Assembly: GCA_030695565.1 (NCBI GenBank)
Contig: JAUYRZ010000074.1
Coordinates: forward strand, 1 to 64,000
Reading direction: 5' to 3'
DNA length: 64,000 nt
Source: Archangium sp.
GTDB taxonomy: Bacteria > Myxococcota > Myxococcia > Myxococcales > Myxococcaceae
The notes under the pieces: model-generated
The model's input: the letters and a program-made list of their open reading frames with translations, nothing else
Told to the model about the DNA's origin: nothing
Database searches by the model: none
Program-made: the position numbers and the translations under genes
Shown: positions 1 through 64,000 of the stretch, piece by piece
Layout of the letters: each line of letters begins with the position of its first letter
How positions within the stretch are numbered: position 1 is the stretch's first letter

Positions 1-1
1 C

Positions 2-874
2 CGCAGCGGCCGGCGGGGGAGCGGGCCGTTTGTCGCCATCAACTGCGGCGCGATCCCCGAGAACCTGCTCGAGAGCGAACTGTTCGGCCACGAGAAGGGG
101 GCCTTCACCGGCGCCCACATCCAGCGCAAAGGGCGCGTCGAGTCGGCCGGCGGCGGCACGCTCTTTCTCGACGAGATCGGCGATCTCTCCACGCCGCTGC
201 AGGTCAAGCTGCTGCGCTTTTTACAGGAGCACCAGATCGAGCGCATCGGCGGGCGCGAGCAGATCGAGGTCGACGTCCGGGTCATCGCGGCCACCAACCG
301 CGACCTGAAGCAGGAGGTGGCGGAGAAGCGGTTCCGCGAAGATCTCTACTACCGCCTGCACGTGTTGCCGGTGCAGATGCCCCCGCTGCGAGAACGGCGC
401 GACGACGTGCCGCTGCTGGCCGAGCTGTTCCTCAAACGGGCGGCGGCGCGCAGCAACGTGCCCGCGCCGCACCTGAGCGCACGAGGACGCGCGGTGTTGA
501 TGGCGCACTCCTGGCCCGGCAACGTGCGCGAGCTGGAGAACGTGATGGAGGCGGCCGTGCTGTTGTGCCGGAGCGGCGAGGTCGACGTGGATCACCTGCC
601 CGGCGTGGGCACCATCAGCACGCCCTCCCCCGAGGGCAACGGAGAGCTCGCGCGGGGCGCTACCACCCTGCTGGCGCCGTGGTTGTTGCCCGACGCGCCG
701 GTGCCGCCTCCGATGCGAGAGGCCCGCGAAGTGTTCGACAAGGCCTACCTCGACCTGGTGCTCACGCGCACCGGCGGCAACGTCACCGCGGCCGCGAAGT
801 TGGCGGGGCGAAACCGCACGGACTTCTACGATTTGCTGCGCCGTCACGGGCGGTCGCCCAACCGCGACGGCTGA
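2..874 (+). CDS. Sigma-54-dependent transcriptional activator, 5'-truncated
   Basis: This is the C-terminal 290 residues of a bacterial enhancer-binding protein; its start and any N-terminal sensor domain lie before the window. The reading frame opens inside the AAA+ ATPase with the [13 protein letters not shown] loop that contacts sigma-54. It continues with a Walker B-like [11 protein letters not shown], the RVIAATNRD and FREDLYYRL motifs and the [11 protein letters not shown] sensor II region. It ends in a Fis-type helix-turn-helix (about the last 40 residues, [15 protein letters not shown]). The protein would open sigma-54 promoter complexes by ATP hydrolysis while bound upstream. A consensus sigma-54 promoter lies only 50 bp after its stop codon, in front of the SulP gene, so that gene is the obvious target (inference). 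Confidence 0.95.
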
Positions 875-876
875 CC

Positions 877-918
877 GTCGGCGATCTCCGACAGGCGCAC
901 ATCCGGCCCCGTGCGGAT
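877..918. promoter_or_regulatory. Candidate activator-binding inverted repeats upstream of the sigma-54 promoter
   Basis: There are two inverted repeats here: GTCGG-N6-CCGAC at 877-892 and ATCCG-N8-CGGAT at 901-918. They start immediately after the activator gene and end a few bases before the -24 element at 925. This is close for a classical enhancer, but both are palindromic as expected for a dimeric Fis-type regulator. Binding is inferred. Confidence 0.35.
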
Positions 919-924
919 CTCCAC

Positions 925-939
925 TGGCACCGGCGTTGC
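925..939 (+). promoter_or_regulatory. Sigma-54 (-24/-12) promoter for the SulP transcription unit
   Basis: TGGCAC-N5-TTGC, followed by TCT, is an exact match to the core sigma-54 consensus with correct GG-N10-GC spacing. Transcription would begin near position 951. The small ORF and the SulP gene follow. The adjacent sigma-54 activator gene supports the call. Confidence 0.75.
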
Positions 940-952
940 TCTCCCGCGCGGG

Positions 953-1123
953 ATGGATCCAACGAAGGCAAGTCTCCTCGCCGCGCTCATGCTCCTGGGG
1001 CTGTGGCTGGTCGCCCAGGGACAAGGCGCGCGCGCCACTCCGCTCATTCTCCGGCACGAGCCCCCGCGGCCGGTCGCGCCGCAACAGCCGGTCGAGCACG
1101 CGACTCAGGGAGCGACGCGATGA
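953..1123 (+). CDS. Small predicted single-span membrane or secreted peptide upstream of SulP
   Basis: This 56-residue ORF starts MDPTKASLLAALMLLGLWLV, one hydrophobic helix, and continues with a Pro/Arg-rich tail. Its TGA overlaps the ATG of the SulP gene (ATGA), which suggests translational coupling. If the -24/-12 element at 925 is used, the transcript starts almost at this ATG. Translation would then have to be leaderless, or begin at an internal ATG near 989. I do not recognise a family. It may be a real leader peptide or a chance ORF. Confidence 0.4.
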   Translation: MDPTKASLLAALMLLGLWLVAQGQGARATPLILRHEPPRPVAPQQPVEHATQGATR

Positions 1124-2502
1124 CGGTCGCTGTTCAGGAACTCTCCGTACGCGAGCGGCTCAAGCTGTTCTTCACCTTCTTCGACGCCCGCTTCGAAGAC
1201 CTCAATCGCAAGAACTGGAAGACCACGGTCTACCGCGACTTCAGCGCAGGTCTGGTGGTGGCGCTCACCGCGATCCCCATGGCGATGGGTTTTGCGATGG
1301 CCATGGGTCTTCGCCCCGAGCAGGGCATCATCGCCGGCGCGCTCGCCTGCGCAGTGGGCCGCACCTTCGGTGGCTCGAAGTACCAGGTGTACGGCCCGAC
1401 CGCGGCGTTCATCCCGTTGATCGCCAGCTTGATCACCAAGTACGGCCCTGCCAACGGCGGCAGCTTCGAGGCCGCACACGGCATGCTGGTGTTCGTCTCG
1501 ATCATCGCGGGTCTGGTGTTGATGGCGAGCGGCGTGGCGGGGCTGGGTAAGGTGGCCGCGAAGGTGCCGTCGTCGATCGTGGTGGGTTTCACCGTGGGCA
1601 TCGCGGTGGCCATCGCGCTGTCGAACTCGGGCGACGCGCTGGGGTTGCCGGCCATGACCGGTTCGCTTCGGGAGAAGGTGCTGGTGACCGTCAGCAGCCT
1701 GGGCAACGCCAACGGCTGGGCGCTGCTCCTGGCGCTGCTGACGTTCGTGATGACCAAGGGGTTGCTGCGCATCTCGATCTTCATTCCGGCGCCGTTGATC
1801 TCGCTGGCGGTGTGCACGGGCCTGTCGCTGACCGTGCTGTCGGGTCGCGGCATCCTCTCGGTCAACGATCGGTTCGGGGCGATCCCCAACAACTTCTTCG
1901 TCTTCACGCCGCCGATTCTTCCTCCAGCCACGTGGCCGGTGATCGTCGACTGCGTCTACTACGTGGTGGCGATCGTCTTCATCTCAGGCGTGGAGAGCCT
2001 GCTGTGCTCGTCGATGGCCGACCGGCTCGCCAACAACAAGAAGACGCCGTTCAACCCCGACAAGGAGTTCTGGGGCCAGGGCCTGGTGCAGATCATCACC
2101 CCGCTGGTCAACGGCTTCCCCTGCACCGGAGCGCTCGCACGCACCGCCACCAGCATCAAGGCCGGCGCGGTCACGCCGCTGGCGGGTTACTTCAAGTTCG
2201 CGCTCAAGCTGCTCATCGCGTACTTCCTGGCCGCGCAGCTCGCGCACGTGCCGTTGGCGTGCATCGCGGGCATCTTGTTGTGGGTCGCCACCAACATGGT
2301 GAAGAAGGCGGAGATCCTCGAGGTGTGGAAACACGAGGGCCGTTTTCACACGGGGCTGATGGTCTACACGGCGGTGATGGTGCCGCTGACCGACTTCCTC
2401 ACGGCGGTGGTCTCGTCGCTCATCATCTACGGCATCTACGCGCGCTTCTTCTCGAAGCGTGGGCCCGCAGTGCCCGCGTTGGAGCCGGCGCTCGACAAGT
2501 AG
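1120..2502 (+). CDS. SulP-family inorganic anion permease without STAS domain
   Basis: This is a 460-residue polytopic inner-membrane protein of the SulP (SLC26-like) family. These carry sulfate, bicarbonate or related anions, usually driven by H+ or Na+. Family signatures are visible early: YRDFSAGLVVALTAIPMAMGF, then GGSKYQVYGPTAAF around residues 85-105. A run of hydrophobic helices continues to the C-terminus. The chain stops shortly after the last helix (RFFSKRGP), so the cytoplasmic STAS domain of typical SulP proteins is absent. ATG was chosen because it overlaps the stop of the preceding small ORF; much longer in-frame extensions have no support. The substrate cannot be read from the sequence. 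Sulfate would suit the cys operon 7 kb downstream, but the two are not in one operon. Confidence 0.9.
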   Translation: MTVAVQELSVRERLKLFFTFFDARFEDLNRKNWKTTVYRDFSAGLVVALTAIPMAMGFAMAMGLRPEQGIIAGALACAVGRTFGGSKYQVYGPTAAFIPLIASLITKYGPANGGSFEAAHGMLVFVSIIAGLVLMASGVAGLGKVAAKVPSSIVVGFTVGIAVAIALSNSGDALGLPAMTGSLREKVLVTVSSLGNANGWALLLALLTFVMTKGLLRISIFIPAPLISLAVCTGLSLTVLSGRGILSVNDRFGAIPNNFFVFTPPILPPATWPVIVDCVYYVVAIVFISGVESLLCSSMADRLANNKKTPFNPDKEFWGQGLVQIITPLVNGFPCTGALARTATSIKAGAVTPLAGYFKFALKLLIAYFLAAQLAHVPLACIAGILLWVATNMVKKAEILEVWKHEGRFHTGLMVYTAVMVPLTDFLTAVVSSLIIYGIYARFFSKRGPAVPALEPALDK

Positions 2503-2504
2503 CT

Positions 2505-2544
2505 CCCTGTCCCTTCGGGACAGGGTTGGGGTGAGGGCCCCATC
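2505..2544. terminator. Bidirectional terminator hairpin, copy of the dispersed GC palindrome
   Basis: CCCTGTCCC and GGGACAGGG (2505-2513 and 2517-2525) form a perfect 9-bp stem with a 3-nt loop, 2 nt after the SulP stop and between convergent genes. The following GGTTGGGGTGAGGGC matches the tail of the repeat copy near 59.2 kb. Confidence 0.7.
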
Positions 2545-2547
2545 ACC

Positions 2548-3513
2548 TCAGTTGATGCAGCCGCAGCAGACCGTCTCGCTGAAGGTCCTCAGCGAGGCGG
2601 CCAGCTCGCTGGCGTTGGTGGCGGTGAAGAAGAGCGCGTCCATTCCGCCAGCGTCGGGGTTCACCGCGCGGTAGCTGCCGGTCGGTGCGTCGGTACGGCA
2701 AGTCACCGCGAAGTTCTTCGCAGTGCGGCCAGCGCAGGCCAGGTCGTTCAAGAAGGCGGCGCCGACTCCGTTCTGCAACGAGGTCTCGGCGCTGAAGCCG
2801 ACCACCAGCGTCTTGATACCGGCGTCGGCGAGCCCATCGACCACCAGCAACGGATTGGGCGAGGGGCAGCTGAAGTCCCAATCGGCGCCATCGGTCACCA
2901 GCACCACGTATTGAGCCTGACCACCGTCCTGGTGCGCCTCGAGGAAGTTGCGCGCACCGATCAACGCGGCGCCGGTGGGGGTGGTGGTGCAGATGAGCGT
3001 GGTCTCCGGGTCGAGCAGCGCACTGATGGCCGAGCCGGTGCTGAGCCCGGGCTCGATGACGATCTCCGGGCCCTGGCACATGGCGTTGGTGGCGTTCATG
3101 CCCTGAATGCGCTGCGCCAAGGTCACGCAACCTGCTTCTGCGCGCGGCCACAACTCGAGCCCAAAACGTACGGTGCCATCGAGCGGCGCGGCGGTGAGCT
3201 GCTCGATGCCGTTGATGGCCATCGTCCACTTCGAAGTGGCGCGGCCGGCCGCCGTGTCTGCGGGCGTGAGGCCTTCAGCGGTGCGGTGCATGGTGAGCGT
3301 GCGATCGAGCGCGATGAGCACGTCGGGCGGCACACAGTCAGGGCCCGCGTCGAGGGCGCCCGCATCACCGGGGCCCGCGTCGATCACGCCCGCATCCGAA
3401 ATCGTCGCGCCCGCATCGGAGCCCGCGTCTTGATTCCCGCGGATGGTGCCCTGGGTGGGGTCGCACTGACACGAAGCCAACGTCAACGAAGCGCAGAGCA
3501 GGAGTCGGTTCAC
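2548..3513 (-). CDS. Lipoprotein with von Willebrand factor A-like domain
   Basis: This is a 321-residue exported protein. The N-terminus is a lipoprotein signal (MNRLLLCASLTLASC, lipobox Cys15). A spacer of repeated D-A-G motifs typical of myxobacterial lipoproteins follows, up to about residue 58. The rest resembles a VWA fold: DVLIALDRTLTM is a MIDAS-like strand (D-x-T-x-T instead of D-x-S-x-S), VVLVTDGADWD is the second metal-loop strand, and TLVVGF follows. It ends in a Cys-rich CCGCIN. The start is GTG, with GGAGGT about 14 nt upstream. It is the last gene of a possible three-gene unit after the MMPL and PIG-V-like genes (gaps about 20 nt). It is probably a surface protein that binds metal or partner proteins; the ligand is unknown. 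Confidence 0.8.
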   Translation of the reverse strand: MNRLLLCASLTLASCQCDPTQGTIRGNQDAGSDAGATISDAGVIDAGPGDAGALDAGPDCVPPDVLIALDRTLTMHRTAEGLTPADTAAGRATSKWTMAINGIEQLTAAPLDGTVRFGLELWPRAEAGCVTLAQRIQGMNATNAMCQGPEIVIEPGLSTGSAISALLDPETTLICTTTPTGAALIGARNFLEAHQDGGQAQYVVLVTDGADWDFSCPSPNPLLVVDGLADAGIKTLVVGFSAETSLQNGVGAAFLNDLACAGRTAKNFAVTCRTDAPTGSYRAVNPDAGGMDALFFTATNASELAASLRTFSETVCCGCIN

Positions 3514-3537
3514 GGTGACCGCTTCATACCTCCGGGT

Positions 3538-4638
3538 TCACGGCTCGCCGAAACGATCGCTGAACAACATCACCTCGTAGAAGTGAGACAGGGCGACGGC
3601 GATCGAAAGCGCCAGGGCCTGGAGCGCCGGGGAACGGCGGGTGAGGTCGGCGACCATCAACGCGAGGGGGAACAGCGTCGAGGCATATCGGGTGAAGGGG
3701 AAGGGCCGGTACAGGTACACCGCGAACGAGAGGAGGAAGACGACGATGAGCACCGCCTCGACCTGCAATCGCCTGAACCAGCAGTAGCCGGTCGCGAGGA
3801 TCAGCCCCCAGAAGAAGACGAACTCGTTGTGGTTACCGGGCGGCAACGCGATGAAGCGCAGCACCCAGAGCTTCGCGTTCTCGCCGGGTGGCACGTGCTG
3901 CTCGAGCAGCTCGAGTTGCCAGCCGAGCGTCGCCTCCACGGGGTTGGTGGAGGCGACCTCCGAGAGCCACACGTTCCAGCCGACGAAGAAGGGCAGCCAC
4001 AACGAGACTGCCGCCAACCTGCGCCCATTGAAGCGCCGGTCACGGATGATCCGCCCCACTTCGACGGCGATGAGCGCGACGCCGAGGAAGACGCCCATGT
4101 TGCGCGCGAGGAGCGACAGCCCACACAGCATCCCCGCTAGCCACAACAGGTCACGTTGATACGCAACGCAGGCGCCCAGCAGCAGCGCGAGGAACAACGA
4201 CTCCGAGTAGGCCGCGAAGAAGACGTTGTGGCCGGGGAAGAACAGAATCAACGACGCGAACAACCAACCCGGCACTTCTTGAAGCCGCGCGTTGTTGCGC
4301 ACGTACGCGTAGGCGAGCCACACGATGGCTGCATGCGCGAGCAGGTTCACCAACACCGCCGCGCCTTCGACGCTCGTCCCGAACGAGGCGAACGCTCGCA
4401 ACGCCATCGGGTAGAGCGGCGGCCACGCGTAGCTGTCGTAGTTCTGGGCGAGGCGGAGGTAGTGAACGCCGTCCCAACTGGTGAAGAGCCACGCCGCCAG
4501 TCCCTTGAACGGTCGCGTGACGGCCAGCGTGGGCACGGTGGCGACTGCGACGCGCGTGATCAAGAACTGCACGGCGTAGATGCCCACGAGCGCGAGTAAG
4601 GGCTCCAGCGGTCTCGGTCGTCGTGTGGGCCCCAACAT
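3538..4638 (-). CDS. PIG-V-like mannosyltransferase family membrane protein
   Basis: This 366-residue protein has about nine or more hydrophobic segments. It resembles the PIG-V/GT-C glycosyltransferases that use lipid-linked sugars. Characteristic features are the early luminal WDGVHYLRLAQNY followed by YPMALRA, and the FFPGHNVFFAAYSESLFLALLL segment that parallels the F-P-x-x-F-F-x-x-x-Y-T-E-S-L-F motif of PIG-V. The likely role is transfer of a sugar, perhaps mannose, from a polyprenyl-phosphate donor at the outer face of the inner membrane. The acceptor is unknown. The ATG at 4638 is preceded by AGGTGGGG; a GTG at 4647 is the alternative start. It lies between the MMPL transporter and the VWA lipoprotein on the same strand. 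Confidence 0.8.
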   Translation of the reverse strand: MLGPTRRPRPLEPLLALVGIYAVQFLITRVAVATVPTLAVTRPFKGLAAWLFTSWDGVHYLRLAQNYDSYAWPPLYPMALRAFASFGTSVEGAAVLVNLLAHAAIVWLAYAYVRNNARLQEVPGWLFASLILFFPGHNVFFAAYSESLFLALLLGACVAYQRDLLWLAGMLCGLSLLARNMGVFLGVALIAVEVGRIIRDRRFNGRRLAAVSLWLPFFVGWNVWLSEVASTNPVEATLGWQLELLEQHVPPGENAKLWVLRFIALPPGNHNEFVFFWGLILATGYCWFRRLQVEAVLIVVFLLSFAVYLYRPFPFTRYASTLFPLALMVADLTRRSPALQALALSIAVALSHFYEVMLFSDRFGEP

Positions 4639-4665
4639 CGGCCCCACCTAGCGGATGGAAGCCCG

Positions 4666-6900
4666 TCAAGACAGCAGCGTGCGCGGGCCCACGCTCGGGC
4701 GTCCCGCTTTGAACTTCTTGACCCAACGCGGCCCCCACCAATTGGCCTTACCGAACAAGCGCATGGTGGCGGGCACCAGCAGCACGCGAATCAAGGTCGC
4801 GTCGAGCGCCACCGCGATGGCCATGCCGACGCCGACCGCTTGAATGAGCACCACTTTGGCGAGGCCGAACGCGACGAAGACGGCGATCATGATGGCCGCG
4901 GCCGAGGTCACCAGGCCCGCGGTCTTCTCGAGCCCTTCACCCACCGCCTGCGCGTTGTCGCCGGTGCGCTCATACGCCTCGCGCATGCGGGTGAGGATCA
5001 GCACCTCGTAGTCCATCGACAAACCGAACAAGACGCAGAACAGGAGCACCGGCAGCGCCGGCTCCAGCGCGTGCGGCTCAATGTGCAGCAGCCCTCCGTG
5101 ACCTTCCTGGAAGATGAACACCAACGCGCCGAACGAGCCTCCGATGGACAGGAAGTTCATCAGCACCGCCTTGATCGGCAGCAGCACGGAGCCGAGCAGC
5201 AGGAAGAGCACCAGCAACGTGGCGCTCACCACGAAGCCCACCGCGCGGGGCGCGCGCGAGAGCAGGTAGCTCGTGTTGTCCACGTCGAGCGCGCTCTCTC
5301 CACCGACGAGCAACGTGCCGTCACCCACCGTGCGGTTGGAGCGGATGGCTTTGACGATCTCCCGCGCCGCGTCGCTGTCGGGGGTCGCCGCGGAGATGCC
5401 CTGCAGGAACACCACCGACCCTTTGGAGAACGCCTGCTTCGCGCCTTCGATCAGCGGCGCCTGCTGCGGCGGCGGATTGCTGAACAGCCCCTGGTACATC
5501 TCGCGCGACAGCCGCGGATCTCCGAACACCGGGCTGTTCACCTTGCGCACGCCCGGCAGCTCGCTGATGCGCCTGGAGAGATCATGCAGCGCCCCGATGC
5601 GCTCCGGCGTGAACGGCGTCCCTGAAGGGAAGAACACCGGAACGTTGAAGTGCGTCTGCGCTTCGTCGGGGAACTGTTCACCCAGCAGCTGAAAGCCGCG
5701 CGCGGCCTCGAGCCCCGCAGGCAACACGCGCACGTCAGAGGCGGCCAGGCGAAGCCGCGTGAACGGAGAGGCGAGCAGCAACAACACGCCCAGCGTCGGC
5801 ACCAACACCAGCACCGGCCTGCGCATCACGGCCATCGCGATGCCGTGCCAGACGCCTTCACGCGACTTCAGCTTCGGCAGCGGCAACGCGAGCGCGTGGA
5901 TTCGTTTGCCCAGCACGGCCAGCAGCGCGGGCAAGGTGGTGAGCGCGAAGAGCGCCGCGAGCGCGACGACGATCGCTCCCCCCACACCCATGGTCATCAG
6001 GTACGAGCCGTCGAAGAAGAGCAGGCCGGCGAGACCCGAGCAGACCGCCAGCGCGGAGAAGGCGACCACCCGCCCCGCGTGATCCACCGCGAGCACCAAC
6101 GCTTCGCGGAAGTCGTGACCGGCGGCGAGTTCCTCTCGATAGCGGGCCACGGTGAACAACGAGTAGTCGATGGCCACACCGAGCCCGATGAGGGAGCAGA
6201 CGTTGATGGTGTATTGCGAGATGTCGGTGACGTGCGAGAGCGCGAGCACCACGGCGATGCCCCCGAGCACCGCGAGCCCGCCCACCACCACGGGAAGCAG
6301 CGCCGCCACGACCGTGCGGAAGACCAGCAACAACACGATGAGCGCGAGCGGAAATGAGACGAGCTCTGCGAGCAGCAGATCCTTCTCGAGCTGGGCGTTG
6401 AGGTCGGTTTGAAAGGCGGCCTGCCCCGTGGCCAGCACCTCGAGCTCATCGCTGCGCACCAACTGACGGACGCGGGGAAACTCGGCCAGCGCCTGCTTGA
6501 GGTCGCCCGCCATGGTGATCAGCGCGTAGGCGGTGCGGCCCTCTTCATTGACGCGCGTGGCAGCCAGGCGCGGATCGAGCTCCGAGGGGGTCTCCACGCC
6601 GGAGATCGCGGCGTCTCCCCGAAGCGGTTCGAGCGCGGCATTCATCGCGCGGGAGAACTCTGGCGAGTTGGGCGCCAGGGTCTTCGAGCGAAAGAGGAAC
6701 ACCACCGTGTTCTCCGCGCGCCGCCCCACCACGCTCTCGATGAGCGCGTCGGCCTGACCCGCTTCCAGCCCCGTGATGGTGGCGCCGCTCATCCGCCCGC
6801 CGATCAACAACGAGGCGACGGACGCCAGGAGCAACACGGCAGTCCCCGCCAGCACCAACCAGTGACGGCGGAACGCAAAATCTCCCAGTGCACGGAACAT
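4666..6900 (-). CDS. MMPL/RND-superfamily transporter
   Basis: This 744-residue protein has the duplicated RND-type layout. TM1 lies at about residues 15-35, followed by a periplasmic loop of about 130 residues. A five-helix bundle follows (about 175-320), with GLGVAIDYSLFTVARYREEL as the typical MMPL TM4 signature. A second half has TM7 at about 365, a second periplasmic domain, and a bundle containing the equivalent LFGLSMDYEVLILTRMREAY. The GxxxDY motifs are the proton-relay region of MMPL exporters. The family exports lipids, glycolipids or hydrophobic compounds across the inner membrane. The PIG-V-like glycosyltransferase 27 nt downstream suggests a glycolipid product (inference). No clear ribosome-binding site precedes the ATG. 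Confidence 0.9.
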   Translation of the reverse strand: MFRALGDFAFRRHWLVLAGTAVLLLASVASLLIGGRMSGATITGLEAGQADALIESVVGRRAENTVVFLFRSKTLAPNSPEFSRAMNAALEPLRGDAAISGVETPSELDPRLAATRVNEEGRTAYALITMAGDLKQALAEFPRVRQLVRSDELEVLATGQAAFQTDLNAQLEKDLLLAELVSFPLALIVLLLVFRTVVAALLPVVVGGLAVLGGIAVVLALSHVTDISQYTINVCSLIGLGVAIDYSLFTVARYREELAAGHDFREALVLAVDHAGRVVAFSALAVCSGLAGLLFFDGSYLMTMGVGGAIVVALAALFALTTLPALLAVLGKRIHALALPLPKLKSREGVWHGIAMAVMRRPVLVLVPTLGVLLLLASPFTRLRLAASDVRVLPAGLEAARGFQLLGEQFPDEAQTHFNVPVFFPSGTPFTPERIGALHDLSRRISELPGVRKVNSPVFGDPRLSREMYQGLFSNPPPQQAPLIEGAKQAFSKGSVVFLQGISAATPDSDAAREIVKAIRSNRTVGDGTLLVGGESALDVDNTSYLLSRAPRAVGFVVSATLLVLFLLLGSVLLPIKAVLMNFLSIGGSFGALVFIFQEGHGGLLHIEPHALEPALPVLLFCVLFGLSMDYEVLILTRMREAYERTGDNAQAVGEGLEKTAGLVTSAAAIMIAVFVAFGLAKVVLIQAVGVGMAIAVALDATLIRVLLVPATMRLFGKANWWGPRWVKKFKAGRPSVGPRTLLS

Positions 6901-6985
6901 GGGGGGTGCACAGGCAAGAACGGGTCCGCCCGCAGGAACGCCTCACTGCTACGGATTCGCCTCGAGACTTCGATAGAAGGGCGCG

Positions 6986-7462
6986 GTGTCCCTGCCCTTG
7001 ATCGTCTTGCTGTCAGTCGTTGGCGCCGAGCTGACGCACGCCGAGCTGAAGTTGACGATCGATCTCCCGGAGGGCTGGAAGGCCGATGCGTGTGGCCCGT
7101 TCGTGCCGCCCCTCGCCGAGTGCCGCGTCGACGGAAAGTTGAGCCCCTGCCCCGCCACCATCTGTCCCGAGCGGGTGGGCGTGTTGTGGCTCACCTCGCC
7201 CGTTTCTCTCGAGAGCAAAGAAGACGTGAAGGCGGAGCTGCTCGCCAATGATGCGGGCGCAGTGTTCGTGAACTCCTCGACGTTGGCTGACGGTTGGGTG
7301 CTCGCGTGGGGCGGCGCAGCGTGGGCCGACACGTATCCGTTCAAGGTGAGCCGGAAGATCGGTGCGCGGGTCATCGAGTGTTTCGGTGAAGCGACCACGC
7401 TGGCCGGACAGAAGCAGTTGATCGACGCGTGCAAGAGCGTGCGGGGAGTGAAGAAGCCGTGA
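6986..7462 (+). CDS. Secreted protein of unknown function
   Basis: This 158-residue protein starts with GTG and a hydrophobic signal sequence (SLPLIVLLSVVGAELTHA, cleavage likely near residue 18). The mature part has several Cys residues (DACGPF, AECRVDG, PCPATICPERVG, RVIECFGE, DACKSV), suggesting disulfides in the periplasm or outside the cell. No family was recognised. Its TGA overlaps the GTG start of the next gene (GTGA), so the two are probably co-translated. Confidence 0.65.
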   Translation: MSLPLIVLLSVVGAELTHAELKLTIDLPEGWKADACGPFVPPLAECRVDGKLSPCPATICPERVGVLWLTSPVSLESKEDVKAELLANDAGAVFVNSSTLADGWVLAWGGAAWADTYPFKVSRKIGARVIECFGEATTLAGQKQLIDACKSVRGVKKP

Positions 7463-8268
7463 CTCCGGGTGAAGGACAGCTCGTGGTGGTGAACGCACGT
7501 GAAGACAAACGGCGGCGCAGCCAGCTGTCGGTGATGCTCGGCGTGTCGGTGGTGCTCGCGATGATCCTGGTGCGGCAGCCTTTGCTCGCGGGCGTGCCTG
7601 GCTCCGTCTGGTCGACGGGCGTGCTGGTGGGCGCGTTCCTTCTGGCCTGGCGCGGTCAGATCTTCCGGCGGGCTCACGCGATGTTGCGCCTCGCTCAGCT
7701 TCGTCGAGACGGGCTGGCCGCCACCGCGAAGCTGAACGCGGGCGACTTCGCGGGCGCTCACGATGCCTTCGCGAAGCTGCTCTCGGAAGCGCAGCCGCTG
7801 GGCGCGTTTCACGCGGTGCACGTGCTCATGTATGGCGTCACCCGCTTCTTCGAAGGCGCCCCGAAAGAAGGGCTCACGCTCGCGTCGCGCGCGCTCGATT
7901 CGCAGTGGTTGGATCTGCGGCACACCCGCGAGGTGAAGGACTCAGCGGAGGCGTGGCGGGTGCTGATGCTGCTCGAGGTGGGTGAGCTCACCGAGGCGCG
8001 CCGGCTGGTCGAGAAGAGCAAGGTGCTGGTCACCGGAAAGTTGGCGGTCAGCGCGTACGAAGAGAAGTGGGAAGAGGTGTTGGAAGGCGCAAAGGCGGCG
8101 CTGGCCGACTCGAGCTTTCCCGCAGGCGGCCGACCCACGCTCGCCGTGCTGGGGAAGTATGCGGCCTCGAAGCTCGGGCGGGAGTCAGCCGTGTTTCAGA
8201 AGGTCCTGAAAACCGAGAAGCCGGCGCCCTTGCTGTTGCAGAACCCAGCGTTGCGCCGGTTCCTCTGA
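7459..8268 (+). CDS. Membrane-anchored TPR-like protein of unknown function
   Basis: This protein is 269 residues from the GTG that overlaps the previous stop. A longer upstream start would run inside the preceding gene. Two hydrophobic helices lie at about residues 24-65 (SVMLGVSVVLAMILV and VWSTGVLVGAFLLAW). A cytoplasmic helical region follows, with paired helices such as KLNAGDFAGAHDAFAKLLSEA and LEVGELTEARRLVEKSK that look like tetratricopeptide-type repeats. It is probably a scaffold or interaction protein; no partner is evident. Confidence 0.65.
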   Translation: MTPGEGQLVVVNAREDKRRRSQLSVMLGVSVVLAMILVRQPLLAGVPGSVWSTGVLVGAFLLAWRGQIFRRAHAMLRLAQLRRDGLAATAKLNAGDFAGAHDAFAKLLSEAQPLGAFHAVHVLMYGVTRFFEGAPKEGLTLASRALDSQWLDLRHTREVKDSAEAWRVLMLLEVGELTEARRLVEKSKVLVTGKLAVSAYEEKWEEVLEGAKAALADSSFPAGGRPTLAVLGKYAASKLGRESAVFQKVLKTEKPAPLLLQNPALRRFL

Positions 8269-8286
8269 TCAGGTGCAGCGGTTGCG

Positions 8287-8499
8287 CTACGGCTTCGGCG
8301 GCGCGACGTGTTCCGTGTAGGCGGGGTCGCGGTGGTTGAAGTCGGGGTTGTGCGCGTCCCAGCACTGGTGCGTGCAGAACGTCAGCGTCAGGCGCTTGCG
8401 GTTGCAGGTGGAGACCGTGCACTTCACGTACGGCGCTCCAAAGGCGATGGGCTTTTTGCAGACGTTGCACTTGCCCCAGTTGCTCGGGTCGACCGTCAT
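8287..8499 (-). CDS. Small conserved zinc-ribbon-like protein
   Basis: This 70-residue protein contains CNVCKKPIAFG, then KCTVSTCNR, then FCTHQCWDAHNPDFNHRDP. The two CxxC pairs plus further Cys/His residues suggest binding of one or two zinc ions. Its function is unknown. It follows the thioesterase gene by 20 nt on the same strand, so the two may be co-transcribed. The ATG at 8499 was chosen because the metal ligands begin 11 residues later; the longer frame overlaps the thioesterase gene. Confidence 0.7.
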   Translation of the reverse strand: MTVDPSNWGKCNVCKKPIAFGAPYVKCTVSTCNRKRLTLTFCTHQCWDAHNPDFNHRDPAYTEHVAPPKP

Positions 8500-8519
8500 G
8501 AGGGGAGCGTAGCAGCCTC

Positions 8520-8918
8520 TCAGGGGGCCATCATCGCGCGCAGCTTTTCGGTGAGCGGCACCCGCACCGGGGTGCGCTGCCCGTCGATGCAGACCATCTC
8601 GATGCTCGCGTCGACCAGCAGCCGGCCATCGCTCTTGCGAATCGCCTTCTGGTCGAACACCACCCGGTACTCGCTCTCCAGCCGGGCCACGGAGTGGATC
8701 TCCACGATGTCGCCGAAGACCGCGCCTTCTTTGAACTGCTGCGTGGCCTTGTAGACGACGAAGCCCTTCTGCTCCTCGCGCCACATGCGCACCAGCTCAC
8801 CCGCGCCGAGCACGTGTTCCCGCGCCCGCTCGAAAAATCGCAGGTAGTTCGCGTGGTACACGACGCCGGAGAAGTCGGTGTCTTCGTAATAAATCTGCAC
8901 TTCGAACAGGTGGGCCAT
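8520..8918 (-). CDS. ybgC: YbgC-type acyl-CoA thioesterase (hotdog fold)
   Basis: This is a 132-residue single hotdog-fold protein. The N-terminal YYEDTDFSGVVYHANYLRFF is the 4-hydroxybenzoyl-CoA thioesterase/YbgC signature, with catalytic Asp15 and the conserved His22. The length is normal for the family. It hydrolyses acyl-CoA thioesters in the cytoplasm. In many proteobacteria ybgC stands with the tol-pal genes, but those are absent here. The only neighbour in the unit is the small zinc-ribbon gene. Confidence 0.92.
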   Translation of the reverse strand: MAHLFEVQIYYEDTDFSGVVYHANYLRFFERAREHVLGAGELVRMWREEQKGFVVYKATQQFKEGAVFGDIVEIHSVARLESEYRVVFDQKAIRKSDGRLLVDASIEMVCIDGQRTPVRVPLTEKLRAMMAP

Positions 8919-8966
8919 CGAGCCGACGCTCTAGCACCGGGCACACCGCTTGCTCGTCTCGTGAAC

Positions 8967-9146
8967 ATGAATTGGTTCCACGAAAGTGCCCAGATGAACT
9001 GGCTGGTGCTCTTCTGGATCGCGAGCTTCGTCTTCTTCCTGGCCGCGTTCTGGTTGATGAGCCGCTCGAACCAGCCGCGCAGAGCCAGGCGCCTGAGGCG
9101 CGACGACCTCGGTCACCCGGGAGGCACGCCGAAACCTTCGATGTGA
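8967..9146 (+). CDS. Small single-span membrane protein
   Basis: This 59-residue ORF has one strong hydrophobic helix (WLVLFWIASFVFFLAAFWLM). A basic stretch follows (RRARRLRRDD), which would keep the C-terminus in the cytoplasm. It is divergent from the thioesterase gene and stands 73 nt before the cysH start, on the same strand. No family was recognised. A second ATG at 8994 would give a shorter product. Confidence 0.45.
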   Translation: MNWFHESAQMNWLVLFWIASFVFFLAAFWLMSRSNQPRRARRLRRDDLGHPGGTPKPSM

Positions 9147-9155
9147 CGGGGCGGC

Positions 9156-9187
9156 TTGCGTTCGACAGGCTGTCCGCTATAACGGAC
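9156..9187 (+). promoter_or_regulatory. Putative promoter and operator of the sulfate-assimilation operon
   Basis: TTGCGT (9156-9161), 16 nt and TATAAC (9178-9183) resemble a housekeeping promoter 37 nt before the cysH ATG. A perfect inverted repeat, GTCCG-CTATAA-CGGAC (9172-9187), straddles the -10 box. A protein bound there would block RNA polymerase, so it may be an operator that answers sulfur status (inference). Confidence 0.45.
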
Positions 9188-9219
9188 GCCTGACCGATAT
9201 CACGGAACGCCTGCCCCCC

Positions 9220-9933
9220 ATGAACGCGCTTCACCCTGAACTGACCGCTCCTGCCCCATCTGCTCCAGCGGATGAAGTCCTCGTTTGGGCGGAAGCGCAC
9301 TTCGGAGAGCGCGCCGCCATCGCCTCCAGCTTCGGGCCGGAAGACGTGGTGCTGATCCACCTCGCCTCGATCCACTCGCCGAGCGTGCGCATCTTCACGC
9401 TCGATACGGGCCGGCTGCCGCCGGAGACCTACGAGCTCATCGGCGTGCTGCAAAGGCGCCTCGCCCTGCGCATCGAGACCTTCTTCCCCCAGCACGAACA
9501 GGTGGAGCAGTTGGTCAGCACCGGGGGCCACTTCTCCTTCCGCGAGAGCCTGGCAGCCCGGAAGGAGTGCTGCGCCATTCGCAAGGTCGAGCCGCTCCGT
9601 CGGGCCCTGGCGGGCCGCCGCGCGTGGATCACCGGGCTGCGGCGTGAACAGGCGAACACCCGCACCGCCGTCGAGTTGATCGAGCACGACACCACGCACG
9701 GGCTGGCCAAGTTGAACCCGCTCGCCAGCTGGAGCGCGGCGCAGGTCTGGGACTACCTGCGCGAGAACCACCTTCCGTACAACGCGCTTCACGATCGCGG
9801 CTACGCGTCGATCGGCTGTGCTCCCTGCACGCGGGCCATCAAGAGCCACGAGCCCGAACGCGCGGGGCGGTGGTGGTGGGAAAACGCGGACGCCAAAGAA
9901 TGTGGCCTGCACGTCACCGGCGGCGGGCTCTGA
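9220..9933 (+). CDS. cysH: Assimilatory adenylyl-sulfate (APS) reductase
   Basis: This 237-residue cytoplasmic enzyme reduces APS to sulfite and AMP using thioredoxin-type reductant. The adenylyl-binding loop reads AIASSFGPEDVVLIHL near residue 35. The four Cys residues that mark the [4Fe-4S] APS-reductase class are present: Cys117-Cys118 in KECCAIRKVEP, and Cys200-x-x-Cys203 in GCAPC. The conserved C-terminal RAGRWWWENADAKECGLH carries the redox Cys. Because these cluster cysteines are there, the enzyme should use APS rather than PAPS, so APS kinase is not required for the pathway. It is the first gene of the operon; the next gene begins 2 nt later. Confidence 0.95.
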   Translation: MNALHPELTAPAPSAPADEVLVWAEAHFGERAAIASSFGPEDVVLIHLASIHSPSVRIFTLDTGRLPPETYELIGVLQRRLALRIETFFPQHEQVEQLVSTGGHFSFRESLAARKECCAIRKVEPLRRALAGRRAWITGLRREQANTRTAVELIEHDTTHGLAKLNPLASWSAAQVWDYLRENHLPYNALHDRGYASIGCAPCTRAIKSHEPERAGRWWWENADAKECGLHVTGGGL

Positions 9934-9935
9934 CC

Positions 9936-10505
9936 ATGAAGGACTTTCCTGTCTGCTTCCGCCTGGAGGGACACCGCGTGCTCGTGGTCGGCGGGGGCGC
10001 GGTCGCAGAGGGGAAGATTCGCAGTCTCGTGGCCGCGGGCGCAGTGATTCGGGTCATCGCTCCTGAGGTGACAGGCTCGATCACTGCGCTCGCCGCCGCG
10101 GGGATGTTGGAGTTGCTCCAGCGACCCTTTCAAGCGGGCGACGTGGCGGGCCACCGGCTCGTCTTCACCGCCACCGATGATCGAAACGTCACGCAAGCAG
10201 CCGCGCTCGAAGCGAAGCAGGCCAACGTGTTCTTGAACGCAGCCGATGAACCTGACTTCTGCGACTTCACGCTGCCCTCCGTCGGGCGACAGGGACTCTT
10301 CACCGTCGCGGTATCGACCGATGGCGCTGCACCCGCCGTGGCCGCACGCGTGCGTCGTCGCTTGATGAAAGAGCTGTCGGTGGTCGATCTCGGCCGCGTG
10401 CGCCTGAGCGACACCTTGCGTCGTCACCTGAAGCGAACGCCTTTGCGGACGGCCGTGCTCCGCTGGGTCGCCACCTTCGCTTCGTCGTCGAGAGGCATCC
10501 CGTGA
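9936..10505 (+). CDS. Precorrin-2 dehydrogenase / sirohydrochlorin ferrochelatase (siroheme synthase N-domain)
   Basis: This 189-residue protein corresponds to the N-terminal half of CysG, or to Met8. It begins with the Rossmann motif VLVVGGGAVAEGK that binds NAD. LVFTATDDRNV and NAADEPDFCDFTLPS follow; the Asp in the second is the conserved catalytic residue region. It oxidises precorrin-2 and inserts iron to make siroheme, the prosthetic group of the CysI protein encoded downstream. It starts 2 nt after cysH and its stop overlaps the GTG of cobA (GTGA). Together with cobA it replaces a single full-length CysG. Confidence 0.92.
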   Translation: MKDFPVCFRLEGHRVLVVGGGAVAEGKIRSLVAAGAVIRVIAPEVTGSITALAAAGMLELLQRPFQAGDVAGHRLVFTATDDRNVTQAAALEAKQANVFLNAADEPDFCDFTLPSVGRQGLFTVAVSTDGAAPAVAARVRRRLMKELSVVDLGRVRLSDTLRRHLKRTPLRTAVLRWVATFASSSRGIP

Positions 10506-11278
10506 ATCGCAGCAAGCGAGTTGGAACCGTCTTCATCGTCGGCGCAGGTCCCGGAGATCCCCGGCTGCTCACCTTGCGCGCCGCGCAGCTGCTCTCGCAG
10601 GCCGACGTGGTGGTGCACGACCGGCTCATTCACCCCGACGTACTCGGCCACGCGAGGCGGGGCGCGCGGTTGATCTACGCGGGCAAAGAAGGCGGCGGGG
10701 AGTCGACCCGCCAGGACGACATTCACCGCGAGCTCATCGAACACGCGCGGCTCGGGCGCATGGTGGTGCGCCTCAAGGGCGGTGACCCGTTCGTGTTCGG
10801 GCGTGGTGGTGAAGAAGCATTGGCGCTCGCGGCCGCGGGTGTCCCCTGGGAAATCGTGCCCGGCGTCTCGAGTGGTGCAGCGGCCCCCGCTGCGGCTGGC
10901 ATTCCCGTCACCCTGCGCGGCATCGCGGCGTCGGTGACCTTTGCGACCGCGCACCTCGATACGGGTGAGCCTGATTGGAGACACCTCGCCTCCTCGCCGA
11001 CGCTGGTGCTGTTCATGGGCGTGACGCGACTGACTCAGGTGAGCGCCTCGCTGCAGGCCCATGGCCGCGCTGCAGGCAGCCTCGCTGCGGTGGTCGAAGC
11101 TGGAACGTGGGCTCATCAGCGGGTGATCGACGGCACGCTGGGCGACATCGCAGTGAAGGTGGCCGCTGCAGAACTCGGCTCGCCGGCTCTCCTGGTGGTG
11201 GGAGAAGTGGTGGGCGTTCGCCACGCGCTCGAGTCGTTCGTGAGTGAGCCCGTGCTCGCGCGGTTGGGCCAGTCATGA
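10502..11278 (+). CDS. cobA: Uroporphyrinogen-III C-methyltransferase
   Basis: This 258-residue SAM-dependent methyltransferase makes precorrin-2 from uroporphyrinogen III. The N-terminal [18 protein letters not shown] and the central [18 protein letters not shown] are the two diagnostic SUMT motifs. [19 protein letters not shown] is the third. It starts with a GTG embedded in the previous stop codon. Its product feeds the ferrochelatase encoded immediately upstream, so the pair supplies siroheme for sulfite reduction. Confidence 0.95.
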
Positions 11279-11360
11279 TCTGGGTCGCTTCACCTCGGCC
11301 AGCCGTCCGCTTCGCTCCCGTCTGTCTCGCGCAGCGTTCCGCTGCTACCGGTTCCGCTCA

Positions 11361-12269
11361 ATGACTCGTTCCCGTGATTCGCATCTGGCCCGGCTCGAGG
11401 CCGAGAGCATCTACATCCTCCGCGAGACGCTGGCCGAGTTCGCGAACCCGGTGCTGATGTACAGCATCGGCAAGGACTCCCAGGTGCTGCTGCACCTCGC
11501 GCGCAAGGCGTTCCACCCCGCGCCGGTGCCCTTCCCGCTGCTGCACATCGACACCACGTGGAAGTTCCGCGAGATGTACGCGTTCCGCGACCGGTTCGTG
11601 GCGCAGCACGGGCTCAAGCTCATCGTGCATCGCAACGAACGCGCGCTGGCCGAAGGCATCAACCCGTTCGACCACGGCAGCCAGAAGTACACCCACGCGA
11701 TGAAGACGCAGGGGTTGCTCGACGCGCTCGCGCTCCATGGCTTCGATGCGGCGCTGGGTGGTGCCCGGCGTGACGAAGAGAAGTCGCGCGCGAAAGAGCG
11801 GGTGTTCTCGTTCCGCGATCGCAATGGCCAGTGGGAACCGCGCCGCCAACGCCCGGAGTTGTGGTCGCTCTTCAACGGCCGCATCGACGCCGGCGAGAGC
11901 ATGCGCGTGTTCCCGCTCTCGAACTGGACCGAGTTCGACGTGTGGAACTACATCCTGGAAGAGCGCATCCCCGTGGTGCCCTTGTACTTCGCGGCCGAGC
12001 GGCCGGTGGTCGAGCGCAACGGCATGCTGTTGATGGTCGACGACGAGCGCATGCGCCTGCTGCCCGGTGAAGTGCCGAAGCCGCGCCGGGTGCGCTTCCG
12101 CACGCTGGGCTGCTACCCGCTCAGTGGCGCCGTCGAGTCGAGCGCCACCACCCTCGAGACGATCATCGAAGAGATGCGCGGCGCGCGCGTGTCGGAGCGC
12201 CAGGGCCGGATGATCGATCACGACGAAGAAGGTTCGATGGAGTCGAAGAAACGAGAGGGCTACTTCTGA
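11361..12269 (+). CDS. cysD: Sulfate adenylyltransferase subunit 2
   Basis: This 302-residue subunit of ATP sulfurylase catalyses adenylation of sulfate to APS with the GTPase subunit CysN. The PP-loop appears as [19 protein letters not shown] (usual motif SGGKDS, here SIGKDS as in CysD proteins). [28 protein letters not shown] and the C-terminal [22 protein letters not shown] are standard. The ATG at 11361 was chosen over a longer frame that overlaps cobA. The 82 nt after cobA hold no gene. Its TGA overlaps the ATG of the next gene (TGATG). Confidence 0.96.
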
Positions 12270-15200
12270 TGACGGCCCTGCCCCTCAAACCGCTCCTGCG
12301 CCTCGCGGTGGTCGGCTCGGTCGACGACGGCAAGAGCACGCTCATCGGCCGGCTGCTCTACGAATGCGACGCGTTGTTCGACGATCAGATCGCCTCGGTG
12401 AAGAAGGCGACCTCGAAACGCGCAGCGGATACTGGCGAGCTCGACTTCTCGCTCTTCACCGATGGCCTGCTCGCCGAGCGTGAGCAGGGCATCACCTTCG
12501 ACGTGGCGTACCGGTACTTCTCCACCAACCGGCGCACCATCATCGTCGCCGACACCCCGGGGCACGTTCAGTACACGCGCAACATGGCGACCGGCGCATC
12601 GACGGCCGACGCCGCGGTGATCCTGATCGACGCACGCCTCGGCGTGCTGCCGCAGACCCGCCGCCACGCGTACATCGCCTCGCTGCTTCGGGTGCCGTAC
12701 CTCGCGGTGGCCGTGAACAAGATGGACCTGGTCGACTTCGACCCCGCCACCTTCACGCGCATCGGCGCGGAGCTGCTCGCCTTCACCAGCACGCTCGGCT
12801 TCAAGGAAGTGCGCCTCTTCCCGGTGAGCGCGCGCTCAGGCGACAACCTCACCCAGTTCAGCCAGAAGACCCCGTGGCATCAGGGCGGCACGTTGCTGGG
12901 CTGGCTCGAGTCGTTGCCGCACGAAGAGCAGATCGTCGATGCGCCGCTGCGTTTCCCGGTGCAGACCGTGCTGCGACCTCATCTCGACTACCGCGCCTTC
13001 GCAGGCCAGGTGGCGAGCGGTGAGGTGAAGGTCGGTGACGAGCTGGTGGCGCTGCCGTCAGGTGCACGCTCGATCGTCACGGGCATCGATACGTTCGACG
13101 GCGAGCTGACTTCAGCCTCGGCGCCCGCTTCGGTGGCCATTCGCTTGAAGCACGACATCGATCTCTCGCGCGGTGACGTGCTGGTGCACCCGGCGCGGCT
13201 GCCGCTGTCGTTGCAGCACTTCGAAGCGAACCTGGTGTGGTTCGGCGAGAAGTCGCTCGAGGTCGGCCGCCGGTACCTCATCAAGCACACCACCCGCACC
13301 GTCTCTGCGCAGGTGGACCGGGTGATCTCGCGCAAGGAGCTGGAGGATCTCTCCGACGCGCCCGCGGAGACGCTCGCGCTCAACGACATCGGCCGGGTTC
13401 GCATCACCAGCCGCAGGCCGCTGCTCGGCGATCGCTACGTCGATGACCGGCGCACCGGTGCCTTCATCGTCATCGATCCGCTCACCAACGACACCGTCGC
13501 CACCGGGATGATTCTCGGGCCGAGCGCGGATCAGTCGGCGGTCGTGGGTGGTTCGACAATCTCATCCGAGCAGCGCAAGTCGCGCCTCGGCCACCCGGGC
13601 GCGATCGTGCTGGCGCCTTCAGAAGCAGACGCGGTGGCGCTCGAACGGCAGCTCTTCGAAGCCGGTGTGGTCGCGTCGTTGGCGCGTGATGGAGCCGTCG
13701 CCGTCGCGCTCGCCGAAGCGGGACTCTGCGCGATTGCCTGGGCGGGGACACCTCAAGCGCGCCGCACCATCGGCGATCACGCGCGCGATGCAGGCGTCAC
13801 GTTCCGCCAGCTCGACGCGAAGGCAGACACGGCGGCGCTGTTGGGGTTGCTCCTCCCGCCGAAGCTCGAGCAACCTGCGAGCGGCGATCGCGTGACGATT
13901 CTGTACGGCTCGCAGACGGGAAACAGCCGGGCCCTCGCCGAACGTCTGCACCAGCAGCTCGAGGCCGCGGGCGTCGAGGCGCGGGTGTTGCGTACCGGCG
14001 AGTACCCGGTTCGTGAGCTGGCCAGAGAGACCTTGCTGTACGTGGTGATCAGCACCCAGGGTGACGGTGATCCACCGGACGACGCGAAGAGCTTCGTCGA
14101 CTTCGTAGTCGGCAAACGCGCACCGCAGCTGCCGCAACTTCAGTTCGGCGTGCTCGGGCTGGGTGACACCAGCTACACGAAGTTCTGCGAGATCGGCCGC
14201 GTGCTCGACGCGCGGTTCGCAGCCCTGGGCGCCACGCGCGTCGTCGATGCGGGCGAGTGCGACGTCGACTTCGAGACCGTCGGTGCTCCCTGGGTCGTTC
14301 GTGCGTTGACGCATGCGCAGAAGCGCCCGGGCACGGTGACGGCCACGAAGGTTCACGTCACGAAGGCGATCGAGCCCCGCTTCCATCGTGAGGCTCCGTT
14401 CGCCGCGGAGATCTACGTCAACCAACGCATCGTCAGCCGCGACGCGCTCAAAGACGTGCGGCACCTCGAAGTGTCGCTCGGCGCATCCGGTCTGACCTAC
14501 GAGCCGGGCGACTCCCTGGGGATTTGGCCGCGCAACGCGCCGGAGCTGGTGAAGGCCGTGCTCTCCACGCAGCACTTCGATGCCGACCTGCAGCTCAGCC
14601 GCGATGAACAACGGCATCCGCTGAGCACGTGGCTCGCGTCGAAGCTCGAGCTCACCCGGCTCACCAAGCCCTTCCTCGTCGCGCATGCGGCGCTGGCGAA
14701 GAGCGCCGAGCTCGACCACGCCATCGGGACCGAGGAGCTGCGAGAGCTGCTCGACACCCATCAAGTCATCGACGTGCTGCGCCGCTATCCCGCTGCGTGG
14801 GAACCCGAGGCGTTCGTTCACGCGCTGCGCAAGATGTCGCCGCGGCTGTATTCGATCGCCTCGAGTCAGAAGCGCGTTGGCGCGGAGGCGCACCTCACCG
14901 TCGCGCACGTCGCGTACCAGGCGTTCGGCGATGCGCACTTCGGGGCGGCTTCTCATCACCTCGCCACCCGGGCCGTGGAAGATCTGGTGCCCGTGTTCGT
15001 GGAGTCCAACCCGCGCTTCCGCGTGCCGGCCGACCCTTCACGTGACTGCATCATGATCGGCCCGGGGACCGGTGTGGCGCCGTTCCGCGCGTTCGTGCAG
15101 GAGCGCGCCGAGGTCGGAGCCAAGGGCCGCAACTGGCTCTTCTTCGGTGAACAACACTTCCGCGCGCAGTTCCTCTACCAGGTGGAGTGGCAGGAGGCGC

Positions 15201-15484
15201 TCAAGCGCGGCCACCTCTCCCGGCTGTCGCTCGCGTTCTCGCGTGACCAGGCGCAGAAGATCTACGTGCAGCACCGCATGCGCGAGGCAGGCAAGGACCT
15301 CTTCGCGTGGCTCGAAGGCGGCGCTCATCTCTCTGTCTGCGGCGAAGCGACGCGCATGGCCAACGACGTCAACGAAGCGCTGCTGGCGATCGTGGAAGAG
15401 CACGGTGGCAAGAGCCGCGAAGACGCCGAAGCGTACGTGGCCCAGCTGCGCGACTCACAGCGCTATCAGCGCGATGTCTATTGA
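12269..15484 (+). CDS. cysN-cysJ: Fusion of ATP-sulfurylase GTPase subunit (CysN) and sulfite reductase flavoprotein (CysJ)
   Basis: This 1071-residue protein joins two enzymes of the pathway. Residues 1 to about 435 are CysN: P-loop GSVDDGKST (16-24), DTPGH (about 95-99) and NKMD (about 150), followed by EF-Tu-like beta domains. About residues 436-538 form a spacer that starts RLGHPGAIVLA. It may be a relic of the CysC kinase often fused to CysN, but it has no P-loop. Residues 541-685 are an FMN flavodoxin domain (LYGSQTGNSRALAERL, STQGDGDPPDDA). The rest is a CysJ-type FAD/NADPH reductase: RLYSIASS near 859, GPGTGVAPFRAF near 931, CGEATRMANDV near 1024, and the terminal QRYQRDVY. The reading frame is uninterrupted. 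The product should help make APS and also pass NADPH electrons to CysI, encoded 6 nt downstream. Confidence 0.93.
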   Translation: MTALPLKPLLRLAVVGSVDDGKSTLIGRLLYECDALFDDQIASVKKATSKRAADTGELDFSLFTDGLLAEREQGITFDVAYRYFSTNRRTIIVADTPGHVQYTRNMATGASTADAAVILIDARLGVLPQTRRHAYIASLLRVPYLAVAVNKMDLVDFDPATFTRIGAELLAFTSTLGFKEVRLFPVSARSGDNLTQFSQKTPWHQGGTLLGWLESLPHEEQIVDAPLRFPVQTVLRPHLDYRAFAGQVASGEVKVGDELVALPSGARSIVTGIDTFDGELTSASAPASVAIRLKHDIDLSRGDVLVHPARLPLSLQHFEANLVWFGEKSLEVGRRYLIKHTTRTVSAQVDRVISRKELEDLSDAPAETLALNDIGRVRITSRRPLLGDRYVDDRRTGAFIVIDPLTNDTVATGMILGPSADQSAVVGGSTISSEQRKSRLGHPGAIVLAPSEADAVALERQLFEAGVVASLARDGAVAVALAEAGLCAIAWAGTPQARRTIGDHARDAGVTFRQLDAKADTAALLGLLLPPKLEQPASGDRVTILYGSQTGNSRALAERLHQQLEAAGVEARVLRTGEYPVRELARETLLYVVISTQGDGDPPDDAKSFVDFVVGKRAPQLPQLQFGVLGLGDTSYTKFCEIGRVLDARFAALGATRVVDAGECDVDFETVGAPWVVRALTHAQKRPGTVTATKVHVTKAIEPRFHREAPFAAEIYVNQRIVSRDALKDVRHLEVSLGASGLTYEPGDSLGIWPRNAPELVKAVLSTQHFDADLQLSRDEQRHPLSTWLASKLELTRLTKPFLVAHAALAKSAELDHAIGTEELRELLDTHQVIDVLRRYPAAWEPEAFVHALRKMSPRLYSIASSQKRVGAEAHLTVAHVAYQAFGDAHFGAASHHLATRAVEDLVPVFVESNPRFRVPADPSRDCIMIGPGTGVAPFRAFVQERAEVGAKGRNWLFFGEQHFRAQFLYQVEWQEALKRGHLSRLSLAFSRDQAQKIYVQHRMREAGKDLFAWLEGGAHLSVCGEATRMANDVNEALLAIVEEHGGKSREDAEAYVAQLRDSQRYQRDVY

Positions 15485-15490
15485 GGGTGC

Positions 15491-17128
15491 ATGACTGACA
15501 AGAAGCCGCTGACCGAAGTCGAGAAGGTGAAGGCCGCGAGCCACCTGCTGCGCGGCACCATCGCGCAGAGCTTCGAGGTGCCTGAGACGCTGGGCATCCC
15601 CCCCAGCGATGGGCACTTGATGAAGTTTCACGGCAGCTACCTGCAAGACGACCGTGACCTTCGCGACGAACGCGCGCAGCAGAAGCTGGAGCCCGCGTAC
15701 TCGTTCATGCTCCGCACCCGGCTGCCCGGCGGCGTGTGCAGCCCCACGCAGTGGCTCGCGATGGATGCGATCTCGCAGAAGCTCGCCAATGGAACGTTGC
15801 GGCTCACCACCCGGCAGGCCTTTCAGCTCCACGGCATCCTGCGCGGAGACATGAAGGGCGTCATCGGTGAGATGCAGCAGGTGATGCTCGACAGCATCGC
15901 GGCCTGCGGTGACGTGAACCGCAACGTGATGTGCAACCCCAACCCGGTCGACTCGAGCCTGCACCACGAGGCCTCCCAGTGGGCGGTGCGGCTCTCGGAG
16001 CACCTGCTCCCGAAGTCGCGCGCGTACTACGAGCTGTGGCTCGATGGAGAGAAGGTGTCGGGCGGTGAAGAGGAGCCGCTCTACGGCGCGACGTACCTCC
16101 CGCGGAAGTTCAAGGTCGGCCTCGCGATTCCGCCGCACAACGACGTCGACGTCTTCTCGCAAGACCTCGGCTTCATCGCGATCATCGAAGCGGGCCAGCT
16201 GGCGGGCTTCAACGTGACCGTGGGTGGCGGCATGGGCGCGTCACATGGTGATCCGGCCACCTTTCCCCGGCTGGGTGATGTGATCGGCTTCGTCACTCCG
16301 GAGCAGGTGTTGGAGGCGGCGGCGGGCGTGCTCACCGTGCAGCGCGACTTCGGCGATCGCACCAATCGAAAACACGCGCGGCTCAAGTACACCATCGCGG
16401 ATCGCGGCATCGCGTGGTTCGTGAAGGAGCTGGAGGCGCGGCTCAGCTTCACGCTCGGCCCAGCGCGCGCGTTTGCGTTCGACCATTCAGGCGACACGTT
16501 CGGGTGGAAGGAAGGTCACGACGGGCGGTGGCATCTGACCTTGCACGTCGAGAGCGGCCGGCTCGCGGGTCAGGCGCTGGTGGGGCTGAGGGAGATCGCT
16601 CGGGTGCATCAGGGCGACTTCCGGCTCACCTCGAACCAGAACTTGATCATCGCGTCGGTGCCCGCCGGTGAGCGTGCGGCGATCGATTCGTTGGTGAAGC
16701 AGCACGGGCTCGATGGGTATGCGCGTGCGACGCCGCTCAAGCAGAGAGCCTTGGCGTGCGTGGCCATGCCCACCTGCGGGCTCGCGATGGCCGAGGCCGA
16801 ACGCTACCTGCCGGCGCTCACCGAGAAGGTCGAGGAGCTGCTCAGCAAGTTCGGGCTCGAAGAAGAGCCCATCTCGATGCGCATCACCGGCTGTCCGAAT
16901 GGATGCGCTCGGCCGTACCTGGCGGAGATCGCCTTGGTCGGCAAGGCGCCGGGCCGGTACGCGCTGTACCTGGGTGGTGACTTGAAGGGTCAGCGGCTCA
17001 ATCGGCTGGTCGAGGAGAACGTCGACGAAGCCGGAGTGATGGCGACGCTCGAGCCCTTGTTCGCGGCGTACGCCAGGTCCAGGCAGCCTCAGGAACCCTT
17101 CGGAGACTTCTTCGTCCGCACCGCCTGA
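15491..17128 (+). CDS. cysI: Sulfite reductase hemoprotein beta-component
   Basis: This 545-residue siroheme/[4Fe-4S] enzyme reduces sulfite to sulfide with six electrons. Ferredoxin-like and nitrite/sulfite-reductase repeats are visible: RLTTRQAFQLHGI and the related RLTSNQNLIIASV. The four cluster ligands are Cys423 and Cys429 (ACVAMPTCGLAMAEAER) and Cys468 and Cys472 (CPNGC), in the usual C-x5-C ... C-x3-C pattern. TGCPNGCARPYLAEI is the siroheme-site signature. Electrons should come from the CysJ part of the preceding protein. This is the last gene of the operon. Confidence 0.96.
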   Translation: MTDKKPLTEVEKVKAASHLLRGTIAQSFEVPETLGIPPSDGHLMKFHGSYLQDDRDLRDERAQQKLEPAYSFMLRTRLPGGVCSPTQWLAMDAISQKLANGTLRLTTRQAFQLHGILRGDMKGVIGEMQQVMLDSIAACGDVNRNVMCNPNPVDSSLHHEASQWAVRLSEHLLPKSRAYYELWLDGEKVSGGEEEPLYGATYLPRKFKVGLAIPPHNDVDVFSQDLGFIAIIEAGQLAGFNVTVGGGMGASHGDPATFPRLGDVIGFVTPEQVLEAAAGVLTVQRDFGDRTNRKHARLKYTIADRGIAWFVKELEARLSFTLGPARAFAFDHSGDTFGWKEGHDGRWHLTLHVESGRLAGQALVGLREIARVHQGDFRLTSNQNLIIASVPAGERAAIDSLVKQHGLDGYARATPLKQRALACVAMPTCGLAMAEAERYLPALTEKVEELLSKFGLEEEPISMRITGCPNGCARPYLAEIALVGKAPGRYALYLGGDLKGQRLNRLVEENVDEAGVMATLEPLFAAYARSRQPQEPFGDFFVRTA

Positions 17129-17129
17129 T

Positions 17130-17165
17130 CTCCCTCGCCCTGCAAAGCGGGGAGCGGGTCGGGGG
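17130..17165. repeat. Decayed copy of the dispersed GC palindrome between cysI and the dipeptidase gene
   Basis: CTCCCTCGCCC, a TGCAAAGC loop and GGGGAGCGGG resemble the better-preserved copies elsewhere in the window, but with two mismatches in the stem. It sits between convergent genes and could still terminate transcription weakly. Confidence 0.5.
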
Positions 17166-18986
17166 CTACTTCGTTTCCTCGAAGACCAACGCGGCGCTCT
17201 TCGCCGTGGCGCTCTTCACCAACCACCCCTCGAGCTTCTCGAGATCATCCGAAGCAAGCACCTCCGCCTTCTTCTTCGCATCAACGGCAAGACCGCGAGC
17301 AGACAACAACGAGATCAGGCTCTCCGCAGTGGCCTTCGCCTTCTCCTTCTTCACCTTCTCCGCCGCCTCTTCCGCCGGCGTCTTGTGCGTGCGCAGCTTC
17401 TCCCCCGTCGCCGCGGCGAGCGCCTTGTACCAACCCTCGGGATACCCGGGATGCGTCACCCTTCCCTGCGCATCCTTCACGTTGCCGTCGAGGTACTTGT
17501 AGAGCAGCTCCTTCGAGAGCTCCTTCCACCGCGCGACCACCTCGTCGCCCGCCGCCATCGAGTACCGCGTGAGGTATTCGCGCGCGAGCCGCGGTGACTG
17601 CTTGTGCAGCGCCAGCGCCGCCGAATCGACGTCAGCCTGCGCGCCGAGATACTTCGACTCGAGCTGCTGCTGCGCCTTCGTCACTTCGCGGATCATCTCG
17701 CTGTACCGCAGGTACGAGAAGTTCGAGACCTGGTTGAACACCCAGAACGCCGAGTCCCACGTGACGTTGTGGAACGACCCGGTGCCCACCGCGAAGGGCT
17801 TCGAGACCTCCGTGCTGCCCGCGTAGACCGGGAAGTAGACGGTGGCCGAGGTGTCATCGACGCCGAACCACAACACGCCGCCGATCGCGTTCGGCAACCA
17901 GCTGCGCGACTGCGAGACGAACGAGAAGCCCGTCTGTTGCGTGGAGACCGCGCGCTCGTTGAAGAACTCCTTGTCGTCGACCTTCCAGGTGAGGGGGCGC
18001 CAGCGGTAGGGCAAGCCGTACGGGCCTGCGCCGACATCTTTACTCATGTCCAGCGGCGTGCCTTCGAAGTGATCGCGCATGAAGCCCATCACGTCGCTGA
18101 CGGTGAGCTTGCGGTCAGGTTTGATCCACAACGGCAGCGGCGCGGAGTTCTTGTCGGAGCCTTCCACCCACCCCAGCGGCAGGTCGTTCTTCGGCGCCGC
18201 GCGGCGGAACATGCACCACACGCGGCTGTCGCAGAACCGGCGCGCTCCGAAGTCGGTGGGGTTGTACGTCTCGGCGAAGGAGAAGTCGGCGTCTTTGCCG
18301 GTGAACCACCCCTTCGCACGCGCGAAAGAGATCACGTCGGGCGCGTACAGCGTGTCGGAGGGTGAGTTGAGCGGGAACTGGCGGATGCGCGCGGCGTTCG
18401 CGTGGCCGGTGATGAACCCGTCGGGCACCTTGCGCGCGACCCACAACACGCCCTTCTGGCCCGGGCCCTTGCCGATGAACTCGAACAGCCACACCTCGTT
18501 CGGGTCGGCGATGGAGAACGACTCCCCGCTGCTGTGGTACCCGTACTTCGAGGCCAGGTCGGTGATCACCTTGATCGCTTCGCGCGCCGTCTTCGCGCGC
18601 TGCAGCGCGAGGTACATGAGGCTGCCGTAGTCGACGATGCCGTCGGGGTTCTCCAGCTCGCTGCGCCCGCCGAAGGTGGTCTCGGCGATGGCGAGCTGGT
18701 GCTCGTTCATGTTGCCCACCACGCTCCAGGTCTGCGGCACTTCATCGATTTGGCCGAGGAGCTTGCCGGTGTCCCACTCGATGATGTCGCGCTTCGAGCC
18801 GGGCGCGTGGAGGGCGGCAGGGAAGAAGTAGAGCTCGCCGTAGAGTTCGTGCGCGTCGGCGGCGTAGGTGATGATCGTCGAGCCGTCAGCGCTGGCGCCT
18901 TTGGAGACGAGGAAGTTGGTGCAGGCGTCTGCGGGCCGCGCGGCCGCGAGGGTGATCGCGACCAATGCGGAGATCAGGGTCTTCAT
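17166..18986 (-). CDS. Secreted C69-family dipeptidase (PepD-like Ntn hydrolase)
   Basis: This 606-residue protein has an N-terminal signal peptide ending RPADA. Cys22 follows immediately (ACTNFLVSKGASADGS). In the C69 family this Cys is the N-terminal nucleophile exposed by processing. SVVGNMNEHQLAIAETTFGG, GSLMYLALQRAKTAREAI and SFSIADPNEVWLFE are further family motifs. It hydrolyses dipeptides, probably in the periplasm or outside the cell, to recover amino acids. The final 100 residues are a Lys/Glu/Ala-rich extension (EEAAEKVKKEKAKATAE) beyond the usual domain, of unknown role. Confidence 0.9.
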   Translation of the reverse strand: MKTLISALVAITLAAARPADACTNFLVSKGASADGSTIITYAADAHELYGELYFFPAALHAPGSKRDIIEWDTGKLLGQIDEVPQTWSVVGNMNEHQLAIAETTFGGRSELENPDGIVDYGSLMYLALQRAKTAREAIKVITDLASKYGYHSSGESFSIADPNEVWLFEFIGKGPGQKGVLWVARKVPDGFITGHANAARIRQFPLNSPSDTLYAPDVISFARAKGWFTGKDADFSFAETYNPTDFGARRFCDSRVWCMFRRAAPKNDLPLGWVEGSDKNSAPLPLWIKPDRKLTVSDVMGFMRDHFEGTPLDMSKDVGAGPYGLPYRWRPLTWKVDDKEFFNERAVSTQQTGFSFVSQSRSWLPNAIGGVLWFGVDDTSATVYFPVYAGSTEVSKPFAVGTGSFHNVTWDSAFWVFNQVSNFSYLRYSEMIREVTKAQQQLESKYLGAQADVDSAALALHKQSPRLAREYLTRYSMAAGDEVVARWKELSKELLYKYLDGNVKDAQGRVTHPGYPEGWYKALAAATGEKLRTHKTPAEEAAEKVKKEKAKATAESLISLLSARGLAVDAKKKAEVLASDDLEKLEGWLVKSATAKSAALVFEETK

Positions 18987-19007
18987 GGTGGGGGCATTAC
19001 CTCAAAA

Positions 19008-19035
19008 CCTCTCCCTGCGACGCGGGGAGAGGGAG
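19008..19035. repeat. Dispersed GC palindrome between dipeptidase and dehydrogenase genes
   Basis: CCTCTCCC (19008-19015) and GGGAGAGG (19025-19032) form an 8-bp stem with the TGCGACGCG-type loop shared by other copies. It lies just after the downstream end of the SDR gene and upstream of the dipeptidase start, on the minus strand. Confidence 0.65.
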
Positions 19036-19042
19036 TTCGTCG

Positions 19043-19774
19043 TCAGCGCTTGCTCGCACCCGGCTTCGTTTCGTGGGCGTACTCGGACACCACCTCGGGG
19101 AGCGCGCCTTTCACCCCGTTCGCGAACGAGCCGGCAAACACCGACGCCTTGCCCGCGAGCATGGCCTGAAATCCATCCTCCGCCACCTGGGAGGCCGCGT
19201 CACCACTGCCCCGCTGCGCGTCCTCCAGCGTGGTCACCGTCACGCCAGTTCCCTCGAGCTCTTCCCGAAGCGCCTCGCCGAACGAATACACGAAGGCCTT
19301 GGTCGCGCCGTAGATCGCCTGGAACGGCGTGGGCGCGGTGCCGGCGATCGAACCGGTGATCAGCACGCGACCTGAGTGCATGGCCACCATGTCGCTGAGC
19401 ACCCGCTTGGCCAGATGCACGGTGTGGCCGCAGTTGAGGGCGATCATGCGCAGCTCACGATCGAGGGGCGTATCGAGAAACGCGCCGCCCAGCCCCACGC
19501 CCGCATTGAGCAACAACGCGTCGACGTGCCGGCCGGTGTCGACGATGCGTTGGTAGAGCCGCTCCACGCCTTCGGGCGTGCTGAGGTCTTCCAACACCGC
19601 GTAGACCTGAGCGCCCGAGGTCTCCAGGCGCTGGCGGGCGGTCTCGAGCCTCTCGCTGTCGGCGCAGATCATCACGTCGAAGCCGTTCTTCACGCACTGC
19701 TCTGCCAGCGCATAGCCGATGCCGCTCGAGGCGCCGGTGACGACGGCGAGCTTCCTGTTCGAAACGGTAGCCAT
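19043..19774 (-). CDS. Short-chain dehydrogenase/reductase
   Basis: This 243-residue classical SDR has an NAD(P)-binding TGASSGIG near residue 15, the NAG motif (LLLNAGVG), a catalytic Ser in ITGSIAG, and Tyr-x-x-x-Lys in YGATKAF. The Asp at CADSERLE, after the second strand, is compatible with NAD preference. The ATG at 19774 is preceded by GAGGAGCACCC, a good ribosome-binding site. The substrate is unknown. A sigma-54-like element stands 36-50 bp upstream of its start. Confidence 0.9.
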   Translation of the reverse strand: MATVSNRKLAVVTGASSGIGYALAEQCVKNGFDVMICADSERLETARQRLETSGAQVYAVLEDLSTPEGVERLYQRIVDTGRHVDALLLNAGVGLGGAFLDTPLDRELRMIALNCGHTVHLAKRVLSDMVAMHSGRVLITGSIAGTAPTPFQAIYGATKAFVYSFGEALREELEGTGVTVTTLEDAQRGSGDAASQVAEDGFQAMLAGKASVFAGSFANGVKGALPEVVSEYAHETKPGASKR

Positions 19775-19809
19775 GGGTGCTCCTCGCGATGGGTCGCTGC
19801 TGGAAGTCG

Positions 19810-19825
19810 TGCATCGCGTGAGCCA
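19810..19825 (-). promoter_or_regulatory. Sigma-54-like promoter of the SDR gene at 19.0-19.8 kb
   Basis: On the minus strand this reads TGGCTCA-CGCG-ATGCA: GG-N10-GC spacing with three differences from TGGCACG-N4-TTGCA. The GC element is 37 bp from the ATG, the same geometry as several other sites in the window. Confidence 0.4.
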
Positions 19826-19899
19826 TTCCGCTCCCCCGCGCCGATGGGCAGCCTGCAAAACACTCGTGCGGCGGCACCCAGCGCCTATGTTGCGTCGCC

Positions 19900-22002
19900 G
19901 TGAGTACCGAAGCAGAGCCTGTCCGTGCAGCGCAGGAAGTCATCATGCGCGATGTGCTCGGGTGGGCGCTCCCCACCAGCGCGGCGCTCTCGCTCATCAC
20001 CCTGATCACCTCGCTGGTCAGCGGCATGTTTCCCCAGCTGTGGTCGCGTGGAGTGCCCAGCCTGGTGTTGTTGGGCTTCAGCGTGGCCGGGCTGGTGTTG
20101 CTGCGGCGCAACCGGCTGCTGCCAGCGGTGAGCGCGTTGATCGCGGGCCTGAGCACGGTCATCTTCATCGCGTTGACCTTCAACGGCGGCGTGCGCTCGC
20201 CCTCCGCGATGTTTCTCTTCTTTCTGGTGGCCTTGTGTGGCTGGGCGTTCGGGCGGCGGGGCGCGACGGTGATGGCGGCGGTCTCGGTGGTGGTGATCAC
20301 CACCTACTTCGTGCTCGGCCTCGCAGGCGTGCTCACCGAACCACCGCTGGTGCCGCTGGTGGGCGAGTACGTGATGTTGCTGGTGCTCACCGCGCTCATC
20401 TGGGGCACTTCAGCCTTTCCACCCAGCCAGCTGCGCAAGGCGTTGTTGAGCGGCCAGCTCCGCGAGCGGGAGCTGAGGCAAGAGCAGGCCGCGAGGTTGG
20501 AGGCCGCCCACCGGTTTCAAGCGGTGTTCGATCAAACGCCTCACCTCATGGGGTTGATCACGCCCGAAGGCATCGTGGTGAGCGTCAACCGCGCGGCCCT
20601 GGAGTTCGCTTCGTTGCGACCCGAGCAGGTGCTGGGCAAACCTTTTGGGCAGTCGAGTCTGTGGCCCGAAGCCGCCCGCGCCAGCGTGTTGGAGGCGCTC
20701 ACGCGCGCGAGAGACGGCGTGGTGCGTTTCGAGACCTCGTACCTCGACAGCAAGCAGCGCCCACGCAACATCGAGCTGTCGTTCTCGCCCTTTCGCGACG
20801 AAGCGGGCCAGCTGCGGTTCATCATCGCCGAGGCGCGCGACGTCACCGAGCTGATGCAGGCGCGGGAGCGCAAGAGCACCACCCAGCGCCTCGAGCTCGT
20901 CGGCCAGCTCGCCGGCGGCGTGGCGCACGACTTCAACAACGTGCTGATGGCGATCCTCGCGTCGACCGAAGCGTTGCGCCTCGACCTCGCCTCGCCGTCT
21001 CACGACCCCGCAGAGGTGCAGGAGAGCCTCGACATCATCCTCGAGTCGGGCCGGCGCGCAGGCGAGCTGACCCGGCGGCTGCTCACCTTCGGAAGGCGGG
21101 GCAGCCTCGAGCGGCGCACGGTGTCGATGCATGGCGTGCTCGATTCTTCGGCGAAGCTGTTGGCGCGCACCCTGCCGCCCAACATCCGCGTGGTCATGGA
21201 GCCCCGGGCCGAGAACGACCGGGTGATGGGCGACTTCGCCTCGCTGGAGAGCGCGCTGATCAACCTCGCCTTGAACGCCCGCGACGCGATGCCCGAAGGC
21301 GGCACCCTGACCTTCAGCGCGGAGAACGTGGTGCTCGACGCCACGTGGTGTGAAGCCAGCGGCTTCGAGCTGGTGCCCGGGCCCTTCGTCCGCATCTCGG
21401 TGCGCGACACGGGCACCGGCATCACGCCCGAGCACGCCGCACACGTCTTCGAGCCCTTCTTCACCACCAAGGAAGAGGGCAAAGGTACGGGCCTGGGCCT
21501 CGCTTCGGTGTTCGGAGTGGTGCGCGAACACGGCGGCGCGGTGCACCTGTATTCCGAGCTGGGCCGCGGCACGGTCTTTCACCTCACCTTGCCCAGCTCA
21601 GCGGCGCTCGTGGAGTTGGCTCCCTCGCCGGAGATCCTTCGCCGCTTCGAGGGCCAGCGCGTGCTGGTCATCGACGACGAAGCGCCGGTTCGAAGGATGC
21701 TGATGCGCCTGCTGGGCCGCCTGGGGCTGCAGTGCACGCTGGCCGCCAGCGCCGAAGAAGGGCTCGCTCGCTCCGAGGAAGGGTTCGACCTGTTGATCAC
21801 CGACATCGTGCTGCCGGGCAGGCGCGGCAACGAGCTCGCCGCCGAGCTGCTGGGCCGGCAACCTTCGTTGCGCGCGTTGTTGATCTCCGGCTTCCCCAAA
21901 GACAGTGAGCTCTCGTCACTGCCCGCGGATCGTGTGCGCCTGCTCGCCAAGCCCTTCACCTTCGAAGCGCTTCAGCGCGAAGTGGGGCAGCTGCTGGGCT
22001 GA
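19900..22002 (+). CDS. Hybrid sensor histidine kinase (membrane domain, PAS, kinase, receiver)
   Basis: This 700-residue protein begins at GTG. About six transmembrane helices (residues 22-180) form the membrane domain. A PAS domain follows at about 205-325 (FQAVFDQTPHLMGLITPEG). Next is a HisKA domain with phospho-acceptor His343 in GGVAHDFNN, then an HATPase (NALNARDAM-type N box, DTGTGI, GKGTGLGL). A C-terminal receiver has Asp635 in LLITDIVLPG. It autophosphorylates in response to a membrane or redox/ligand cue and passes phosphate to its own receiver. No separate response regulator or output gene is adjacent, so its partner is unknown. Confidence 0.93.
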   Translation: MSTEAEPVRAAQEVIMRDVLGWALPTSAALSLITLITSLVSGMFPQLWSRGVPSLVLLGFSVAGLVLLRRNRLLPAVSALIAGLSTVIFIALTFNGGVRSPSAMFLFFLVALCGWAFGRRGATVMAAVSVVVITTYFVLGLAGVLTEPPLVPLVGEYVMLLVLTALIWGTSAFPPSQLRKALLSGQLRERELRQEQAARLEAAHRFQAVFDQTPHLMGLITPEGIVVSVNRAALEFASLRPEQVLGKPFGQSSLWPEAARASVLEALTRARDGVVRFETSYLDSKQRPRNIELSFSPFRDEAGQLRFIIAEARDVTELMQARERKSTTQRLELVGQLAGGVAHDFNNVLMAILASTEALRLDLASPSHDPAEVQESLDIILESGRRAGELTRRLLTFGRRGSLERRTVSMHGVLDSSAKLLARTLPPNIRVVMEPRAENDRVMGDFASLESALINLALNARDAMPEGGTLTFSAENVVLDATWCEASGFELVPGPFVRISVRDTGTGITPEHAAHVFEPFFTTKEEGKGTGLGLASVFGVVREHGGAVHLYSELGRGTVFHLTLPSSAALVELAPSPEILRRFEGQRVLVIDDEAPVRRMLMRLLGRLGLQCTLAASAEEGLARSEEGFDLLITDIVLPGRRGNELAAELLGRQPSLRALLISGFPKDSELSSLPADRVRLLAKPFTFEALQREVGQLLG

Positions 22003-22044
22003 AGGAAAGTGGGGGTGCGTTTGCACGACCTGCTGCGCGCGGCG

Positions 22045-22905
22045 CTACGCCGAGATGTGCCCGCCGCCGTTCACGTGGATCAGCTGGCCAGTGATGAAGC
22101 TCGCGTCCTGGCTGGCGAGGAACACGTAGGCCGGCCCCACCTCAGAAGGTTGACCGGGGCGATGCAGCAGCGTGTCCATGCCGAACTGCGCGACGCGTTC
22201 GCGATCGAACGACGCGGGGATCAACGGTGTCCAGATGGGGCCGGGCGCCACGGCGTTCACCCGAATGCCTCGATCCGCCAACGACTTCGCCAACGAGAAG
22301 GTCAGCGCATGAATCGCGCCCTTGGTGGAGGCGTAGTCGATCAACGTGTCTGAACCGCGCACTCCGGTGACCGAGCCCGAGTTGATGATGCAGCTGCCTT
22401 GGGGCAGGTGTTTGAGGGCGGCGTCGACCAGGTAAAAGAACGAGAAGAGATTGTTCTCGAAGGTCTTCTTCACCCGCGCCGGTGTGAGCTCTTCGGCGGC
22501 CTTCACGGGAAACTGCTGCGCGTGGTTGTTGACCAGAATGTCGAGGGCTCCCCACTTCGCCACGACCCGCTCGACCGCTCTGTGGCAGTTCGCCGCTGAG
22601 GCGAGATCGGTGCGGATCGCGAGAAACGGCACGCCTTCCTCCTCCACCATGCGACGTGTCTCCTGGGCGTCAGCATCTTCAGACAGGTACACGATCGCCA
22701 CGTGCGCGCCTTCCCGCGCGAAATGCACGGCCACCGAGCGCCCGATGCCGCTGTCGCCTCCGGTGATCAGCGCCACTTTGCCCGCGAGCTTGCCGCTGCC
22801 GCGATACGTGCGCCGAATGCTCTCGGGCTCGGGCTGCATCAGCGCCTGGTGCCCAGGCTGGCGACGCTGTGACTGGGCTGGCATCGTCTTCTTCTTGTGC
22901 GGCAT
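22045..22905 (-). CDS. Short-chain dehydrogenase of the YhdF/general-stress (GSP39) type
   Basis: This 286-residue SDR has an N-terminal extension of about 40 basic residues (MPHKKKTMPAQSQRRQ). It carries TGGDSGIG (NADP/NAD loop), NNHAQ in place of NNAG, a catalytic Ser in IINSGSVTG and YASTKGA. The C-terminal DASFITGQLIHVNGGG is typical. The extension and NNHAQ-type loop resemble the stress-induced YhdF/YghA group. The ATG at 22905 has GAGGGGGAATCAC upstream. It is divergent from the DUF4142 gene. Confidence 0.9.
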   Translation of the reverse strand: MPHKKKTMPAQSQRRQPGHQALMQPEPESIRRTYRGSGKLAGKVALITGGDSGIGRSVAVHFAREGAHVAIVYLSEDADAQETRRMVEEEGVPFLAIRTDLASAANCHRAVERVVAKWGALDILVNNHAQQFPVKAAEELTPARVKKTFENNLFSFFYLVDAALKHLPQGSCIINSGSVTGVRGSDTLIDYASTKGAIHALTFSLAKSLADRGIRVNAVAPGPIWTPLIPASFDRERVAQFGMDTLLHRPGQPSEVGPAYVFLASQDASFITGQLIHVNGGGHISA

Positions 22906-22934
22906 GTGATTCCCCCTCGAATCTGGGATGAAAT

Positions 22935-22950
22935 TGCATGGTCCATTCCA
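22935..22950 (-). promoter_or_regulatory. Weak sigma-54-like promoter of the YhdF-type SDR
   Basis: The minus strand reads TGGAATG-GACC-ATGCA, with GG-N10-GC spacing and 31 bp between the GC and the ATG. Three positions differ from consensus, so this rests mainly on its geometry and on the neighbouring stronger site on the other strand. Confidence 0.33.
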
Positions 22951-22990
22951 CGAGGCGCTCACCTGCCCATGCGAGGGAGCAGGTGGTTGC

Positions 22991-23009
22991 TGGCACGCTG
23001 AATGCTCAC
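22991..23009 (+). promoter_or_regulatory. Sigma-54-like promoter of the DUF4142 gene
   Basis: TGGCACG-CTGA-ATGCTCA differs from the consensus only at the first T of TTGC. It matches the two promoters near 53.2 and 60.2 kb at 15 of 18 positions. It lies about 85 bp before the ATG at 23091. Confidence 0.6.
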
Positions 23010-23090
23010 TTTCGGCTGGAGGTGGCGTCGATCGAGGCACTGGGCCTGACGACTGCCACCCGCACTCGAAATCAACCCGGAGCAAAAACC

Positions 23091-24092
23091 ATGAAACGTT
23101 CATCAGCGCTGAAAATGAGTTTGGTGGGGGCCGTTGTGGCTCTCGGTGTCTTTGCGGCCGACGACAGCCGGACGAAGGACATGAACAAGGGCAAGGCTGA
23201 CGCTTCGTTCGTCCATGAAGCCGCCTTGTCCAGCGCGAACGAGATCAAGATCTCGCAACTCGCCGTGAGCCAGAGCACCAACCCTTCGGTCAAAGAGTTG
23301 GCTCAACAGATGATCGACGATCACACGAAGGCGTTCGACTCGCTCAAGGAGATCGCGACGAACAAGGGCATCATGCTTCCGATCGAGTCTGTCGGCTCGA
23401 GCGACAGCAAGGGCTCGAGTGGATCCCTGGGCTCGACGGGCAGCAGCGGGTCGACGGGGAGCACCGACTCTGACCGGGGCACGACCCTGGGCGGCGGGCT
23501 CGGCAGCGCCGAAGCGACCGGTAACACGGGTTCGACGGGCAGCAGCGACTCCATGGGCACGGGCGCCAGCGGCTCGGTCGGTACCGGAAAGACCGGCGCC
23601 AGCGGCTCGGCCGGTGCCGGCAGCACGGGCACGGGGGCCACGGGCTCGGTCGGTTCGACCACGGGCAGCGGCACGGGCAGCGGTGCGACTGGTTCCATCG
23701 GCGCGCCTGGCAGCACCACCGGCGCTGATCCGACCGTGACGGCCACGCCTCCGAGCGTGAGCGACCCCGCGGCGAGTGGTGAGCGCATGGGCGCCGGTGA
23801 CCGCATGAACACCGCGGCGGCGAGCACCTACGGGTCGCTGCCTCGGCCCATGCAGAAGAAGTACGACGATCTCGCCAAGCTGACCGGCGACCGCTTCGAC
23901 CGCCAGTACCTCGGCAACATCATCGAGGACCACAAGAAGTCGGTGAAGCTCTTCGAGCGTGAGTCGAAGAGTGGTGAAGACGCGGAGCTCAAGTCGTGGG
24001 CCACCAACACCCTGCCGACCCTCAAGCACCACCTCGACATGGCGCAGTCGGTCGAGCGTGAAGTGAAGAACCGCCGCACTGGCAGCATGTAA
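23091..24092 (+). CDS. DUF4142 protein split by a long Gly/Ser/Thr-rich insertion
   Basis: This 333-residue exported protein has an N-terminal signal segment (MKRSSALKMSLVGAVVALGVFA). The first half of a DUF4142 ferritin-like helical domain follows (FVHEAALSSANEIKISQLAVSQ, QQMIDDHTKAFDSL, about residues 38-98). A low-complexity stretch of G, S, T and A then runs from about 100 to 235. The second half resumes at about 245-328 (DRQYLGNIIEDHKKSVKLFERESKSG, LPTLKHHLDMAQ). DUF4142 proteins are periplasmic, four-helix and often stress-induced. The insertion falls where the domain normally has a short loop between helix pairs. A ribosome-binding site (GGAGC) precedes the ATG. Confidence 0.85.
   Translation: MKRSSALKMSLVGAVVALGVFAADDSRTKDMNKGKADASFVHEAALSSANEIKISQLAVSQSTNPSVKELAQQMIDDHTKAFDSLKEIATNKGIMLPIESVGSSDSKGSSGSLGSTGSSGSTGSTDSDRGTTLGGGLGSAEATGNTGSTGSSDSMGTGASGSVGTGKTGASGSAGAGSTGTGATGSVGSTTGSGTGSGATGSIGAPGSTTGADPTVTATPPSVSDPAASGERMGAGDRMNTAAASTYGSLPRPMQKKYDDLAKLTGDRFDRQYLGNIIEDHKKSVKLFERESKSGEDAELKSWATNTLPTLKHHLDMAQSVEREVKNRRTGSM
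23390..23790 (+). repeat. Low-complexity coding repeat inside the DUF4142 gene
   Basis: Reiterated GGC/AGC/ACG codons give imperfect G-S-T-G-S type peptide units (for example STGSSGSTGSTDS and ATGSVGSTTGSGTGSG). The units are degenerate rather than exact tandem copies. Confidence 0.8.
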
Positions 24093-24128
24093 GCAGTGAG
24101 GCATTCGGGCCCGGGGTGTGAGCCATCG

Positions 24129-24144
24129 AGGCACGATGGCAGCA
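24129..24144 (+). promoter_or_regulatory. Weak sigma-54-like promoter of the ligD-ku operon
   Basis: AGGCACG-ATGG-CAGCA keeps GG-N10-GC and the CACG block but differs at the first base and at TT. It is 50 bp before the ligD ATG. Support is mainly positional. Confidence 0.3.
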
Positions 24145-24192
24145 CTCCGGGCCTTCTCCTGTTTCAGCGAGGGCAGGGAGGAGCGCGGGGTC

Positions 24193-26634
24193 ATGGCCAA
24201 AACTGCATCCACGCTCTCGAAGTACCGGGCGAAGCGGAACTTCGGCGTCACCAGTGAGCCTGCCCCTTCTGCGAAAGCGGCCCCTTCGACGCAGCTTCGT
24301 TTCATGATCCACAAACACGACGCGACCCGCCTTCACTACGACTTGAGGTTGGAGAGTGAAGGCGTGCTCGGCAGCTGGGCGTGCCCCAAGGGGCCCAGCT
24401 ACGACCCTGCGCAGAAGCGCCTGGCGGTCGAGACGGAAGATCACCCGCTCGCGTACGGCGACTTCGAAGGGCGCATTCCCGACGGCGAGTACGGCGCGGG
24501 CGACTCCCTCATCTGGGACCGCGGCACCTTCGACACCGTTCCCGCAGGGCAGTTCAAGCAGCAGAAGGAGAAGGGCCACCTGCACGTTCAGTTCACCGGC
24601 GAAAAACTGCGGGGCGGCTGGCACCTGGTGCGCACGAGACCACAAGGCGACAAGGCGCAGTGGTTGTTCTTCAAGGCGAAGGACGGCACCGAGAAGCCCG
24701 GCTTCGACGTGATCGCCGAGCGGCCGGAGTCGGTGAAGAGCGGCCGGCGGATCACCCGCGGCCCGCTGCGCAAGAACGTGGCGGCGCGCCAGCCCGAGCC
24801 CGCGGTGCTGCTCGAGAAGGTGTGGCCTCCGATGCTGGCCACCTCGTCGGGTGCGCAGACGGCCCCCGAGACGAACTTCGTCTTCGAGGTGAAGTACGAC
24901 GGCTACCGCGCGCTCGCGGCGATCTCGGGTGGCCACACGGCGGTGCGTTCACGCAACCAGCTCGACTTCTCTGCGCGCTTTCCGTTTCTCGAGCGCGCCT
25001 TCGCCTCCGTGGTGGTGGGCAGCGCGGTGCTCGATGGAGAGATCATCGCGCTCGACGAACAAGCGCGGTCGAGCTTTCAGACGTTGGGCGACGCGTCGGC
25101 CACGCATCGTTTCGTCGCGTTCGATCTGCTCTGGCTCGACGGAGAAGACCTGCGGGCGCGACCTCTGGAAGAGCGCCGAGAGCTCCTCGAGTCGGTGCTC
25201 GCCAACGCGAAGCCGCCCCTGATCATCTCGGAGCGGGTGCCCGGCACCACTGCCGAGGCGCTGGCGGTGGCCGAGAAGCACCTTTGGGAAGGGCTGATCG
25301 CCAAACGCAAAGGCTCGCACTACACGGGCACGCGCGGCGCCGACTGGCTCAAGCTCAAGCGGGTGGGCACCACCGAGCTGGCGATCGTCGGGTGGACTCC
25401 GCACTCGGCGGGCGCGGAGGCCATCGGTGCGCTGCTCCTCGCGCTGCACGACCACGGGCGCTTCGTCTTCGCCGGCAAGGTGGGAACGGGCTTCGATGCG
25501 AAGACGCGCGCGAACCTGCTGAAGCTGCTGGCGCCCGATGAGATCGCGCAGACCGTGGTGGAAGGCGCGCCCCGCCTGAGGAAAGCGCACTGGGTCACGC
25601 CGCGGCACGTGGCGCAGGTGCGCTTCTCGGAGTGGACGCGCGACCGGAAGCTGCGGCATCCGTCTTTCCTGGGGCTGCGAGAAGACAAAGGTCCCCAGGA
25701 GACGAACCCTGACGCGGGCTTCTTCGGCACCCAGCCGACCGGCACGAGCTTCGGCGTGTGGCACTCGAAGCAGGAGAACGTGCCGCTGACCCACGGCGAG
25801 CGGGTGATGTTCCCGAAGGCGGGGTTCACCAAGGCCGACGTGCGCGCGTACTACGAGCTGGTGACCGAGGTGATGCTGCCCGCGCTCGCCGGCCGGCCGC
25901 TCTCGATGCAGCAGTGGCCAGAGGGCATCACCAAGCCAGGCTTCTTTCGTCACGACGCCGGGGCCACGCCGGAGTGGATCAGCACCGCGCAGGTTCAACA
26001 CGCGGACAAGACCATTCGGCAGATCATCGTCGACCGCCCCGAGGCGCTGCATTGGTTGGCCAACCAGTCGGCGCTCACCCTGCACATCCCCTCCAGCCGC
26101 ATCACCTCGCTCGACGAGCCGGAGTGGGTGGCCTTCGATTTCGATCCACCCGATGGAAGCTGGGAGGTGCTGGTGCCGGTGGCGCAGGCGCTGCGAGGGC
26201 TGCTCGCTGAGCTGAAGCTGGTGGGCGTGCCGAAGACCTCGGGCAAGCGGGGGCTCCACGTGCTGGTACCCCTCGCGCGCGGCTCCACCCACGACCAAGT
26301 GCACGACTTCGCGCAGAGCGTGACCGAGGTGCTCGCGGCGCGGTTTCCCGAGCAGGCCACCACGGTGCGCGCGATCAAGGGGCGGCGCGAGCGGATGTAT
26401 CTCGACGCCGGGCAGAACGGCCGGCTCAAGACCCTGGTGGCGCCGTATTCGATTCGCGCGGTCGAGGCGGGTTCCGTCTCCACGCCGCTGCATTGGGACG
26501 AGGTGGCCCTCTCGCTCGACCCTTCCCGTTTCACCCTCAAGACCTTCGAGAAGCGCCTCGCCCAGGTGGGTGACCTCTTCGCGCCCGCGTTGGCGAGAAG
26601 TGGGCGGCTCCCGAAGCTCGACGACAAGGAGTGA
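24193..26634 (+). CDS. ligD: ATP-dependent DNA ligase LigD, phosphoesterase-ligase-polymerase order
   Basis: This 813-residue multidomain enzyme acts in bacterial non-homologous end joining. Residues about 35-165 are the 3'-phosphoesterase domain (FMIHKHDATRLHYDLRLE, PDGEYGAGDSLIWDRG). The ligase core follows, with the adenylated Lys234 in VFEVKYDGYRALA, then GEIIALDEQ and GLIAKRKGSHY. About 530-813 is the primase-like polymerase domain (HGERVMFPKAGFTKADVRAYY; metal-binding FDFDPPD; KTSGKRGLHVLVPL). This domain order matches Pseudomonas LigD, not mycobacterial LigD. The ATG at 24193 follows a strong AGGGAGGA site. The ku gene begins 4 nt after the stop. Confidence 0.96.
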   Translation: MAKTASTLSKYRAKRNFGVTSEPAPSAKAAPSTQLRFMIHKHDATRLHYDLRLESEGVLGSWACPKGPSYDPAQKRLAVETEDHPLAYGDFEGRIPDGEYGAGDSLIWDRGTFDTVPAGQFKQQKEKGHLHVQFTGEKLRGGWHLVRTRPQGDKAQWLFFKAKDGTEKPGFDVIAERPESVKSGRRITRGPLRKNVAARQPEPAVLLEKVWPPMLATSSGAQTAPETNFVFEVKYDGYRALAAISGGHTAVRSRNQLDFSARFPFLERAFASVVVGSAVLDGEIIALDEQARSSFQTLGDASATHRFVAFDLLWLDGEDLRARPLEERRELLESVLANAKPPLIISERVPGTTAEALAVAEKHLWEGLIAKRKGSHYTGTRGADWLKLKRVGTTELAIVGWTPHSAGAEAIGALLLALHDHGRFVFAGKVGTGFDAKTRANLLKLLAPDEIAQTVVEGAPRLRKAHWVTPRHVAQVRFSEWTRDRKLRHPSFLGLREDKGPQETNPDAGFFGTQPTGTSFGVWHSKQENVPLTHGERVMFPKAGFTKADVRAYYELVTEVMLPALAGRPLSMQQWPEGITKPGFFRHDAGATPEWISTAQVQHADKTIRQIIVDRPEALHWLANQSALTLHIPSSRITSLDEPEWVAFDFDPPDGSWEVLVPVAQALRGLLAELKLVGVPKTSGKRGLHVLVPLARGSTHDQVHDFAQSVTEVLAARFPEQATTVRAIKGRRERMYLDAGQNGRLKTLVAPYSIRAVEAGSVSTPLHWDEVALSLDPSRFTLKTFEKRLAQVGDLFAPALARSGRLPKLDDKE

Positions 26635-26638
26635 CCCG

Positions 26639-27529
26639 ATGCCAGCACGCGCCATGTGGAAAGGTTCGATCGGCTTCAGCCTGGTGAACATCCCGGTGAG
26701 CTTGAGCCCCGCGGTCCGCGAACAGGATCTGCATTTTCATCTCCTGCACGACGCCGACGCCGGGCGCATTCGCGAGAAACGCTTCTGCGAGAAAGACGGC
26801 AAGGAGGTGGCGTACGAACACACCGTCAAGGGCTACGAGCTCGACAAACACCGCACCGTCACGGTCACGCGTGAAGAGCTGAAGGCGCTCGACCCGAAGG
26901 CCGACAAGACCATCGGCATCGAGAACTTCGTGAAGCTCGAAGAGGTCGACCCGCTGTACTTCGAGCGCTCGTATTACGTGTACCCGGAGAAGTCGGGCCT
27001 CAAGGCGTATGCGCTGCTGGTGACGGCGCTGAAAGAAACGGGGCGCGTGGGCATTGCCCGGGTGGTGCTGAGTACGAAGCAGCACCTCTGCTTGATCCGC
27101 GTGATGGACGACGTGCTGGTGCTCACCACGCTCGCGTACGACGACGAGGTGGCGATCAAGCCGAAGATGGAGCACCCAGCGACGTCACCCAAAGAACTCA
27201 CCATGGCCAAGGCGCTGGTGGCGCAGCTGGAGACGCCCTTCGAGCCGAAGGCGTACCGCGATGAACACCGTGAGCGCGTGCTGGAGCTGCTGCAGCAGAA
27301 GGCGAAGGGCCAGCCGCTGGAGTTCGCTGAGGAGCCTGTTCAGGAGGCGCTGGGCGGGAGTCTGGCAGAGGTGCTCGAGCGGAGCCTGGCTCGGTCGAAG
27401 GGGGAGAAGGACAAGAAGGTGGAGGACAAGAAGGGAGAGAAGCCCAAGCCGCATCGCCGTACGCGGGCACGCTCGAGACTCCCTCTCCCTGCGCAGCGGG
27501 CGCACCGGGGAGAGGGAGAACGTCAGTGA
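26639..27529 (+). CDS. ku: Ku DNA end-binding protein
   Basis: This 296-residue bacterial Ku should form a ring-shaped dimer that threads onto broken DNA ends and recruits LigD, encoded just upstream. The N-terminal RAMWKGSIGFSLVNIPVSL and the LHDADAGRIREKRFCEKDGKEV segment are typical. The core runs to about residue 250, and a Lys-rich C-terminal extension (GEKDKKVEDKKGEKPK) probably binds DNA. The final residues (SRLPLPAQRAHRGEGERQ) are encoded by a copy of the dispersed palindromic repeat. The stop overlaps the convergent oxidoreductase gene by 7 nt. The original stop may have been lost when the repeat arrived (inference). Confidence 0.95.
   Translation: MPARAMWKGSIGFSLVNIPVSLSPAVREQDLHFHLLHDADAGRIREKRFCEKDGKEVAYEHTVKGYELDKHRTVTVTREELKALDPKADKTIGIENFVKLEEVDPLYFERSYYVYPEKSGLKAYALLVTALKETGRVGIARVVLSTKQHLCLIRVMDDVLVLTTLAYDDEVAIKPKMEHPATSPKELTMAKALVAQLETPFEPKAYRDEHRERVLELLQQKAKGQPLEFAEEPVQEALGGSLAEVLERSLARSKGEKDKKVEDKKGEKPKPHRRTRARSRLPLPAQRAHRGEGERQ
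27479..27518. repeat. Dispersed GC palindrome within the 3' end of ku
   Basis: CTCCCTCTCCC (27479-27489) and GGGAGAGGGAG (27508-27518) form a perfect 11-bp stem with an 18-nt loop. It lies inside the reading frame of ku and just before the end of the convergent oxidoreductase gene, so it could also act as a terminator. Confidence 0.75.
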
Positions 27530-29073
27530 GGTGCGGACGGCGCGGGGGCCATCGGCCGCCGGGGCGCCGACTCGCGAGGCAGCTCGATCTTCTCCAGATC
27601 TTTCACCGCCGGCCCCTGCAGCACCACCCCCTGCACATCGAAGCGCGAGCCATGACACGGGCAGTCCCACGTCTTTTCTGCGTTGTTGAAGTGCACATGA
27701 CACCCCATGTGCGGACACACCGAGCTGACCGCGTGCACCTGGTTGTCCGGCGCGCGGTACACCGCGACCCGTTTGCCATCGACGCGCACCAGCTTCCCTT
27801 CACCGCGGCCGACCTGCCCCACCGACTTCGCCTCGGCCGGCGCCACCGCACCGCGCACCAGGTGCACGGGGAAGTCGACGTTCTCGCTGAGGAACGACTT
27901 GAGCGATTCGAGCGGCGTGAAGCGGGTGGCCTCGAACTGCGCCGCCAGCGTCGACGTCTGGCCCATGCAGGCCTCGGCGAGCAGCCTGCCGGCGACGGTG
28001 CCCAGGGTGAGCCCATTGCCATCGAAGCCCGTCGCCACGAACACCCGCTTCGACGCAGCGTTGCGGCCGATCATCGGCAGGCCATCCGCGGGCTTGATGA
28101 TCTGCGACGACCACGCGTGCTTGACCTCGACCCCCAGGCGCTTCGCGTACGCCGAGAGGCGATCGAACGCGCCTTCGGTGTCCGACTCCTGACCTGTCTT
28201 GTGATCTTCACCGCCGACGATCAGCTGCCGCTGCCCATCGACCTCGATGTTGCGGATGTAGTGATACGGCTCATCCATGTCCCAGAAGAGCCCCTCGAGC
28301 GGGAGCGCGCTGGGCCCGGCCACCACGTACGACTGGTAGCGCGCGAGCCGCGTCTGAAACCACAACCAGTTCAGCGGTGAGTGCGTGGCCATCACCACCC
28401 GATCCGCGGTGGCCCAGCTGCCGTTCGCGAAGGTGAGCCGGCAGGGTTTGCCGTCCTCGATGTGGGTGACCCGGCTCTCTTCGAAGATCCGGCAGTGCTC
28501 CGTGGGGATCGCCGCCGCCAGCCCCAGCAGCCAGGCGCGCGGGTGAAACCGCGCCTGCAGGGGAAACTCGAGCGCACCGGCCACCACGAAAGGCAACGAG
28601 AGCGGCTGCTGCGCCCAGCGCACCGGCATGCCCGCCCGCGCGCACGCCAGCTGCTCTTCGGAGAGCTCTTCGGCCTGCTCGTCGGTCTGCGCGAACAGGT
28701 AGCCAGGCACCCGCTTGAAGTCGCAGGCGATCTGCTCCTCTTGTGAGGTGCGTTCGATGAAGTCGATCGCCTCGCGGTTGGCCTGAGCGATCTCCCGCGT
28801 CGCTTCTTCCCCGCGGTGGTTGAGGATCTGGTGGTAGCGCAGGTCGAGCACTTCGGTGAGGTGAGCGCTGGTTCGGCCGGTGGCGCCGCTGCCCACCTGA
28901 TGGGCCTCGAAGACCGCGACCGACACGCCTGCACGCGCCAGGAGCCACGCACAGGTGATGCCCGTGATGCCCGCGCCAATCACGGCCACGTCCCAGTGCC
29001 GGCCCTGGCCCATGTGCCGGGCATAGAAGTCTCTTCGAGGTACGTTCATCCACAGCGGTTCGGTGGCTTCCAT
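27523..29073 (-). CDS. FAD-dependent oxidoreductase with C-terminal Rieske domain
   Basis: This 516-residue fusion starts with an FAD-binding glycine loop (DVAVIGAGITGITCAWLLARAG, about residues 29-50) of the D-amino-acid-oxidase/glycine-oxidase superfamily. Motifs such as GSGATGRTSAHLT and FVATGFDGNGLTLGTVAGRLL follow. The last ~100 residues are a Rieske [2Fe-2S] domain with CPHMGCHV and CPCHGSRFD, which supply the two Cys-His ligand pairs. The pairing suggests electron transfer from an oxidised amine or similar substrate through FAD to the iron-sulfur centre. The ATG at 29073 was chosen because GGGAGCGGAGC precedes it. The physiological substrate is unknown. Confidence 0.9.
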   Translation of the reverse strand: MEATEPLWMNVPRRDFYARHMGQGRHWDVAVIGAGITGITCAWLLARAGVSVAVFEAHQVGSGATGRTSAHLTEVLDLRYHQILNHRGEEATREIAQANREAIDFIERTSQEEQIACDFKRVPGYLFAQTDEQAEELSEEQLACARAGMPVRWAQQPLSLPFVVAGALEFPLQARFHPRAWLLGLAAAIPTEHCRIFEESRVTHIEDGKPCRLTFANGSWATADRVVMATHSPLNWLWFQTRLARYQSYVVAGPSALPLEGLFWDMDEPYHYIRNIEVDGQRQLIVGGEDHKTGQESDTEGAFDRLSAYAKRLGVEVKHAWSSQIIKPADGLPMIGRNAASKRVFVATGFDGNGLTLGTVAGRLLAEACMGQTSTLAAQFEATRFTPLESLKSFLSENVDFPVHLVRGAVAPAEAKSVGQVGRGEGKLVRVDGKRVAVYRAPDNQVHAVSSVCPHMGCHVHFNNAEKTWDCPCHGSRFDVQGVVLQGPAVKDLEKIELPRESAPRRPMAPAPSAPH

Positions 29074-29142
29074 GCTCCGCTCCCGTGCAGTCCGCAGGCC
29101 ACCGGGGGCGCCGCGCGCTGCAGGCCGCGACGCGGGATTTGC

Positions 29143-29170
29143 CACCTGCTCACGGTGAGTGAGGCAGGTG
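29143..29170. promoter_or_regulatory. Inverted repeat in the oxidoreductase/GlsB intergenic region
   Basis: CACCTGC (29143-29149) and GCAGGTG (29164-29170) are perfect 7-bp arms. GGCAGGTG occurs again at 29252-29259, just upstream of the -24 element. Possible binding sites for an activator of the GlsB promoter (inference). Confidence 0.35.
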
Positions 29171-29260
29171 ATCACACCGCCAGTCGGGGGAAGGCCCCAT
29201 CGCGGTTTCTCGCCACAGCTCGAGCCGCTCGAGACCGAACTCACGCGGGAGGGCAGGTGT

Positions 29261-29279
29261 TGGCACTCACCTTGCTCAC
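29261..29279 (+). promoter_or_regulatory. Sigma-54 promoter of the GlsB/YeaQ-type gene
   Basis: TGGCAC-TCACC-TTGCTCA is an exact core match to the -24/-12 consensus, 42 bp upstream of the ATG at 29317. Confidence 0.75.
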
Positions 29280-29316
29280 CAACCTCCGGAGTTCACCCCT
29301 CGTCATCGGAGGTTTT

Positions 29317-29595
29317 ATGAGCCTGATCGCAATTATCGTGGTTGGTTTTCTCGCTGGTCTGATCGCACGTGCCCTGATGCCAGGGGATCAGTCGATGAGT
29401 CTGATCCTCACGACTGTCCTGGGCATCGTCGGCTCGTTCGTCGGCGGCTTCGTCGGCAACTTCATCTACAACCGCGGGGGCAACTTCCTCGACTTCCACC
29501 CGACCGGGCTGTTGTTCTCAGTCATCGGCTCGTTGGTGGTGCTGGGTGTGGTGATGATGACGCGAGGCCGAGGCGGCCGGCCACTCACTCGCTGA
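29317..29595 (+). CDS. GlsB/YeaQ/YmgE-family stress-response membrane protein
   Basis: This 92-residue protein has three hydrophobic helices. The first reads IAIIVVGFLAGLIARALMPG and the second includes ILTTVLGIVGSFVGGFVGNF; these are the GlsB/transglycosylase-associated family signature. It has normal family length, with a short Arg/Gly-rich C-terminus. The family sits in the inner membrane and is induced by stress; its biochemical role is not established. A strong ATCGGAGG precedes the ATG and a consensus sigma-54 promoter lies just upstream. Confidence 0.92.
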   Translation: MSLIAIIVVGFLAGLIARALMPGDQSMSLILTTVLGIVGSFVGGFVGNFIYNRGGNFLDFHPTGLLFSVIGSLVVLGVVMMTRGRGGRPLTR

Positions 29596-29613
29596 GCAGA
29601 CCGGTTGTTCGAC

Positions 29614-29652
29614 CACCCCGGGTGAGGGCCTTCAGCGGCCTCGCCCGGGGTG
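29614..29652. terminator. Strong bidirectional terminator hairpin
   Basis: CACCCCGGG (29614-29622) and CCCGGGGTG (29644-29652) form a perfect 9-bp stem, and inner GAGG/CCTC segments can extend it. It lies between convergent genes and overlaps the last codons of the peptidoglycan-binding lipoprotein gene. Confidence 0.7.
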
Positions 29653-30096
29653 TTCTGCGTTGGTGCCCGTGGCCTTGAACACCTTCTCGATCGACAGCCC
29701 CAGCTTCCGCACCGTCTCGCGATCAGGAAAACCGGTGCGCGCGACCTCTTCTTCGCCCTGGAACTTGCGCAGCGCCGCCGAGGTCTCGGGGTCGAGCTTG
29801 CCCGTCTTGTGATCGGCCGCCAGATAGCCCCGCTGCGCCAGGGCGTCTTGAATCAGGCGCGGCCCCTCAGGGTTCATCAGCGCGTCGGCCGAGGTGGAGA
29901 GCTCGGGGCGCCCTGCTTCTGCAGGTGGGCGCGTATCGGCCTCGTCCTTCTGGGCCTTCTGCCTCTGGGGGCTCTTCGGTGCGGCGTCTGCCGGAGGTCT
30001 GCCCTGCTTCGGCGTCTGGTCGGTGCTCTCCTCTTTCTCCGTGGTGTGAACGCAACCGGCAACCACCAGCGCCGCCGCCAGAATGATCTTCTTCAT
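29632..30096 (-). CDS. Lipoprotein with peptidoglycan-binding domain
   Basis: This 154-residue lipoprotein has a signal MKKIILAAALVVAGC with lipobox Cys15. A charged, Pro-rich spacer follows to about residue 68. The PG_binding_1-like domain then reads RLIQDALAQRGYLAADHKTGKLDPETSAALRKFQ, where L-x-x-R-G-Y and the later A-L-x-x-F-Q are the repeat hallmarks. It probably anchors the outer membrane to the cell wall or positions an envelope enzyme. It lies downstream of the DUF748 gene on the same strand with an 18-nt gap, so the two are probably co-transcribed. Confidence 0.8.
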   Translation of the reverse strand: MKKIILAAALVVAGCVHTTEKEESTDQTPKQGRPPADAAPKSPQRQKAQKDEADTRPPAEAGRPELSTSADALMNPEGPRLIQDALAQRGYLAADHKTGKLDPETSAALRKFQGEEEVARTGFPDRETVRKLGLSIEKVFKATGTNAEHPGRGR

Positions 30097-30114
30097 GAGG
30101 TTCCCCCGTGTTCG

Positions 30115-31299
30115 TCAGTTGCGCCCCGGCTCTGCCTTGGGCGTGTCCTTCTTGTTCAACCCTTCGATGACCTGTTTCACCGGGCCGTCCTTCGGGTCGC
30201 CCTCCACCGGAGGCAGCCGCGCGTAGCTCTCAGAGACACCGATGACGAAGGCGTTGCGGAGCACACCGATCACCGCGGGCCACAGCTGAAGTTCGGGGTT
30301 GTTGATGTCACCCCGCAGCGGAATGACCGTGGCCACCGCGTCGCGTTGACCCACCCGGTCGCTGAGCACCTTCACCGCGGCGTCGGCGAGCACGGCCTTC
30401 ACCGCGTTGCCCAGGCCCGGCTTCCCCTTCACCACCTTCACGTTCTTGAGCACCGGCTTCACACCGCCCTCGAGCTGACCGGCGCGGCAGTCGAACTCGG
30501 CGAAGAGATCGAGCGTGCCTTCAGAGACGCTCAACCCGGTCTCCGAGGCCATCGTCTTGCTCAGCTCCTTGAGCTCGAAGTTCTGAATGCTGGCGCGGCC
30601 GGCGAAGAACAGGCCCCTGGCCAGGGGGTCGGCGGTGAGGAAGGCCGAGAGTTCACCCGACTCCTGAATGGTGCCCGACAGCGCCACCGAGGTCGGCTCA
30701 CCACGCGAGAGCGCAGCCCGGGTGGCCAGGTTCTCCACCGTGGCGTCGACCTTGTGGATCCAGATGTTCGGAAACTCGGGCTTGGTCTTGTCGGTGAAGA
30801 GCAAGGCGGCCTCGCGCACCTGCACCCGGTCGACCTTGAGCGGCATGATCTTCTCCAGCTTGGCCGACAGATCCGGAATCCTGGGGTCGAGCTGCTGCTC
30901 CTTCTCGGCCTGGGCGGCGATCAGGTTGAGGCGCGGCTTGTCGACCTCAATGGTGGCCACCAGGTGCCCGTGCAGCAACTCCCGGGCGTAGACCCCCAGC
31001 TGCGTGCGCTCCACTTCGACGTAGGGCAGCGCTTCACCACCGGCCGACGTGCGCATGATCTTGAGCCCCTCGAGCACGTACTGGAGCTTGAAGGGGTTCA
31101 CCGACGCGTCTTTGAAGGTCACCTGGTAGCGGGGCTCGAAGATCTTCAGGCGCTCACGCGTCTGCCACTCCACGAGGGGATCGAGCGCGAAGAAGAGAAT
31201 GAAGAAGAGCGAGAGCAGGATCACCGGCGGCAGCCAGAATCGTTTCTTCTGAAACCACCTGCGGCGCGACAAGGGCACTGATGGCGCGTCACGACGCAT
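30115..31299 (-). CDS. DUF748 (AsmA-like) envelope protein
   Basis: This 394-residue protein has a basic N-terminus and one transmembrane helix (FWLPPVILLSLFFILFFAL, about residues 23-41). The rest is a large periplasmic region with DUF748 features: FEPRYQVTFKDASVNPFKLQY, then repeats like GLSVSEGTLDLFAEFD and IPLRGDINNPELQLWP. AsmA/DUF748 proteins are long beta-rich inner-membrane proteins linked to lipid transport or envelope integrity. The ATG at 31299 follows CCAGGAGCAGCCC. A sigma-54-like site lies 35 bp upstream. Confidence 0.82.
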   Translation of the reverse strand: MRRDAPSVPLSRRRWFQKKRFWLPPVILLSLFFILFFALDPLVEWQTRERLKIFEPRYQVTFKDASVNPFKLQYVLEGLKIMRTSAGGEALPYVEVERTQLGVYARELLHGHLVATIEVDKPRLNLIAAQAEKEQQLDPRIPDLSAKLEKIMPLKVDRVQVREAALLFTDKTKPEFPNIWIHKVDATVENLATRAALSRGEPTSVALSGTIQESGELSAFLTADPLARGLFFAGRASIQNFELKELSKTMASETGLSVSEGTLDLFAEFDCRAGQLEGGVKPVLKNVKVVKGKPGLGNAVKAVLADAAVKVLSDRVGQRDAVATVIPLRGDINNPELQLWPAVIGVLRNAFVIGVSESYARLPPVEGDPKDGPVKQVIEGLNKKDTPKAEPGRN

Positions 31300-31332
31300 G
31301 GGCTGCTCCTGGCTGAGGTGAATCACCACCGG

Positions 31333-31348
31333 TGCAGAATCAGGGCCA
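31333..31348 (-). promoter_or_regulatory. Sigma-54-like promoter of the DUF748-lipoprotein operon
   Basis: The minus strand reads TGGCCCT-GATT-CTGCA: GG-N10-GC spacing, with TGGC and TGCA intact and three differences from consensus. The distance to the ATG (35 bp) matches other sites here. Confidence 0.4.
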
Positions 31349-31481
31349 CGCATGCCGGGCTGAAACGCAAGCGCCGCGCGAGGCGTTTGGGTGGCCGTGC
31401 TGCGAACTGCCTCACTCACGTCACAGTGCGCGGCGGTCCCATTCGGGCGGGGGTGTGCGCGTGGATGGGCCCGTGTGACGC

Positions 31482-31497
31482 TGGCGTACGTCATGCA
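31482..31497 (+). promoter_or_regulatory. Weak sigma-54-like element before the ferritin-like gene
   Basis: TGGCGTA-CGTC-ATGCA keeps GG-N10-GC spacing but differs at three or more consensus positions. It is 37 bp before the ATG at 31533. Confidence 0.27.
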
Positions 31498-31532
31498 GCG
31501 TCAGCTCTGAACTTCAGCGACAGGAGCAACCC

Positions 31533-32111
31533 ATGACCGAGCGACCGAACCTCTCCAACATCACCACGTTGCGTGAACGCGCGCGCAAGCACATCGAAGG
31601 AGGTGCGGTGATCGACGAGTACAAGGCGGATCGCGCGATGGTGATCAAGCTGCTCGACGAAGCGCTGGCCACGGAGATCGTCTGCTCGCTTCGGTACAAG
31701 CGGCACTATTTCACTGCGCATGGGCTGGCTTCCTTGAGCGTGGCGGAAGAGTTTCTCGAGCACGCGCGCCAGGAGGATCAACACGCCGAACGGTTCGCGG
31801 CCCGCATCTGTGAGCTGGGAGGGGCGCCCAACTTCTCGCCGCATGGCCTGGCCGAACGCAGCCACGCTGAATACGTCGAAGGCCACACATTGATGGACAT
31901 GATTCGCGAAGACCTGGTGGCCGAGCGCATCGCGATCGAGAGCTACCGCGAGATCATCACGTACCTCGGCAATGACGACCCGACCACGCGGCGGTTGTTC
32001 GAAGACATTCTCGCGGTGGAAGAGGAGCACGCCGAAGATCTGGCCTCGCTCACCTCGCGGCTGGGCAAAGAAGAGCACAGCCGACCCTCAACGCCACCGG
32101 TTCAGGGCTGA
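31533..32111 (+). CDS. Ferritin-like (bacterioferritin-type) protein
   Basis: This 192-residue four-helix-bundle protein has carboxylate and histidine metal ligands in family order. These are a Glu in LLDEALATEIVCSLRYKRHYF, the E-x6-H region in EEFLEHARQEDQHAERF, a Glu in EDLVAERIAIESYREII, and the E-x-x-H of VEEEHAEDL. It resembles the bacterioferritin/Dps-related proteins that oxidise and store iron, limiting oxidative damage. The N-terminal 35 residues and the Pro-rich tail exceed the core. AGGAGC precedes the ATG. No Met for axial haem binding was identified with confidence. Confidence 0.85.
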   Translation: MTERPNLSNITTLRERARKHIEGGAVIDEYKADRAMVIKLLDEALATEIVCSLRYKRHYFTAHGLASLSVAEEFLEHARQEDQHAERFAARICELGGAPNFSPHGLAERSHAEYVEGHTLMDMIREDLVAERIAIESYREIITYLGNDDPTTRRLFEDILAVEEEHAEDLASLTSRLGKEEHSRPSTPPVQG

Positions 32112-32168
32112 GGGCCCGCCAGCACCGCTGACGTTCGTTCTTCAGCTCGAACAATCCGGTGGAGGTGG

Positions 32169-32188
32169 GCCCTGCGTACAGGGCTTGT
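32169..32188 (+). terminator. Terminator hairpin after the ferritin-like gene
   Basis: GCCCTG-CGTA-CAGGGC is a perfect 6-bp stem with a 4-nt loop, followed by TTGTTC. It stands 58 nt after the ferritin-like stop and before the next gene's ribosome-binding site. Confidence 0.5.
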
Positions 32189-32210
32189 TCACCCTTTCCC
32201 CGGAGTTTCT

Positions 32211-32714
32211 TTGCGAAACGCTTTGATGGCAGCTTGTACCCTCTTTTTCACCGTGGGCTGTGGCCCCATGACCGGCACCGACGCAGGCGTCGATGCGGGC
32301 CCGCAGACGATGTTCGCCAAGTACGGCGCGGCCGGCTTCACCGCGGTCAACAACAAGATCATCGAGAAGGCGCTCGCGGCCCCCACGGCCTCGGTGGGCA
32401 CCTCGTTCCAGGGCCTCACCGACGCTCAGAAGATGACCCTGAGCAACAACCTCGCCGCGTTCCTCATTCAGGCCTACGGCGGCCCTGCGAACTACACCGG
32501 TAAGACGATGACCGCCGCGCACACCGGCCTCAACATCACCGAAGCGCAGTACGACTACTTCATCAGCGACGTGGTCGTTCCCGCGCTCAGCGAGTCGGGC
32601 GTCACCATGGCCGACATCACCACTGGCTTCGCGCCGGCGGTCACCGAGAAGAAGGCCGGCAGCGTGAAGTGCGCCACCGTGCAGTCGGGCACCAAGCCCA
32701 CGGGTTGCCCGTAA
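32211..32714 (+). CDS. Exported truncated-haemoglobin-like lipoprotein
   Basis: This 167-residue protein starts at TTG, 6 nt after a GGAG site; an ATG at 32226 is the alternative. The leader MRNALMAACTLFFTVGC gives a lipobox-like Cys17, followed by a short D-A-G spacer. Residues about 35-135 match group 1 truncated haemoglobins: LAAFLIQAYGGPANYTG, then KTMTAAHTGLNIT with the proximal haem ligand His104, and DYFISDVVVPAL. The usual Phe-Tyr pair on helix B, which places the distal Tyr, is not evident (the segment reads AVNNKIIEKAL). Most family members are cytoplasmic, so a lipid-anchored version is unusual. Possible roles are NO or oxygen handling in the periplasm. Confidence 0.75.
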   Translation: MRNALMAACTLFFTVGCGPMTGTDAGVDAGPQTMFAKYGAAGFTAVNNKIIEKALAAPTASVGTSFQGLTDAQKMTLSNNLAAFLIQAYGGPANYTGKTMTAAHTGLNITEAQYDYFISDVVVPALSESGVTMADITTGFAPAVTEKKAGSVKCATVQSGTKPTGCP

Positions 32715-32715
32715 G

Positions 32716-33351
32716 ATGCGCCGCGCGCTGATGGGAATCGTCTCGTTGGGCCTGGCGGCTTTCGCGCTGATTGGCGTAATGCACACCCCGGCTTTTCGCG
32801 CCCTCCTTCATCGGGGGCCTTCGTGCCCGGTGGGGGGTGACGCGAGCGCGACCTCCGTTCAGCGTGAGCAAACTCGCCGTGCGGCACTTGCTGCGCGGCG
32901 AGGTACCGCGCCTGCTCCAGCCCGGGAAGCGTTCGGCTTCAAGCTGGGGCAGGACAACGCGGAGCAGTTCGCCGCATGGAAACAGCAGTCTCAGGCCAGC
33001 TGCAGGCTCGAGAAGGCAGGGCTCGTTCAGGAGTGCGACGTGGCGTCGCTTACGCGCTTCGGCAGTGAAGCCGCGGGCACCGTCTTCTTCCGCACTGATG
33101 AGCAGACGCGCCTGGTGGCCGTCCTGGTGACCACGCGTTTGCCTGATGGCCAGGCGGCGGCGTTGAGCGCGGCGTGGTCGGCCCAGCTCGAAAACACCCT
33201 GGGCAAGGCGCATGTCGAAGCAGGCCAGACCACCGCGGCCCTGCTCAGCCAGCAACGTCATGAGCACCACTTCAGCGACCTGCTCGCTTCGGTCAGCTCG
33301 ACGCAGATGGGTGATGGCGTGCGGGTGAACCTCGAAGTGCAGTGGTTGTGA
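32716..33351 (+). CDS. Membrane-anchored or secreted protein of unknown function
   Basis: This 211-residue protein has an N-terminal hydrophobic segment (MGIVSLGLAAFALIGVM). The mature part begins FRALLHRGPSCPVGGDA. A conserved-looking segment EAFGFKLGQDNAEQFAAWKQQ follows, with Cys residues at SCRLEK and QECDVA. The C-terminus is strand-rich (GDGVRVNLEVQWL). No family was recognised. It starts 1 nt after the stop of the haemoglobin-like gene, so the two are almost certainly one operon and may work in the same compartment. Confidence 0.65.
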   Translation: MRRALMGIVSLGLAAFALIGVMHTPAFRALLHRGPSCPVGGDASATSVQREQTRRAALAARRGTAPAPAREAFGFKLGQDNAEQFAAWKQQSQASCRLEKAGLVQECDVASLTRFGSEAAGTVFFRTDEQTRLVAVLVTTRLPDGQAAALSAAWSAQLENTLGKAHVEAGQTTAALLSQQRHEHHFSDLLASVSSTQMGDGVRVNLEVQWL

Positions 33352-33410
33352 GTCAGTCGCTCGGCTTGCCGTAGAGCGCCCGCTCCCCCTCGAGCACCGA
33401 AGTGCGCGAA

Positions 33411-33429
33411 GACGCCTGGCTCCGGCGTC
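33411..33429. terminator. Weak hairpin between convergent genes
   Basis: GACGCC (33411-33416) and GGCGTC (33424-33429) pair with a 7-nt loop in the 92-nt gap between convergent genes. No U-tract follows. Confidence 0.3.
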
Positions 33430-33443
33430 ATCGCGTCGCTCGT

Positions 33444-33917
33444 CTACGTCGACAGTGAAGACCCATGTTCTGGCTTCTTCTTGCTCCGCCGGGTCCGTGC
33501 ACCCTTCTTCGCCGCGGCAGACCGGCTGGCAGCGGATCGCCGCTGGGCCGACCGCTGGGCCTGGGTGCTGAGCGCGCGGTGTGTGGCGGCGCTGCGTGGC
33601 TCCTTCTGAAGCGCCCGTTTCGATGCGCGTGAACGCCGTGGAGAAACGGTACGCCCGGGGTGCCGGCCGCGGGCGCGGTCTTTCGCAGCCTGCTTCTTCA
33701 GCTTGGCCGAGCCCCGCTTGGGAGCGCCCAGCTTCACGCCTGCGCGCCGCGCCTTCGACAAACCGATGGCGATGGCCTGCTTCGCCGAGCGCGCGCCGTG
33801 TTTGCCCTCACGAACGTGGCGGACCTCTTCACGAACGAACTCCCCGGCCTGGGTCGAGGCGGCCTTGCCTTGGCGGCGATCCTGGGCCGCGCGCTTCAGG
33901 GTTTCTTTTTCGGGCAT
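33444..33917 (-). CDS. Highly basic DUF6496-like, histone-like protein
   Basis: This 157-residue protein is very rich in Arg, Lys, Ala and Ser. Its central FVREEVRHVREGKHGARSAKQAIAIGLSKARRAGVKL matches the conserved core of DUF6496 proteins. The C-terminal 90 residues are a repetitive basic tail reminiscent of histone H1-like tails. DNA or RNA binding is likely (inference). The ATG at 33917 has AAAGGAG upstream and a sigma-54-like element further up. Confidence 0.75.
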   Translation of the reverse strand: MPEKETLKRAAQDRRQGKAASTQAGEFVREEVRHVREGKHGARSAKQAIAIGLSKARRAGVKLGAPKRGSAKLKKQAAKDRARGRHPGRTVSPRRSRASKRALQKEPRSAATHRALSTQAQRSAQRRSAASRSAAAKKGARTRRSKKKPEHGSSLST

Positions 33918-33940
33918 GTCGGCTCCTTTGCAGGGATTCG

Positions 33941-33956
33941 TGCAACCGCGGTTCCT
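33941..33956 (-). promoter_or_regulatory. Sigma-54-like promoter of the DUF6496 gene
   Basis: The minus strand reads AGGAACC-GCGG-TTGCA: a full TTGCA -12 box and correct spacing, with three differences in the -24 box. It is 25 bp from the ATG. Confidence 0.42.
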
Positions 33957-33998
33957 GCGCACGAACTGCGTGCCCGCCCGCACGCCCCCAAGGGCGAG

Positions 33999-34016
33999 CG
34001 GCATTCTTGTTGCTCT
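33999..34016 (+). promoter_or_regulatory. Sigma-54-like promoter of the outer-membrane-type gene
   Basis: CGGCATT-CTTG-TTGCTCT has GG-N10-GC spacing and a full TTGCTC -12 region, with three differences in the -24 box. It is 50 bp before the ATG at 34064. Confidence 0.4.
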
Positions 34017-34063
34017 GAACGGCTCGAGCCCGCTGCACCGGGCACCACACACAAGGAGCCACC

Positions 34064-34591
34064 ATGCGCCGTCTCTTCTTCACGCTGACCACGATCGCCG
34101 CGCTCTCCTCGAGCGTCGCGTTCGCGGACGCCGACATCCTCTTCAATGACCGCGAGCCGCGCCGGAACATGCTGCTCATCAACCCCGGCGACCTCTTTCA
34201 CGGCGTGTTGTCACTGGAATACGAGCGTGGGGTCGCCCCGTGGTTCGGCGTCACCTTCGGCCTGGCGGTGACGACCTTCAGGAGCGTCTTCGAAGACGAT
34301 CGCCCGTACGACATCGCGATCGCCCCCGAGCTCGGCTTTCGCTTTCACTTCATCCGTCACGCACCGGGCGGCTTGTGGATCGGGCCCTACATCAACGCGG
34401 GCGCCATCCTCGATGGCAACGACGACACCTCGCGCGACTTCACCTGGGGCATGGGCGCAGCGCTCGGCTACAACTTCGTCATCGGCAAACACTTCACGTT
34501 TCAGCTCGGCGCGGGTGGTGGCTTCAACGACTACGGCGATCGCATCCGCTGGGATCCGCGCCTCAAGCTGGGCATCGGCGCGAGCTGGTGA
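34064..34591 (+). CDS. Small outer-membrane beta-barrel-like protein
   Basis: This 175-residue protein has a signal peptide (MRRLFFTLTTIAALSSSVAFA). The mature part has alternating hydrophobic strands, such as GVLSLEYERGVAPWFGVTFGLAVT, PELGFRFHFI, WIGPYINAGAIL and KLGIGASW. The final aromatic Trp is like the C-terminal aromatic residue of beta-barrel proteins. No specific family was recognised; it resembles 8-strand OmpA/OmpW-size barrels. AAGGAG precedes the ATG. It converges with the MopE-like gene, 7 nt away. Confidence 0.7.
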   Translation: MRRLFFTLTTIAALSSSVAFADADILFNDREPRRNMLLINPGDLFHGVLSLEYERGVAPWFGVTFGLAVTTFRSVFEDDRPYDIAIAPELGFRFHFIRHAPGGLWIGPYINAGAILDGNDDTSRDFTWGMGAALGYNFVIGKHFTFQLGAGGGFNDYGDRIRWDPRLKLGIGASW

Positions 34592-34598
34592 CGTTTCT

Positions 34599-35942
34599 TC
34601 AGTTGCAGGTCTGGTTGGCCTGGCATGAACCGGGCTGACCGTTGTTCCGACGGCAAGCGGTGCCTTGGGGGCAATCGGGGAAGTCGGCGCAGTCTGCTCG
34701 CCCATCGCCGTCGTTGTCGGAGCGGTCGGCGCAGTTCCTCTCCGCCTTGCTCGCATTGGCACATTGGCAGTCAGCGCCACCGTCGCTCTGGCAAGAGAGG
34801 CCATCACAGTCGGCATCGACGCAGTCGGCTTGCGAGTCGCCGTCGTTGTCAGCACCGTCGAAGCAGAACTCCACGGCGCACGTGCCCGCGGCGGAGCAGC
34901 GGCCAGTGCGGGTGAGCGCTCCGAGCACCGCGGTGCAAGGCGACAGCTCGGGGCAATCGGTGCGATCCGCGCAGTCGACCAACGCATCACCATCGTCATC
35001 GATCAGGTTGCCGCACGTGCGCTCGGTCTTCGTCATGCCCGTACAGGCACAATCGGCGCCGCCATCGGGGCTGCACGACTGGGTGTCACACGCGGCCTCG
35101 CGGCAGTCGGTGAGGTTGTCGCAGTCGTTGTCGACGGAATCACCGCAGAGCGCAGCCACCTCATCCACCACCGGGCCGCCGTTGCAGAGGCACGCGCTCC
35201 CCGTGCAGCGCTGCGTGCTGTTGGCCAGGCAGAACTGACCACTGCAGCCGGGATCCGCACAGTCGGCGCCGCCGTCTTGGTCGTTGTCGACCTGGTCTGC
35301 GCAGTTCGTCTCGCGCCGCATGCCGTTGAGACAGGTGCAGCCCGTGCCACAGACCTGGTTGGCGCAGTCGGGATCGGCACAATCGAGGGCGCCGTCCGCA
35401 TCGGAGTCGACGCCGTCATCGCACACCTGCTCGACCTTGCGCCCGCCCTGGCACAGACACGCCGTGCCGCAGGTGATCAGGTTGCAGCCGGGGTCGGCGC
35501 AGTCGGCTTGTCCGTTCTGATCATCATCGAGCCCATTGCCGCAGTCGCTCTCTTCGCGCGGGCCACAGGTGCCCGAGACACAGCGCTGCGTGGCGAGCTC
35601 GCAGCTGAAGCCGCACGCGCCGCAGTTCGTGGGGCTCTGCTGGAGATCGAACCCCTCGTCGAACAGCCCGTCGCAGTCGTCATCGCGGCCGTTGCAGACC
35701 TCCATCACGCGGCCTTCGTCACCATCGACGCGGCCGTCACAGTCATTGTCGACGCCATCGCCGCACACCTCGTCGCCGCTCGAAAAACAGCAGGCGCCCG
35801 CGACGCACACGAAACCTCCGCGGCCACAATCAGCGGTGGTCTTGCAGGAATAGACGAGGTCGTCGCGGAAGGTGAACTGGCAGGACATGCCGATGAGCAC
35901 CCCCAGACAGAGCGCGACGGCGAGGCGGGAAATGGGGCGCAT
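34599..35942 (-). CDS. MopE-like Cys-rich lipoprotein with calcium-type DNDGDG repeats
   Basis: This 447-residue exported protein has a hydrophobic leader ending IGMSC. About eight repeats follow, built on the pattern C-x-D-x-x-D-N-D-x-D-G-x-x-D-C-A-D. Examples are CGDGVDNDCDGRVDGDEG and CADRSDNDGDGRADCADF. Such Asp-rich loops resemble the calcium-binding repeats of MopE and thrombospondin-type proteins, and the paired Cys residues would form disulfides. A surface or matrix role is likely. The ATG at 35942 overlaps the TGA of the PEGA-protein gene, indicating translational coupling; a start at 35972 is the alternative. Confidence 0.85.
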   Translation of the reverse strand: MRPISRLAVALCLGVLIGMSCQFTFRDDLVYSCKTTADCGRGGFVCVAGACCFSSGDEVCGDGVDNDCDGRVDGDEGRVMEVCNGRDDDCDGLFDEGFDLQQSPTNCGACGFSCELATQRCVSGTCGPREESDCGNGLDDDQNGQADCADPGCNLITCGTACLCQGGRKVEQVCDDGVDSDADGALDCADPDCANQVCGTGCTCLNGMRRETNCADQVDNDQDGGADCADPGCSGQFCLANSTQRCTGSACLCNGGPVVDEVAALCGDSVDNDCDNLTDCREAACDTQSCSPDGGADCACTGMTKTERTCGNLIDDDGDALVDCADRTDCPELSPCTAVLGALTRTGRCSAAGTCAVEFCFDGADNDGDSQADCVDADCDGLSCQSDGGADCQCANASKAERNCADRSDNDGDGRADCADFPDCPQGTACRRNNGQPGSCQANQTCN

Positions 35943-37075
35943 CAGAACGTTCCTCCGACCGACAACATCCACCCTGAAGGCCCGGCGCTCTCGGTCGGCT
36001 CTGCCGCGTTGGTGTCCACGCGCGTGGCAGGCGTGAGCAACACCCAGGTGATGCCACCGACGGCCAGCGCGGCGCCACCTGCGACCAGCACGTTGGCCAA
36101 CACGGCGTGGGTCGACGCGTCGAGGGCTTCGGCGCGGGTGACCGCCACCGGTCTTCCCCCTGCATCGATGCGCTGCTGCACACCCTGCGTGGAGACCCCC
36201 AGCCCCACGCCGACGCCCGCGGCAATCGCGCCGGCGATCGCCAGGTACAAACCGGGGCGACCGCCGAGGGGCACGCTCGACGAGCCCTGCGCCACCACGC
36301 GCTCGAGGGGCCTTGCGACCAGGCGCACCTCGACCCGGGCGGTCTCGAGGGGCTTCACGTCGACGGTCTGGGAGAACGGCTGGTAGGTCGAGCCTCCGAT
36401 GGAGACCGTGCGTGGGCCGCGTTGCGCCGCCGTCTCGACGCGGCCGGTGCCGACGGGAACACCGTCGACGAGCACGGTCACCGCGGGATCCCGGTTGTCG
36501 ATGATGAGCTTCCCGTTCGCGGTGCTCAGCTTGCGCAGCGCGGGGCGCAGCCCCGGCAACACCTTGCGCAGGAAGTCTCGATCTCGCTGCGCCTGCGTGC
36601 GGCCGGCGACCCCCATGAAGGCCTTCTCTGCACGTTCAGCGCTGTCGAAGGAGAAGCGCGCCAGCTCGGGCGCCGAGGGATCGAAACCCACCATCGTCAC
36701 CAACGAGCCTGCCCCCGCCCGCTGCACGGTGAAGCGCGCGACGCGGTGCACCTTCAGCTTCTCGCGGGCGGCCTTGAAACACGCGAGCTCCGCGCAGCTC
36801 GCCGGCAGCGCCCCCAGCTGGGTCTTCACCTCGGCGGAGGAGAGCACTGTTTGAAACTGCCCACTTTTGCTCAACGTCTCCAGGAGCTCTGCTTCGAGCT
36901 GCCGGGCGCGCCCAGCGCTCACCTCATCGCCTCCGGCCGCCACCACCTCGAGCAACGCCAGCGTGGGCTGAAACGTGGTGGGCACCGCGGGCGTGGTGTC
37001 TTCGGTGAGATCGAGCTCGAACTCCTGCGCGCTGGCCAGGGACGCCCAGAGCAGGAAGCAGCAGAGGCGGCGCAT
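35942..37075 (-). CDS. Exported PEGA-domain protein with C-terminal transmembrane helices
   Basis: This 377-residue protein has a signal peptide (MRRLCCFLLWASLASA). Residues about 30-180 form an unrecognised domain that includes QPTLALLEVVAAGGDEVSAGRARQLEAELLETL, a pattern seen before PEGA domains in myxobacterial proteins. The PEGA-like segment is at about 185-255 (GKLIIDNRDPAVTVLVDGVPVGTG, then GPRTVSIGG). Two hydrophobic segments follow at about 270-295 and 320-345. PEGA domains are beta-rich surface or periplasmic modules. Its stop overlaps the start of the MopE-like gene, so the two products may form one envelope assembly. Confidence 0.75.
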   Translation of the reverse strand: MRRLCCFLLWASLASAQEFELDLTEDTTPAVPTTFQPTLALLEVVAAGGDEVSAGRARQLEAELLETLSKSGQFQTVLSSAEVKTQLGALPASCAELACFKAAREKLKVHRVARFTVQRAGAGSLVTMVGFDPSAPELARFSFDSAERAEKAFMGVAGRTQAQRDRDFLRKVLPGLRPALRKLSTANGKLIIDNRDPAVTVLVDGVPVGTGRVETAAQRGPRTVSIGGSTYQPFSQTVDVKPLETARVEVRLVARPLERVVAQGSSSVPLGGRPGLYLAIAGAIAAGVGVGLGVSTQGVQQRIDAGGRPVAVTRAEALDASTHAVLANVLVAGGAALAVGGITWVLLTPATRVDTNAAEPTESAGPSGWMLSVGGTF

Positions 37076-37161
37076 GGTGAAGAGCGTACCTCGGGAGAAC
37101 GGGCGGTGAAGCACGGCGACGAATCAGGCCACCGGTTAGCGACCATCAAGAGAGGTACGCC

Positions 37162-37608
37162 ATGGCCACTGCCCTGCCCCGAAAGATGTTCGTGAACCTG
37201 CCGGTGAAAGATCTCGACCGGTCCATCGGGTTCTTCAAGAAGCTCGGCTTCAGCTTCGATCCCCAGTTCACCGACGAACATGCGACCTGCATGATCATCG
37301 GCGACGACGCCTCCGTGATGCTGCTCGACGAGGGCCGCTTCAAGGACTTCGCGCGAAAGCCCATCACCGACGCGACCCGCGGCACCGAAGGCATCTTCGC
37401 CCTCTCAGCGATCAGCCGGGATGAGGTCGACGAACTCGTCGACACGGCGCTGAGCTCGGGCGGCAAGCCAGCCGCGGAGAACCAGGAGGAGCCCTTCGCT
37501 TACAGCCGCAGCTTCTACGACCTCGACGGTCATCACTGGGAGGCCGTCTACATGGTGCCGCAGGGCACCGATGCGAAGCAGCCGTTCGAGGTGCAAGCCG
37601 ACTCGTGA
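37162..37608 (+). CDS. VOC-superfamily (glyoxalase/bleomycin-resistance) protein
   Basis: This 148-residue protein has two beta-alpha-beta-beta-beta units. The first is KMFVNLPVKDLDRSIGFFKKLGFSF; the second ends FYDLDGHHWEAVYM, whose Glu is a typical metal ligand. The length and the VNLPVKDL start match the YkcA/extradiol-dioxygenase-like subgroup. The substrate is unknown. AGAGG precedes the ATG. Confidence 0.85.
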   Translation: MATALPRKMFVNLPVKDLDRSIGFFKKLGFSFDPQFTDEHATCMIIGDDASVMLLDEGRFKDFARKPITDATRGTEGIFALSAISRDEVDELVDTALSSGGKPAAENQEEPFAYSRSFYDLDGHHWEAVYMVPQGTDAKQPFEVQADS

Positions 37609-37613
37609 GCCGG

Positions 37614-38615
37614 TCAGGGCAAGTTGAGCGAGTCGACCGAGAAGCTGACGCGCTCGTTGCCTGGCTGGGGCGGAAACTCACCCGTGAACTCGAGCTTCAT
37701 GCCGGTGAGGCTCTCCGCGTGGGGCAGCGTGTGGAGCGTCGTGAAGTCGGTCGCGTGCCTGGAGCGCCAGACGACCTGTCCACCGCTCTCCTCGAGCCGC
37801 AGCCACCTCGGAGGTGGTGTGCCGGCAGGCACCACCACCTGCTCACCCACCCCGCCGTCGGCAAGAGCCCAGCTCGCCACCAAGCCGCGTGTATCGAACT
37901 CCCACGCGAACGCAGGTACCCGCGCGAGGTTGTCAGCCCGCAGCACCACGCGGCCCGTGTACCCCGCCACCACCGCGGGCGCGGCCGTGAGCTCGAAGGT
38001 CACGTCGCAGCCGACGAGCGGCAACGTCTCCGTCGAGGTCGCGCTGCTCCGGCTGCTCATGCCATTGCGGCTGGTGACCGCGATGGAGAGCTGCCCGCCT
38101 CCGATGACCGCGCCCGAGAGAGCCCACGCGGGATCGCCGGCCTGGTTGAACTCACTCTTCACCGACGACCAGCACCGGCCACACGTCGGCGCCACGCAGG
38201 CGAAGCCGGTGTTGCAGCCCGTCACCTTCGTGCAGGTGGTGGCGCACGAAGTGGAGACCCCATCGCACGCGTACGCGTTGCACGAGGCCGCCTCCGTTCC
38301 CGCTGGCAGCGGCACGCAGGTGCCCTGGGCGCACGAAGCACACGGACCCTCGCAGGCGCTGGTGCAACACACGCCATCGATGCAGCGCAAGGTGCCTTCA
38401 CAGGGATTGGCTGCACTGCACGCTGAGCCCGCGCCTCCATCAAGGGGCTCCACGCCGGCGTCAGGCACGTCACCCCTGAGGCACTCGCCGCCGCGGCACT
38501 CGAAACCGTCAGCGCATTCCGCCGACGTGCTGCAGGCGAACCGTTCGGTGGAGAAGACCGTCTTGCCGCACGCGAACGCGAACACCACCAGCGAGGCGAT
38601 GCCAGCCCGCTTCAT
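37614..38615 (-). CDS. Cys-rich lipoprotein with C-terminal LamG-like domain
   Basis: This 333-residue protein has a leader MKRAGIASLVVFAFAC. A Cys-rich region follows to about residue 150, built of short knots such as CSTSAECADGFECRGGEC and CIDGVCCTSACEGPCASC, common in myxobacterial lipoproteins. The remaining ~180 residues are strand-rich (FELTAAPAVVAGYTGRVVLRADN, FAWEFDTRG, WLRLEESGGQVVW) and look like a concanavalin/LamG-type sugar-binding fold. Binding of a surface glycan is plausible. Its ATG overlaps the stop of the preceding gene (ATGA). Confidence 0.7.
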   Translation of the reverse strand: MKRAGIASLVVFAFACGKTVFSTERFACSTSAECADGFECRGGECLRGDVPDAGVEPLDGGAGSACSAANPCEGTLRCIDGVCCTSACEGPCASCAQGTCVPLPAGTEAASCNAYACDGVSTSCATTCTKVTGCNTGFACVAPTCGRCWSSVKSEFNQAGDPAWALSGAVIGGGQLSIAVTSRNGMSSRSSATSTETLPLVGCDVTFELTAAPAVVAGYTGRVVLRADNLARVPAFAWEFDTRGLVASWALADGGVGEQVVVPAGTPPPRWLRLEESGGQVVWRSRHATDFTTLHTLPHAESLTGMKLEFTGEFPPQPGNERVSFSVDSLNLP

Positions 38616-39595
38616 CGAGCACCTCCCGCGATCGCAAACGAGGCATCGAGCGGAACGCTGATCAACGCACCGCCCGGCGTCGGCACCACGCGCAGGCGAT
38701 CGAACAACACCAGGCCCACGCCCGCGGTCGCGAACGCAGCGGCGGTCACGAAGAACACGGTGGCCGTGCCCGCTTCGCGCTGCACCCGCGCATCGAGCGC
38801 GAAGGCGTCACGTTGGGAGATCGAGGTGATGCGCCCGTCGCCGTCGCGGGTGGCGTTCGAGCGGGTGCGTTCGGCCTCCTGCGAGCTGAGCGCGAAACCG
38901 GTGCCGACGCCTGTGCTGATCAACGCAGCGCCGCCCGCGGCGAGGCCCACGATGCCCAACCCACCCAGCCCCCGTGAAGGCGTGCCGCCTTCCACGTTCA
39001 CCACCGCCATCGGCTCCAGGCGGATGGGCGCGTTCTCGGAGCCCCACTCGGAGAGCGTGGACTTCTGCAGGCCGAGCACGCGACCCCACACCTCGAGGCG
39101 CCGTTCGCGCGGCCAGGGCGCGGGCTGCAGCTCTTGCAGCGGCAAGGAGGCCTGCTGGGTCGCCCCGTTGGGCTCGCGCCAGAAGACCTCGAGCTCGCGC
39201 GCATACCCGAACGAATCTCCACGCGCGCGCAACAGGCCCCCTTCGAACCGAAGGGAGACGGTGCCACTGCGCACCGCGTCGGCGCGCGCCGCCGAGACGA
39301 AGGTGCGCACCCGCGGACCGTACTGATCAGGCAGGGCCCATTCGGGCGCGAGGGAGAAGAGCCACTCAAACCCCTGCCGCGCTTCGACCTCCCGTTTGAG
39401 GCCCAACAACGCGAGCGCCCGGGTGGAGAACCACTCCAGCACCTCTTCGCGCCGCCATTCCTTGATCGACCCCTGACCCGGCAACCGGTCCAGGGCCGCC
39501 TGGTACTGGAGGTCGTCGAGCGCCTGGGTCGCGGCGCGCAGGTCCACGGGCGCGGCACTCAACAGGCACATCCCCAACAACGTGGCTTGAATCAC
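38612..39595 (-). CDS. Exported protein with helical repeat region and C-terminal membrane helices
   Basis: This 327-residue protein has an N-terminal signal (MIQATLLGMCLLSAAPVDL). A region like TPR helices follows (ALDDLQYQAALDRLPG, REEVLEWFSTRALALLGLKREVEARQGFEWLFSLAPEW). A middle strand-rich stretch comes next, then two hydrophobic helices (GLGGLGIVGLAAGGAALISTGVGTG and VFFVTAAAFATAGVGLVLF). The architecture parallels the PEGA protein gene at 36-37 kb: one signal peptide, a soluble module and a pair of C-terminal helices separated by a charged D/R loop. It is coupled to the LamG-like lipoprotein gene and divergent from the Ser/Thr kinase gene 40 nt away. Confidence 0.65.
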   Translation of the reverse strand: MIQATLLGMCLLSAAPVDLRAATQALDDLQYQAALDRLPGQGSIKEWRREEVLEWFSTRALALLGLKREVEARQGFEWLFSLAPEWALPDQYGPRVRTFVSAARADAVRSGTVSLRFEGGLLRARGDSFGYARELEVFWREPNGATQQASLPLQELQPAPWPRERRLEVWGRVLGLQKSTLSEWGSENAPIRLEPMAVVNVEGGTPSRGLGGLGIVGLAAGGAALISTGVGTGFALSSQEAERTRSNATRDGDGRITSISQRDAFALDARVQREAGTATVFFVTAAAFATAGVGLVLFDRLRVVPTPGGALISVPLDASFAIAGGAR

Positions 39596-39635
39596 GCGCG
39601 CAGCCTACTCGGCCGCTGGAGTAACGTCGGCGTCG

Positions 39636-41123
39636 ATGACTGCGGTGCCGTTTCAAGCCCAACAGCGGTTCGGTCAATACACCTTGATTCGACCGATCGC
39701 CGTCGGCGGGATGGCCGAGGTCTGGCTGGCGAAGCTCGATGGGCCGCAGGGTTTCCAGAAGAAGGTCGCCCTCAAGCGCATGACCGGCACCATCGCCGAG
39801 CAGCCGCAGTTCGTGACCATGTTCCTCGACGAGGCGCGGCTCATGTCGGGGCTGACGCACCCGAACATCTGCCAGGTGTTCGAGCTGGGTGAACGCGACG
39901 ACAACTTCTACGTGGCCATGGAGTTCATCGACGGCCAGACGGTGCAGCACGTGATGCGGGCGGTGACGCGCGCGCAGGCGCGCTTGCCCATCGAGCTGGC
40001 CCTCAAGATCGCGCGCGACGTGGCGGACGCGCTCTTTTACGCGCACACCAAGCGGGGCGAAGACGGCAGGCCGCTCAACGTCATCCACCGCGACGTGTCT
40101 CCGCAGAACCTGATGGTCACGTACGAAGGGGTGCCCAAGCTGCTCGACTTCGGCATCGCCAAGGCGGCCACGCGCACCAACGCGACCGAGGTGGGCCAGC
40201 TCAAGGGCAAGCTCTCGTACATGCCGCCAGAGCAGGCGCGTGGTGAGCTGCTCGATGCACGGGCTGATCAGTTTTCACTGGGTGTCTTGCTGTTCGAGAT
40301 GCTCACGCACACCCGGCTCTATCCCCCGCTCAAGGAGATGGATCTCTTTCGCAGGGTGGCGATGGACACCGTGCCTTACGAGACGCCGCGGGAGCGCGAG
40401 CCTTCGGTGCCCGAGGCGTTGAGCGAGCTGGTGGCGAAGATGATGTCGCGTGAGCCGGATAAGCGGTTTCCTTCGCTGGCCGAGGTCAGAGACGCGTTGA
40501 CCGCGTACCTGCACGACAACGCGAACAGCATTCCGTCGAATGAAGCGCTCGCGCACTTCATGGGCTCGTGCTTTCCGCCGGCCACCCGGGAGCAAGCGGC
40601 AGAGGCAGATTCACAGCCGCCGTTGTTGGTGGGAGAACTCAGCCGCAGCTTCATGACGTCGCGCACGAGCCGTCGGTGGGGGTTCGCCACGCTGGGGCTG
40701 CTCGCGTTCTTCGGGGCCGTCACACTCGCGGCGTTGTGGCCCGCGGCGCCGGCGCCAGTGCTCGAAGCGGAGCCGGTACCTGCGGTGGTGGTGATCGCCA
40801 GGCCGACCGTTCCCCAGCCTGAGCCCGAGATCGACTTCGTTCCCTTCGTGGCGCCGGTGCCTCCGTTGCCTGCGCCTGAGAAGGTGAACAGGCGGGTGCT
40901 GGTGAAGCCGCCGAAGGGGAAAGGGTTGTTGTCGCTGCAGACCTCGCCCTGGTCGAACGTCCTCTTCGGGAAGAAGAACCTGGGCGAGACACCGCTGGTG
41001 GGTGTGCCGTTTCCGGTGGGGCGTCACCGGCTGGTGCTGGTCAATGATGAGCGCAAGTTGAGGACGACCATCGAGGTCGACATCAAGGCGGACCAGACGA
41101 CCACGCTGAAGTTGAAGTTGTAG
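39636..41123 (+). CDS. Serine/threonine protein kinase with C-terminal PEGA-like domain
   Basis: This 495-residue eukaryotic-type kinase has all key catalytic elements: Gly-rich loop IAVGGMAEVWLA, Lys in VALKRM, catalytic HRDVSPQN (Asp153), DFGIAK and YMPPEQA. The kinase domain covers about residues 14-290. A transmembrane helix lies at about 348-368 (FATLGLLAFFGAVTLAAL), followed by a Pro-rich linker. A PEGA-like beta domain ends the protein (GLLSLQTSPWSNVLFGKKNLGETPLVGVPFPVG) outside the membrane. It phosphorylates cytoplasmic targets in response to an envelope signal. The divergent neighbouring exported proteins are candidate partners. Confidence 0.95.
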   Translation: MTAVPFQAQQRFGQYTLIRPIAVGGMAEVWLAKLDGPQGFQKKVALKRMTGTIAEQPQFVTMFLDEARLMSGLTHPNICQVFELGERDDNFYVAMEFIDGQTVQHVMRAVTRAQARLPIELALKIARDVADALFYAHTKRGEDGRPLNVIHRDVSPQNLMVTYEGVPKLLDFGIAKAATRTNATEVGQLKGKLSYMPPEQARGELLDARADQFSLGVLLFEMLTHTRLYPPLKEMDLFRRVAMDTVPYETPREREPSVPEALSELVAKMMSREPDKRFPSLAEVRDALTAYLHDNANSIPSNEALAHFMGSCFPPATREQAAEADSQPPLLVGELSRSFMTSRTSRRWGFATLGLLAFFGAVTLAALWPAAPAPVLEAEPVPAVVVIARPTVPQPEPEIDFVPFVAPVPPLPAPEKVNRRVLVKPPKGKGLLSLQTSPWSNVLFGKKNLGETPLVGVPFPVGRHRLVLVNDERKLRTTIEVDIKADQTTTLKLKL

Positions 41124-41132
41124 GGCTCGAGA

Positions 41133-41153
41133 CCCTCTCCCGGAGGGAGAGGG
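41133..41153. repeat. Dispersed GC palindrome after the kinase gene
   Basis: CCCTCTCCC and GGGAGAGGG form a perfect 9-bp stem with a GGA loop, 9 nt after the kinase stop and 12 nt before the end of the convergent GH15 gene. It is likely a bidirectional terminator. Confidence 0.7.
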
Positions 41154-41164
41154 GACTTCGCTTC

Positions 41165-42934
41165 TCAGGTGCCGAACTCGGACCACCTCGGCGCGGCGGC
41201 GAACGCGGCGTGAATCAAACCCACGTGCGAGTACGCCTGCGGGAAGTTACCCCACATCACACCCGTGACCGGATCGAGATCCTCCGAGAGCAGCCCCAGC
41301 GGTGACTTCACGTCGCGCACCTTGTCGAGCAACGCGCGCGCCTCTTCGGGGTGCCCCAGCCGGGCCATCGCTTCGATGAGCCAGAACGTGCACAAGCTGA
41401 AGGCCACGCTCGGCACCCCCAGGCCGTCATCGGTGCGGTAGCGCCGCAACCAGCCGTTGTGCTCCAGGTCAGCGCGCACCGCCGCCACCGTCGCGTGCAT
41501 GCGTGGATCTTCGGGCGTGAGCAGCCGCAAGGTGACCGCCTGCAGCAGCGCCGCGTCGACCTCGGTGCCGCCGTAATCCGCCACCAGGTTGCCGCGTTTG
41601 GCATCGACCGCCTGCGAGAGCAGCTCGTCGCGAATCCGGGTCGCCGCCGCGGCGAACTCCGGCGCGTCGATGGGCCGGTGCTGCTGCGCGATGCGGGTCA
41701 TGCGATCTGCCGCGGCCCAGCACATCATCGCGCTGAAGGTCTGGGGCCTCCATTCCGAGCGGATCTCCCAGATGCCGGCGTCGGGCTGGCCGGCCACCGC
41801 GATGGCCCTGCGGGTCAGCCGGGTGACCAGGTCGAGCACGGGGGCCGTGACCTGCTCTCGAAAGCGCGCGTCGAGGAACATGGGCGTCAGCGCGAGCACC
41901 ATCTCGCCGAACACGTCGTTCTGGGTGTGCAGCGCCGCACCGTTGCCCACGCGCACCGGCCCCTCGTTCAGGAAGCCGGGCCAGTCGGGCAGAATCTTCT
42001 CGTGGAGATCCGCCTTGCCGTCGATGCGGTACAGCGGCGCCAACGCGAGATCGGGCGCGGAGGAGGCGACGTTGAGCAGGTAGTGAATGAACTGCTCGCG
42101 CTCCTCGAAGTGACCGAGCAGGCGGAACGCGCCCAGCGTGTAGAAGGCGTCGCGCAGCCAGCAATACCGGTAGTCCCAGTTGCGGCCGGTGCCGGGCGCT
42201 TCGGGGATCGAAGTGGTCACCGCGGCGACGATGGCGCCCGTGTCTTCGAAACAGTGGAGCTTGAGCGCGAGCGCCGAACGAATGACCTCCTCCTGGTACG
42301 CCGGAGGGATCTCGCAGTTCTTCACCCAGTTGTGCCAGTAGCGCACGGTCTCGCGGAGGAACCGTTCGCACAACGCCTCGAGCGGCTGCTCCACCGGCTC
42401 GCCCCAGGAGAAGACGAAGTGTTTGCGCTCGGTCAGCGCGAAGGGCTCGTCGTTCAGGTACGAGAGCGGCGCGTCGGTGGTCAGGCGCACCTCCGAGTCG
42501 TAGCCCTTGAACGAGAGGTGGTGAGAGCCGAACTCGCGGCGCGGGCGCTTCTTGCTCCAGCCCAGAATGGGGTCGCACAACACGCGCACGCGCGGCGTGC
42601 CGGAGAGCGGCTCGACGATGCGAAGCAGCTTGGTCGGCCGGAAGCTGCGGTCGTACTGAACGAAGCGGGGCGCAAAATCGAGAACACGAAACGCGCCGTC
42701 GATGGTGACGAATCGTGTCTCGAGCACGTTCGTGTTCGGCAGGTAACGCTGCGTGCCCTGGGTCGGGAGGGCGGGCCCGATGGAGAAGCGGCCCCCATCG
42801 GCTTCATCGAGGATCGCCCCGAAGATGGGCTCCGAGTCAAAGCGTGGCATGCACGCCCAGACGATGGCGCCATCACGGCGTACGAGAGCATTCAGCTGGC
42901 AGTTTCCGATCAAGCCGAGGTCGGCGAGCGTCAT
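41165..42934 (-). CDS. Glycoside hydrolase family 15 protein (trehalase or glucoamylase-like)
   Basis: This is a 589-residue cytoplasmic-looking enzyme. The N-terminal beta domain opens with LADLGLIGNCQLNALVRRDGAIVWACMPRFDS, typical of bacterial GH15 proteins. The catalytic alpha/alpha-barrel contains GRNWDYRYCWLRDAFYTLGAF near residues 250-270 and GIWEIRSEWRPQTFSAMMCWAA, whose Glu is a candidate acid. Bacterial GH15 members next to otsA are often trehalases. It follows the otsA-otsB fusion by 9 nt on the same strand, so it probably degrades or trims the sugar that the fusion makes. Confidence 0.9.
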   Translation of the reverse strand: MTLADLGLIGNCQLNALVRRDGAIVWACMPRFDSEPIFGAILDEADGGRFSIGPALPTQGTQRYLPNTNVLETRFVTIDGAFRVLDFAPRFVQYDRSFRPTKLLRIVEPLSGTPRVRVLCDPILGWSKKRPRREFGSHHLSFKGYDSEVRLTTDAPLSYLNDEPFALTERKHFVFSWGEPVEQPLEALCERFLRETVRYWHNWVKNCEIPPAYQEEVIRSALALKLHCFEDTGAIVAAVTTSIPEAPGTGRNWDYRYCWLRDAFYTLGAFRLLGHFEEREQFIHYLLNVASSAPDLALAPLYRIDGKADLHEKILPDWPGFLNEGPVRVGNGAALHTQNDVFGEMVLALTPMFLDARFREQVTAPVLDLVTRLTRRAIAVAGQPDAGIWEIRSEWRPQTFSAMMCWAAADRMTRIAQQHRPIDAPEFAAAATRIRDELLSQAVDAKRGNLVADYGGTEVDAALLQAVTLRLLTPEDPRMHATVAAVRADLEHNGWLRRYRTDDGLGVPSVAFSLCTFWLIEAMARLGHPEEARALLDKVRDVKSPLGLLSEDLDPVTGVMWGNFPQAYSHVGLIHAAFAAAPRWSEFGT

Positions 42935-42943
42935 CGGTACGCA

Positions 42944-45142
42944 TTAACGCGCCAACGCGGTGGGTGCAGCAAGCACCGTGTCGGCAATGCGCTTGAGCAA
43001 CGAACGAACTGCGGCCACCCCTGACACGCGGTAGCGTGCGAGGGTCTGGCCTCCGCCGACGTGCACCCCGACTGCCCCGGGTGGCAGGGCCGCAAACAGC
43101 GACTCATCGGTTCGATCATCACCGATGGCCAGCACGGTGGCGCCCGGCGCCATGGCCAGCACTTCGGGCAACACCGTTCCTTTGTTCACGCCGCGGGGCC
43201 GCACCTCGAACACGCGGGAGCCTTCGAGCACCTCGAACTCAGTGGCCTGTGGATCCGAGCGGAGCGCGAGCCGCAGCTCCTCCAGGCGGCGCCGGGCCAG
43301 CTGCGGCTCGGTGGCGCGGTAGTGAAAGGCGAGCGCGCCCGACTTCACCTCCAGCACCGAACCATCGGTGCGTTGCACCACCCGCTCCATTCTCCTGCGC
43401 ACGGGCTCGAGCCACCCGGGCGGCAGCGGTCTGCGGGCGCCCCACTCGCCCTTCCGTTCGAAACGCGACCACAAACCGTGCTCCGCGTGCAGCCCGAGGT
43501 CGAGCTCGCCGAGGAACGACTCCAGGGAATCGCGCGAGCGGCCCGACACCACGTGCACCGAGGTGCCGGGGCGCAGGCTCAACCTGCGCAACACCTCGAC
43601 CAGCTCGCGGTCGGGCGTCGCCGCGCGCGGGCTGTTCGAAAACTCGACCAGGGTGCCGTCGTAGTCGAGCACCAGCAGCAGCCGCGCGGCGGAGGTCACG
43701 ATGGCCATCGCCTGCTCCAGCGCGACCGAAGGCACCGCTTGCGTGTCGCTGGGCTTCTGCTGCTCGAGCGCGTCGACGAAGCTGCGCGCCCATTGATCGA
43801 CGTCGCCGGCGTGCACCGTCTTGCGCAGCCCGCTCATGCGCAACTTCTGCTCGAAGGGCTGCATCTCGATGGCCTGGAGCATCGCGTGCGCCATGCCCTC
43901 GAGATCGTAGGGGTTGACCAACAACGCCTCGTGCAATTCGGTCGCGGCGCCCGCGAACTCCGAGAGCACCAGCACGCCGGTGTCGTCGATGCGCGAGGCG
44001 ACGTACTCCTTGGCCACCAGGTTCATCCCGTCGCGCAGCGGCGTCACCAGCATCACGTCGGCGGCGGCGTAGAGCGCGCAGAGCTCGTCGAAGTCGACCG
44101 CGCGGTGGAGCATGTGCACCAGCGCGTGCGTGGGTGAACCGAAGGTGCCGTTGATGCGCCCCACCAGCTCGTTCACCACGCTGCGGTAGTCGGCGTACGC
44201 GTCGACCTGCTCGCGGGTGGGCACCACCAGCTGGATCACGTGGAGCTGCTCTTTGAGCTCGGGCCGCAGCTGGAGCAGCTTCTCGAACGCGAGGATGCGT
44301 TTGACGTGACCCTTGGTGTAGTCGAACCGATCCACCGAGAGGATGAGCGTCCTGCCCTGTGAGTCTTGATGCAGCGCTTCGACGCGCGCCTTGACCTCGG
44401 GCGTGGCGGCGCGCTTGGCGAACTCGTCGGCGTCGATGCCGATGGGAAACGCGGCGACCCGCACCGGGCGGCCGTCGTCATACATCACGTCACCGGTCAG
44501 CTCGAGGCCGAGCAGCTGCGAGCACGAATAGGCGAAGCTGTAGGCGTAGCCAGCGGTGTGAAACCCGATCACGTCGGCGCCGAGCAGGCCGCGCAAGACC
44601 TCAGCGCGGCGCGGGAGAATGCGGAAGATCTCCGGGCCGGGAAACGGCACGTGCAGGAAGAAGCCGATGCGCGCGCCGGGGCACCGCTGACGCAACATCG
44701 CGGGCACCAGGGTCAGGTGGTAGTCGTGCACCCAGATGAGATCACCCGGGCGCCACTGCGCGGCGACGGCGTCGGCAAATCGTTCGTTGACCGCGCGATA
44801 CGACGGCCAGTCATCGCTCTGATCCAGCTGCACCTTCTCGAGCAGGTAGTGGCTCAACGGCCAGAGCACGCCGTTGCAGAACCCGTCGTAGTAGGCCTTC
44901 ACCTCGGCGGCGGTGATGTGAATGGGCACCGCGCGGTGAGGGGCCAACGCCGCGGCGACTTCAGGTTCTGGGGCGTCGCTCACCAAGCCTGACCAGCCGA
45001 ACCAGAGCGAGTCGCCGCCGCCATGCACGGTCTTCAGCGCCGTCGCGAGGCCACCCACCGACGGGTTCACCTCCAGACCCTGTTCACGGCGGGTCAGCGT
45101 GACGGGCAGCCGATTGGAGACGAGCAAGACTCGCGACTGCAT
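42944..45142 (-). CDS. otsA-otsB: Bifunctional trehalose-6-phosphate synthase / trehalose-phosphatase
   Basis: This 732-residue fusion covers both steps of the OtsAB pathway. Residues 1 to about 465 are a GT20 synthase: [47 protein letters not shown] and [18 protein letters not shown]. From about 485 a HAD phosphatase starts with [14 protein letters not shown] (Asp491 region), then [13 protein letters not shown] and the metal-binding [10 protein letters not shown]. It makes trehalose, a compatible solute and stress protectant, from UDP-glucose and glucose-6-phosphate. The GH15 gene follows in the same operon. Confidence 0.96.
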
Positions 45143-45226
45143 GCGAAGGCACTACCCACCTCCACGGCCCGCCGCTCTCCGAGAACCAGCAGGGGGCGCG
45201 GCCATTTTCTGGTGAGAAATTCAAGA

Positions 45227-45252
45227 ACGTCTCCCTGCGAGCGGGGAGACGT
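45227..45252. repeat. Dispersed GC palindrome between the trehalose operon and the EEP gene
   Basis: ACGTCTCCC and GGGAGACGT form a perfect 9-bp stem around a TGCGAGCG loop. It lies in the 164-nt gap between two genes of the same (minus) strand, downstream of the EEP lipoprotein gene. Confidence 0.65.
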
Positions 45253-45306
45253 CGGCGCACATCGCCGGGTGACCGAAGACCTCCGGCCATGAGTGCGAAG
45301 GGAAGC

Positions 45307-46542
45307 TCAGCGAAAGACGTAGCGCGTGGTCACCGGATAGTGATCGCTGGTGGTGTTCGCGTAGTTGGTGATCGACGGCACGGCCGCCGACGCCGAGCGG
45401 GTGACGTACGCCGAGAACATCGGCGCGTTGAACAACTGGTGATCGATCGTCGAGTTGTTGAACGCGGTGGTGCGCCGGTTCGCGTCAGAGAGTTCCTTGG
45501 TGGGAAAGCGGTAGCGCGTGACGTCATTGACGAAGTTCGCGTACGGCGACGCATTGGGGGTGACGTTCGAGTCGTCGACGTCGTCGTTCCAGTCGCCGAT
45601 CACCATCACGTTGTCCGAGGCGTGCGTCGAGTCGAGGTACTGCTTGAGTGAAGCGCTCGCAGCGAGGCGGCGATCGTAGCTGTCGACGTCTCCGAAGGCC
45701 TTCATGTGCAGCACGATCACAAAGAGCTCTTTCGTCAGGCCATTGCCTGCGACGCGCAGCCGCACCTCGAGCGGCGGCCGGCCCGCGAAGTCGAAGTTCG
45801 AGGTGGTGAGGATCAACTGAGCCGAGATCACCGACACCTTCGAGGTGCGGTAGACCAGCGCCAGCTTCTGCTCGGCCGCGCCGTAATAGAAGGTCCCGCT
45901 CGGCACCTGGGTCGTCACCACCGAACCGAAACCCGTCAGCCCCGTGACCACGTCGTCGAACTCGCTGGTGCCCACGACCTCTTCGAAGCCCCAGACGTCG
46001 ACCTCGGGCCGCGCGCGCATCACCGCCAGCACGTTCGACGCTTGAAGCGCGTTGTCGCGGGGCCCCAGGTACCCGCCGTCAGGCTGCAGGGGATCTCCGA
46101 ACCACTCGATGTTCCAGCAGGCGACCGTGAACGGGAGCCCGGCATCCACGCCGGCATCGACTCCGCCACCACCACCACCGGTCGCACCACCACCACCACC
46201 ACCCGTCGAGCCACCACCACCACCCGTCGAGCCACCACCGCCGCCCATCGACCCACCGCCGCCACCAACCGCCCCCCCGCCACCGCCGACTGCACCACCA
46301 CCGCCACCACCCGGCCCGATGAGCGGCAGCGCGCAGAACCCGCCCCGGCATTCCTGGCCCAGCGAGCACGCGACGCACTCTTGCCCGCTGTGCCCGCACG
46401 CGAACGCGGTCCGCTCACCGATGCAAGTGTCCTTCGAGTCACAACACCCGCCGCACGTGTCAGGAGAACACTGCGGCGGGACAGGACACCCGAGCAGGAG
46501 CGCGGCGAACGAAGCCAGGACCAGCGACCGCACGAACGTCAT
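45307..46542 (-). CDS. Lipoprotein with endonuclease/exonuclease/phosphatase domain on a Gly-rich stalk
   Basis: This 411-residue protein has a lipobox (LLLGC, Cys19). A Cys-rich knot follows to about residue 72, then a stalk of five-to-six Gly blocks (about 77-130). The rest is an EEP-superfamily domain. Its order is VACWNIEWFGD (Asn), EEVVGTSEFD, IVLHMKAFGD, VMVIGDWNDD and a final TTSDHYPVTTRYVF with the catalytic Asp-His pair. It is therefore probably a surface-bound Mg2+-dependent nuclease or phosphodiesterase. It lies 16 nt downstream of the 109-residue gene on the same strand, so it may close that operon. Confidence 0.88.
   Translation of the reverse strand: MTFVRSLVLASFAALLLGCPVPPQCSPDTCGGCCDSKDTCIGERTAFACGHSGQECVACSLGQECRGGFCALPLIGPGGGGGGAVGGGGGAVGGGGGSMGGGGGSTGGGGGSTGGGGGGATGGGGGGVDAGVDAGLPFTVACWNIEWFGDPLQPDGGYLGPRDNALQASNVLAVMRARPEVDVWGFEEVVGTSEFDDVVTGLTGFGSVVTTQVPSGTFYYGAAEQKLALVYRTSKVSVISAQLILTTSNFDFAGRPPLEVRLRVAGNGLTKELFVIVLHMKAFGDVDSYDRRLAASASLKQYLDSTHASDNVMVIGDWNDDVDDSNVTPNASPYANFVNDVTRYRFPTKELSDANRRTTAFNNSTIDHQLFNAPMFSAYVTRSASAAVPSITNYANTTSDHYPVTTRYVFR
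46150..46312 (-). repeat. Gly-codon tandem repeat encoding the EEP lipoprotein stalk
   Basis: Reiterated GGC/GGT/GGG codons separated by short S-x or A-x units encode the flexible linker. The same style of repeat occurs near 53.5 kb. It reads through in frame and is not a CRISPR array. Confidence 0.8.
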
Positions 46543-46558
46543 CCCGCAGTCCTAGCAC

Positions 46559-46888
46559 TCAGCGGCCGACCAACAACGCCTCCACGCGGTGCCGGGCGCC
46601 CCGAAACCCTTGCGAGAAGAACGCAACCACCAGCTCGCCATCACGCGCGCCTTCGACCCGAATGCCCTCACCGCGCACGCGCACGATGTCTTTCATCTTC
46701 ACGTTGAGCCTGGAGGCCTCGAACACGTCGACGGTCCCCAGCGCACCGAGTCGTTCCCACACCTCGGCCCCGAAGGGCCCGCCGGTGTACAGAATCTTGA
46801 GCTCATCGCGACACGCCTTGCGCACCTCGGCGTCGATCGCGTTCTCCACGCGATACTTGAAGCCGACGAGCCGCTCGCGGCGATTCAC
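46559..46888 (-). CDS. Protein of unknown function in the V4R operon
   Basis: This 109-residue protein starts with GTG. It has a basic N-terminus (MNRRERLVGFKYRVENAIDAEVRKACRDELKILYTGGPFG) and a later strand-rich part with DIVRVRGEGIRVEGARDGELVVAFFSQGF. It begins 3 nt after the V4R gene, so it is co-translated with it. No family was recognised. The repeated LGALGTVD sequence also occurs in the V4R protein (LSALGTVDTDEL), possibly by chance. Confidence 0.6.
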   Translation of the reverse strand: MNRRERLVGFKYRVENAIDAEVRKACRDELKILYTGGPFGAEVWERLGALGTVDVFEASRLNVKMKDIVRVRGEGIRVEGARDGELVVAFFSQGFRGARHRVEALLVGR

Positions 46889-46891
46889 CTC

Positions 46892-48091
46892 TCAGAGTCT
46901 CTCGGCGACGAACCGGCACGCCTTCGCGCCCATGGTGCGGCACTCGACCTCCCGCGCGACGAAGAAGCGGCCATCGCGGAAGGTCTGCTCGTACAGCGCC
47001 GGCGTCAACGCGGGGCGAGACATGATGTCGGCGTGGTAGATGAGGTTCATCAAGCCCGAGGTGGCGCCCGTGTCGAGGTAACAACGCGGCGTGGTGGAGG
47101 CGCCGAACGCCGCCAGGTAGCCGTTCGATTCGTAGCTGCCATCGACCACCAACTCCAGGCGTTCACCTGGCGTGAGCGCGGCGACCGACCAGCGACCCCA
47201 GCCCAGCGCGTTGACCACCGAGACCATGCCGTAGACCCAGTCTTCCTGCGTCTTGATCATCGGCTTGATCAGCCCTTCCCACTCGGCGCTCTCCATGATG
47301 CCGCCGAAGGTGTGGAAGGCGCAGACCTGGCCGGCCTCGACCAGCAGCAGGCGGGCGGCCGTCGCGGCAGCGGGGCCGGCGATCGACTCCATCTGCTGAT
47401 CGAAGCGGTAGCTCAGGAGGTTGTAGTAGTTGGCGTAGTGCCGGGTGAGCGACACGCCGAACGCGTCGATCTTCCCCTCCACCGTGCCGCCCAGCGGGAG
47501 CCCGCCGCACGCGGTGACGATCGCCGCTTCATCGACCGGGGTCCTGGTGGCGAAGGCGGGCCGCGGGGGAAACGGGGTGCGCGTGCCCATGCCCGGTGAA
47601 GCCGGCAACGACGGGCGGCCACCGGGAGTGACCACGAAGGTGCACTCACGCGCGCCAGAGGCGACGCAGGCCGTCTCCTTGACCGTGAAGTTCGACTTGA
47701 AGCGGTGACGTGCGACCGCCTCGATGAAGCCCGCGTTGAAGAAACACACCGGCTCTGAAGCAGCCCCGAACTTCGAGATCCACCCCAGCGCGTAGTGGCT
47801 GCCCTTCACCGTCGCGCTGCCACCGCTCGCCGCGAGCTTCGTGGAGTCGATCACCCCGAAGCCCAGGTGACGGAACAGCTCGTCGGTATCCACCGTGCCC
47901 AACGCGCTCAGCTCGGAGAACACCACCTCGGCGGCGGCATCGGTGAGCAAGGGCTTCGCGTCGATCAACGCGCCCTGATCAGCGATCGATTTCTGCAAGA
48001 AGCAGTTGTAGTGGTGGCAATGAAAGACGTGCGGCTCGCCGCCAATGCTCGCGAGATGCGCCTCGGGGTGCAGCTGAACGGGGATGGTCAT
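46892..48091 (-). CDS. Tandem V4R (4-vinyl reductase-type) domain protein
   Basis: This 399-residue protein carries two copies of a V4R-like module. The first ends with SNFTVKETACVASGARECTFVVTPGG and the second with FFVAREVECRTMGAKACRFVAERL. The closing C-x(4-5)-G-x(3-4)-C-x-F is the V4R signature. Near the N-terminus, HVFHCHHYNCFLQKSI is rich in His and Cys and may bind a metal. V4R domains bind small hydrophobic ligands or tetrapyrroles and often sense them. The ATG overlaps the stop of the haemerythrin-like gene (ATGA). A sensory or ligand-handling role is inferred, with no known ligand. Confidence 0.75.
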   Translation of the reverse strand: MTIPVQLHPEAHLASIGGEPHVFHCHHYNCFLQKSIADQGALIDAKPLLTDAAAEVVFSELSALGTVDTDELFRHLGFGVIDSTKLAASGGSATVKGSHYALGWISKFGAASEPVCFFNAGFIEAVARHRFKSNFTVKETACVASGARECTFVVTPGGRPSLPASPGMGTRTPFPPRPAFATRTPVDEAAIVTACGGLPLGGTVEGKIDAFGVSLTRHYANYYNLLSYRFDQQMESIAGPAAATAARLLLVEAGQVCAFHTFGGIMESAEWEGLIKPMIKTQEDWVYGMVSVVNALGWGRWSVAALTPGERLELVVDGSYESNGYLAAFGASTTPRCYLDTGATSGLMNLIYHADIMSRPALTPALYEQTFRDGRFFVAREVECRTMGAKACRFVAERL

Positions 48092-48501
48092 GCGGCCTTT
48101 TCGCCCTTGAAGGTACGATTGTAGATGGGAAAGACGGCGCTCTCTTCGGTGCCGAACCGTTGACGGATCACGGTGGCGACGGTGCGGAAGGACGAGGCTC
48201 TCACCGCGGGGGTGGCGTTCTCCAGGCCTTCGAAGAAGCGCTTCACGGCGGCGGACTGCACCGTCATGTTCGACTCGAAGATGCGCGTGAGGTGCGCACC
48301 CGCGGCGTCAGCCACCTTGGTGCACTGGGCGGACAACGCGGGGTACAGCGCGTCCTTCTTGTTGAAGTGAACCAGCACGTCGGCGCGCATCGCCTGGAGC
48401 TGCGCCAACAGCTTCATTGGATCGGCCGAGACGGCCTCGGCGGCAACCAACCCTGCTTCGATGCGCACGTGCTCTGCGCGGAAATCATCGACGAGACTCA
48501 C
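48088..48501 (-). CDS. Haemerythrin-like (HHE) protein lacking one iron ligand
   Basis: This 137-residue helical-bundle protein starts with GTG. Candidate di-iron ligands are His11 (AEHVRIE), His45 and Asp50 (VHFNKKDALYP), His70 (AGAHLTRIF) and Glu119 (RFGTEESAVFP). In the last motif the usual first His is Arg115, so one site may be empty or use another residue. Haemerythrins bind oxygen or NO, or sense iron. It is the first gene of the operon, and its stop overlaps the V4R start. Confidence 0.75.
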   Translation of the reverse strand: MSLVDDFRAEHVRIEAGLVAAEAVSADPMKLLAQLQAMRADVLVHFNKKDALYPALSAQCTKVADAAGAHLTRIFESNMTVQSAAVKRFFEGLENATPAVRASSFRTVATVIRQRFGTEESAVFPIYNRTFKGEKAA

Positions 48502-48641
48502 GCCTCAAGGAATGCCCCGGGCGGAGTTTTCGCGCAAGGTATGCAATATCGCACTTGCCCCGCTGGCATGTGTTTCAGCGGTGAAATTCCAGTGGTTTGC
48601 CGAGGGAGGACAGTCACCCGTCTGGGGTACGACCGGGTCTT

Positions 48642-48649
48642 AAAAAAAA
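48642..48649 (-). terminator. Poly-U tract downstream of the LysM gene
   Basis: Eight consecutive A on the plus strand give a U8 tract 29 nt after the minus-strand LysM stop. The preceding GGCGGAC...GTCGGCG can pair only imperfectly. The run stands out in this GC-rich window. Confidence 0.38.
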
Positions 48650-48677
48650 CTCGCCGACAGACGTCCGCCAACTGATT

Positions 48678-49289
48678 TCAGATGGGCGCGAAGATCTTGA
48701 GGCCGCTGCGGCCACCCGACGCGGTGTTGGTGTCGATGAAGTCGCTGTAGCTGGTGCGCCCGTCGCCCGCGGTGATGGCGGTGTGGCCGTAGATGCTGCC
48801 GAGGCGGGTGGAGGTCTTCTCCCAGGTGAGGACGAGGCCCGGCGTCCTGAGCGCCTCGGCCAACGAGATGTTCACCTGCTTGAACTTGCTGCGGGGAAGG
48901 TTGTCGTCGATCTGGTTGCCGTTGCCCCAGACCTTGATGCCGTACGCGCTCTGAATCGCGCGGCTGACGCCGGTGGCGCACAGGCCCTGCGAGTTGTAGC
49001 CGCCCATGCCCAGCGCCGCGGCGCGGCCGGCAGCAGCGAGCCTCGAAGAACCACTACCCACGCCGCCCGAGCCGACCGGCGCAGCAGGGCCCGGGCGCGA
49101 AGGCGTCTTGGGGCGGGCCGGCTGGAAGGTCGACTTGCCGCTGTGACCGGGGAGGCGGAGGGAGGCGCCCGCGTAGATCAAGTTCACGTTCTTGATGCCG
49201 TTGAGCTTGGCGAGGGCCGAGACGCTGGTGCCGTGACGCGCCGCGATACGGGTGAGGGTGTCGCCGCGTTTGATCAGGTAGTTCGCCAT
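48678..49289 (-). CDS. LysM protein with CHAP/NlpC-like C-terminal domain
   Basis: This 203-residue protein has no classical signal peptide. The LysM domain begins at once (MANYLIKRGDTLTRIAARHGTS, then LAKLNGIKNVNLIYAGASLRLP, residues 1-48) and binds peptidoglycan. A Pro/Gly/Ser linker follows. The C-terminal 100 residues contain a Cys near GYNSQGLCATGVSRAIQ and a His in GSIYGHTAITAGDG. That order fits a papain-like CHAP/NlpC amidase or endopeptidase. The same N-terminal form (direct LysM, no signal) is common in phage-tail or contractile-tail associated proteins. AGGAGG precedes the ATG. Confidence 0.78.
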   Translation of the reverse strand: MANYLIKRGDTLTRIAARHGTSVSALAKLNGIKNVNLIYAGASLRLPGHSGKSTFQPARPKTPSRPGPAAPVGSGGVGSGSSRLAAAGRAAALGMGGYNSQGLCATGVSRAIQSAYGIKVWGNGNQIDDNLPRSKFKQVNISLAEALRTPGLVLTWEKTSTRLGSIYGHTAITAGDGRTSYSDFIDTNTASGGRSGLKIFAPI

Positions 49290-49404
49290 GTGAGGCCTCC
49301 TGCTGAGTTGTCGAAGAGCGCCCCCTGAGCGACTTTCCCCGTAGACGTAAAAGGCATTGACGAAGTGCACCGAATGACCGCTCTTGCCGTAGGCTGCGCG
49401 CCCG

Positions 49405-51354
49405 ATGCTCGATCAGATCAGACCTTGCCTGCTCCCCAGCGCAGAGATCCGCCGACGGTCTGATGGCACCGAGGGCATCTACGACGCCCAGAGCGGCCAC
49501 AGCTTCGAGACCGTGCCGGAGCAGGCCAACCTGGTGCAGCTCTTCGACGGCAAACGTTCGTTGCTGGAGATCTCCGCCGAGTACATGAACCGCTACGGCT
49601 TCGTGCCGTTCGCGGCGATCGACGACCTCATGTGGGGCCTGGCCGACGCGAACCTGCTGGTCGACCCCCCCGAGAACCTCGAGCGTACGGGCATGCTCGA
49701 TCGCAGCTCGTGGGTCGAGCTGATCACCCCCACCCCGCGCGCGCGGTTCAGGTCGCTCTGGCCCACCGCCTTCCGCGCCCTCGAGCTGCTGCTCTGGCCG
49801 GCGCTGGCCATCTACGTGACGCTCAACGTGCGCCCCGTGGCGCTGGGGCCGCTCGACGTGGCCTTGTTCTACCCGGGCCTGGTGCTGGCCCTGGTGCTGC
49901 GTGATCGGTTCAAGGGCGCCGTCTGCGCGCTGTTGGGTTTCCCTCCGAAGAACTCGCAGCTCATCTCGGTGCTCGGGCTCCTCTATTACTGGGCGCCCGA
50001 CGACGAGGTGGTGGTGCTGATGGACAAGCGGGCCCGCGTGCTCGCGCACCTGGGCGCGTTGTTGGGCGGAGTGATTGCGTTGGCGATCGCCTCACCGTGG
50101 CCCGGCGTGTGGGCGGGCGCGGCGATCATCCTGGTGATGGATCTGTGCCCGCTGATCCACTCGTCGGCCAGCTCGATCCTCACCACGCTCACCCGCCAGG
50201 CGAACCTGCGTGAACACCTGCGTCTCTACGTGGGCATTCCGCTGATCAGAGATCTCTTCACCTTCAACGTGCCCAGGTCGGATCGCGCGCTCTTCGCCGC
50301 CGGCCTCTACGCCTCGGCGTGGATGGCGCTGCTCTTCTTCGTCATTCTCGGGCTGGGTCTGTCCACCGGCGTGCGGTTGATCGAGCTGGGCGGCAAGGAG
50401 AGCGGGCCCATGCAGGTGCTCACCGGCATCGGCGCGATGGGCCTGTTCGCCATCTGCCCGCTGCCGATCCTCCTGGGGGTCACGCAGTTGATCGAGTCGG
50501 CCTTCACCGCCTTGTGGCCGCGCGACACCGGCGGCAGGCAGGCCAGGGGCGCGGCTGAGCTCGAGGCCTTCCGCTCGATTCCCCTCTTCTCCAAGCTGGC
50601 CGACGCCGATCTCGCGGCCATCGCAGCGCAGTCGCGTGAAGTGACCTACGGCGCGGGCGAGCTGATCGTCGAAGAAGGCGCTGCGGGCGACACGTTCTAT
50701 TCCATTCGCAGTGGCTCGGTGCTGGTGGCCCGCGGCGGCTCGAGCGATCGCGCGCGCGTGGTGGCGCGGCTGGGCACCGGCGATTGTTTCGGCGAGACCG
50801 CGATGCTCAAAGACGGCGTGCGCACGGCCAGCGTTCGCGCGGCGACGCGCACCGTGGTCATCGAGCTGGCCAGCGCAGCGTTCGAGAAGATGGTGGCCAC
50901 CATCGGCGAGGTCGACTTCGCCGCCGTGCTGCGCGCCGCGAACGCGATCGGCAAGAGCAAACTCTTCAAGGAGCTGCCGGCGGAACGGCTCTCGTCACTG
51001 GCCAGCCGCTTCGTGCCGCGCTCGGTGCCAGCCGGGACCGACGTGGTGAAGTTCGGTGATGAAGGCCACGAGTTCTTCCTCATCGCCAGGGGCCAGGTCG
51101 AGGTGCTCTCGGGTGAAGGCAAGCTGCTGGTGAAGCTGGGCGATGGTGATCATTTCGGAGAGATCGCCTTGTTGCGCAGCGTGCCCCGCACCGCGACGGT
51201 GCGCACCACCACGGCCACGCTGATGCTGGTGCTGGGCCGTGATGTGTTTCTCCAGGCGCTGCACGCGGATCTCTCGTCGTCGGCGCGCGTCGAACAGCTC
51301 GCCGCCCGGCGCATCACCGCGGAAGCCCCGGTGGTGCTGCCGAACGAAGGCTGA
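49405..51354 (+). CDS. Membrane protein with PqqD-like, M50-like and two cyclic-nucleotide-binding domains
   Basis: This 649-residue protein combines four parts. Residues about 1-95 resemble PqqD-like peptide-chaperone domains (YDAQSGHSFETVPEQANLVQLFDGKRSLLEI). About 110-380 are hydrophobic helices resembling the YydH-type M50 metalloprotease core. The metal-binding motifs look lost: HLGALLGG replaces HExxH, and MDLCPLIHSSASS replaces the N-x-x-P-L-L-x-x-D-G-Y loop. Two cNMP-binding domains follow, at about 390-500 (GDCFGETAMLKDGVRTASVRA) and 510-625 (GDHFGEIALLRSVPRTATVRT); both keep the phosphate-binding F-G-E-x-A-L-L and R-T-A-x-V-R. It probably senses cAMP/cGMP at the membrane. The substrate or partner is unknown. 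Confidence 0.78.
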   Translation: MLDQIRPCLLPSAEIRRRSDGTEGIYDAQSGHSFETVPEQANLVQLFDGKRSLLEISAEYMNRYGFVPFAAIDDLMWGLADANLLVDPPENLERTGMLDRSSWVELITPTPRARFRSLWPTAFRALELLLWPALAIYVTLNVRPVALGPLDVALFYPGLVLALVLRDRFKGAVCALLGFPPKNSQLISVLGLLYYWAPDDEVVVLMDKRARVLAHLGALLGGVIALAIASPWPGVWAGAAIILVMDLCPLIHSSASSILTTLTRQANLREHLRLYVGIPLIRDLFTFNVPRSDRALFAAGLYASAWMALLFFVILGLGLSTGVRLIELGGKESGPMQVLTGIGAMGLFAICPLPILLGVTQLIESAFTALWPRDTGGRQARGAAELEAFRSIPLFSKLADADLAAIAAQSREVTYGAGELIVEEGAAGDTFYSIRSGSVLVARGGSSDRARVVARLGTGDCFGETAMLKDGVRTASVRAATRTVVIELASAAFEKMVATIGEVDFAAVLRAANAIGKSKLFKELPAERLSSLASRFVPRSVPAGTDVVKFGDEGHEFFLIARGQVEVLSGEGKLLVKLGDGDHFGEIALLRSVPRTATVRTTTATLMLVLGRDVFLQALHADLSSSARVEQLAARRITAEAPVVLPNEG

Positions 51355-51548
51355 AACCCTCGGAGTCGAGGCACCTCTTTCACCAGGCTCCTTCGCTGGG
51401 CGAGGGAGACTTTTGCGCAAGCTTCGCGATCGGAATGCAGGGGTCCTCGCTTCCGGCGCGCAAGCCAGGTGAGCGAGACGACTGGAAATGGATCAGCTCG
51501 TTGCGAATTCCGTGCGCCCCAGGGCTGGGGATGACGCAAAGCCCTTCG

Positions 51549-51566
51549 TGGTGCGGCCGATGCAGC
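51549..51566 (+). promoter_or_regulatory. Weak sigma-54-like element before the phosphoribosyltransferase gene
   Basis: TGGTGCG-GCCG-ATGCA has correct spacing and lies 28 bp before the ATG at 51591. It has three differences from consensus. Confidence 0.28.
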
Positions 51567-51590
51567 GTCTCCCTCCCAAAGGAGGCGACG

Positions 51591-52295
51591 ATGCCCAAGC
51601 TTCGGTTCAAAGACAGAGAAGATGCAGGACAGCAGTTGGGTGCTGAGCTGCGCAGCTACGCGAAGGAACGGCCGATCGTGATCGCGCTCCCTCACGGCGG
51701 CGTGCCGATCGGCTTCGAGGTCTCCAGGGCGCTGGCAGCGCCTTTGGATGTCTGGGTGGTGAAGAAGATCGGCGTGCCCTGGTTCCCCGTGCTGGGCGCC
51801 GGTGCGATCGCCGAAGGGGGCCAGCTGTCGATCTCGCGCGGGCTGATCGACGAGATCGGGCTGACGGGCATGGAGCTGGCGCAAGCCACCGAGACCGCGC
51901 GCAGAGACGTGACGGAGTCGGTGCGCAGGTTGCGGGGCGATCGGCTGCGCGCGGTGGTGCGCGGGAGAATGGTGCTGCTGGTCGACGACGGCATCGCCAC
52001 CGGCGGCACCATGCAGGCGGCGGTGGAAGCCATTCGGGGCGAGAACCCCAAGCTGATCGTGCTCGCGGTGCCGGTGGCGCCTCCGCACGTGCTCAGTCAG
52101 CTCGGCCCCAAGGTCGATCGCGTGGTGTGCCTGCACACGCCGACCGAGCTGCACGCCCTCGGGCTCTGGTACGACGACTTCACGCACGTACCCGAAGAAG
52201 AGGTGACCCGGTTGCTCGAGCGGGCGCGCCGCGCGCATTCCTCCGGTGACCCGGTGGGCGGCCCGCTCCCGCTGCGGCCTCAGCTGGTGCGCTGA
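51591..52295 (+). CDS. Phosphoribosyltransferase-family protein
   Basis: This 234-residue protein has the PRPP-binding motif VLLVDDGIATGGTM at about residues 124-137. The N-terminal PIVIALPHGGVPIGFEVSRALAAPLDVWVVKKIGVPW is typical of a widespread group of stand-alone PRTases. In other bacteria this group is often fused to a dienelactone-hydrolase-like domain. Here the hydrolase is a separate gene 2 nt downstream. The substrate is unknown. The ATG follows an excellent AAAGGAGG site. Confidence 0.88.
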   Translation: MPKLRFKDREDAGQQLGAELRSYAKERPIVIALPHGGVPIGFEVSRALAAPLDVWVVKKIGVPWFPVLGAGAIAEGGQLSISRGLIDEIGLTGMELAQATETARRDVTESVRRLRGDRLRAVVRGRMVLLVDDGIATGGTMQAAVEAIRGENPKLIVLAVPVAPPHVLSQLGPKVDRVVCLHTPTELHALGLWYDDFTHVPEEEVTRLLERARRAHSSGDPVGGPLPLRPQLVR

Positions 52296-52297
52296 TC

Positions 52298-52987
52298 ATG
52301 CGGCGGCCTGAACATGAAGAGACGATGATCATCCCCGCTGGCAGAAGGGAGCTCGAGGGCCAGCTGAGTCTTCCTGCCGACGCGAGGGGGCTGGTGCTCT
52401 TCGCGCACGGCAGCGGGAGCAGCCGCTTCAGCCACCGCAACCAGCAGGTCGCCGCGGCCCTGCGAGCGCGCGGGCTGGGCACGGTGTTGCTCGACCTGCT
52501 CACCACCGACGAAGAACACCAGGCCGCGCGCGCGCCTCAGCCCCACTTCGACGTGCCGCTGCTCGCCAGCCGCCTGGTCGAGGTCACGGAGTGGATCCAG
52601 GGCCGGCGAGCGGCGCACGACCTGCCGCTGGCGTATTTCGGGGCGGGCACCGGCGCGGCGGCAGCGTTGATCGCCGCGGCGCGCAGGCCGCAGAGCATCT
52701 TCGCGGTGGTCTCGCGGGGAGGCCGGCCTGATCTGGCGCGCGACGCGTTGGAGCGGGTGCAGGCGCCCACCCTCTTCATCGTGGGTGGTGAAGACGCCGC
52801 CGTGCTCGAGCTCAACGAAGACGCGTTGGACCGCATCCCCGCGCACACACATCTGGTGGTGGTGCCAGGCGCCACGCGGCTCTTCGAAGAGCCGGGCGCG
52901 CTGTACGAAGTGGGCCGGCTGGCCAACGACTGGTTTCTGGATGCGCTCGGAGCACGACGCCTCTCCAGCGCGCACGCTCCGGGCTGA
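52298..52987 (+). CDS. Dienelactone-hydrolase-like alpha/beta protein with degenerate catalytic triad
   Basis: This 229-residue alpha/beta-hydrolase-fold protein has an N-terminal oxyanion-type loop FAHGSGSSRFSHRNQQ, the conserved VVSRGGRPDLA segment and the acid Asp166 in GGEDAAVLEL. The nucleophile elbow reads YFGAGTGAAAAL, so the expected Ser is Gly117. The position that is His in related proteins is Arg194 (PGATRLFEEPG). Both changes are plain in the codons (GGC and CGG). The fold is likely intact, but normal esterase chemistry is not. It probably acts as a partner or regulator of the PRTase encoded 2 nt upstream, or as a binding protein. Confidence 0.85.
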   Translation: MRRPEHEETMIIPAGRRELEGQLSLPADARGLVLFAHGSGSSRFSHRNQQVAAALRARGLGTVLLDLLTTDEEHQAARAPQPHFDVPLLASRLVEVTEWIQGRRAAHDLPLAYFGAGTGAAAALIAAARRPQSIFAVVSRGGRPDLARDALERVQAPTLFIVGGEDAAVLELNEDALDRIPAHTHLVVVPGATRLFEEPGALYEVGRLANDWFLDALGARRLSSAHAPG

Positions 52988-53197
52988 TCAGCGGCTCTTG
53001 CCGATGTAGTCGAAACAACCGCCCACCGTCGCGAGCAGGGGGTAGTCCTTCGGCGGAATGTCGACGTCGAGCCGCTCACCGAATCTGATGACGAAGCGCT
53101 GGAAAAGGGAGGACCTGATGTCGACCGGCTCGGTCAGGGCGAGCTCTTGGCGGATCGCGATGGGGTCGGCCGTAACGCGGATTTCGGTGCTGATCAT
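52988..53197 (-). CDS. Acyl-carrier-protein-like small protein
   Basis: This 69-residue protein has a C-terminal half LFQRFVIRFGERLDVDIPPKDYPLLATVGGCFDYI that closely follows helices II-III of acyl carrier proteins. In those proteins the pantetheine Ser precedes this block as D-S-M/L-D-F. Here the segment is DIRSSLFQRF: a Ser is present, but the preceding Asp is Arg, and the first helix is shortened. It may or may not carry phosphopantetheine. It is convergent with the hydrolase gene with no gap. The start is the ATG at 53197, after GAGGGCTCCAC. Confidence 0.6.
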   Translation of the reverse strand: MISTEIRVTADPIAIRQELALTEPVDIRSSLFQRFVIRFGERLDVDIPPKDYPLLATVGGCFDYIGKSR

Positions 53198-53230
53198 GTG
53201 GAGCCCTCGGGGTTGGGGGGCTCCGTTTGA

Positions 53231-53245
53231 GCAAGCTGCGTTCCA
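53231..53245 (-). promoter_or_regulatory. Sigma-54 promoter of the ACP-like gene, twin of the 60.2-kb site
   Basis: The minus strand reads TGGAACG-CAGC-TTGCTCA, one difference from the consensus. It is identical at 17 of 18 positions to the promoter near 60.2 kb. The GC is 35 bp from the ATG at 53197. Confidence 0.7.
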
Positions 53246-53350
53246 GCCCTGGAGGCGGTTTTCGAGCGCTTTTCCCGCAACGCTTTCGTTCGAGCCGATT
53301 GCCGTGCATGCGATGCAGCAGTGAGGGCCCAAACGTGGCACGGTCGCCGA

Positions 53351-55228
53351 ATGTCATTCCGCGCGCTGACCTTCACGCTCTTCTCCTCATTCCTGGTGAG
53401 TTGCGCCTGCGAGGGCCCGGTCGTCGACACTTGTGATCCGGCTCGATGTGCAGGCTGCTGCATCGACGGCCGCTGTACCTCGTGCGGCACCGGGGGCGGA
53501 AACACCACCGGCGGCGGCGGAGGAAGCACCACCACCGGCGGCGGAGGGGGCACCACCACCACGGGCGGCGGCGGCGGAAGCACCCCCACCGGCGGCGGTG
53601 GAGGGAACACCTCGACGGGAGGAGGCGGCGGAAGCACGGCGACCGGAGGCGGCGGAGGAAGCACCCCGACCGGCGGCGGCGGCGGAAACACCGCGACCGG
53701 AGGCGGCAGCGGCGTGATCGACTTCGACGGAGGCTGGCGGCTCCCCGTGTACGGCCGCAATCCCGCGCTCATCGGCGACGGAGGCACCACCGTGGTCGGC
53801 ACCGGAGCCACGAACTTCACCGGGCCCACCACGGGCCCCGCGATCAGCGTGGTCTACCCGCCCACCGGCGTGATGCTCCCGCCGAACACCAACTCGATGG
53901 AGTTCCACTTCATCCCCGGCGCAGGCCAGACGCTCTTCCGCTTCACCTTCCAGGCGCCCACCACCACGCTGGTGGTCTACACGGCCTGCACGCCCGTCGG
54001 CGCCGGCTGCATCTACACGCCTGATCCGAGCTTCTGGTCGAACCTCGCTGCGTTTGCGCGCGGCACCGCGCCGGTCACCTGGACGGTGGCGGGCGTGAAC
54101 GGGAGCAGCCCGGGCAACGCCATCGGCAGTTCGACGGTGCAGTCGATGAGCTTCTCGGAGCAGGATCTCCGCGGCGGCCTCTACTATTGGAACACCGGCG
54201 GCTCGCTGGAGCGCTTCGACTACGGCTTCCCCAACTCGCCGCGGCAGACGTACCTGAGCCCGGCCAACGTGGGCGCGGTCTGCGTGGGGTGCCACGTCAT
54301 CTCGCGGCAGGGCAATCAAATCGCGGTGGGCAAGAACGCGCCGCTCCCGGTCGCCTCGTACGACGTGCGCAGTGTGCCGACGAAGGCGGTGCTCTCGTCG
54401 ATGGCTGGCCCGCTCAGCGGCTCGGCGAACTTCTTCTCGTTCTCGCCCGACGAAGCGCACCTGCTGACCTCGAGCGGGCAGAGCATCAACTGGCTGCGGC
54501 TGCTGGCCGGCAACAGCACGCAGGTCACCAACAACGGCTCGATGCCCGACTGGTCACCCGACGGCCGCCACATGGTCTTCGCGCGGGCGGGCTTCACGAT
54601 TCCGTTCGGTGGATCGATCGGCGTGAGCTCGGCGTCATTGCAGACCATGCGCTTCAACGGCACGGGCTTCGACGCGCCGGTGCAGCTCGTCGCAGCCGCA
54701 GGTCAGAACAACTATTACCCCACGTACTCGCCGGACAATCAGTGGGTGCTCTTCAACCGCTCGCCGAGCAACAAGGAGTCTTCGAGCAACGCGACGGTGG
54801 ATCAGAACGACGGCGGCTTGCCCGACGGCGAGCTGTGGACGGTGCCGGCGACGGGCGGCACGCCGCTGCGGCTGAGCCAGGCGACGAACCCTGGCGCGAC
54901 CTCGTGGCCCAAGTGGGCTCCGGTGAAGCACCACTATGCAGGCGGCCAGGTGATGTGGCTGACCTTCTCCAGCGGCCGGCCGTACGGTCTGCGGCTGGGC
55001 CTCAACGAGAAGGTGCAGCTGTGGATGGTCGCGTTCGATCCCGCGCGTGCGGCCTCGGCGCAAGACCCCAGCTTCCCCGCGTTCTGGTTACCGTTTCAGG
55101 ACCTCGGCAGCGGGAATCACATCGGGCAGTGGAGCACCGAGGTCCCGCGCGCGCCGTGTACGGGCACAGGCCCGAGCACGTGCAGCCAGGGCGAGGTGTG
55201 CGTCAACAGCAGGTGCCGGCCCGGCTGA
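53351..55228 (+). CDS. Lipoprotein with Gly-rich stalk and PD40/TolB-like propeller repeats
   Basis: This 625-residue protein has a lipobox (FLVSC, Cys18) and a Cys-rich knot (CDPARCAGCCIDGRC). A stalk of G5 blocks with S/T spacers follows (about residues 47-118). The main part contains propeller-type repeats: FFSFSPDEAHLLTSSG, MPDWSPDGRHMVFARAG and YPTYSPDNQWVLFNRSP, of the PD40/WD40-like TolB class. A single CVGCH motif near residue 318 could bind a c-type haem, although a lone CxxCH can also occur by chance. It ends with another Cys-rich knot. The likely position is the cell surface. The ATG at 53351 was chosen because the signal peptide starts there. Confidence 0.82.
   Translation: MSFRALTFTLFSSFLVSCACEGPVVDTCDPARCAGCCIDGRCTSCGTGGGNTTGGGGGSTTTGGGGGTTTTGGGGGSTPTGGGGGNTSTGGGGGSTATGGGGGSTPTGGGGGNTATGGGSGVIDFDGGWRLPVYGRNPALIGDGGTTVVGTGATNFTGPTTGPAISVVYPPTGVMLPPNTNSMEFHFIPGAGQTLFRFTFQAPTTTLVVYTACTPVGAGCIYTPDPSFWSNLAAFARGTAPVTWTVAGVNGSSPGNAIGSSTVQSMSFSEQDLRGGLYYWNTGGSLERFDYGFPNSPRQTYLSPANVGAVCVGCHVISRQGNQIAVGKNAPLPVASYDVRSVPTKAVLSSMAGPLSGSANFFSFSPDEAHLLTSSGQSINWLRLLAGNSTQVTNNGSMPDWSPDGRHMVFARAGFTIPFGGSIGVSSASLQTMRFNGTGFDAPVQLVAAAGQNNYYPTYSPDNQWVLFNRSPSNKESSSNATVDQNDGGLPDGELWTVPATGGTPLRLSQATNPGATSWPKWAPVKHHYAGGQVMWLTFSSGRPYGLRLGLNEKVQLWMVAFDPARAASAQDPSFPAFWLPFQDLGSGNHIGQWSTEVPRAPCTGTGPSTCSQGEVCVNSRCRPG
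53496..53713 (+). repeat. Gly-codon tandem repeat encoding the PD40 lipoprotein stalk
   Basis: Seven or more units of about 27 bp encode G-G-G-G-G with S/T/N-x-x-T-G spacers. They are in frame and give a flexible linker. Confidence 0.8.
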
Positions 55229-55255
55229 CAAGGCGCCGTTCGCACCCGAGCGCCG

Positions 55256-55471
55256 TCAGTGGGTCGAATAAGGCGTGCGCGGCCTCGAGCTCTTGACGCT
55301 CTCCGACAGCGTCCGCAACGCCAACAACCCGACGAGCACCATCAAGTCGACGGGCTCGGGCGACGACGCGCACCCTGCCATCATCACCGGCTCGGCCCGT
55401 TGCACGCGCTCCGTGGGTCTGCTGTTCGAGACCACCACCACCGCTGCGGCTGCGAAGAGAAATCGCATCAT
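55256..55471 (-). CDS. Small exported protein with C-terminal hydrophobic segment, possibly MYXO-CTERM-like
   Basis: This 71-residue ORF starts MMRFLFAAAAVVVVSNS, a signal-peptide-like helix. It ends with GCASSPEPVDLMVLVGLLALRTL, where a Cys is followed by P-x-x-L and a hydrophobic stretch before basic residues. That resembles the sorting tails of myxobacterial surface proteins. It is very short, and the ribosome-binding site (GGGGTGG) is mediocre. It could be a real small gene or a remnant of a larger one. The rest of the 323-nt gap between the flanking plus-strand genes holds nothing recognisable. Confidence 0.42.
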   Translation of the reverse strand: MMRFLFAAAAVVVVSNSRPTERVQRAEPVMMAGCASSPEPVDLMVLVGLLALRTLSESVKSSRPRTPYSTH

Positions 55472-55551
55472 CTGACCACCCCCGCCTGTTCCCCATGCAC
55501 GGAGTGTTCTCCGCGGCCGTGCTGAGCGGCACCCGCTGAACGCCGCAGCTC

Positions 55552-56688
55552 TTGCGGAGCCGCGCCGGACTCGTTGATGCAGAGGCCGTGGGTGTGCCTT
55601 TGGAACCCACCCTCCCGCGCGGCCTGAGCGAACGGCTGGCGACGCTCTTCCCCGGCGCGGTGCTCACCGCGATGGCACCGCTGCGCCCCGACACGGGCAC
55701 GGGCGAAATGACCAAGAGTCTCGGGTACGGACGGCCGCTGAAGTTGCAGCTCACGTTCCCCGATGGCACCACCCGCGCCCTCGTCTTCCACCTCGAAGGT
55801 GCGGATGATCACGGCCACGACCGGCGCGCAGATCGCGCGGCGAACGTGCTGCTCGCGTGGGATTCTTTTTCGCTGGTGCCGCACCATTCGCGCGCGCTCG
55901 ACGTAGGTGCGATCACCACCGGCGGCCACCTGCTGCCACTGCAGGAGGCAGGCGAGCTGTACCTGCTCACCGAGTGGGCCGAAGGCGAGCCGTACGCCGA
56001 CGATCTCCGCCGCATCGCGAGCACCGGTGAGGTGGGCGTGCTCGATCTCGCGCGCGTCGACTCGTTGGCCGACGTGCTGCTCGAGCTGCACGAGCTGCCG
56101 GGCACCCACCCGGGCGCCTACGTGCGGGCGCTGCGTGACCTGGTGGGCAGCGGCGAAGGCGTTGCCGGCATCGTCGACAGTTACCCGCTCGATACGCCGT
56201 CGGCGCCGTCAGCGCGCTTGAGCTTCATCGAACAGCAATGCCTCACCTGGCGGCAACGCCTCAAGACGGCCCCTTCCCGGCTGCGGCGCACGCACGGCGA
56301 CTTTCACCCGTTCAATCTCATCTTCGCGCCCGGGCGCGCGATGCCCACCCTGCTCGACACCAGCCGGGGCTCACAGGGCGACCCGGCCGACGACGTCACC
56401 TGCCTGGCCATCAACTTCGTCCTCTTCGGCCTGGAGCACCGTTCGAGCTGGAGCTTTGGCCTGGGCCAACTGTGGACCCGCTTCTGGGATCGCTACCTGA
56501 GCGATGGCGACGAGGCGCTGCTCGACGTGTGCGCGCCCTTCTTCGCCTGGCGCACGCTCGTGCTGTGCAACCCCGTCTGGTACCCGAAGCTGCGCGAAGA
56601 CGATCGGGATCGCCTGCTCGGCTTCGCAGAGCGCGTGCTGGCGGCGCCCCGTTTCGACCCCGCGTGGGCCTGGGCGGTGCTGCGATGA
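55552..56688 (+). CDS. Aminoglycoside-phosphotransferase-like kinase
   Basis: This 378-residue protein has the APH/choline-kinase catalytic motif THGDFHPFNLIF (His-Gly-Asp-x-His-x-x-N). The following metal-binding loop LLDTSRGSQGDPADDV parallels the usual D-x-x-x-x-x-x-G-D-P-x-x-D. It phosphorylates a small molecule or sugar of unknown identity. The start is uncertain: TTG at 55552 gives the full frame, GTG at 55588 a slightly shorter one. Its TGA overlaps the ATG of the CysC-like gene. The gene pair resembles the fused APH + P-loop kinase proteins known from other proteobacteria. Confidence 0.8.
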   Translation: MRSRAGLVDAEAVGVPLEPTLPRGLSERLATLFPGAVLTAMAPLRPDTGTGEMTKSLGYGRPLKLQLTFPDGTTRALVFHLEGADDHGHDRRADRAANVLLAWDSFSLVPHHSRALDVGAITTGGHLLPLQEAGELYLLTEWAEGEPYADDLRRIASTGEVGVLDLARVDSLADVLLELHELPGTHPGAYVRALRDLVGSGEGVAGIVDSYPLDTPSAPSARLSFIEQQCLTWRQRLKTAPSRLRRTHGDFHPFNLIFAPGRAMPTLLDTSRGSQGDPADDVTCLAINFVLFGLEHRSSWSFGLGQLWTRFWDRYLSDGDEALLDVCAPFFAWRTLVLCNPVWYPKLREDDRDRLLGFAERVLAAPRFDPAWAWAVLR

Positions 56689-57194
56689 CCGGCGTGGTGG
56701 TGTGGTTCACCGGGCCACCTTCGTCGGGCAAGTCGACGCTCGCGCTCAGGGTGGCCGCCGAGCTCGACCGGCCCGTGTTGCTCGATGGCGATGAAGTGCG
56801 CGAGGCATTGCGGCCTCCGCTGGGCTTCACCGAAGAAGAGCGCGACGCGTTCTATGAGACGTTGGCGAGGCTGGCCGCGCTGCTCGCGCAGCAGGGCTTC
56901 GTGGTGTTGGTGGCGGCCACGGCGCATCGGCGGTTCTTCAGGCAACGTGCGCGCGCGTTCGCGCCGAAGTTCGTCGAGGTGTTCGTCGATACGCCCCTCG
57001 AAGAGTGCGTGCGCCGCGATGCGAAAGGGCTCTACGCGCGGTCGACCCCGGAGCTGCCCGGAGGGGACGTGAGCTACGAGCGCCCGGTCGCTCCGGAGGT
57101 GGTGGTGGCGCCTGAGGACGAGCTGGCGGCGGTGCTCACCGCCATTGGCCTCGCTGGACCATCGCACCTCGTCAGTTCAAACAGCCGCGGTTGA
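56685..57194 (+). CDS. cysC: Adenylylsulfate-kinase-like P-loop kinase
   Basis: This 169-residue protein has the full CysC layout. It carries the P-loop FTGPPSSGKSTLAL, LLDGDEVREAL (family LDGDNVRHGL), a helix with EEERDAFYETLARLAALLAQQGFVVLVAATAH, VFVDTPLEECVRRDAKGLYAR and a final SYERPVAPEVVV. In CysC the VDTPLE...RDPKGLY motif is diagnostic. The expected reaction is ATP + APS to PAPS. The CysH encoded at 9.2 kb appears to use APS directly, so this kinase more likely supplies PAPS for sulfation or phosphorylates another adenylate. It is translationally coupled to the APH-like gene. Confidence 0.82.
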   Translation: MTGVVVWFTGPPSSGKSTLALRVAAELDRPVLLDGDEVREALRPPLGFTEEERDAFYETLARLAALLAQQGFVVLVAATAHRRFFRQRARAFAPKFVEVFVDTPLEECVRRDAKGLYARSTPELPGGDVSYERPVAPEVVVAPEDELAAVLTAIGLAGPSHLVSSNSRG

Positions 57195-57382
57195 TCGTCA
57201 CCGCGGGCGTGGTGCGCAGCGACGAGCGCCGGCGCGACGTGTTGTGCGCCGACTCGACGTTTCAGGGTGAAACGTAGGGAGGCGCCGCTGTTGGTGGGGA
57301 GCCGACGCGGCCCTCTCATCCCCCCCTCTTGGCCGAGCCCAGGGGCTTTCCGGCTCGGTGTGTGCAGGAGCCCACCCGAACA

Positions 57383-59227
57383 ATGAACCGATCGGCGTGG
57401 GTCAGGCTGGGACTCTTCCTCGTGGCGCTCGCTGTCGCAGTGACGCTGTGGTTTCGCGTGCTGAAACTACAGGGCGACTCCCAGGTGGTGCCGTACAGCG
57501 AATTCCTCGTGGCGCTCGACGAGGGGAAGGTGAACGAGGTGCTGCTCGAGAACGAGCGCATCCTCGCGAAGCTGAAGGAGAAATCGAAGACCGGGAGCGA
57601 GCAGTCGATGGTGGCCTCGCGGCTCCCGAACATGGACGAGCGAGACTTGATCGCCCGGCTGGAACAGAAGGGCGTGAAGTTCTCCGGGCACATCGAGCGC
57701 GACAGCTTCTGGCCCGCGGTGCTCTCGTCGATTCTCCCGCTGGTGATGTTGTTCTTTCTCTTCCGCGCCGTGGGCGGAATGCTCGGCGGCGTGGGCCGCG
57801 GCGCGAGACCGATGAGCTTCGGCAAGAGCCAGGCGAAGATCTTCGATCGCTCGAGCGAGAACCGCACCACCTTCGTCGACGTCGCCGGCGTGGAAGAAGC
57901 GAAGAACGAGCTGATCGAGGTGGTGAACTACCTCAAGGATCCCGAGAAATACAAAGCGGTCGGCGCCCGCGTTCCCAAGGGTGTGCTGCTGGTGGGCGCT
58001 CCGGGCACGGGCAAGACCCTGCTGGCGCGCGCGGTGGCCGGCGAAGCCCAGGTGCCCTTCTTCTCGATGTCGGGTTCGGAGTTCGTGGAGATGTTCGTGG
58101 GCGTCGGCGCCAGCCGCGTGCGCGATCTCTTCACCCAGGCCAAGGAGCGCGCACCGTGCATCGTGTTCATCGATGAGCTCGACGCCGTCGGCAAGACGCG
58201 CGCGGGTGGGGGCGTGTTCGCGGCCAACGAAGAACGCGAGCAGACCTTGAACCAGCTGCTGGTGGAGATGGACGGCTTCGACGCCAGCGTGGGCATCGTG
58301 ATCATGGCGGCCACCAACCGGCCCGAGGTGCTCGACAAGGCGCTCATGCGCGCGGGCCGCTTCGACCGCCAGGTCCTGGTGGATCGCCCCGACGTGCGCG
58401 GGCGCGAAGCGATTCTGCGGGTGCACTCACGGCGCCTCAAGCTCGACGCCGTCGACCTGAAGCTGGTGGCCCAACGCACCCCGGGCATGGTGGGGGCGGA
58501 TCTCGCCAACGTGGTCAACGAAGCGGCGCTCGCCTGTGCCCGGCGCGACGCCATGACCGTGCAGCAGCGCGACTTCGAAGAGGCGATCGATCGCATGCAG
58601 CTGGGCCTGCGCAAAGATGGCCGGGTGATGAGCGAGCCCGAACGCCGCCGGGTGGCCTGGCACGAGTCGGGGCACGCCCTGCTGGCGCTCTCGGTCAAAC
58701 ACGCCGACCCCGTGCACCGGGTCACCATCATCCCGCGCAGCATCGGGGCGCTGGGGGCGACGCTGCAGCTCCCGACGGAGGATCGCTACCTGATGACCGA
58801 AGACGAGCTGCGCGACACGCTGGCGGTGTTGATGGGCGGCCGGGTGGCAGAAGAGCTGGTCTTCGACGGCGTCTCCACCGGCGCGCAGAATGATCTCGAG
58901 CGCGCCAGCGAGCTGGCCCGGCAGATGGTGTGCCGCTTCGGCATGTCGTCGTTGGGGCCGCAGACCTTCGGCAAGGCGTCAGGCTCGCAGTTCCTCGGGG
59001 GCAGCGCGGTGTCGTTCGAAGAGCGCAACTTCAGCGAGGCGACGGCGCAGGCGATCGATCAAGAAGTGCGGCGTCTGCTCGACACCGCGCACCAACGCGC
59101 CCACGAAGTGCTCAGCGCGCGCCGCACGGTGCTCGACGCGATCGCCCGCGAGCTGTTGGAGAAGGAGACCCTGGAGCGCGAGGCGCTCGAAGCGCTCGTG
59201 CGAACGCCGATCGCCATCACCGGCTAA
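57383..59227 (+). CDS. ftsH: ATP-dependent zinc metalloprotease FtsH
   Basis: This 614-residue membrane-bound AAA+ protease has two transmembrane helices (about 8-25 and 110-130) flanking a periplasmic domain. The ATPase has Walker A GAPGTGKT (about 205-212), Walker [12 protein letters not shown] and the second region of homology [20 protein letters not shown]. The protease site is HESGH (427-431), with a downstream Glu/Asp in the [16 protein letters not shown] region. It degrades misfolded membrane proteins and short-lived regulators. The length is normal. The 188 nt before it hold no recognisable gene, and I see no clear heat-shock promoter. Confidence 0.96.
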
Positions 59228-59768
59228 CCTCCCTCTCCCTCTGGGCGCTCTGGGAGAGGGTCGGGGTGAGGGCCAGGTTCCGCTCGACGGTCCCCGTGCT
59301 CACCACCTCTGCCGCGCTGCGCGGCTCACAGATGGCCCCCAGGGTGGCGATCACCTCGTCACCCGCCACCTCAGGCACCCGGCGCCCGCGCTGCAGCTGC
59401 GCCACCCGGGCGAGGTCGTTGAGCGAGAGCAACCCGGCCACCCGCCCCTTTCCATCGACGACCGGCAACCGCCGCACGCGTTTGCTGCGCATCAACGCCT
59501 CGGCGAGGCCCAGCCGATCGTCGGGCCTGACGGTCGCCACGGAGCGCGTCATCACCTCACCCACGGTGAGCTCACCCAGCGGCACGCCACGCAGAAACGC
59601 CGCCATGCACACGTCGCGATCCGTGATCACCCCGGCGAGGTGCTCCTCGGCATCGACCACGATCACGCATCCAATGTCCGCGTCCCACATCAGCTGCACC
59701 GCTCGCGTAGCGGGGTCGTGCACGCCGCAGGTCAAGGCGGGGCGCGACATGATCTGTTCGACCTTCAT
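59217..59768 (-). CDS. Two-CBS-domain protein
   Basis: This 183-residue protein has two CBS repeats. The first is MKVEQIMSRPALTCGVHDPATRAVQLM with IGCVIVVDAEEHLAGVITDRDVCM. The second is VGEVMTRSVATVRPDDRLGLAEALM with VRRLPVVDGKGRVAGLLSLNDLA. CBS pairs bind adenosine nucleotides and regulate partners. The last ~18 residues ([19 protein letters not shown]) are read from a copy of the dispersed palindromic repeat, and the frame overlaps the end of ftsH by 11 nt. AAGGAG precedes the ATG. Confidence 0.9.
   Translation of the reverse strand: MKVEQIMSRPALTCGVHDPATRAVQLMWDADIGCVIVVDAEEHLAGVITDRDVCMAAFLRGVPLGELTVGEVMTRSVATVRPDDRLGLAEALMRSKRVRRLPVVDGKGRVAGLLSLNDLARVAQLQRGRRVPEVAGDEVIATLGAICEPRSAAEVVSTGTVERNLALTPTLSQSAQREREVSR
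59231..59273. repeat. Dispersed GC palindrome within the CBS gene end and after ftsH
   Basis: CCCTCTCCC (59231-59239) and GGGAGAGGG (59252-59260) form a perfect 9-bp stem. TCGGGGTGAGGG follows, as in the 2.5-kb copy. It is 4 nt after the ftsH stop, so it may terminate ftsH while also encoding the CBS tail. Confidence 0.75.
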
Positions 59769-59885
59769 GATCAGGACTCCTTGAAGATGGGGAGAAACAC
59801 TTCAGTAAACAGGGAAGCGCAGACTGACGACCGACACCGAGGCCGGGCACCGCCTGCACTTCTGATCCAACGTGCATGATGTGCG

Positions 59886-60140
59886 TCAGTGCATCAGCCC
59901 TTCGCGAAACGCGCGCACCGCAGCCAGAGCCCCCTCGACCGTGCGGTGCGCGGCGGGCGTGGCCTTGCGGCCCACCAGCTCGGCGATGGACGCCCGGGTT
60001 TCGAGCTCAGCCCACTCGACCGGTTTCACCGGGGAAATGGCCAGTGCGGTGCGCACCTGATCGCGCTCGTGGCCCAACTCCCGGAGGCTGTGTTCCAGCT
60101 GCTGCTCGAGCATCGTCGCGCTGCCGACCGAATGTCTCAT
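59886..60140 (-). CDS. Small soluble helical protein of unknown function
   Basis: This 84-residue protein, MRHSVGSATMLEQQLEHSLRELGH..., is predicted mostly helical. Its core reads ALAISPVKPVEWAELETRASIAELVGRKATPAAH. No family was recognised. The ATG at 60140 is preceded by GGGGGCACCAC. A near-perfect sigma-54 promoter 36 bp upstream supports expression and links it to the ACP-like gene at 53 kb. Confidence 0.6.
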   Translation of the reverse strand: MRHSVGSATMLEQQLEHSLRELGHERDQVRTALAISPVKPVEWAELETRASIAELVGRKATPAAHRTVEGALAAVRAFREGLMH

Positions 60141-60174
60141 GTGGTGCCCCCGGTTGGTGAGGCGGGCCACGTGA

Positions 60175-60189
60175 GCAATCTGCGTTCCA
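60175..60189 (-). promoter_or_regulatory. Sigma-54 promoter of the 84-residue gene
   Basis: The minus strand reads TGGAACG-CAGA-TTGCTCA, one difference from consensus. It is nearly identical to the site at 53231-53245. The 293-nt gap 60141-60433 holds this promoter and no gene that I can support. Confidence 0.7.
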
Positions 60190-60433
60190 CCAGGCGCTCC
60201 GAGCGGGCGATTCGTGCGCCAGGCGAAGGTTCTGCGCGTTCAGTTTGCGCGCTCCGCAGGGAAAGCGGTCGGCATGAAAATGGCTGTGCGCCCTTCCGGA
60301 AATCGTCCCCAATCGGTAACACCTGAGGTGACTTCGCAGTCAGCATGCAGAGCGTTGGACACACGCACCACAGCGTGGGAAATGAGCGCGGTCACCAAGC
60401 GCATCACGGGTGATCAGCGGGGGGTTCACACAG

Positions 60434-63400
60434 ATGAATGAAGTTGCTTCGAAGCCAGATCGGGCAGGGCCCTTGTCCGCAGCGCCCCTGGTGGTGGGCG
60501 TGGGTGCGTCGGCCGGCGGCCTCGAGGCACTCAGCGCGCTGCTGCGCGAACTCCCCGAAGACGCGCCGCTGGGCGTGGTGGTGGTGCAGCACCTCGACCC
60601 CAGACACCAGAGCAGCCTGGCCGAGCTGCTCGCGCGCAACACCACCTTCAAGGTGCTGCCCGCTGCCGAAGGAGCGCTGGTCGAAGCGGGCCAGGTGCAC
60701 GTCATTCCCCCCAACACCGATCTGCGGATCAGCAACAGCCGGCTCCAGCTGCTGCCGCGCGAGGCGGGCCGCACGCACCTGCCCATCGACGCCTTCTTCG
60801 ATTCGCTCGCGCGTGATCGCGGCCGCGCGGCGGCGGGCGTGGTGCTCTCAGGCACCGGCGCCGATGGAGCCCAGGGCGTGTGCGCGCTGCGCCGCGTGGG
60901 CGCCACCACCTTCGCGCAAGACGCGACCGCGCAGCACACCGGCATGCCCGAAGCGGCCGCCGCCACTGGCTGCATCGATCTGGTGCTCACGCCCGCGGCG
61001 ATCGCCCAGAAGCTGATCGAGCAGACCGAAGACGCGATGGTCGACGCGCACCAGGACGTCGACTCGCTCCCGCAGGTCTTCGCGTTGTTGCGGCGGGCCA
61101 GCGGCGTCGACTTCTCCAGCTACAAACCCTCCACCCTGCGCCGCCGCATTCAGCGCCGCGCGGCGTTGGGCCATCACCCGAACATCGAGAAGTACATCGA
61201 GGCGCTCGAGCGCGATCACGCCGAGCTCGCGCTGCTCGCCCAGGACATGCTCATTCACGTCACGAGCTTCTTCCGTGACGCTGGGGTGTTCGCCGCTTTG
61301 TCGGGCAAGGTGTTGCCCAAGCTGCTGGCAGAGAAGCCCGCGGGCGAACCGTTTCGGGTGTGGGTGCCCGGCTGCTCCACCGGCGAAGAGGTCTACTCGC
61401 TGGTCATCACCCTCAGCGAGCTGCTGTCAGACCTGGGCCGCGAGACGCCGCTGAAGATCTTCGGCACCGACCTGAGCGAGAAGGCGATCGATCGCGCGCG
61501 CGCCGGCATCTACCCGGAGACCATCGAGAGCTCGGTGACCCCGGGCCGGCTGCAGCGCTTCTTCATTCGCACCGAGGCCGGCTACCAGATTCGCAAAGAC
61601 GTGCGCGACCTGTGCGTCTTCGCCCGGCAAGACATCACCCGCGACCCGCCGTTCTCGAACATCGATCTGGTCAGCTGCCGAAACCTGATGATCTACCTCT
61701 CTGCGCCCGTTCAGCGCAGGGTGGTGCCCCTCTTCCACTACGCGCTGCGGGTGGGGGGCGCTTTGCTGCTGGGCACCTCCGAGAGCCCGGGCAGTCACCC
61801 CGGCTTCGAAGCGGTCGATGGCACCCACCGCATCTACCGGCGAACCGCTCAGGCGACCCGCGCCGAGACCATCATGAGCACGTACCCGCAATGGCCCACG
61901 GCGCCGCGGGTGGCCCGGCCCGCGCCCCCGCCTTCAGGCCACCTCGACGTGCAGCGTGAAGCCGATCGCGCGGTGCTCTCGAGCTACGCGCCCCCCGGCG
62001 TGGTGGTGACCGACGACCTGGTCATCGTTCAGTTCCGCGGCCAGACCGGCGCCTACCTCGAGCCAGCGCCCGGCACGGCCACCCTCGACCTGCTGCGCCT
62101 GACGCGGGAAGAGCTGAGGGTCGATGTGCGCGCCGCCCTCGAGCACGCCCGCCAGATCAACACCTTCACCCGCTCCGAGCCTCGCGCGTTGCGCGCCGGT
62201 GACAACCAGCGCCGGGTGAGCGTCGAGGTCATTCCCCTGCTGCCGCCCATCGTCGCCGAGCGGCACTTCGTGGTGCTCTTCCGCGAAGAAGCGCCCGTGC
62301 CGGCAGGCGAAGTGACCGTGGTCTCCACGGTCAGCGCCGAAACCACCCACCGGGAGATGGAAGAAGGCCTGCGCAGCGAGCTTACTTCGACGCGCACCTA
62401 CCTGCAGTCGGTCATCGAGCAGCTCGAGGCAGGCAACGAAGAGCTGCGCGCCTCCAACGAAGAGGTGGTCAGCAGCAACGAAGAACTGCAGAGCACCAAC
62501 GAAGAGATGCAGACCGCTCGCGAAGAGCTGCAGGCGACCAACGAAGAGCTCTCGACCGTCAACGACGAGATGGTGCAGCGCAACGCCGAGGCGATGCGCA
62601 TCAACGACGACCTCACCAACGTGCTGCACGGCGTGGGCATCGCCATCGTCATCCTCGGGCGTGACTCACGCATTCGCCGCTTCACGCCCGTGGCCGCGAA
62701 GCTGCTCAACCTCATCGCCACCGACGTGGGCCGGCCCATCAGCGACATCAAGTCGAACCTGCGCGCGCCCGACCTGCTGGCCCTGGTGGCCGACGCGCTC
62801 GAGCACCTTGCCCCCTGCGAGCGCACCGTCACCGATGAGACGGGCCGCTGGTACCAGCTCACCGTGCGGCCGTACCTGACCACCGAGCGCAAGGTCGACG
62901 GCACGGTGGTGACCATCGTCGACGTCGACGCGATTCAGCGCGGCAAGTCGATGCTCGCCGAGGCGCTCGCCTACGCCGAAGGCATCGTCGACACCGTGCG
63001 CGACCCGCTGCTGGTGCTCGATGAGCACCGCAAGGTGCGTTCGGCGAACCGCTCGTTCTACCGGAAGTTCCAGGTCAGCCGCGAAGAGCTCGAGGGCAAG
63101 CCGTTCGAGCAGCTGGGCAACCCGCGCTGGGTGCCGCCGGTGTTGATCTCCGCGCTCGATCGCCTCGCCGCGAACGCCGGCCTCGAAGACGCCCGCCTCG
63201 AAGACACCCCCAGCCGCTTCGCGGGGCGCTCGATGCTGGTGTCGGGCCGGCCGCTGCTCCGCTCGGGGCAGGCGCCGTGGGTGCTGCTGGCCTTCGAAGA
63301 TCTCACCGAGCAGATGCGCAGTGACGCGGCGGTGCGCCGCAGTGAACGCGCGCTGCGCGAGATGCTGGGGGCGGCGTCAGAGGCGATCCTCATCGCCAAC

Positions 63401-64000
63401 GGCAACGGCCTCATCACCTACGCCAACGAGATGGCGGCCCGCACGTTCGCCTACCCGCTCGAAGAGCTGACCGGCCTGTCGATCGAACGGCTGGTGCCCG
63501 AGGAGCGGCGCGACGAGAAGTACGACAACTTCTCGCCCTCGTCGCAGGGCGTGATGAGCGGCAACCGTGAAGTGCGCGGCCGCCGCAAAGACGGCACCCT
63601 CTTCCCCGCCGAGGTGGGGCTGAGCGTGATGGAAGGCGAGCAGGGCCCGCTGGTGGTGGCCTTCGTGTCAGACGTCACCGCGCGCCACGAGGCGGAAGCG
63701 CGCATCAGCGCCTACAAGAAGAACCTGCAGGAGATGGCCTTCGACGCGGCGCTGGTGGAAGAGCGCAGCCGCCGCAAGCTCGCCGCCGACCTGCACGACA
63801 ACATCGGCCAGACGCTCGCGCTCGCGCAGATTCGTTTGAAGGCCGCGCAGAGCCGGCTGGAGACCGGGGGGGCCGCGAAGGATCTGGGCGAGGGCATCAA
63901 GCTCATCGGCGTCGCCCTGACCGACACCCGCGAGCTCACCTTCGAGCTGAGCCCTCCGGTGCTCTACGACCTGGGGTTGCCCGCGGCCGTGTCGTGGCTG
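60434..64000 (+). CDS. CheB-CheR-PAS-histidine kinase fusion, 3'-truncated
   Basis: This open frame gives 1189 residues and continues past the window. A CheB methylesterase domain (about 18-200) has its triad motifs: GVGASAGGLEAL, VVVVQHLDP and VLSGTGADGAQG. A CheR methyltransferase (about 215-480) follows, with SFFRDAGVF, WVPGCSTGEEVYSL and LVSCRNLMIYL. A Glu-rich coiled coil (about 640-710, NEELRASNEEVVSSNEELQ) and three PAS-like regions come next. Near the window end is a HisKA_3-type dimerisation helix with ADLHDNIGQTLALAQIRL. The expected HATPase lies beyond. There is no receptor or CheA gene nearby, so it probably acts as a stand-alone sensor, perhaps adjusted by its own methylation domains. 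Confidence 0.93.
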   Translation, partial: MNEVASKPDRAGPLSAAPLVVGVGASAGGLEALSALLRELPEDAPLGVVVVQHLDPRHQSSLAELLARNTTFKVLPAAEGALVEAGQVHVIPPNTDLRISNSRLQLLPREAGRTHLPIDAFFDSLARDRGRAAAGVVLSGTGADGAQGVCALRRVGATTFAQDATAQHTGMPEAAAATGCIDLVLTPAAIAQKLIEQTEDAMVDAHQDVDSLPQVFALLRRASGVDFSSYKPSTLRRRIQRRAALGHHPNIEKYIEALERDHAELALLAQDMLIHVTSFFRDAGVFAALSGKVLPKLLAEKPAGEPFRVWVPGCSTGEEVYSLVITLSELLSDLGRETPLKIFGTDLSEKAIDRARAGIYPETIESSVTPGRLQRFFIRTEAGYQIRKDVRDLCVFARQDITRDPPFSNIDLVSCRNLMIYLSAPVQRRVVPLFHYALRVGGALLLGTSESPGSHPGFEAVDGTHRIYRRTAQATRAETIMSTYPQWPTAPRVARPAPPPSGHLDVQREADRAVLSSYAPPGVVVTDDLVIVQFRGQTGAYLEPAPGTATLDLLRLTREELRVDVRAALEHARQINTFTRSEPRALRAGDNQRRVSVEVIPLLPPIVAERHFVVLFREEAPVPAGEVTVVSTVSAETTHREMEEGLRSELTSTRTYLQSVIEQLEAGNEELRASNEEVVSSNEELQSTNEEMQTAREELQATNEELSTVNDEMVQRNAEAMRINDDLTNVLHGVGIAIVILGRDSRIRRFTPVAAKLLNLIATDVGRPISDIKSNLRAPDLLALVADALEHLAPCERTVTDETGRWYQLTVRPYLTTERKVDGTVVTIVDVDAIQRGKSMLAEALAYAEGIVDTVRDPLLVLDEHRKVRSANRSFYRKFQVSREELEGKPFEQLGNPRWVPPVLISALDRLAANAGLEDARLEDTPSRFAGRSMLVSGRPLLRSGQAPWVLLAFEDLTEQMRSDAAVRRSERALREMLGAASEAILIANGNGLITYANEMAARTFAYPLEELTGLSIERLVPEERRDEKYDNFSPSSQGVMSGNREVRGRRKDGTLFPAEVGLSVMEGEQGPLVVAFVSDVTARHEAEARISAYKKNLQEMAFDAALVEERSRRKLAADLHDNIGQTLALAQIRLKAAQSRLETGGAAKDLGEGIKLIGVALTDTRELTFELSPPVLYDLGLPAAVSWL

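Follow-up and report, generated by a model that had tools for sequence, protein, structure and literature searches.

The window, i.e., the complete 64,000-nt stretch of Archangium sp. DNA that was analyzed, carries on its forward strand a gene for a predicted lipoprotein with a truncated-haemoglobin domain, followed by a gene for a predicted membrane-anchored protein, hereafter called the partner. The two genes, together referred to as the cassette, and their signals are the following:

32153..32178, + strand: ECF-sigma-type promoter motif AATCC-N17-CGTA, with 32 nt between its end and the start codon
32202..32205, + strand: Shine-Dalgarno sequence GGAG of the globin TTG start, by direct reading, five bases before the start
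32211..32714, + strand: truncated-haemoglobin lipoprotein gene, 167 aa, TTG start, stop codon at 32712-32714
32211..32258, + strand: predicted lipoprotein signal peptide made up of the first 16 residues of the globin precursor, matching the lipobox rule, with the Cys kept in orthologues
32259..32261, + strand: lipobox Cys17, the predicted lipidation site, with Gly at +2
32520..32522, + strand: codon of the proximal (F8) His104, conserved without exception in the orthologues and also across the larger group of exported globins
32716..33351, + strand: partner gene, 211 aa, predicted N-terminal membrane helix and periplasmic α/β domain, invariant Cys96/Cys107 pair, adjoining the exported globin

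A first-pass annotation, made from the sequence alone, had read the first gene as encoding a truncated haemoglobin and had placed the second 1 nt downstream. Both readings hold. A single base separates the stop codon of the globin gene from the ATG of the partner gene at 32716. The globin matches PF01152 with 28.3 bits (cut-off 21), although several of its orthologues score under this cut-off, and a search of PDB sequences retrieved group-1 truncated haemoglobins at an E-value of 1e-7. The motifs GGPANYTG (residues 90-97) and AAHTGL (residues 102-107) are present, the latter including the proximal His104. The GG motif at the end of the E helix is found as GGP (residues 90-92). In truncated haemoglobin group N, a GG at the AB corner and an Asp at B16 are also usual (PMC4720485), but these are altered in the window globin, which has KYGAAG and LAAP instead of KLGG and LADP. 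Judged by these residues, the protein is a divergent member of group N at most.

Among 195 Myxococcota genomes, 13 strong orthologues of the globin were found, i.e., the window's own protein and those of 12 other genomes. The proximal His is invariant in all of them and also in the tandem and remote globin domains discussed below. Phe CD1 is kept in 12 of the 13 (Leu in one), and GGP is kept as well. The distal positions, mapped via a HMMER alignment to the Tetrahymena protein (Tyr25, Gln46, and Gln50 there), are occupied in the window globin by Ile B10 (I51), Leu E7 (L77), and Leu E11 (L81), and they are apolar in all orthologues (Ile, Val, or Phe at B10, Leu or Phe at E7, and always Leu at E11). 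Hydrophobic residues at B10, E7, and E11 are characteristic of the TrHbN-2 subgroup (PMC11904497, PMC4720485), and the window globin has the pocket by which this subgroup is defined (PMC11904497), the likeness being judged by these pocket residues. Thus, the region of the usual distal Tyr is indeed altered, as had been remarked earlier, by the Ile at B10, but this is not a private oddity of the protein, since such an apolar pocket is typical of TrHbN-2. A distal-ligand role of Lys E10, of the kind seen in THB1, was considered and rejected; a Lys is present at this position in most orthologues, but the window protein has Asn. Between orthologues, dN/dS is about 0.14-0.5 for the globin and partner genes alike, and the globin gene is, by this measure, under purifying selection.

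Structural modeling, which had been proposed as a check, yielded a 2/2 globin fold with the proximal His and a wholly apolar distal pocket. The AF2 model (pLDDT 83.7, from a 28-row alignment) resembles group-1 truncated haemoglobins with Z-scores of about 17 and 1.5-1.6 Å over 115-116 residues; the matches include 8UGZ and 1DLW, with a Foldseek E-value of about 4e-4. The first of these is HbN of Shewanella benthica, a TrHbN-2 protein (Z 17.2, rmsd 1.5 Å over 115 residues), with which the modeled window globin shares the 2/2 fold, the proximal His, GGP, and the apolar residues at B10, E7, and E11. However, the sequences are only 23-24% identical, and the window globin lacks the AB-corner GG and Asp B16. 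Moreover, it alone has a signal peptide with a lipobox, an extra C-terminal Cys pair, an apparently obligate membrane partner, and an ECF-type promoter. The C-terminal Cys pair is specific for the window clade. In all other orthologues, a pair of Cys residues brackets the globin domain, and both these positions are without Cys in the window protein. Such pairs would fit with disulphides in an oxidizing compartment, with few events behind the pattern.

Export of the globin as a lipoprotein, proposed earlier from a lipobox-like Cys and a D-A-G spacer, is well supported as a prediction. A PROSITE-type lipobox rule, satisfied by only 9 of the 233 ORFs of at least 100 aa in the window, recognizes Cys17 (Arg2, FFTV-G-C), the spacer TDAGVDAG comes after this Cys, and a lipobox Cys is found in register in all 13 orthologues. 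The orthologues begin with MRNTFAALAIASAALLAGC and the window globin with (M)RNALMAACTLFFTVGC. Because the orthologues share the N-terminus and the lipobox, the TTG start is supported, and an alternative start that would remove the signal sequence, the circumstance under which the earlier reading would have failed, can be ruled out. In Myxococcus xanthus, inner-membrane lipoproteins are marked by a Lys at +2 and matrix lipoproteins by an Ala at +7, while outer-membrane lipoproteins carry no sorting signal (PMC3222651). In the window globin, these positions are occupied by Gly (+2) and Thr (+7), so that an outer-membrane location is assumed by default. Judging from these residues, the lipid most likely tethers the globin to the periplasmic side of this membrane.

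Such a location had been called unusual for a haem protein, which is not borne out within the phylum, since about a dozen Myxococcota genomes encode other lipoprotein or secreted truncated globins. One of these is a second lipoprotein globin in the same genome (L139:10683-11234; contig G000:C28; locus L002/L139) and, by these sequences, export of truncated globins is not unique to the window protein. In the open-access literature, no reports on exported or lipoprotein truncated globins were found. Like the window protein, other Myxococcota lipoprotein globins, such as that of G000:C28, have the lipobox Cys, the proximal His, and an apolar pocket. However, they are only 20-24% identical to it, have an ordinary LGG...DDF B helix, and are not accompanied by a partner gene; a search of this genome for the partner revealed a single copy, the one in the window. 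The G000:C28 globin gene lies 8 kb from this genome's only operon for a ChrR-type anti-sigma factor and an ECF sigma factor. Three loci, L044:673-1908, L093:3-1034, and L070:4516-5718 (- strand), encode exported proteins that contain a tandem of truncated-globin domains. These proteins have a proximal His in each domain and extra Cys pairs, and that of L070 was missed by Pfam but recognized with 98% probability in a profile comparison.

The partner gave no significant match against Pfam, NCBIfam, and PDB sequences. Its model (pLDDT 82.8) shows a hydrophobic helix at residues 2-22, followed by a folded α/β domain. The earlier suggestion that this neighbor is also exported agrees with the helix, which predicts that it is anchored or exported. 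The lipobox rule does not recognize the protein and, therefore, it is presumably not a lipoprotein. Mog1/PsbP/DcrB/LpqN-like folds recur among the top structural matches of the periplasmic domain, but the scores are weak (Z 5-7, Foldseek E-values of 3e-3 at best) and there is no sequence similarity, so membership of these families is not claimed. A CP-x-G motif, invariant in close homologues of the partner, was considered as a haem-regulatory motif and rejected, as it is absent in the homologues of G185 and G186.

That the neighbor may be a functional partner of the globin, as the first-pass annotation had suggested, is strongly supported by its genomic distribution. The search for homologues of the partner did not depend on the globin. 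Intact homologues are present in 17 genomes from four Myxococcota families, and a globin gene adjoins each homologue, while other flanking genes vary among the loci. The globins are predicted to be exported, with the relevant end missing in G056. The 17 cases comprise 12 orthologous cassettes plus those of G023, G065, G185, G186, and G056. Of the latter, all but that of G185 were revealed by the partner search alone, and the linkage persists even where the globins are barely recognizable. In G023, a two-domain globin lipoprotein lies beside the partner; in G065, a remote globin-like lipoprotein is encoded just downstream of it; and in G185 and G186, from a distant family, two-domain globins adjoin it. 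In G056, found with a widened partner profile only, the contig starts within a globin domain directly upstream, and the signal region lies off the contig. The E-values of remote partner homologues in whole-genome searches were 4.6e-5 (G186) and 1.2e-14 (G056). Weak matches in G154, G193, G070, G040, G120, and G155:C624 were set aside, or judged to be due to chance where examined. On these sequence comparisons, the partner is a dedicated one, of a family without a known name. In its present form, the cassette is found in 13 of the 195 Myxococcota genomes, and it is patchy and, therefore, accessory; beyond Myxococcota, the search consisted of one single-sequence scan. G099 contains a decayed copy (L076:4683-5471), in which two frames are fused and a deletion has taken out the proximal His region and the membrane helix of the partner.

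The promoter motif AATCC-N16/17-CGTA was found by inspection and comparison of upstream regions. It is present upstream of the cassette in the window, in L019, L020, L053, and L032, and in six of the seven genomes of g34; the remaining one differs by a single base. Counted by genus, it is found at the cassettes of seven of the nine testable genera (exact AATCC in six, AGATCC in one); it was not found at the cassettes of G017 and G185. The motif is rare, with 17 occurrences in this 8.5-Mb genome, a rate of about 1.5e-4 for each 150-nt upstream window, and four in the 7.3 Mb of G023. One of the latter fronts an apparent operon in which genes for an anti-sigma factor with a ChrR-type cupin domain, an ECF sigma factor, the globin, and the partner follow each other. 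A prediction based on the motif was subsequently tested in the genome of the window: the motif lies 22 nt upstream of the start of the only Cupin_7 anti-sigma gene there. The product of this gene shares 46% identity with the G023 protein, and the sigma factor encoded after it is 56% identical to its G023 counterpart. The motif also precedes the anti-sigma loci of G002, G003, G023, G101, and G107 (as AAATCC or CAATCC) and that of G063 (as AGATCC); it was not found at those of G018, G155, and G159, and some loci end at contig ends. Upstream of the cassette, no FNR/DNR or NsrR sites and no sigma-70-type promoters were found, and Rfam and tRNA searches yielded nothing. A palindrome, CCCTGcgtaCAGGG at 32170-32183, was discarded as a regulatory candidate, since it coincides in part with the -10 element and shows no conservation.

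The anti-sigma factors score over the Cupin_7 cut-off and, by direct reading, retain the zinc ligands HxxxCxxC and the cupin ligands HxHxxxE...H (HARTCAQC, HPHFGPE, and TEHDF in this genome; HVATCAQC, HEHLGPE, and RAHSF in G023). The G023 protein scores 42.4 bits against TIGR02451, under the cut-off of 124.5, and by this score it is ChrR-like rather than ChrR proper. The cupin domain of ChrR is required for the singlet-oxygen response of Rhodobacter (PMC6852236). In Shewanella oneidensis, the mapped promoters of RpoE2/ChrR (ECF11) read TGATCC-N16-CGTA, and the regulon contains a periplasmic glutathione peroxidase, PgpD (PMC4336711). The ATCC-N16-CGTA core, an anti-sigma factor with a ChrR-type cupin, and an exported, putatively protective protein are common to both systems. 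However, the site in the window has a 17-nt spacer and CAATCC instead of TGATCC, what is exported here is a truncated globin accompanied by a membrane partner, and the bacteria belong to another phylum. Control by the sigma factor, moreover, is deduced here from the promoter core shared between the cassette and the ChrR-type operon. We infer that the motif is read by the ChrR-linked ECF sigma factor, although CarQ may be an alternative reader. A DUF4394 lipoprotein gene, preceded by the motif in G000 and G107, is probably a further member of the regulon; these genes lie directly after the motif in the two genera (L123:2-1489 and L201:1-1458, both - strand). The motif is also found before carF in G000, G003, and G063, with variants in G023 and G065, which hints that carF is under control of the sigma factor in these species. 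In G000:C22 (L124:1500-2355), AATCC-N17-CGTA lies 31 nt before the start of this carF/PEDS1-like plasmalogen desaturase gene. In M. xanthus, CarF makes plasmalogens needed for singlet-oxygen signaling, and carF expression is not light dependent (PMC8156234).

Considering all these features, the cassette may encode an envelope haem protein of a photo-oxidative or peroxide stress response with a dedicated membrane-anchored partner, a reading for which we see about equal grounds for belief and doubt. Singlet oxygen or organic peroxides would free the ECF sigma factor from its ChrR-type zinc-cupin anti-sigma factor and, thereby, switch on the cassette. The globin would bind haem in an apolar pocket of low oxygen affinity while being tethered by its lipid, probably on the periplasmic side of the outer membrane. 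Anchored in the inner membrane, the partner might cooperate with it via its periplasmic domain, e.g., by docking, haem loading, or redox supply, and the haem protein would most likely remove or sense reactive oxygen species (ROS) or lipid peroxides at the membrane. Peroxidase or other ROS chemistry is suggested for the globin by its apparent regulation alone. TrHbN-2 proteins are usually considered low-affinity oxygen carriers, which counts against such chemistry, while certain truncated haemoglobins are known to carry out peroxide chemistry (PMC4319818). A more far-reaching version, to which we hold only tentatively, is that the lipid-anchored globin and its new-family partner form a myxobacterial photo-oxidative module outside the cytoplasm, which detoxifies or senses products of singlet oxygen, such as lipid peroxides, and is induced by an ECF/ChrR-type sigma system, in some species jointly with carF.

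Other functions can be envisaged for the same proteins. In group N, hydrophobic residues at E7 and E11 correlate with low affinity and a role in storage or transport (PMC4720485) and, with Ile, Leu, and Leu lining its pocket, the globin could store or relay oxygen in the envelope as a buffer or shuttle, with the partner docking it to the inner membrane. We deem this unlikely, as an ECF/ChrR-type stress promoter is not expected for oxygen storage and no link to respiratory genes was seen. Low-affinity globins are also often sensors of NO, CO, or redox state (PMC4720485), and a dedicated membrane partner would fit with relaying the ligand state of an envelope protein that binds NO or CO; nevertheless, the absence of FNR/NsrR-type sites upstream and of a recognized signaling domain in the partner makes this reading improbable.

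The singlet-oxygen-type regulation and the envelope location would also suit a scavenger that keeps haem or protoporphyrin IX extracytoplasmic in its globin fold and, thereby, stops the production of singlet oxygen; protoporphyrin IX is the photosensitizer of M. xanthus (PMC8156234). However, the strictly conserved iron ligand His104 favors iron haem over a metal-free porphyrin, and no uptake genes were recognized nearby, which renders such a function quite improbable. Finally, the altered AB-corner GG and Asp B16 and the low Pfam scores of several orthologues might indicate that the globin fold has lost its haem and now acts in a structural role or as a binding partner. We consider this highly improbable, since all intact orthologues retain the proximal His, GGP, and CD1 Phe (with one Leu exception), and the proximal His is found in the tandem and remote domains as well.

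Truncated haemoglobins are abundant, their roles are mostly unsettled, and functional work has mostly addressed cytoplasmic proteins. What is new here, at the level of sequence comparison, is a phylum-wide globin-partner cassette with a promoter motif and a putative regulon around it. Its predicted envelope address, its dedicated partner, which belongs to an unnamed family, and its predicted inducer are three handles through which one class of truncated globins can be tested for its function. The cassette points to a new part of the oxidative-stress defense in the cell envelope and, if the proposed reading is true, the singlet-oxygen response of non-phototrophic myxobacteria would extend beyond carotenoids and plasmalogens.

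Two further genes in the window deserve mention. At 31533-32111, on the same strand and 100 nt upstream of the globin gene, lies a ferritin-like gene (Dps/bacterioferritin-type, PF00210). It was rejected as a member of the operon, since in other genomes it does not accompany the cassette and, in the window, the promoter motif intervenes. At 34599-35972, an ORF for a Cys-rich lipoprotein-like product contains repeated Cys/Asp-rich motifs, such as CGDGVDNDCDGRVDGDE, which resemble calcium-binding repeats.
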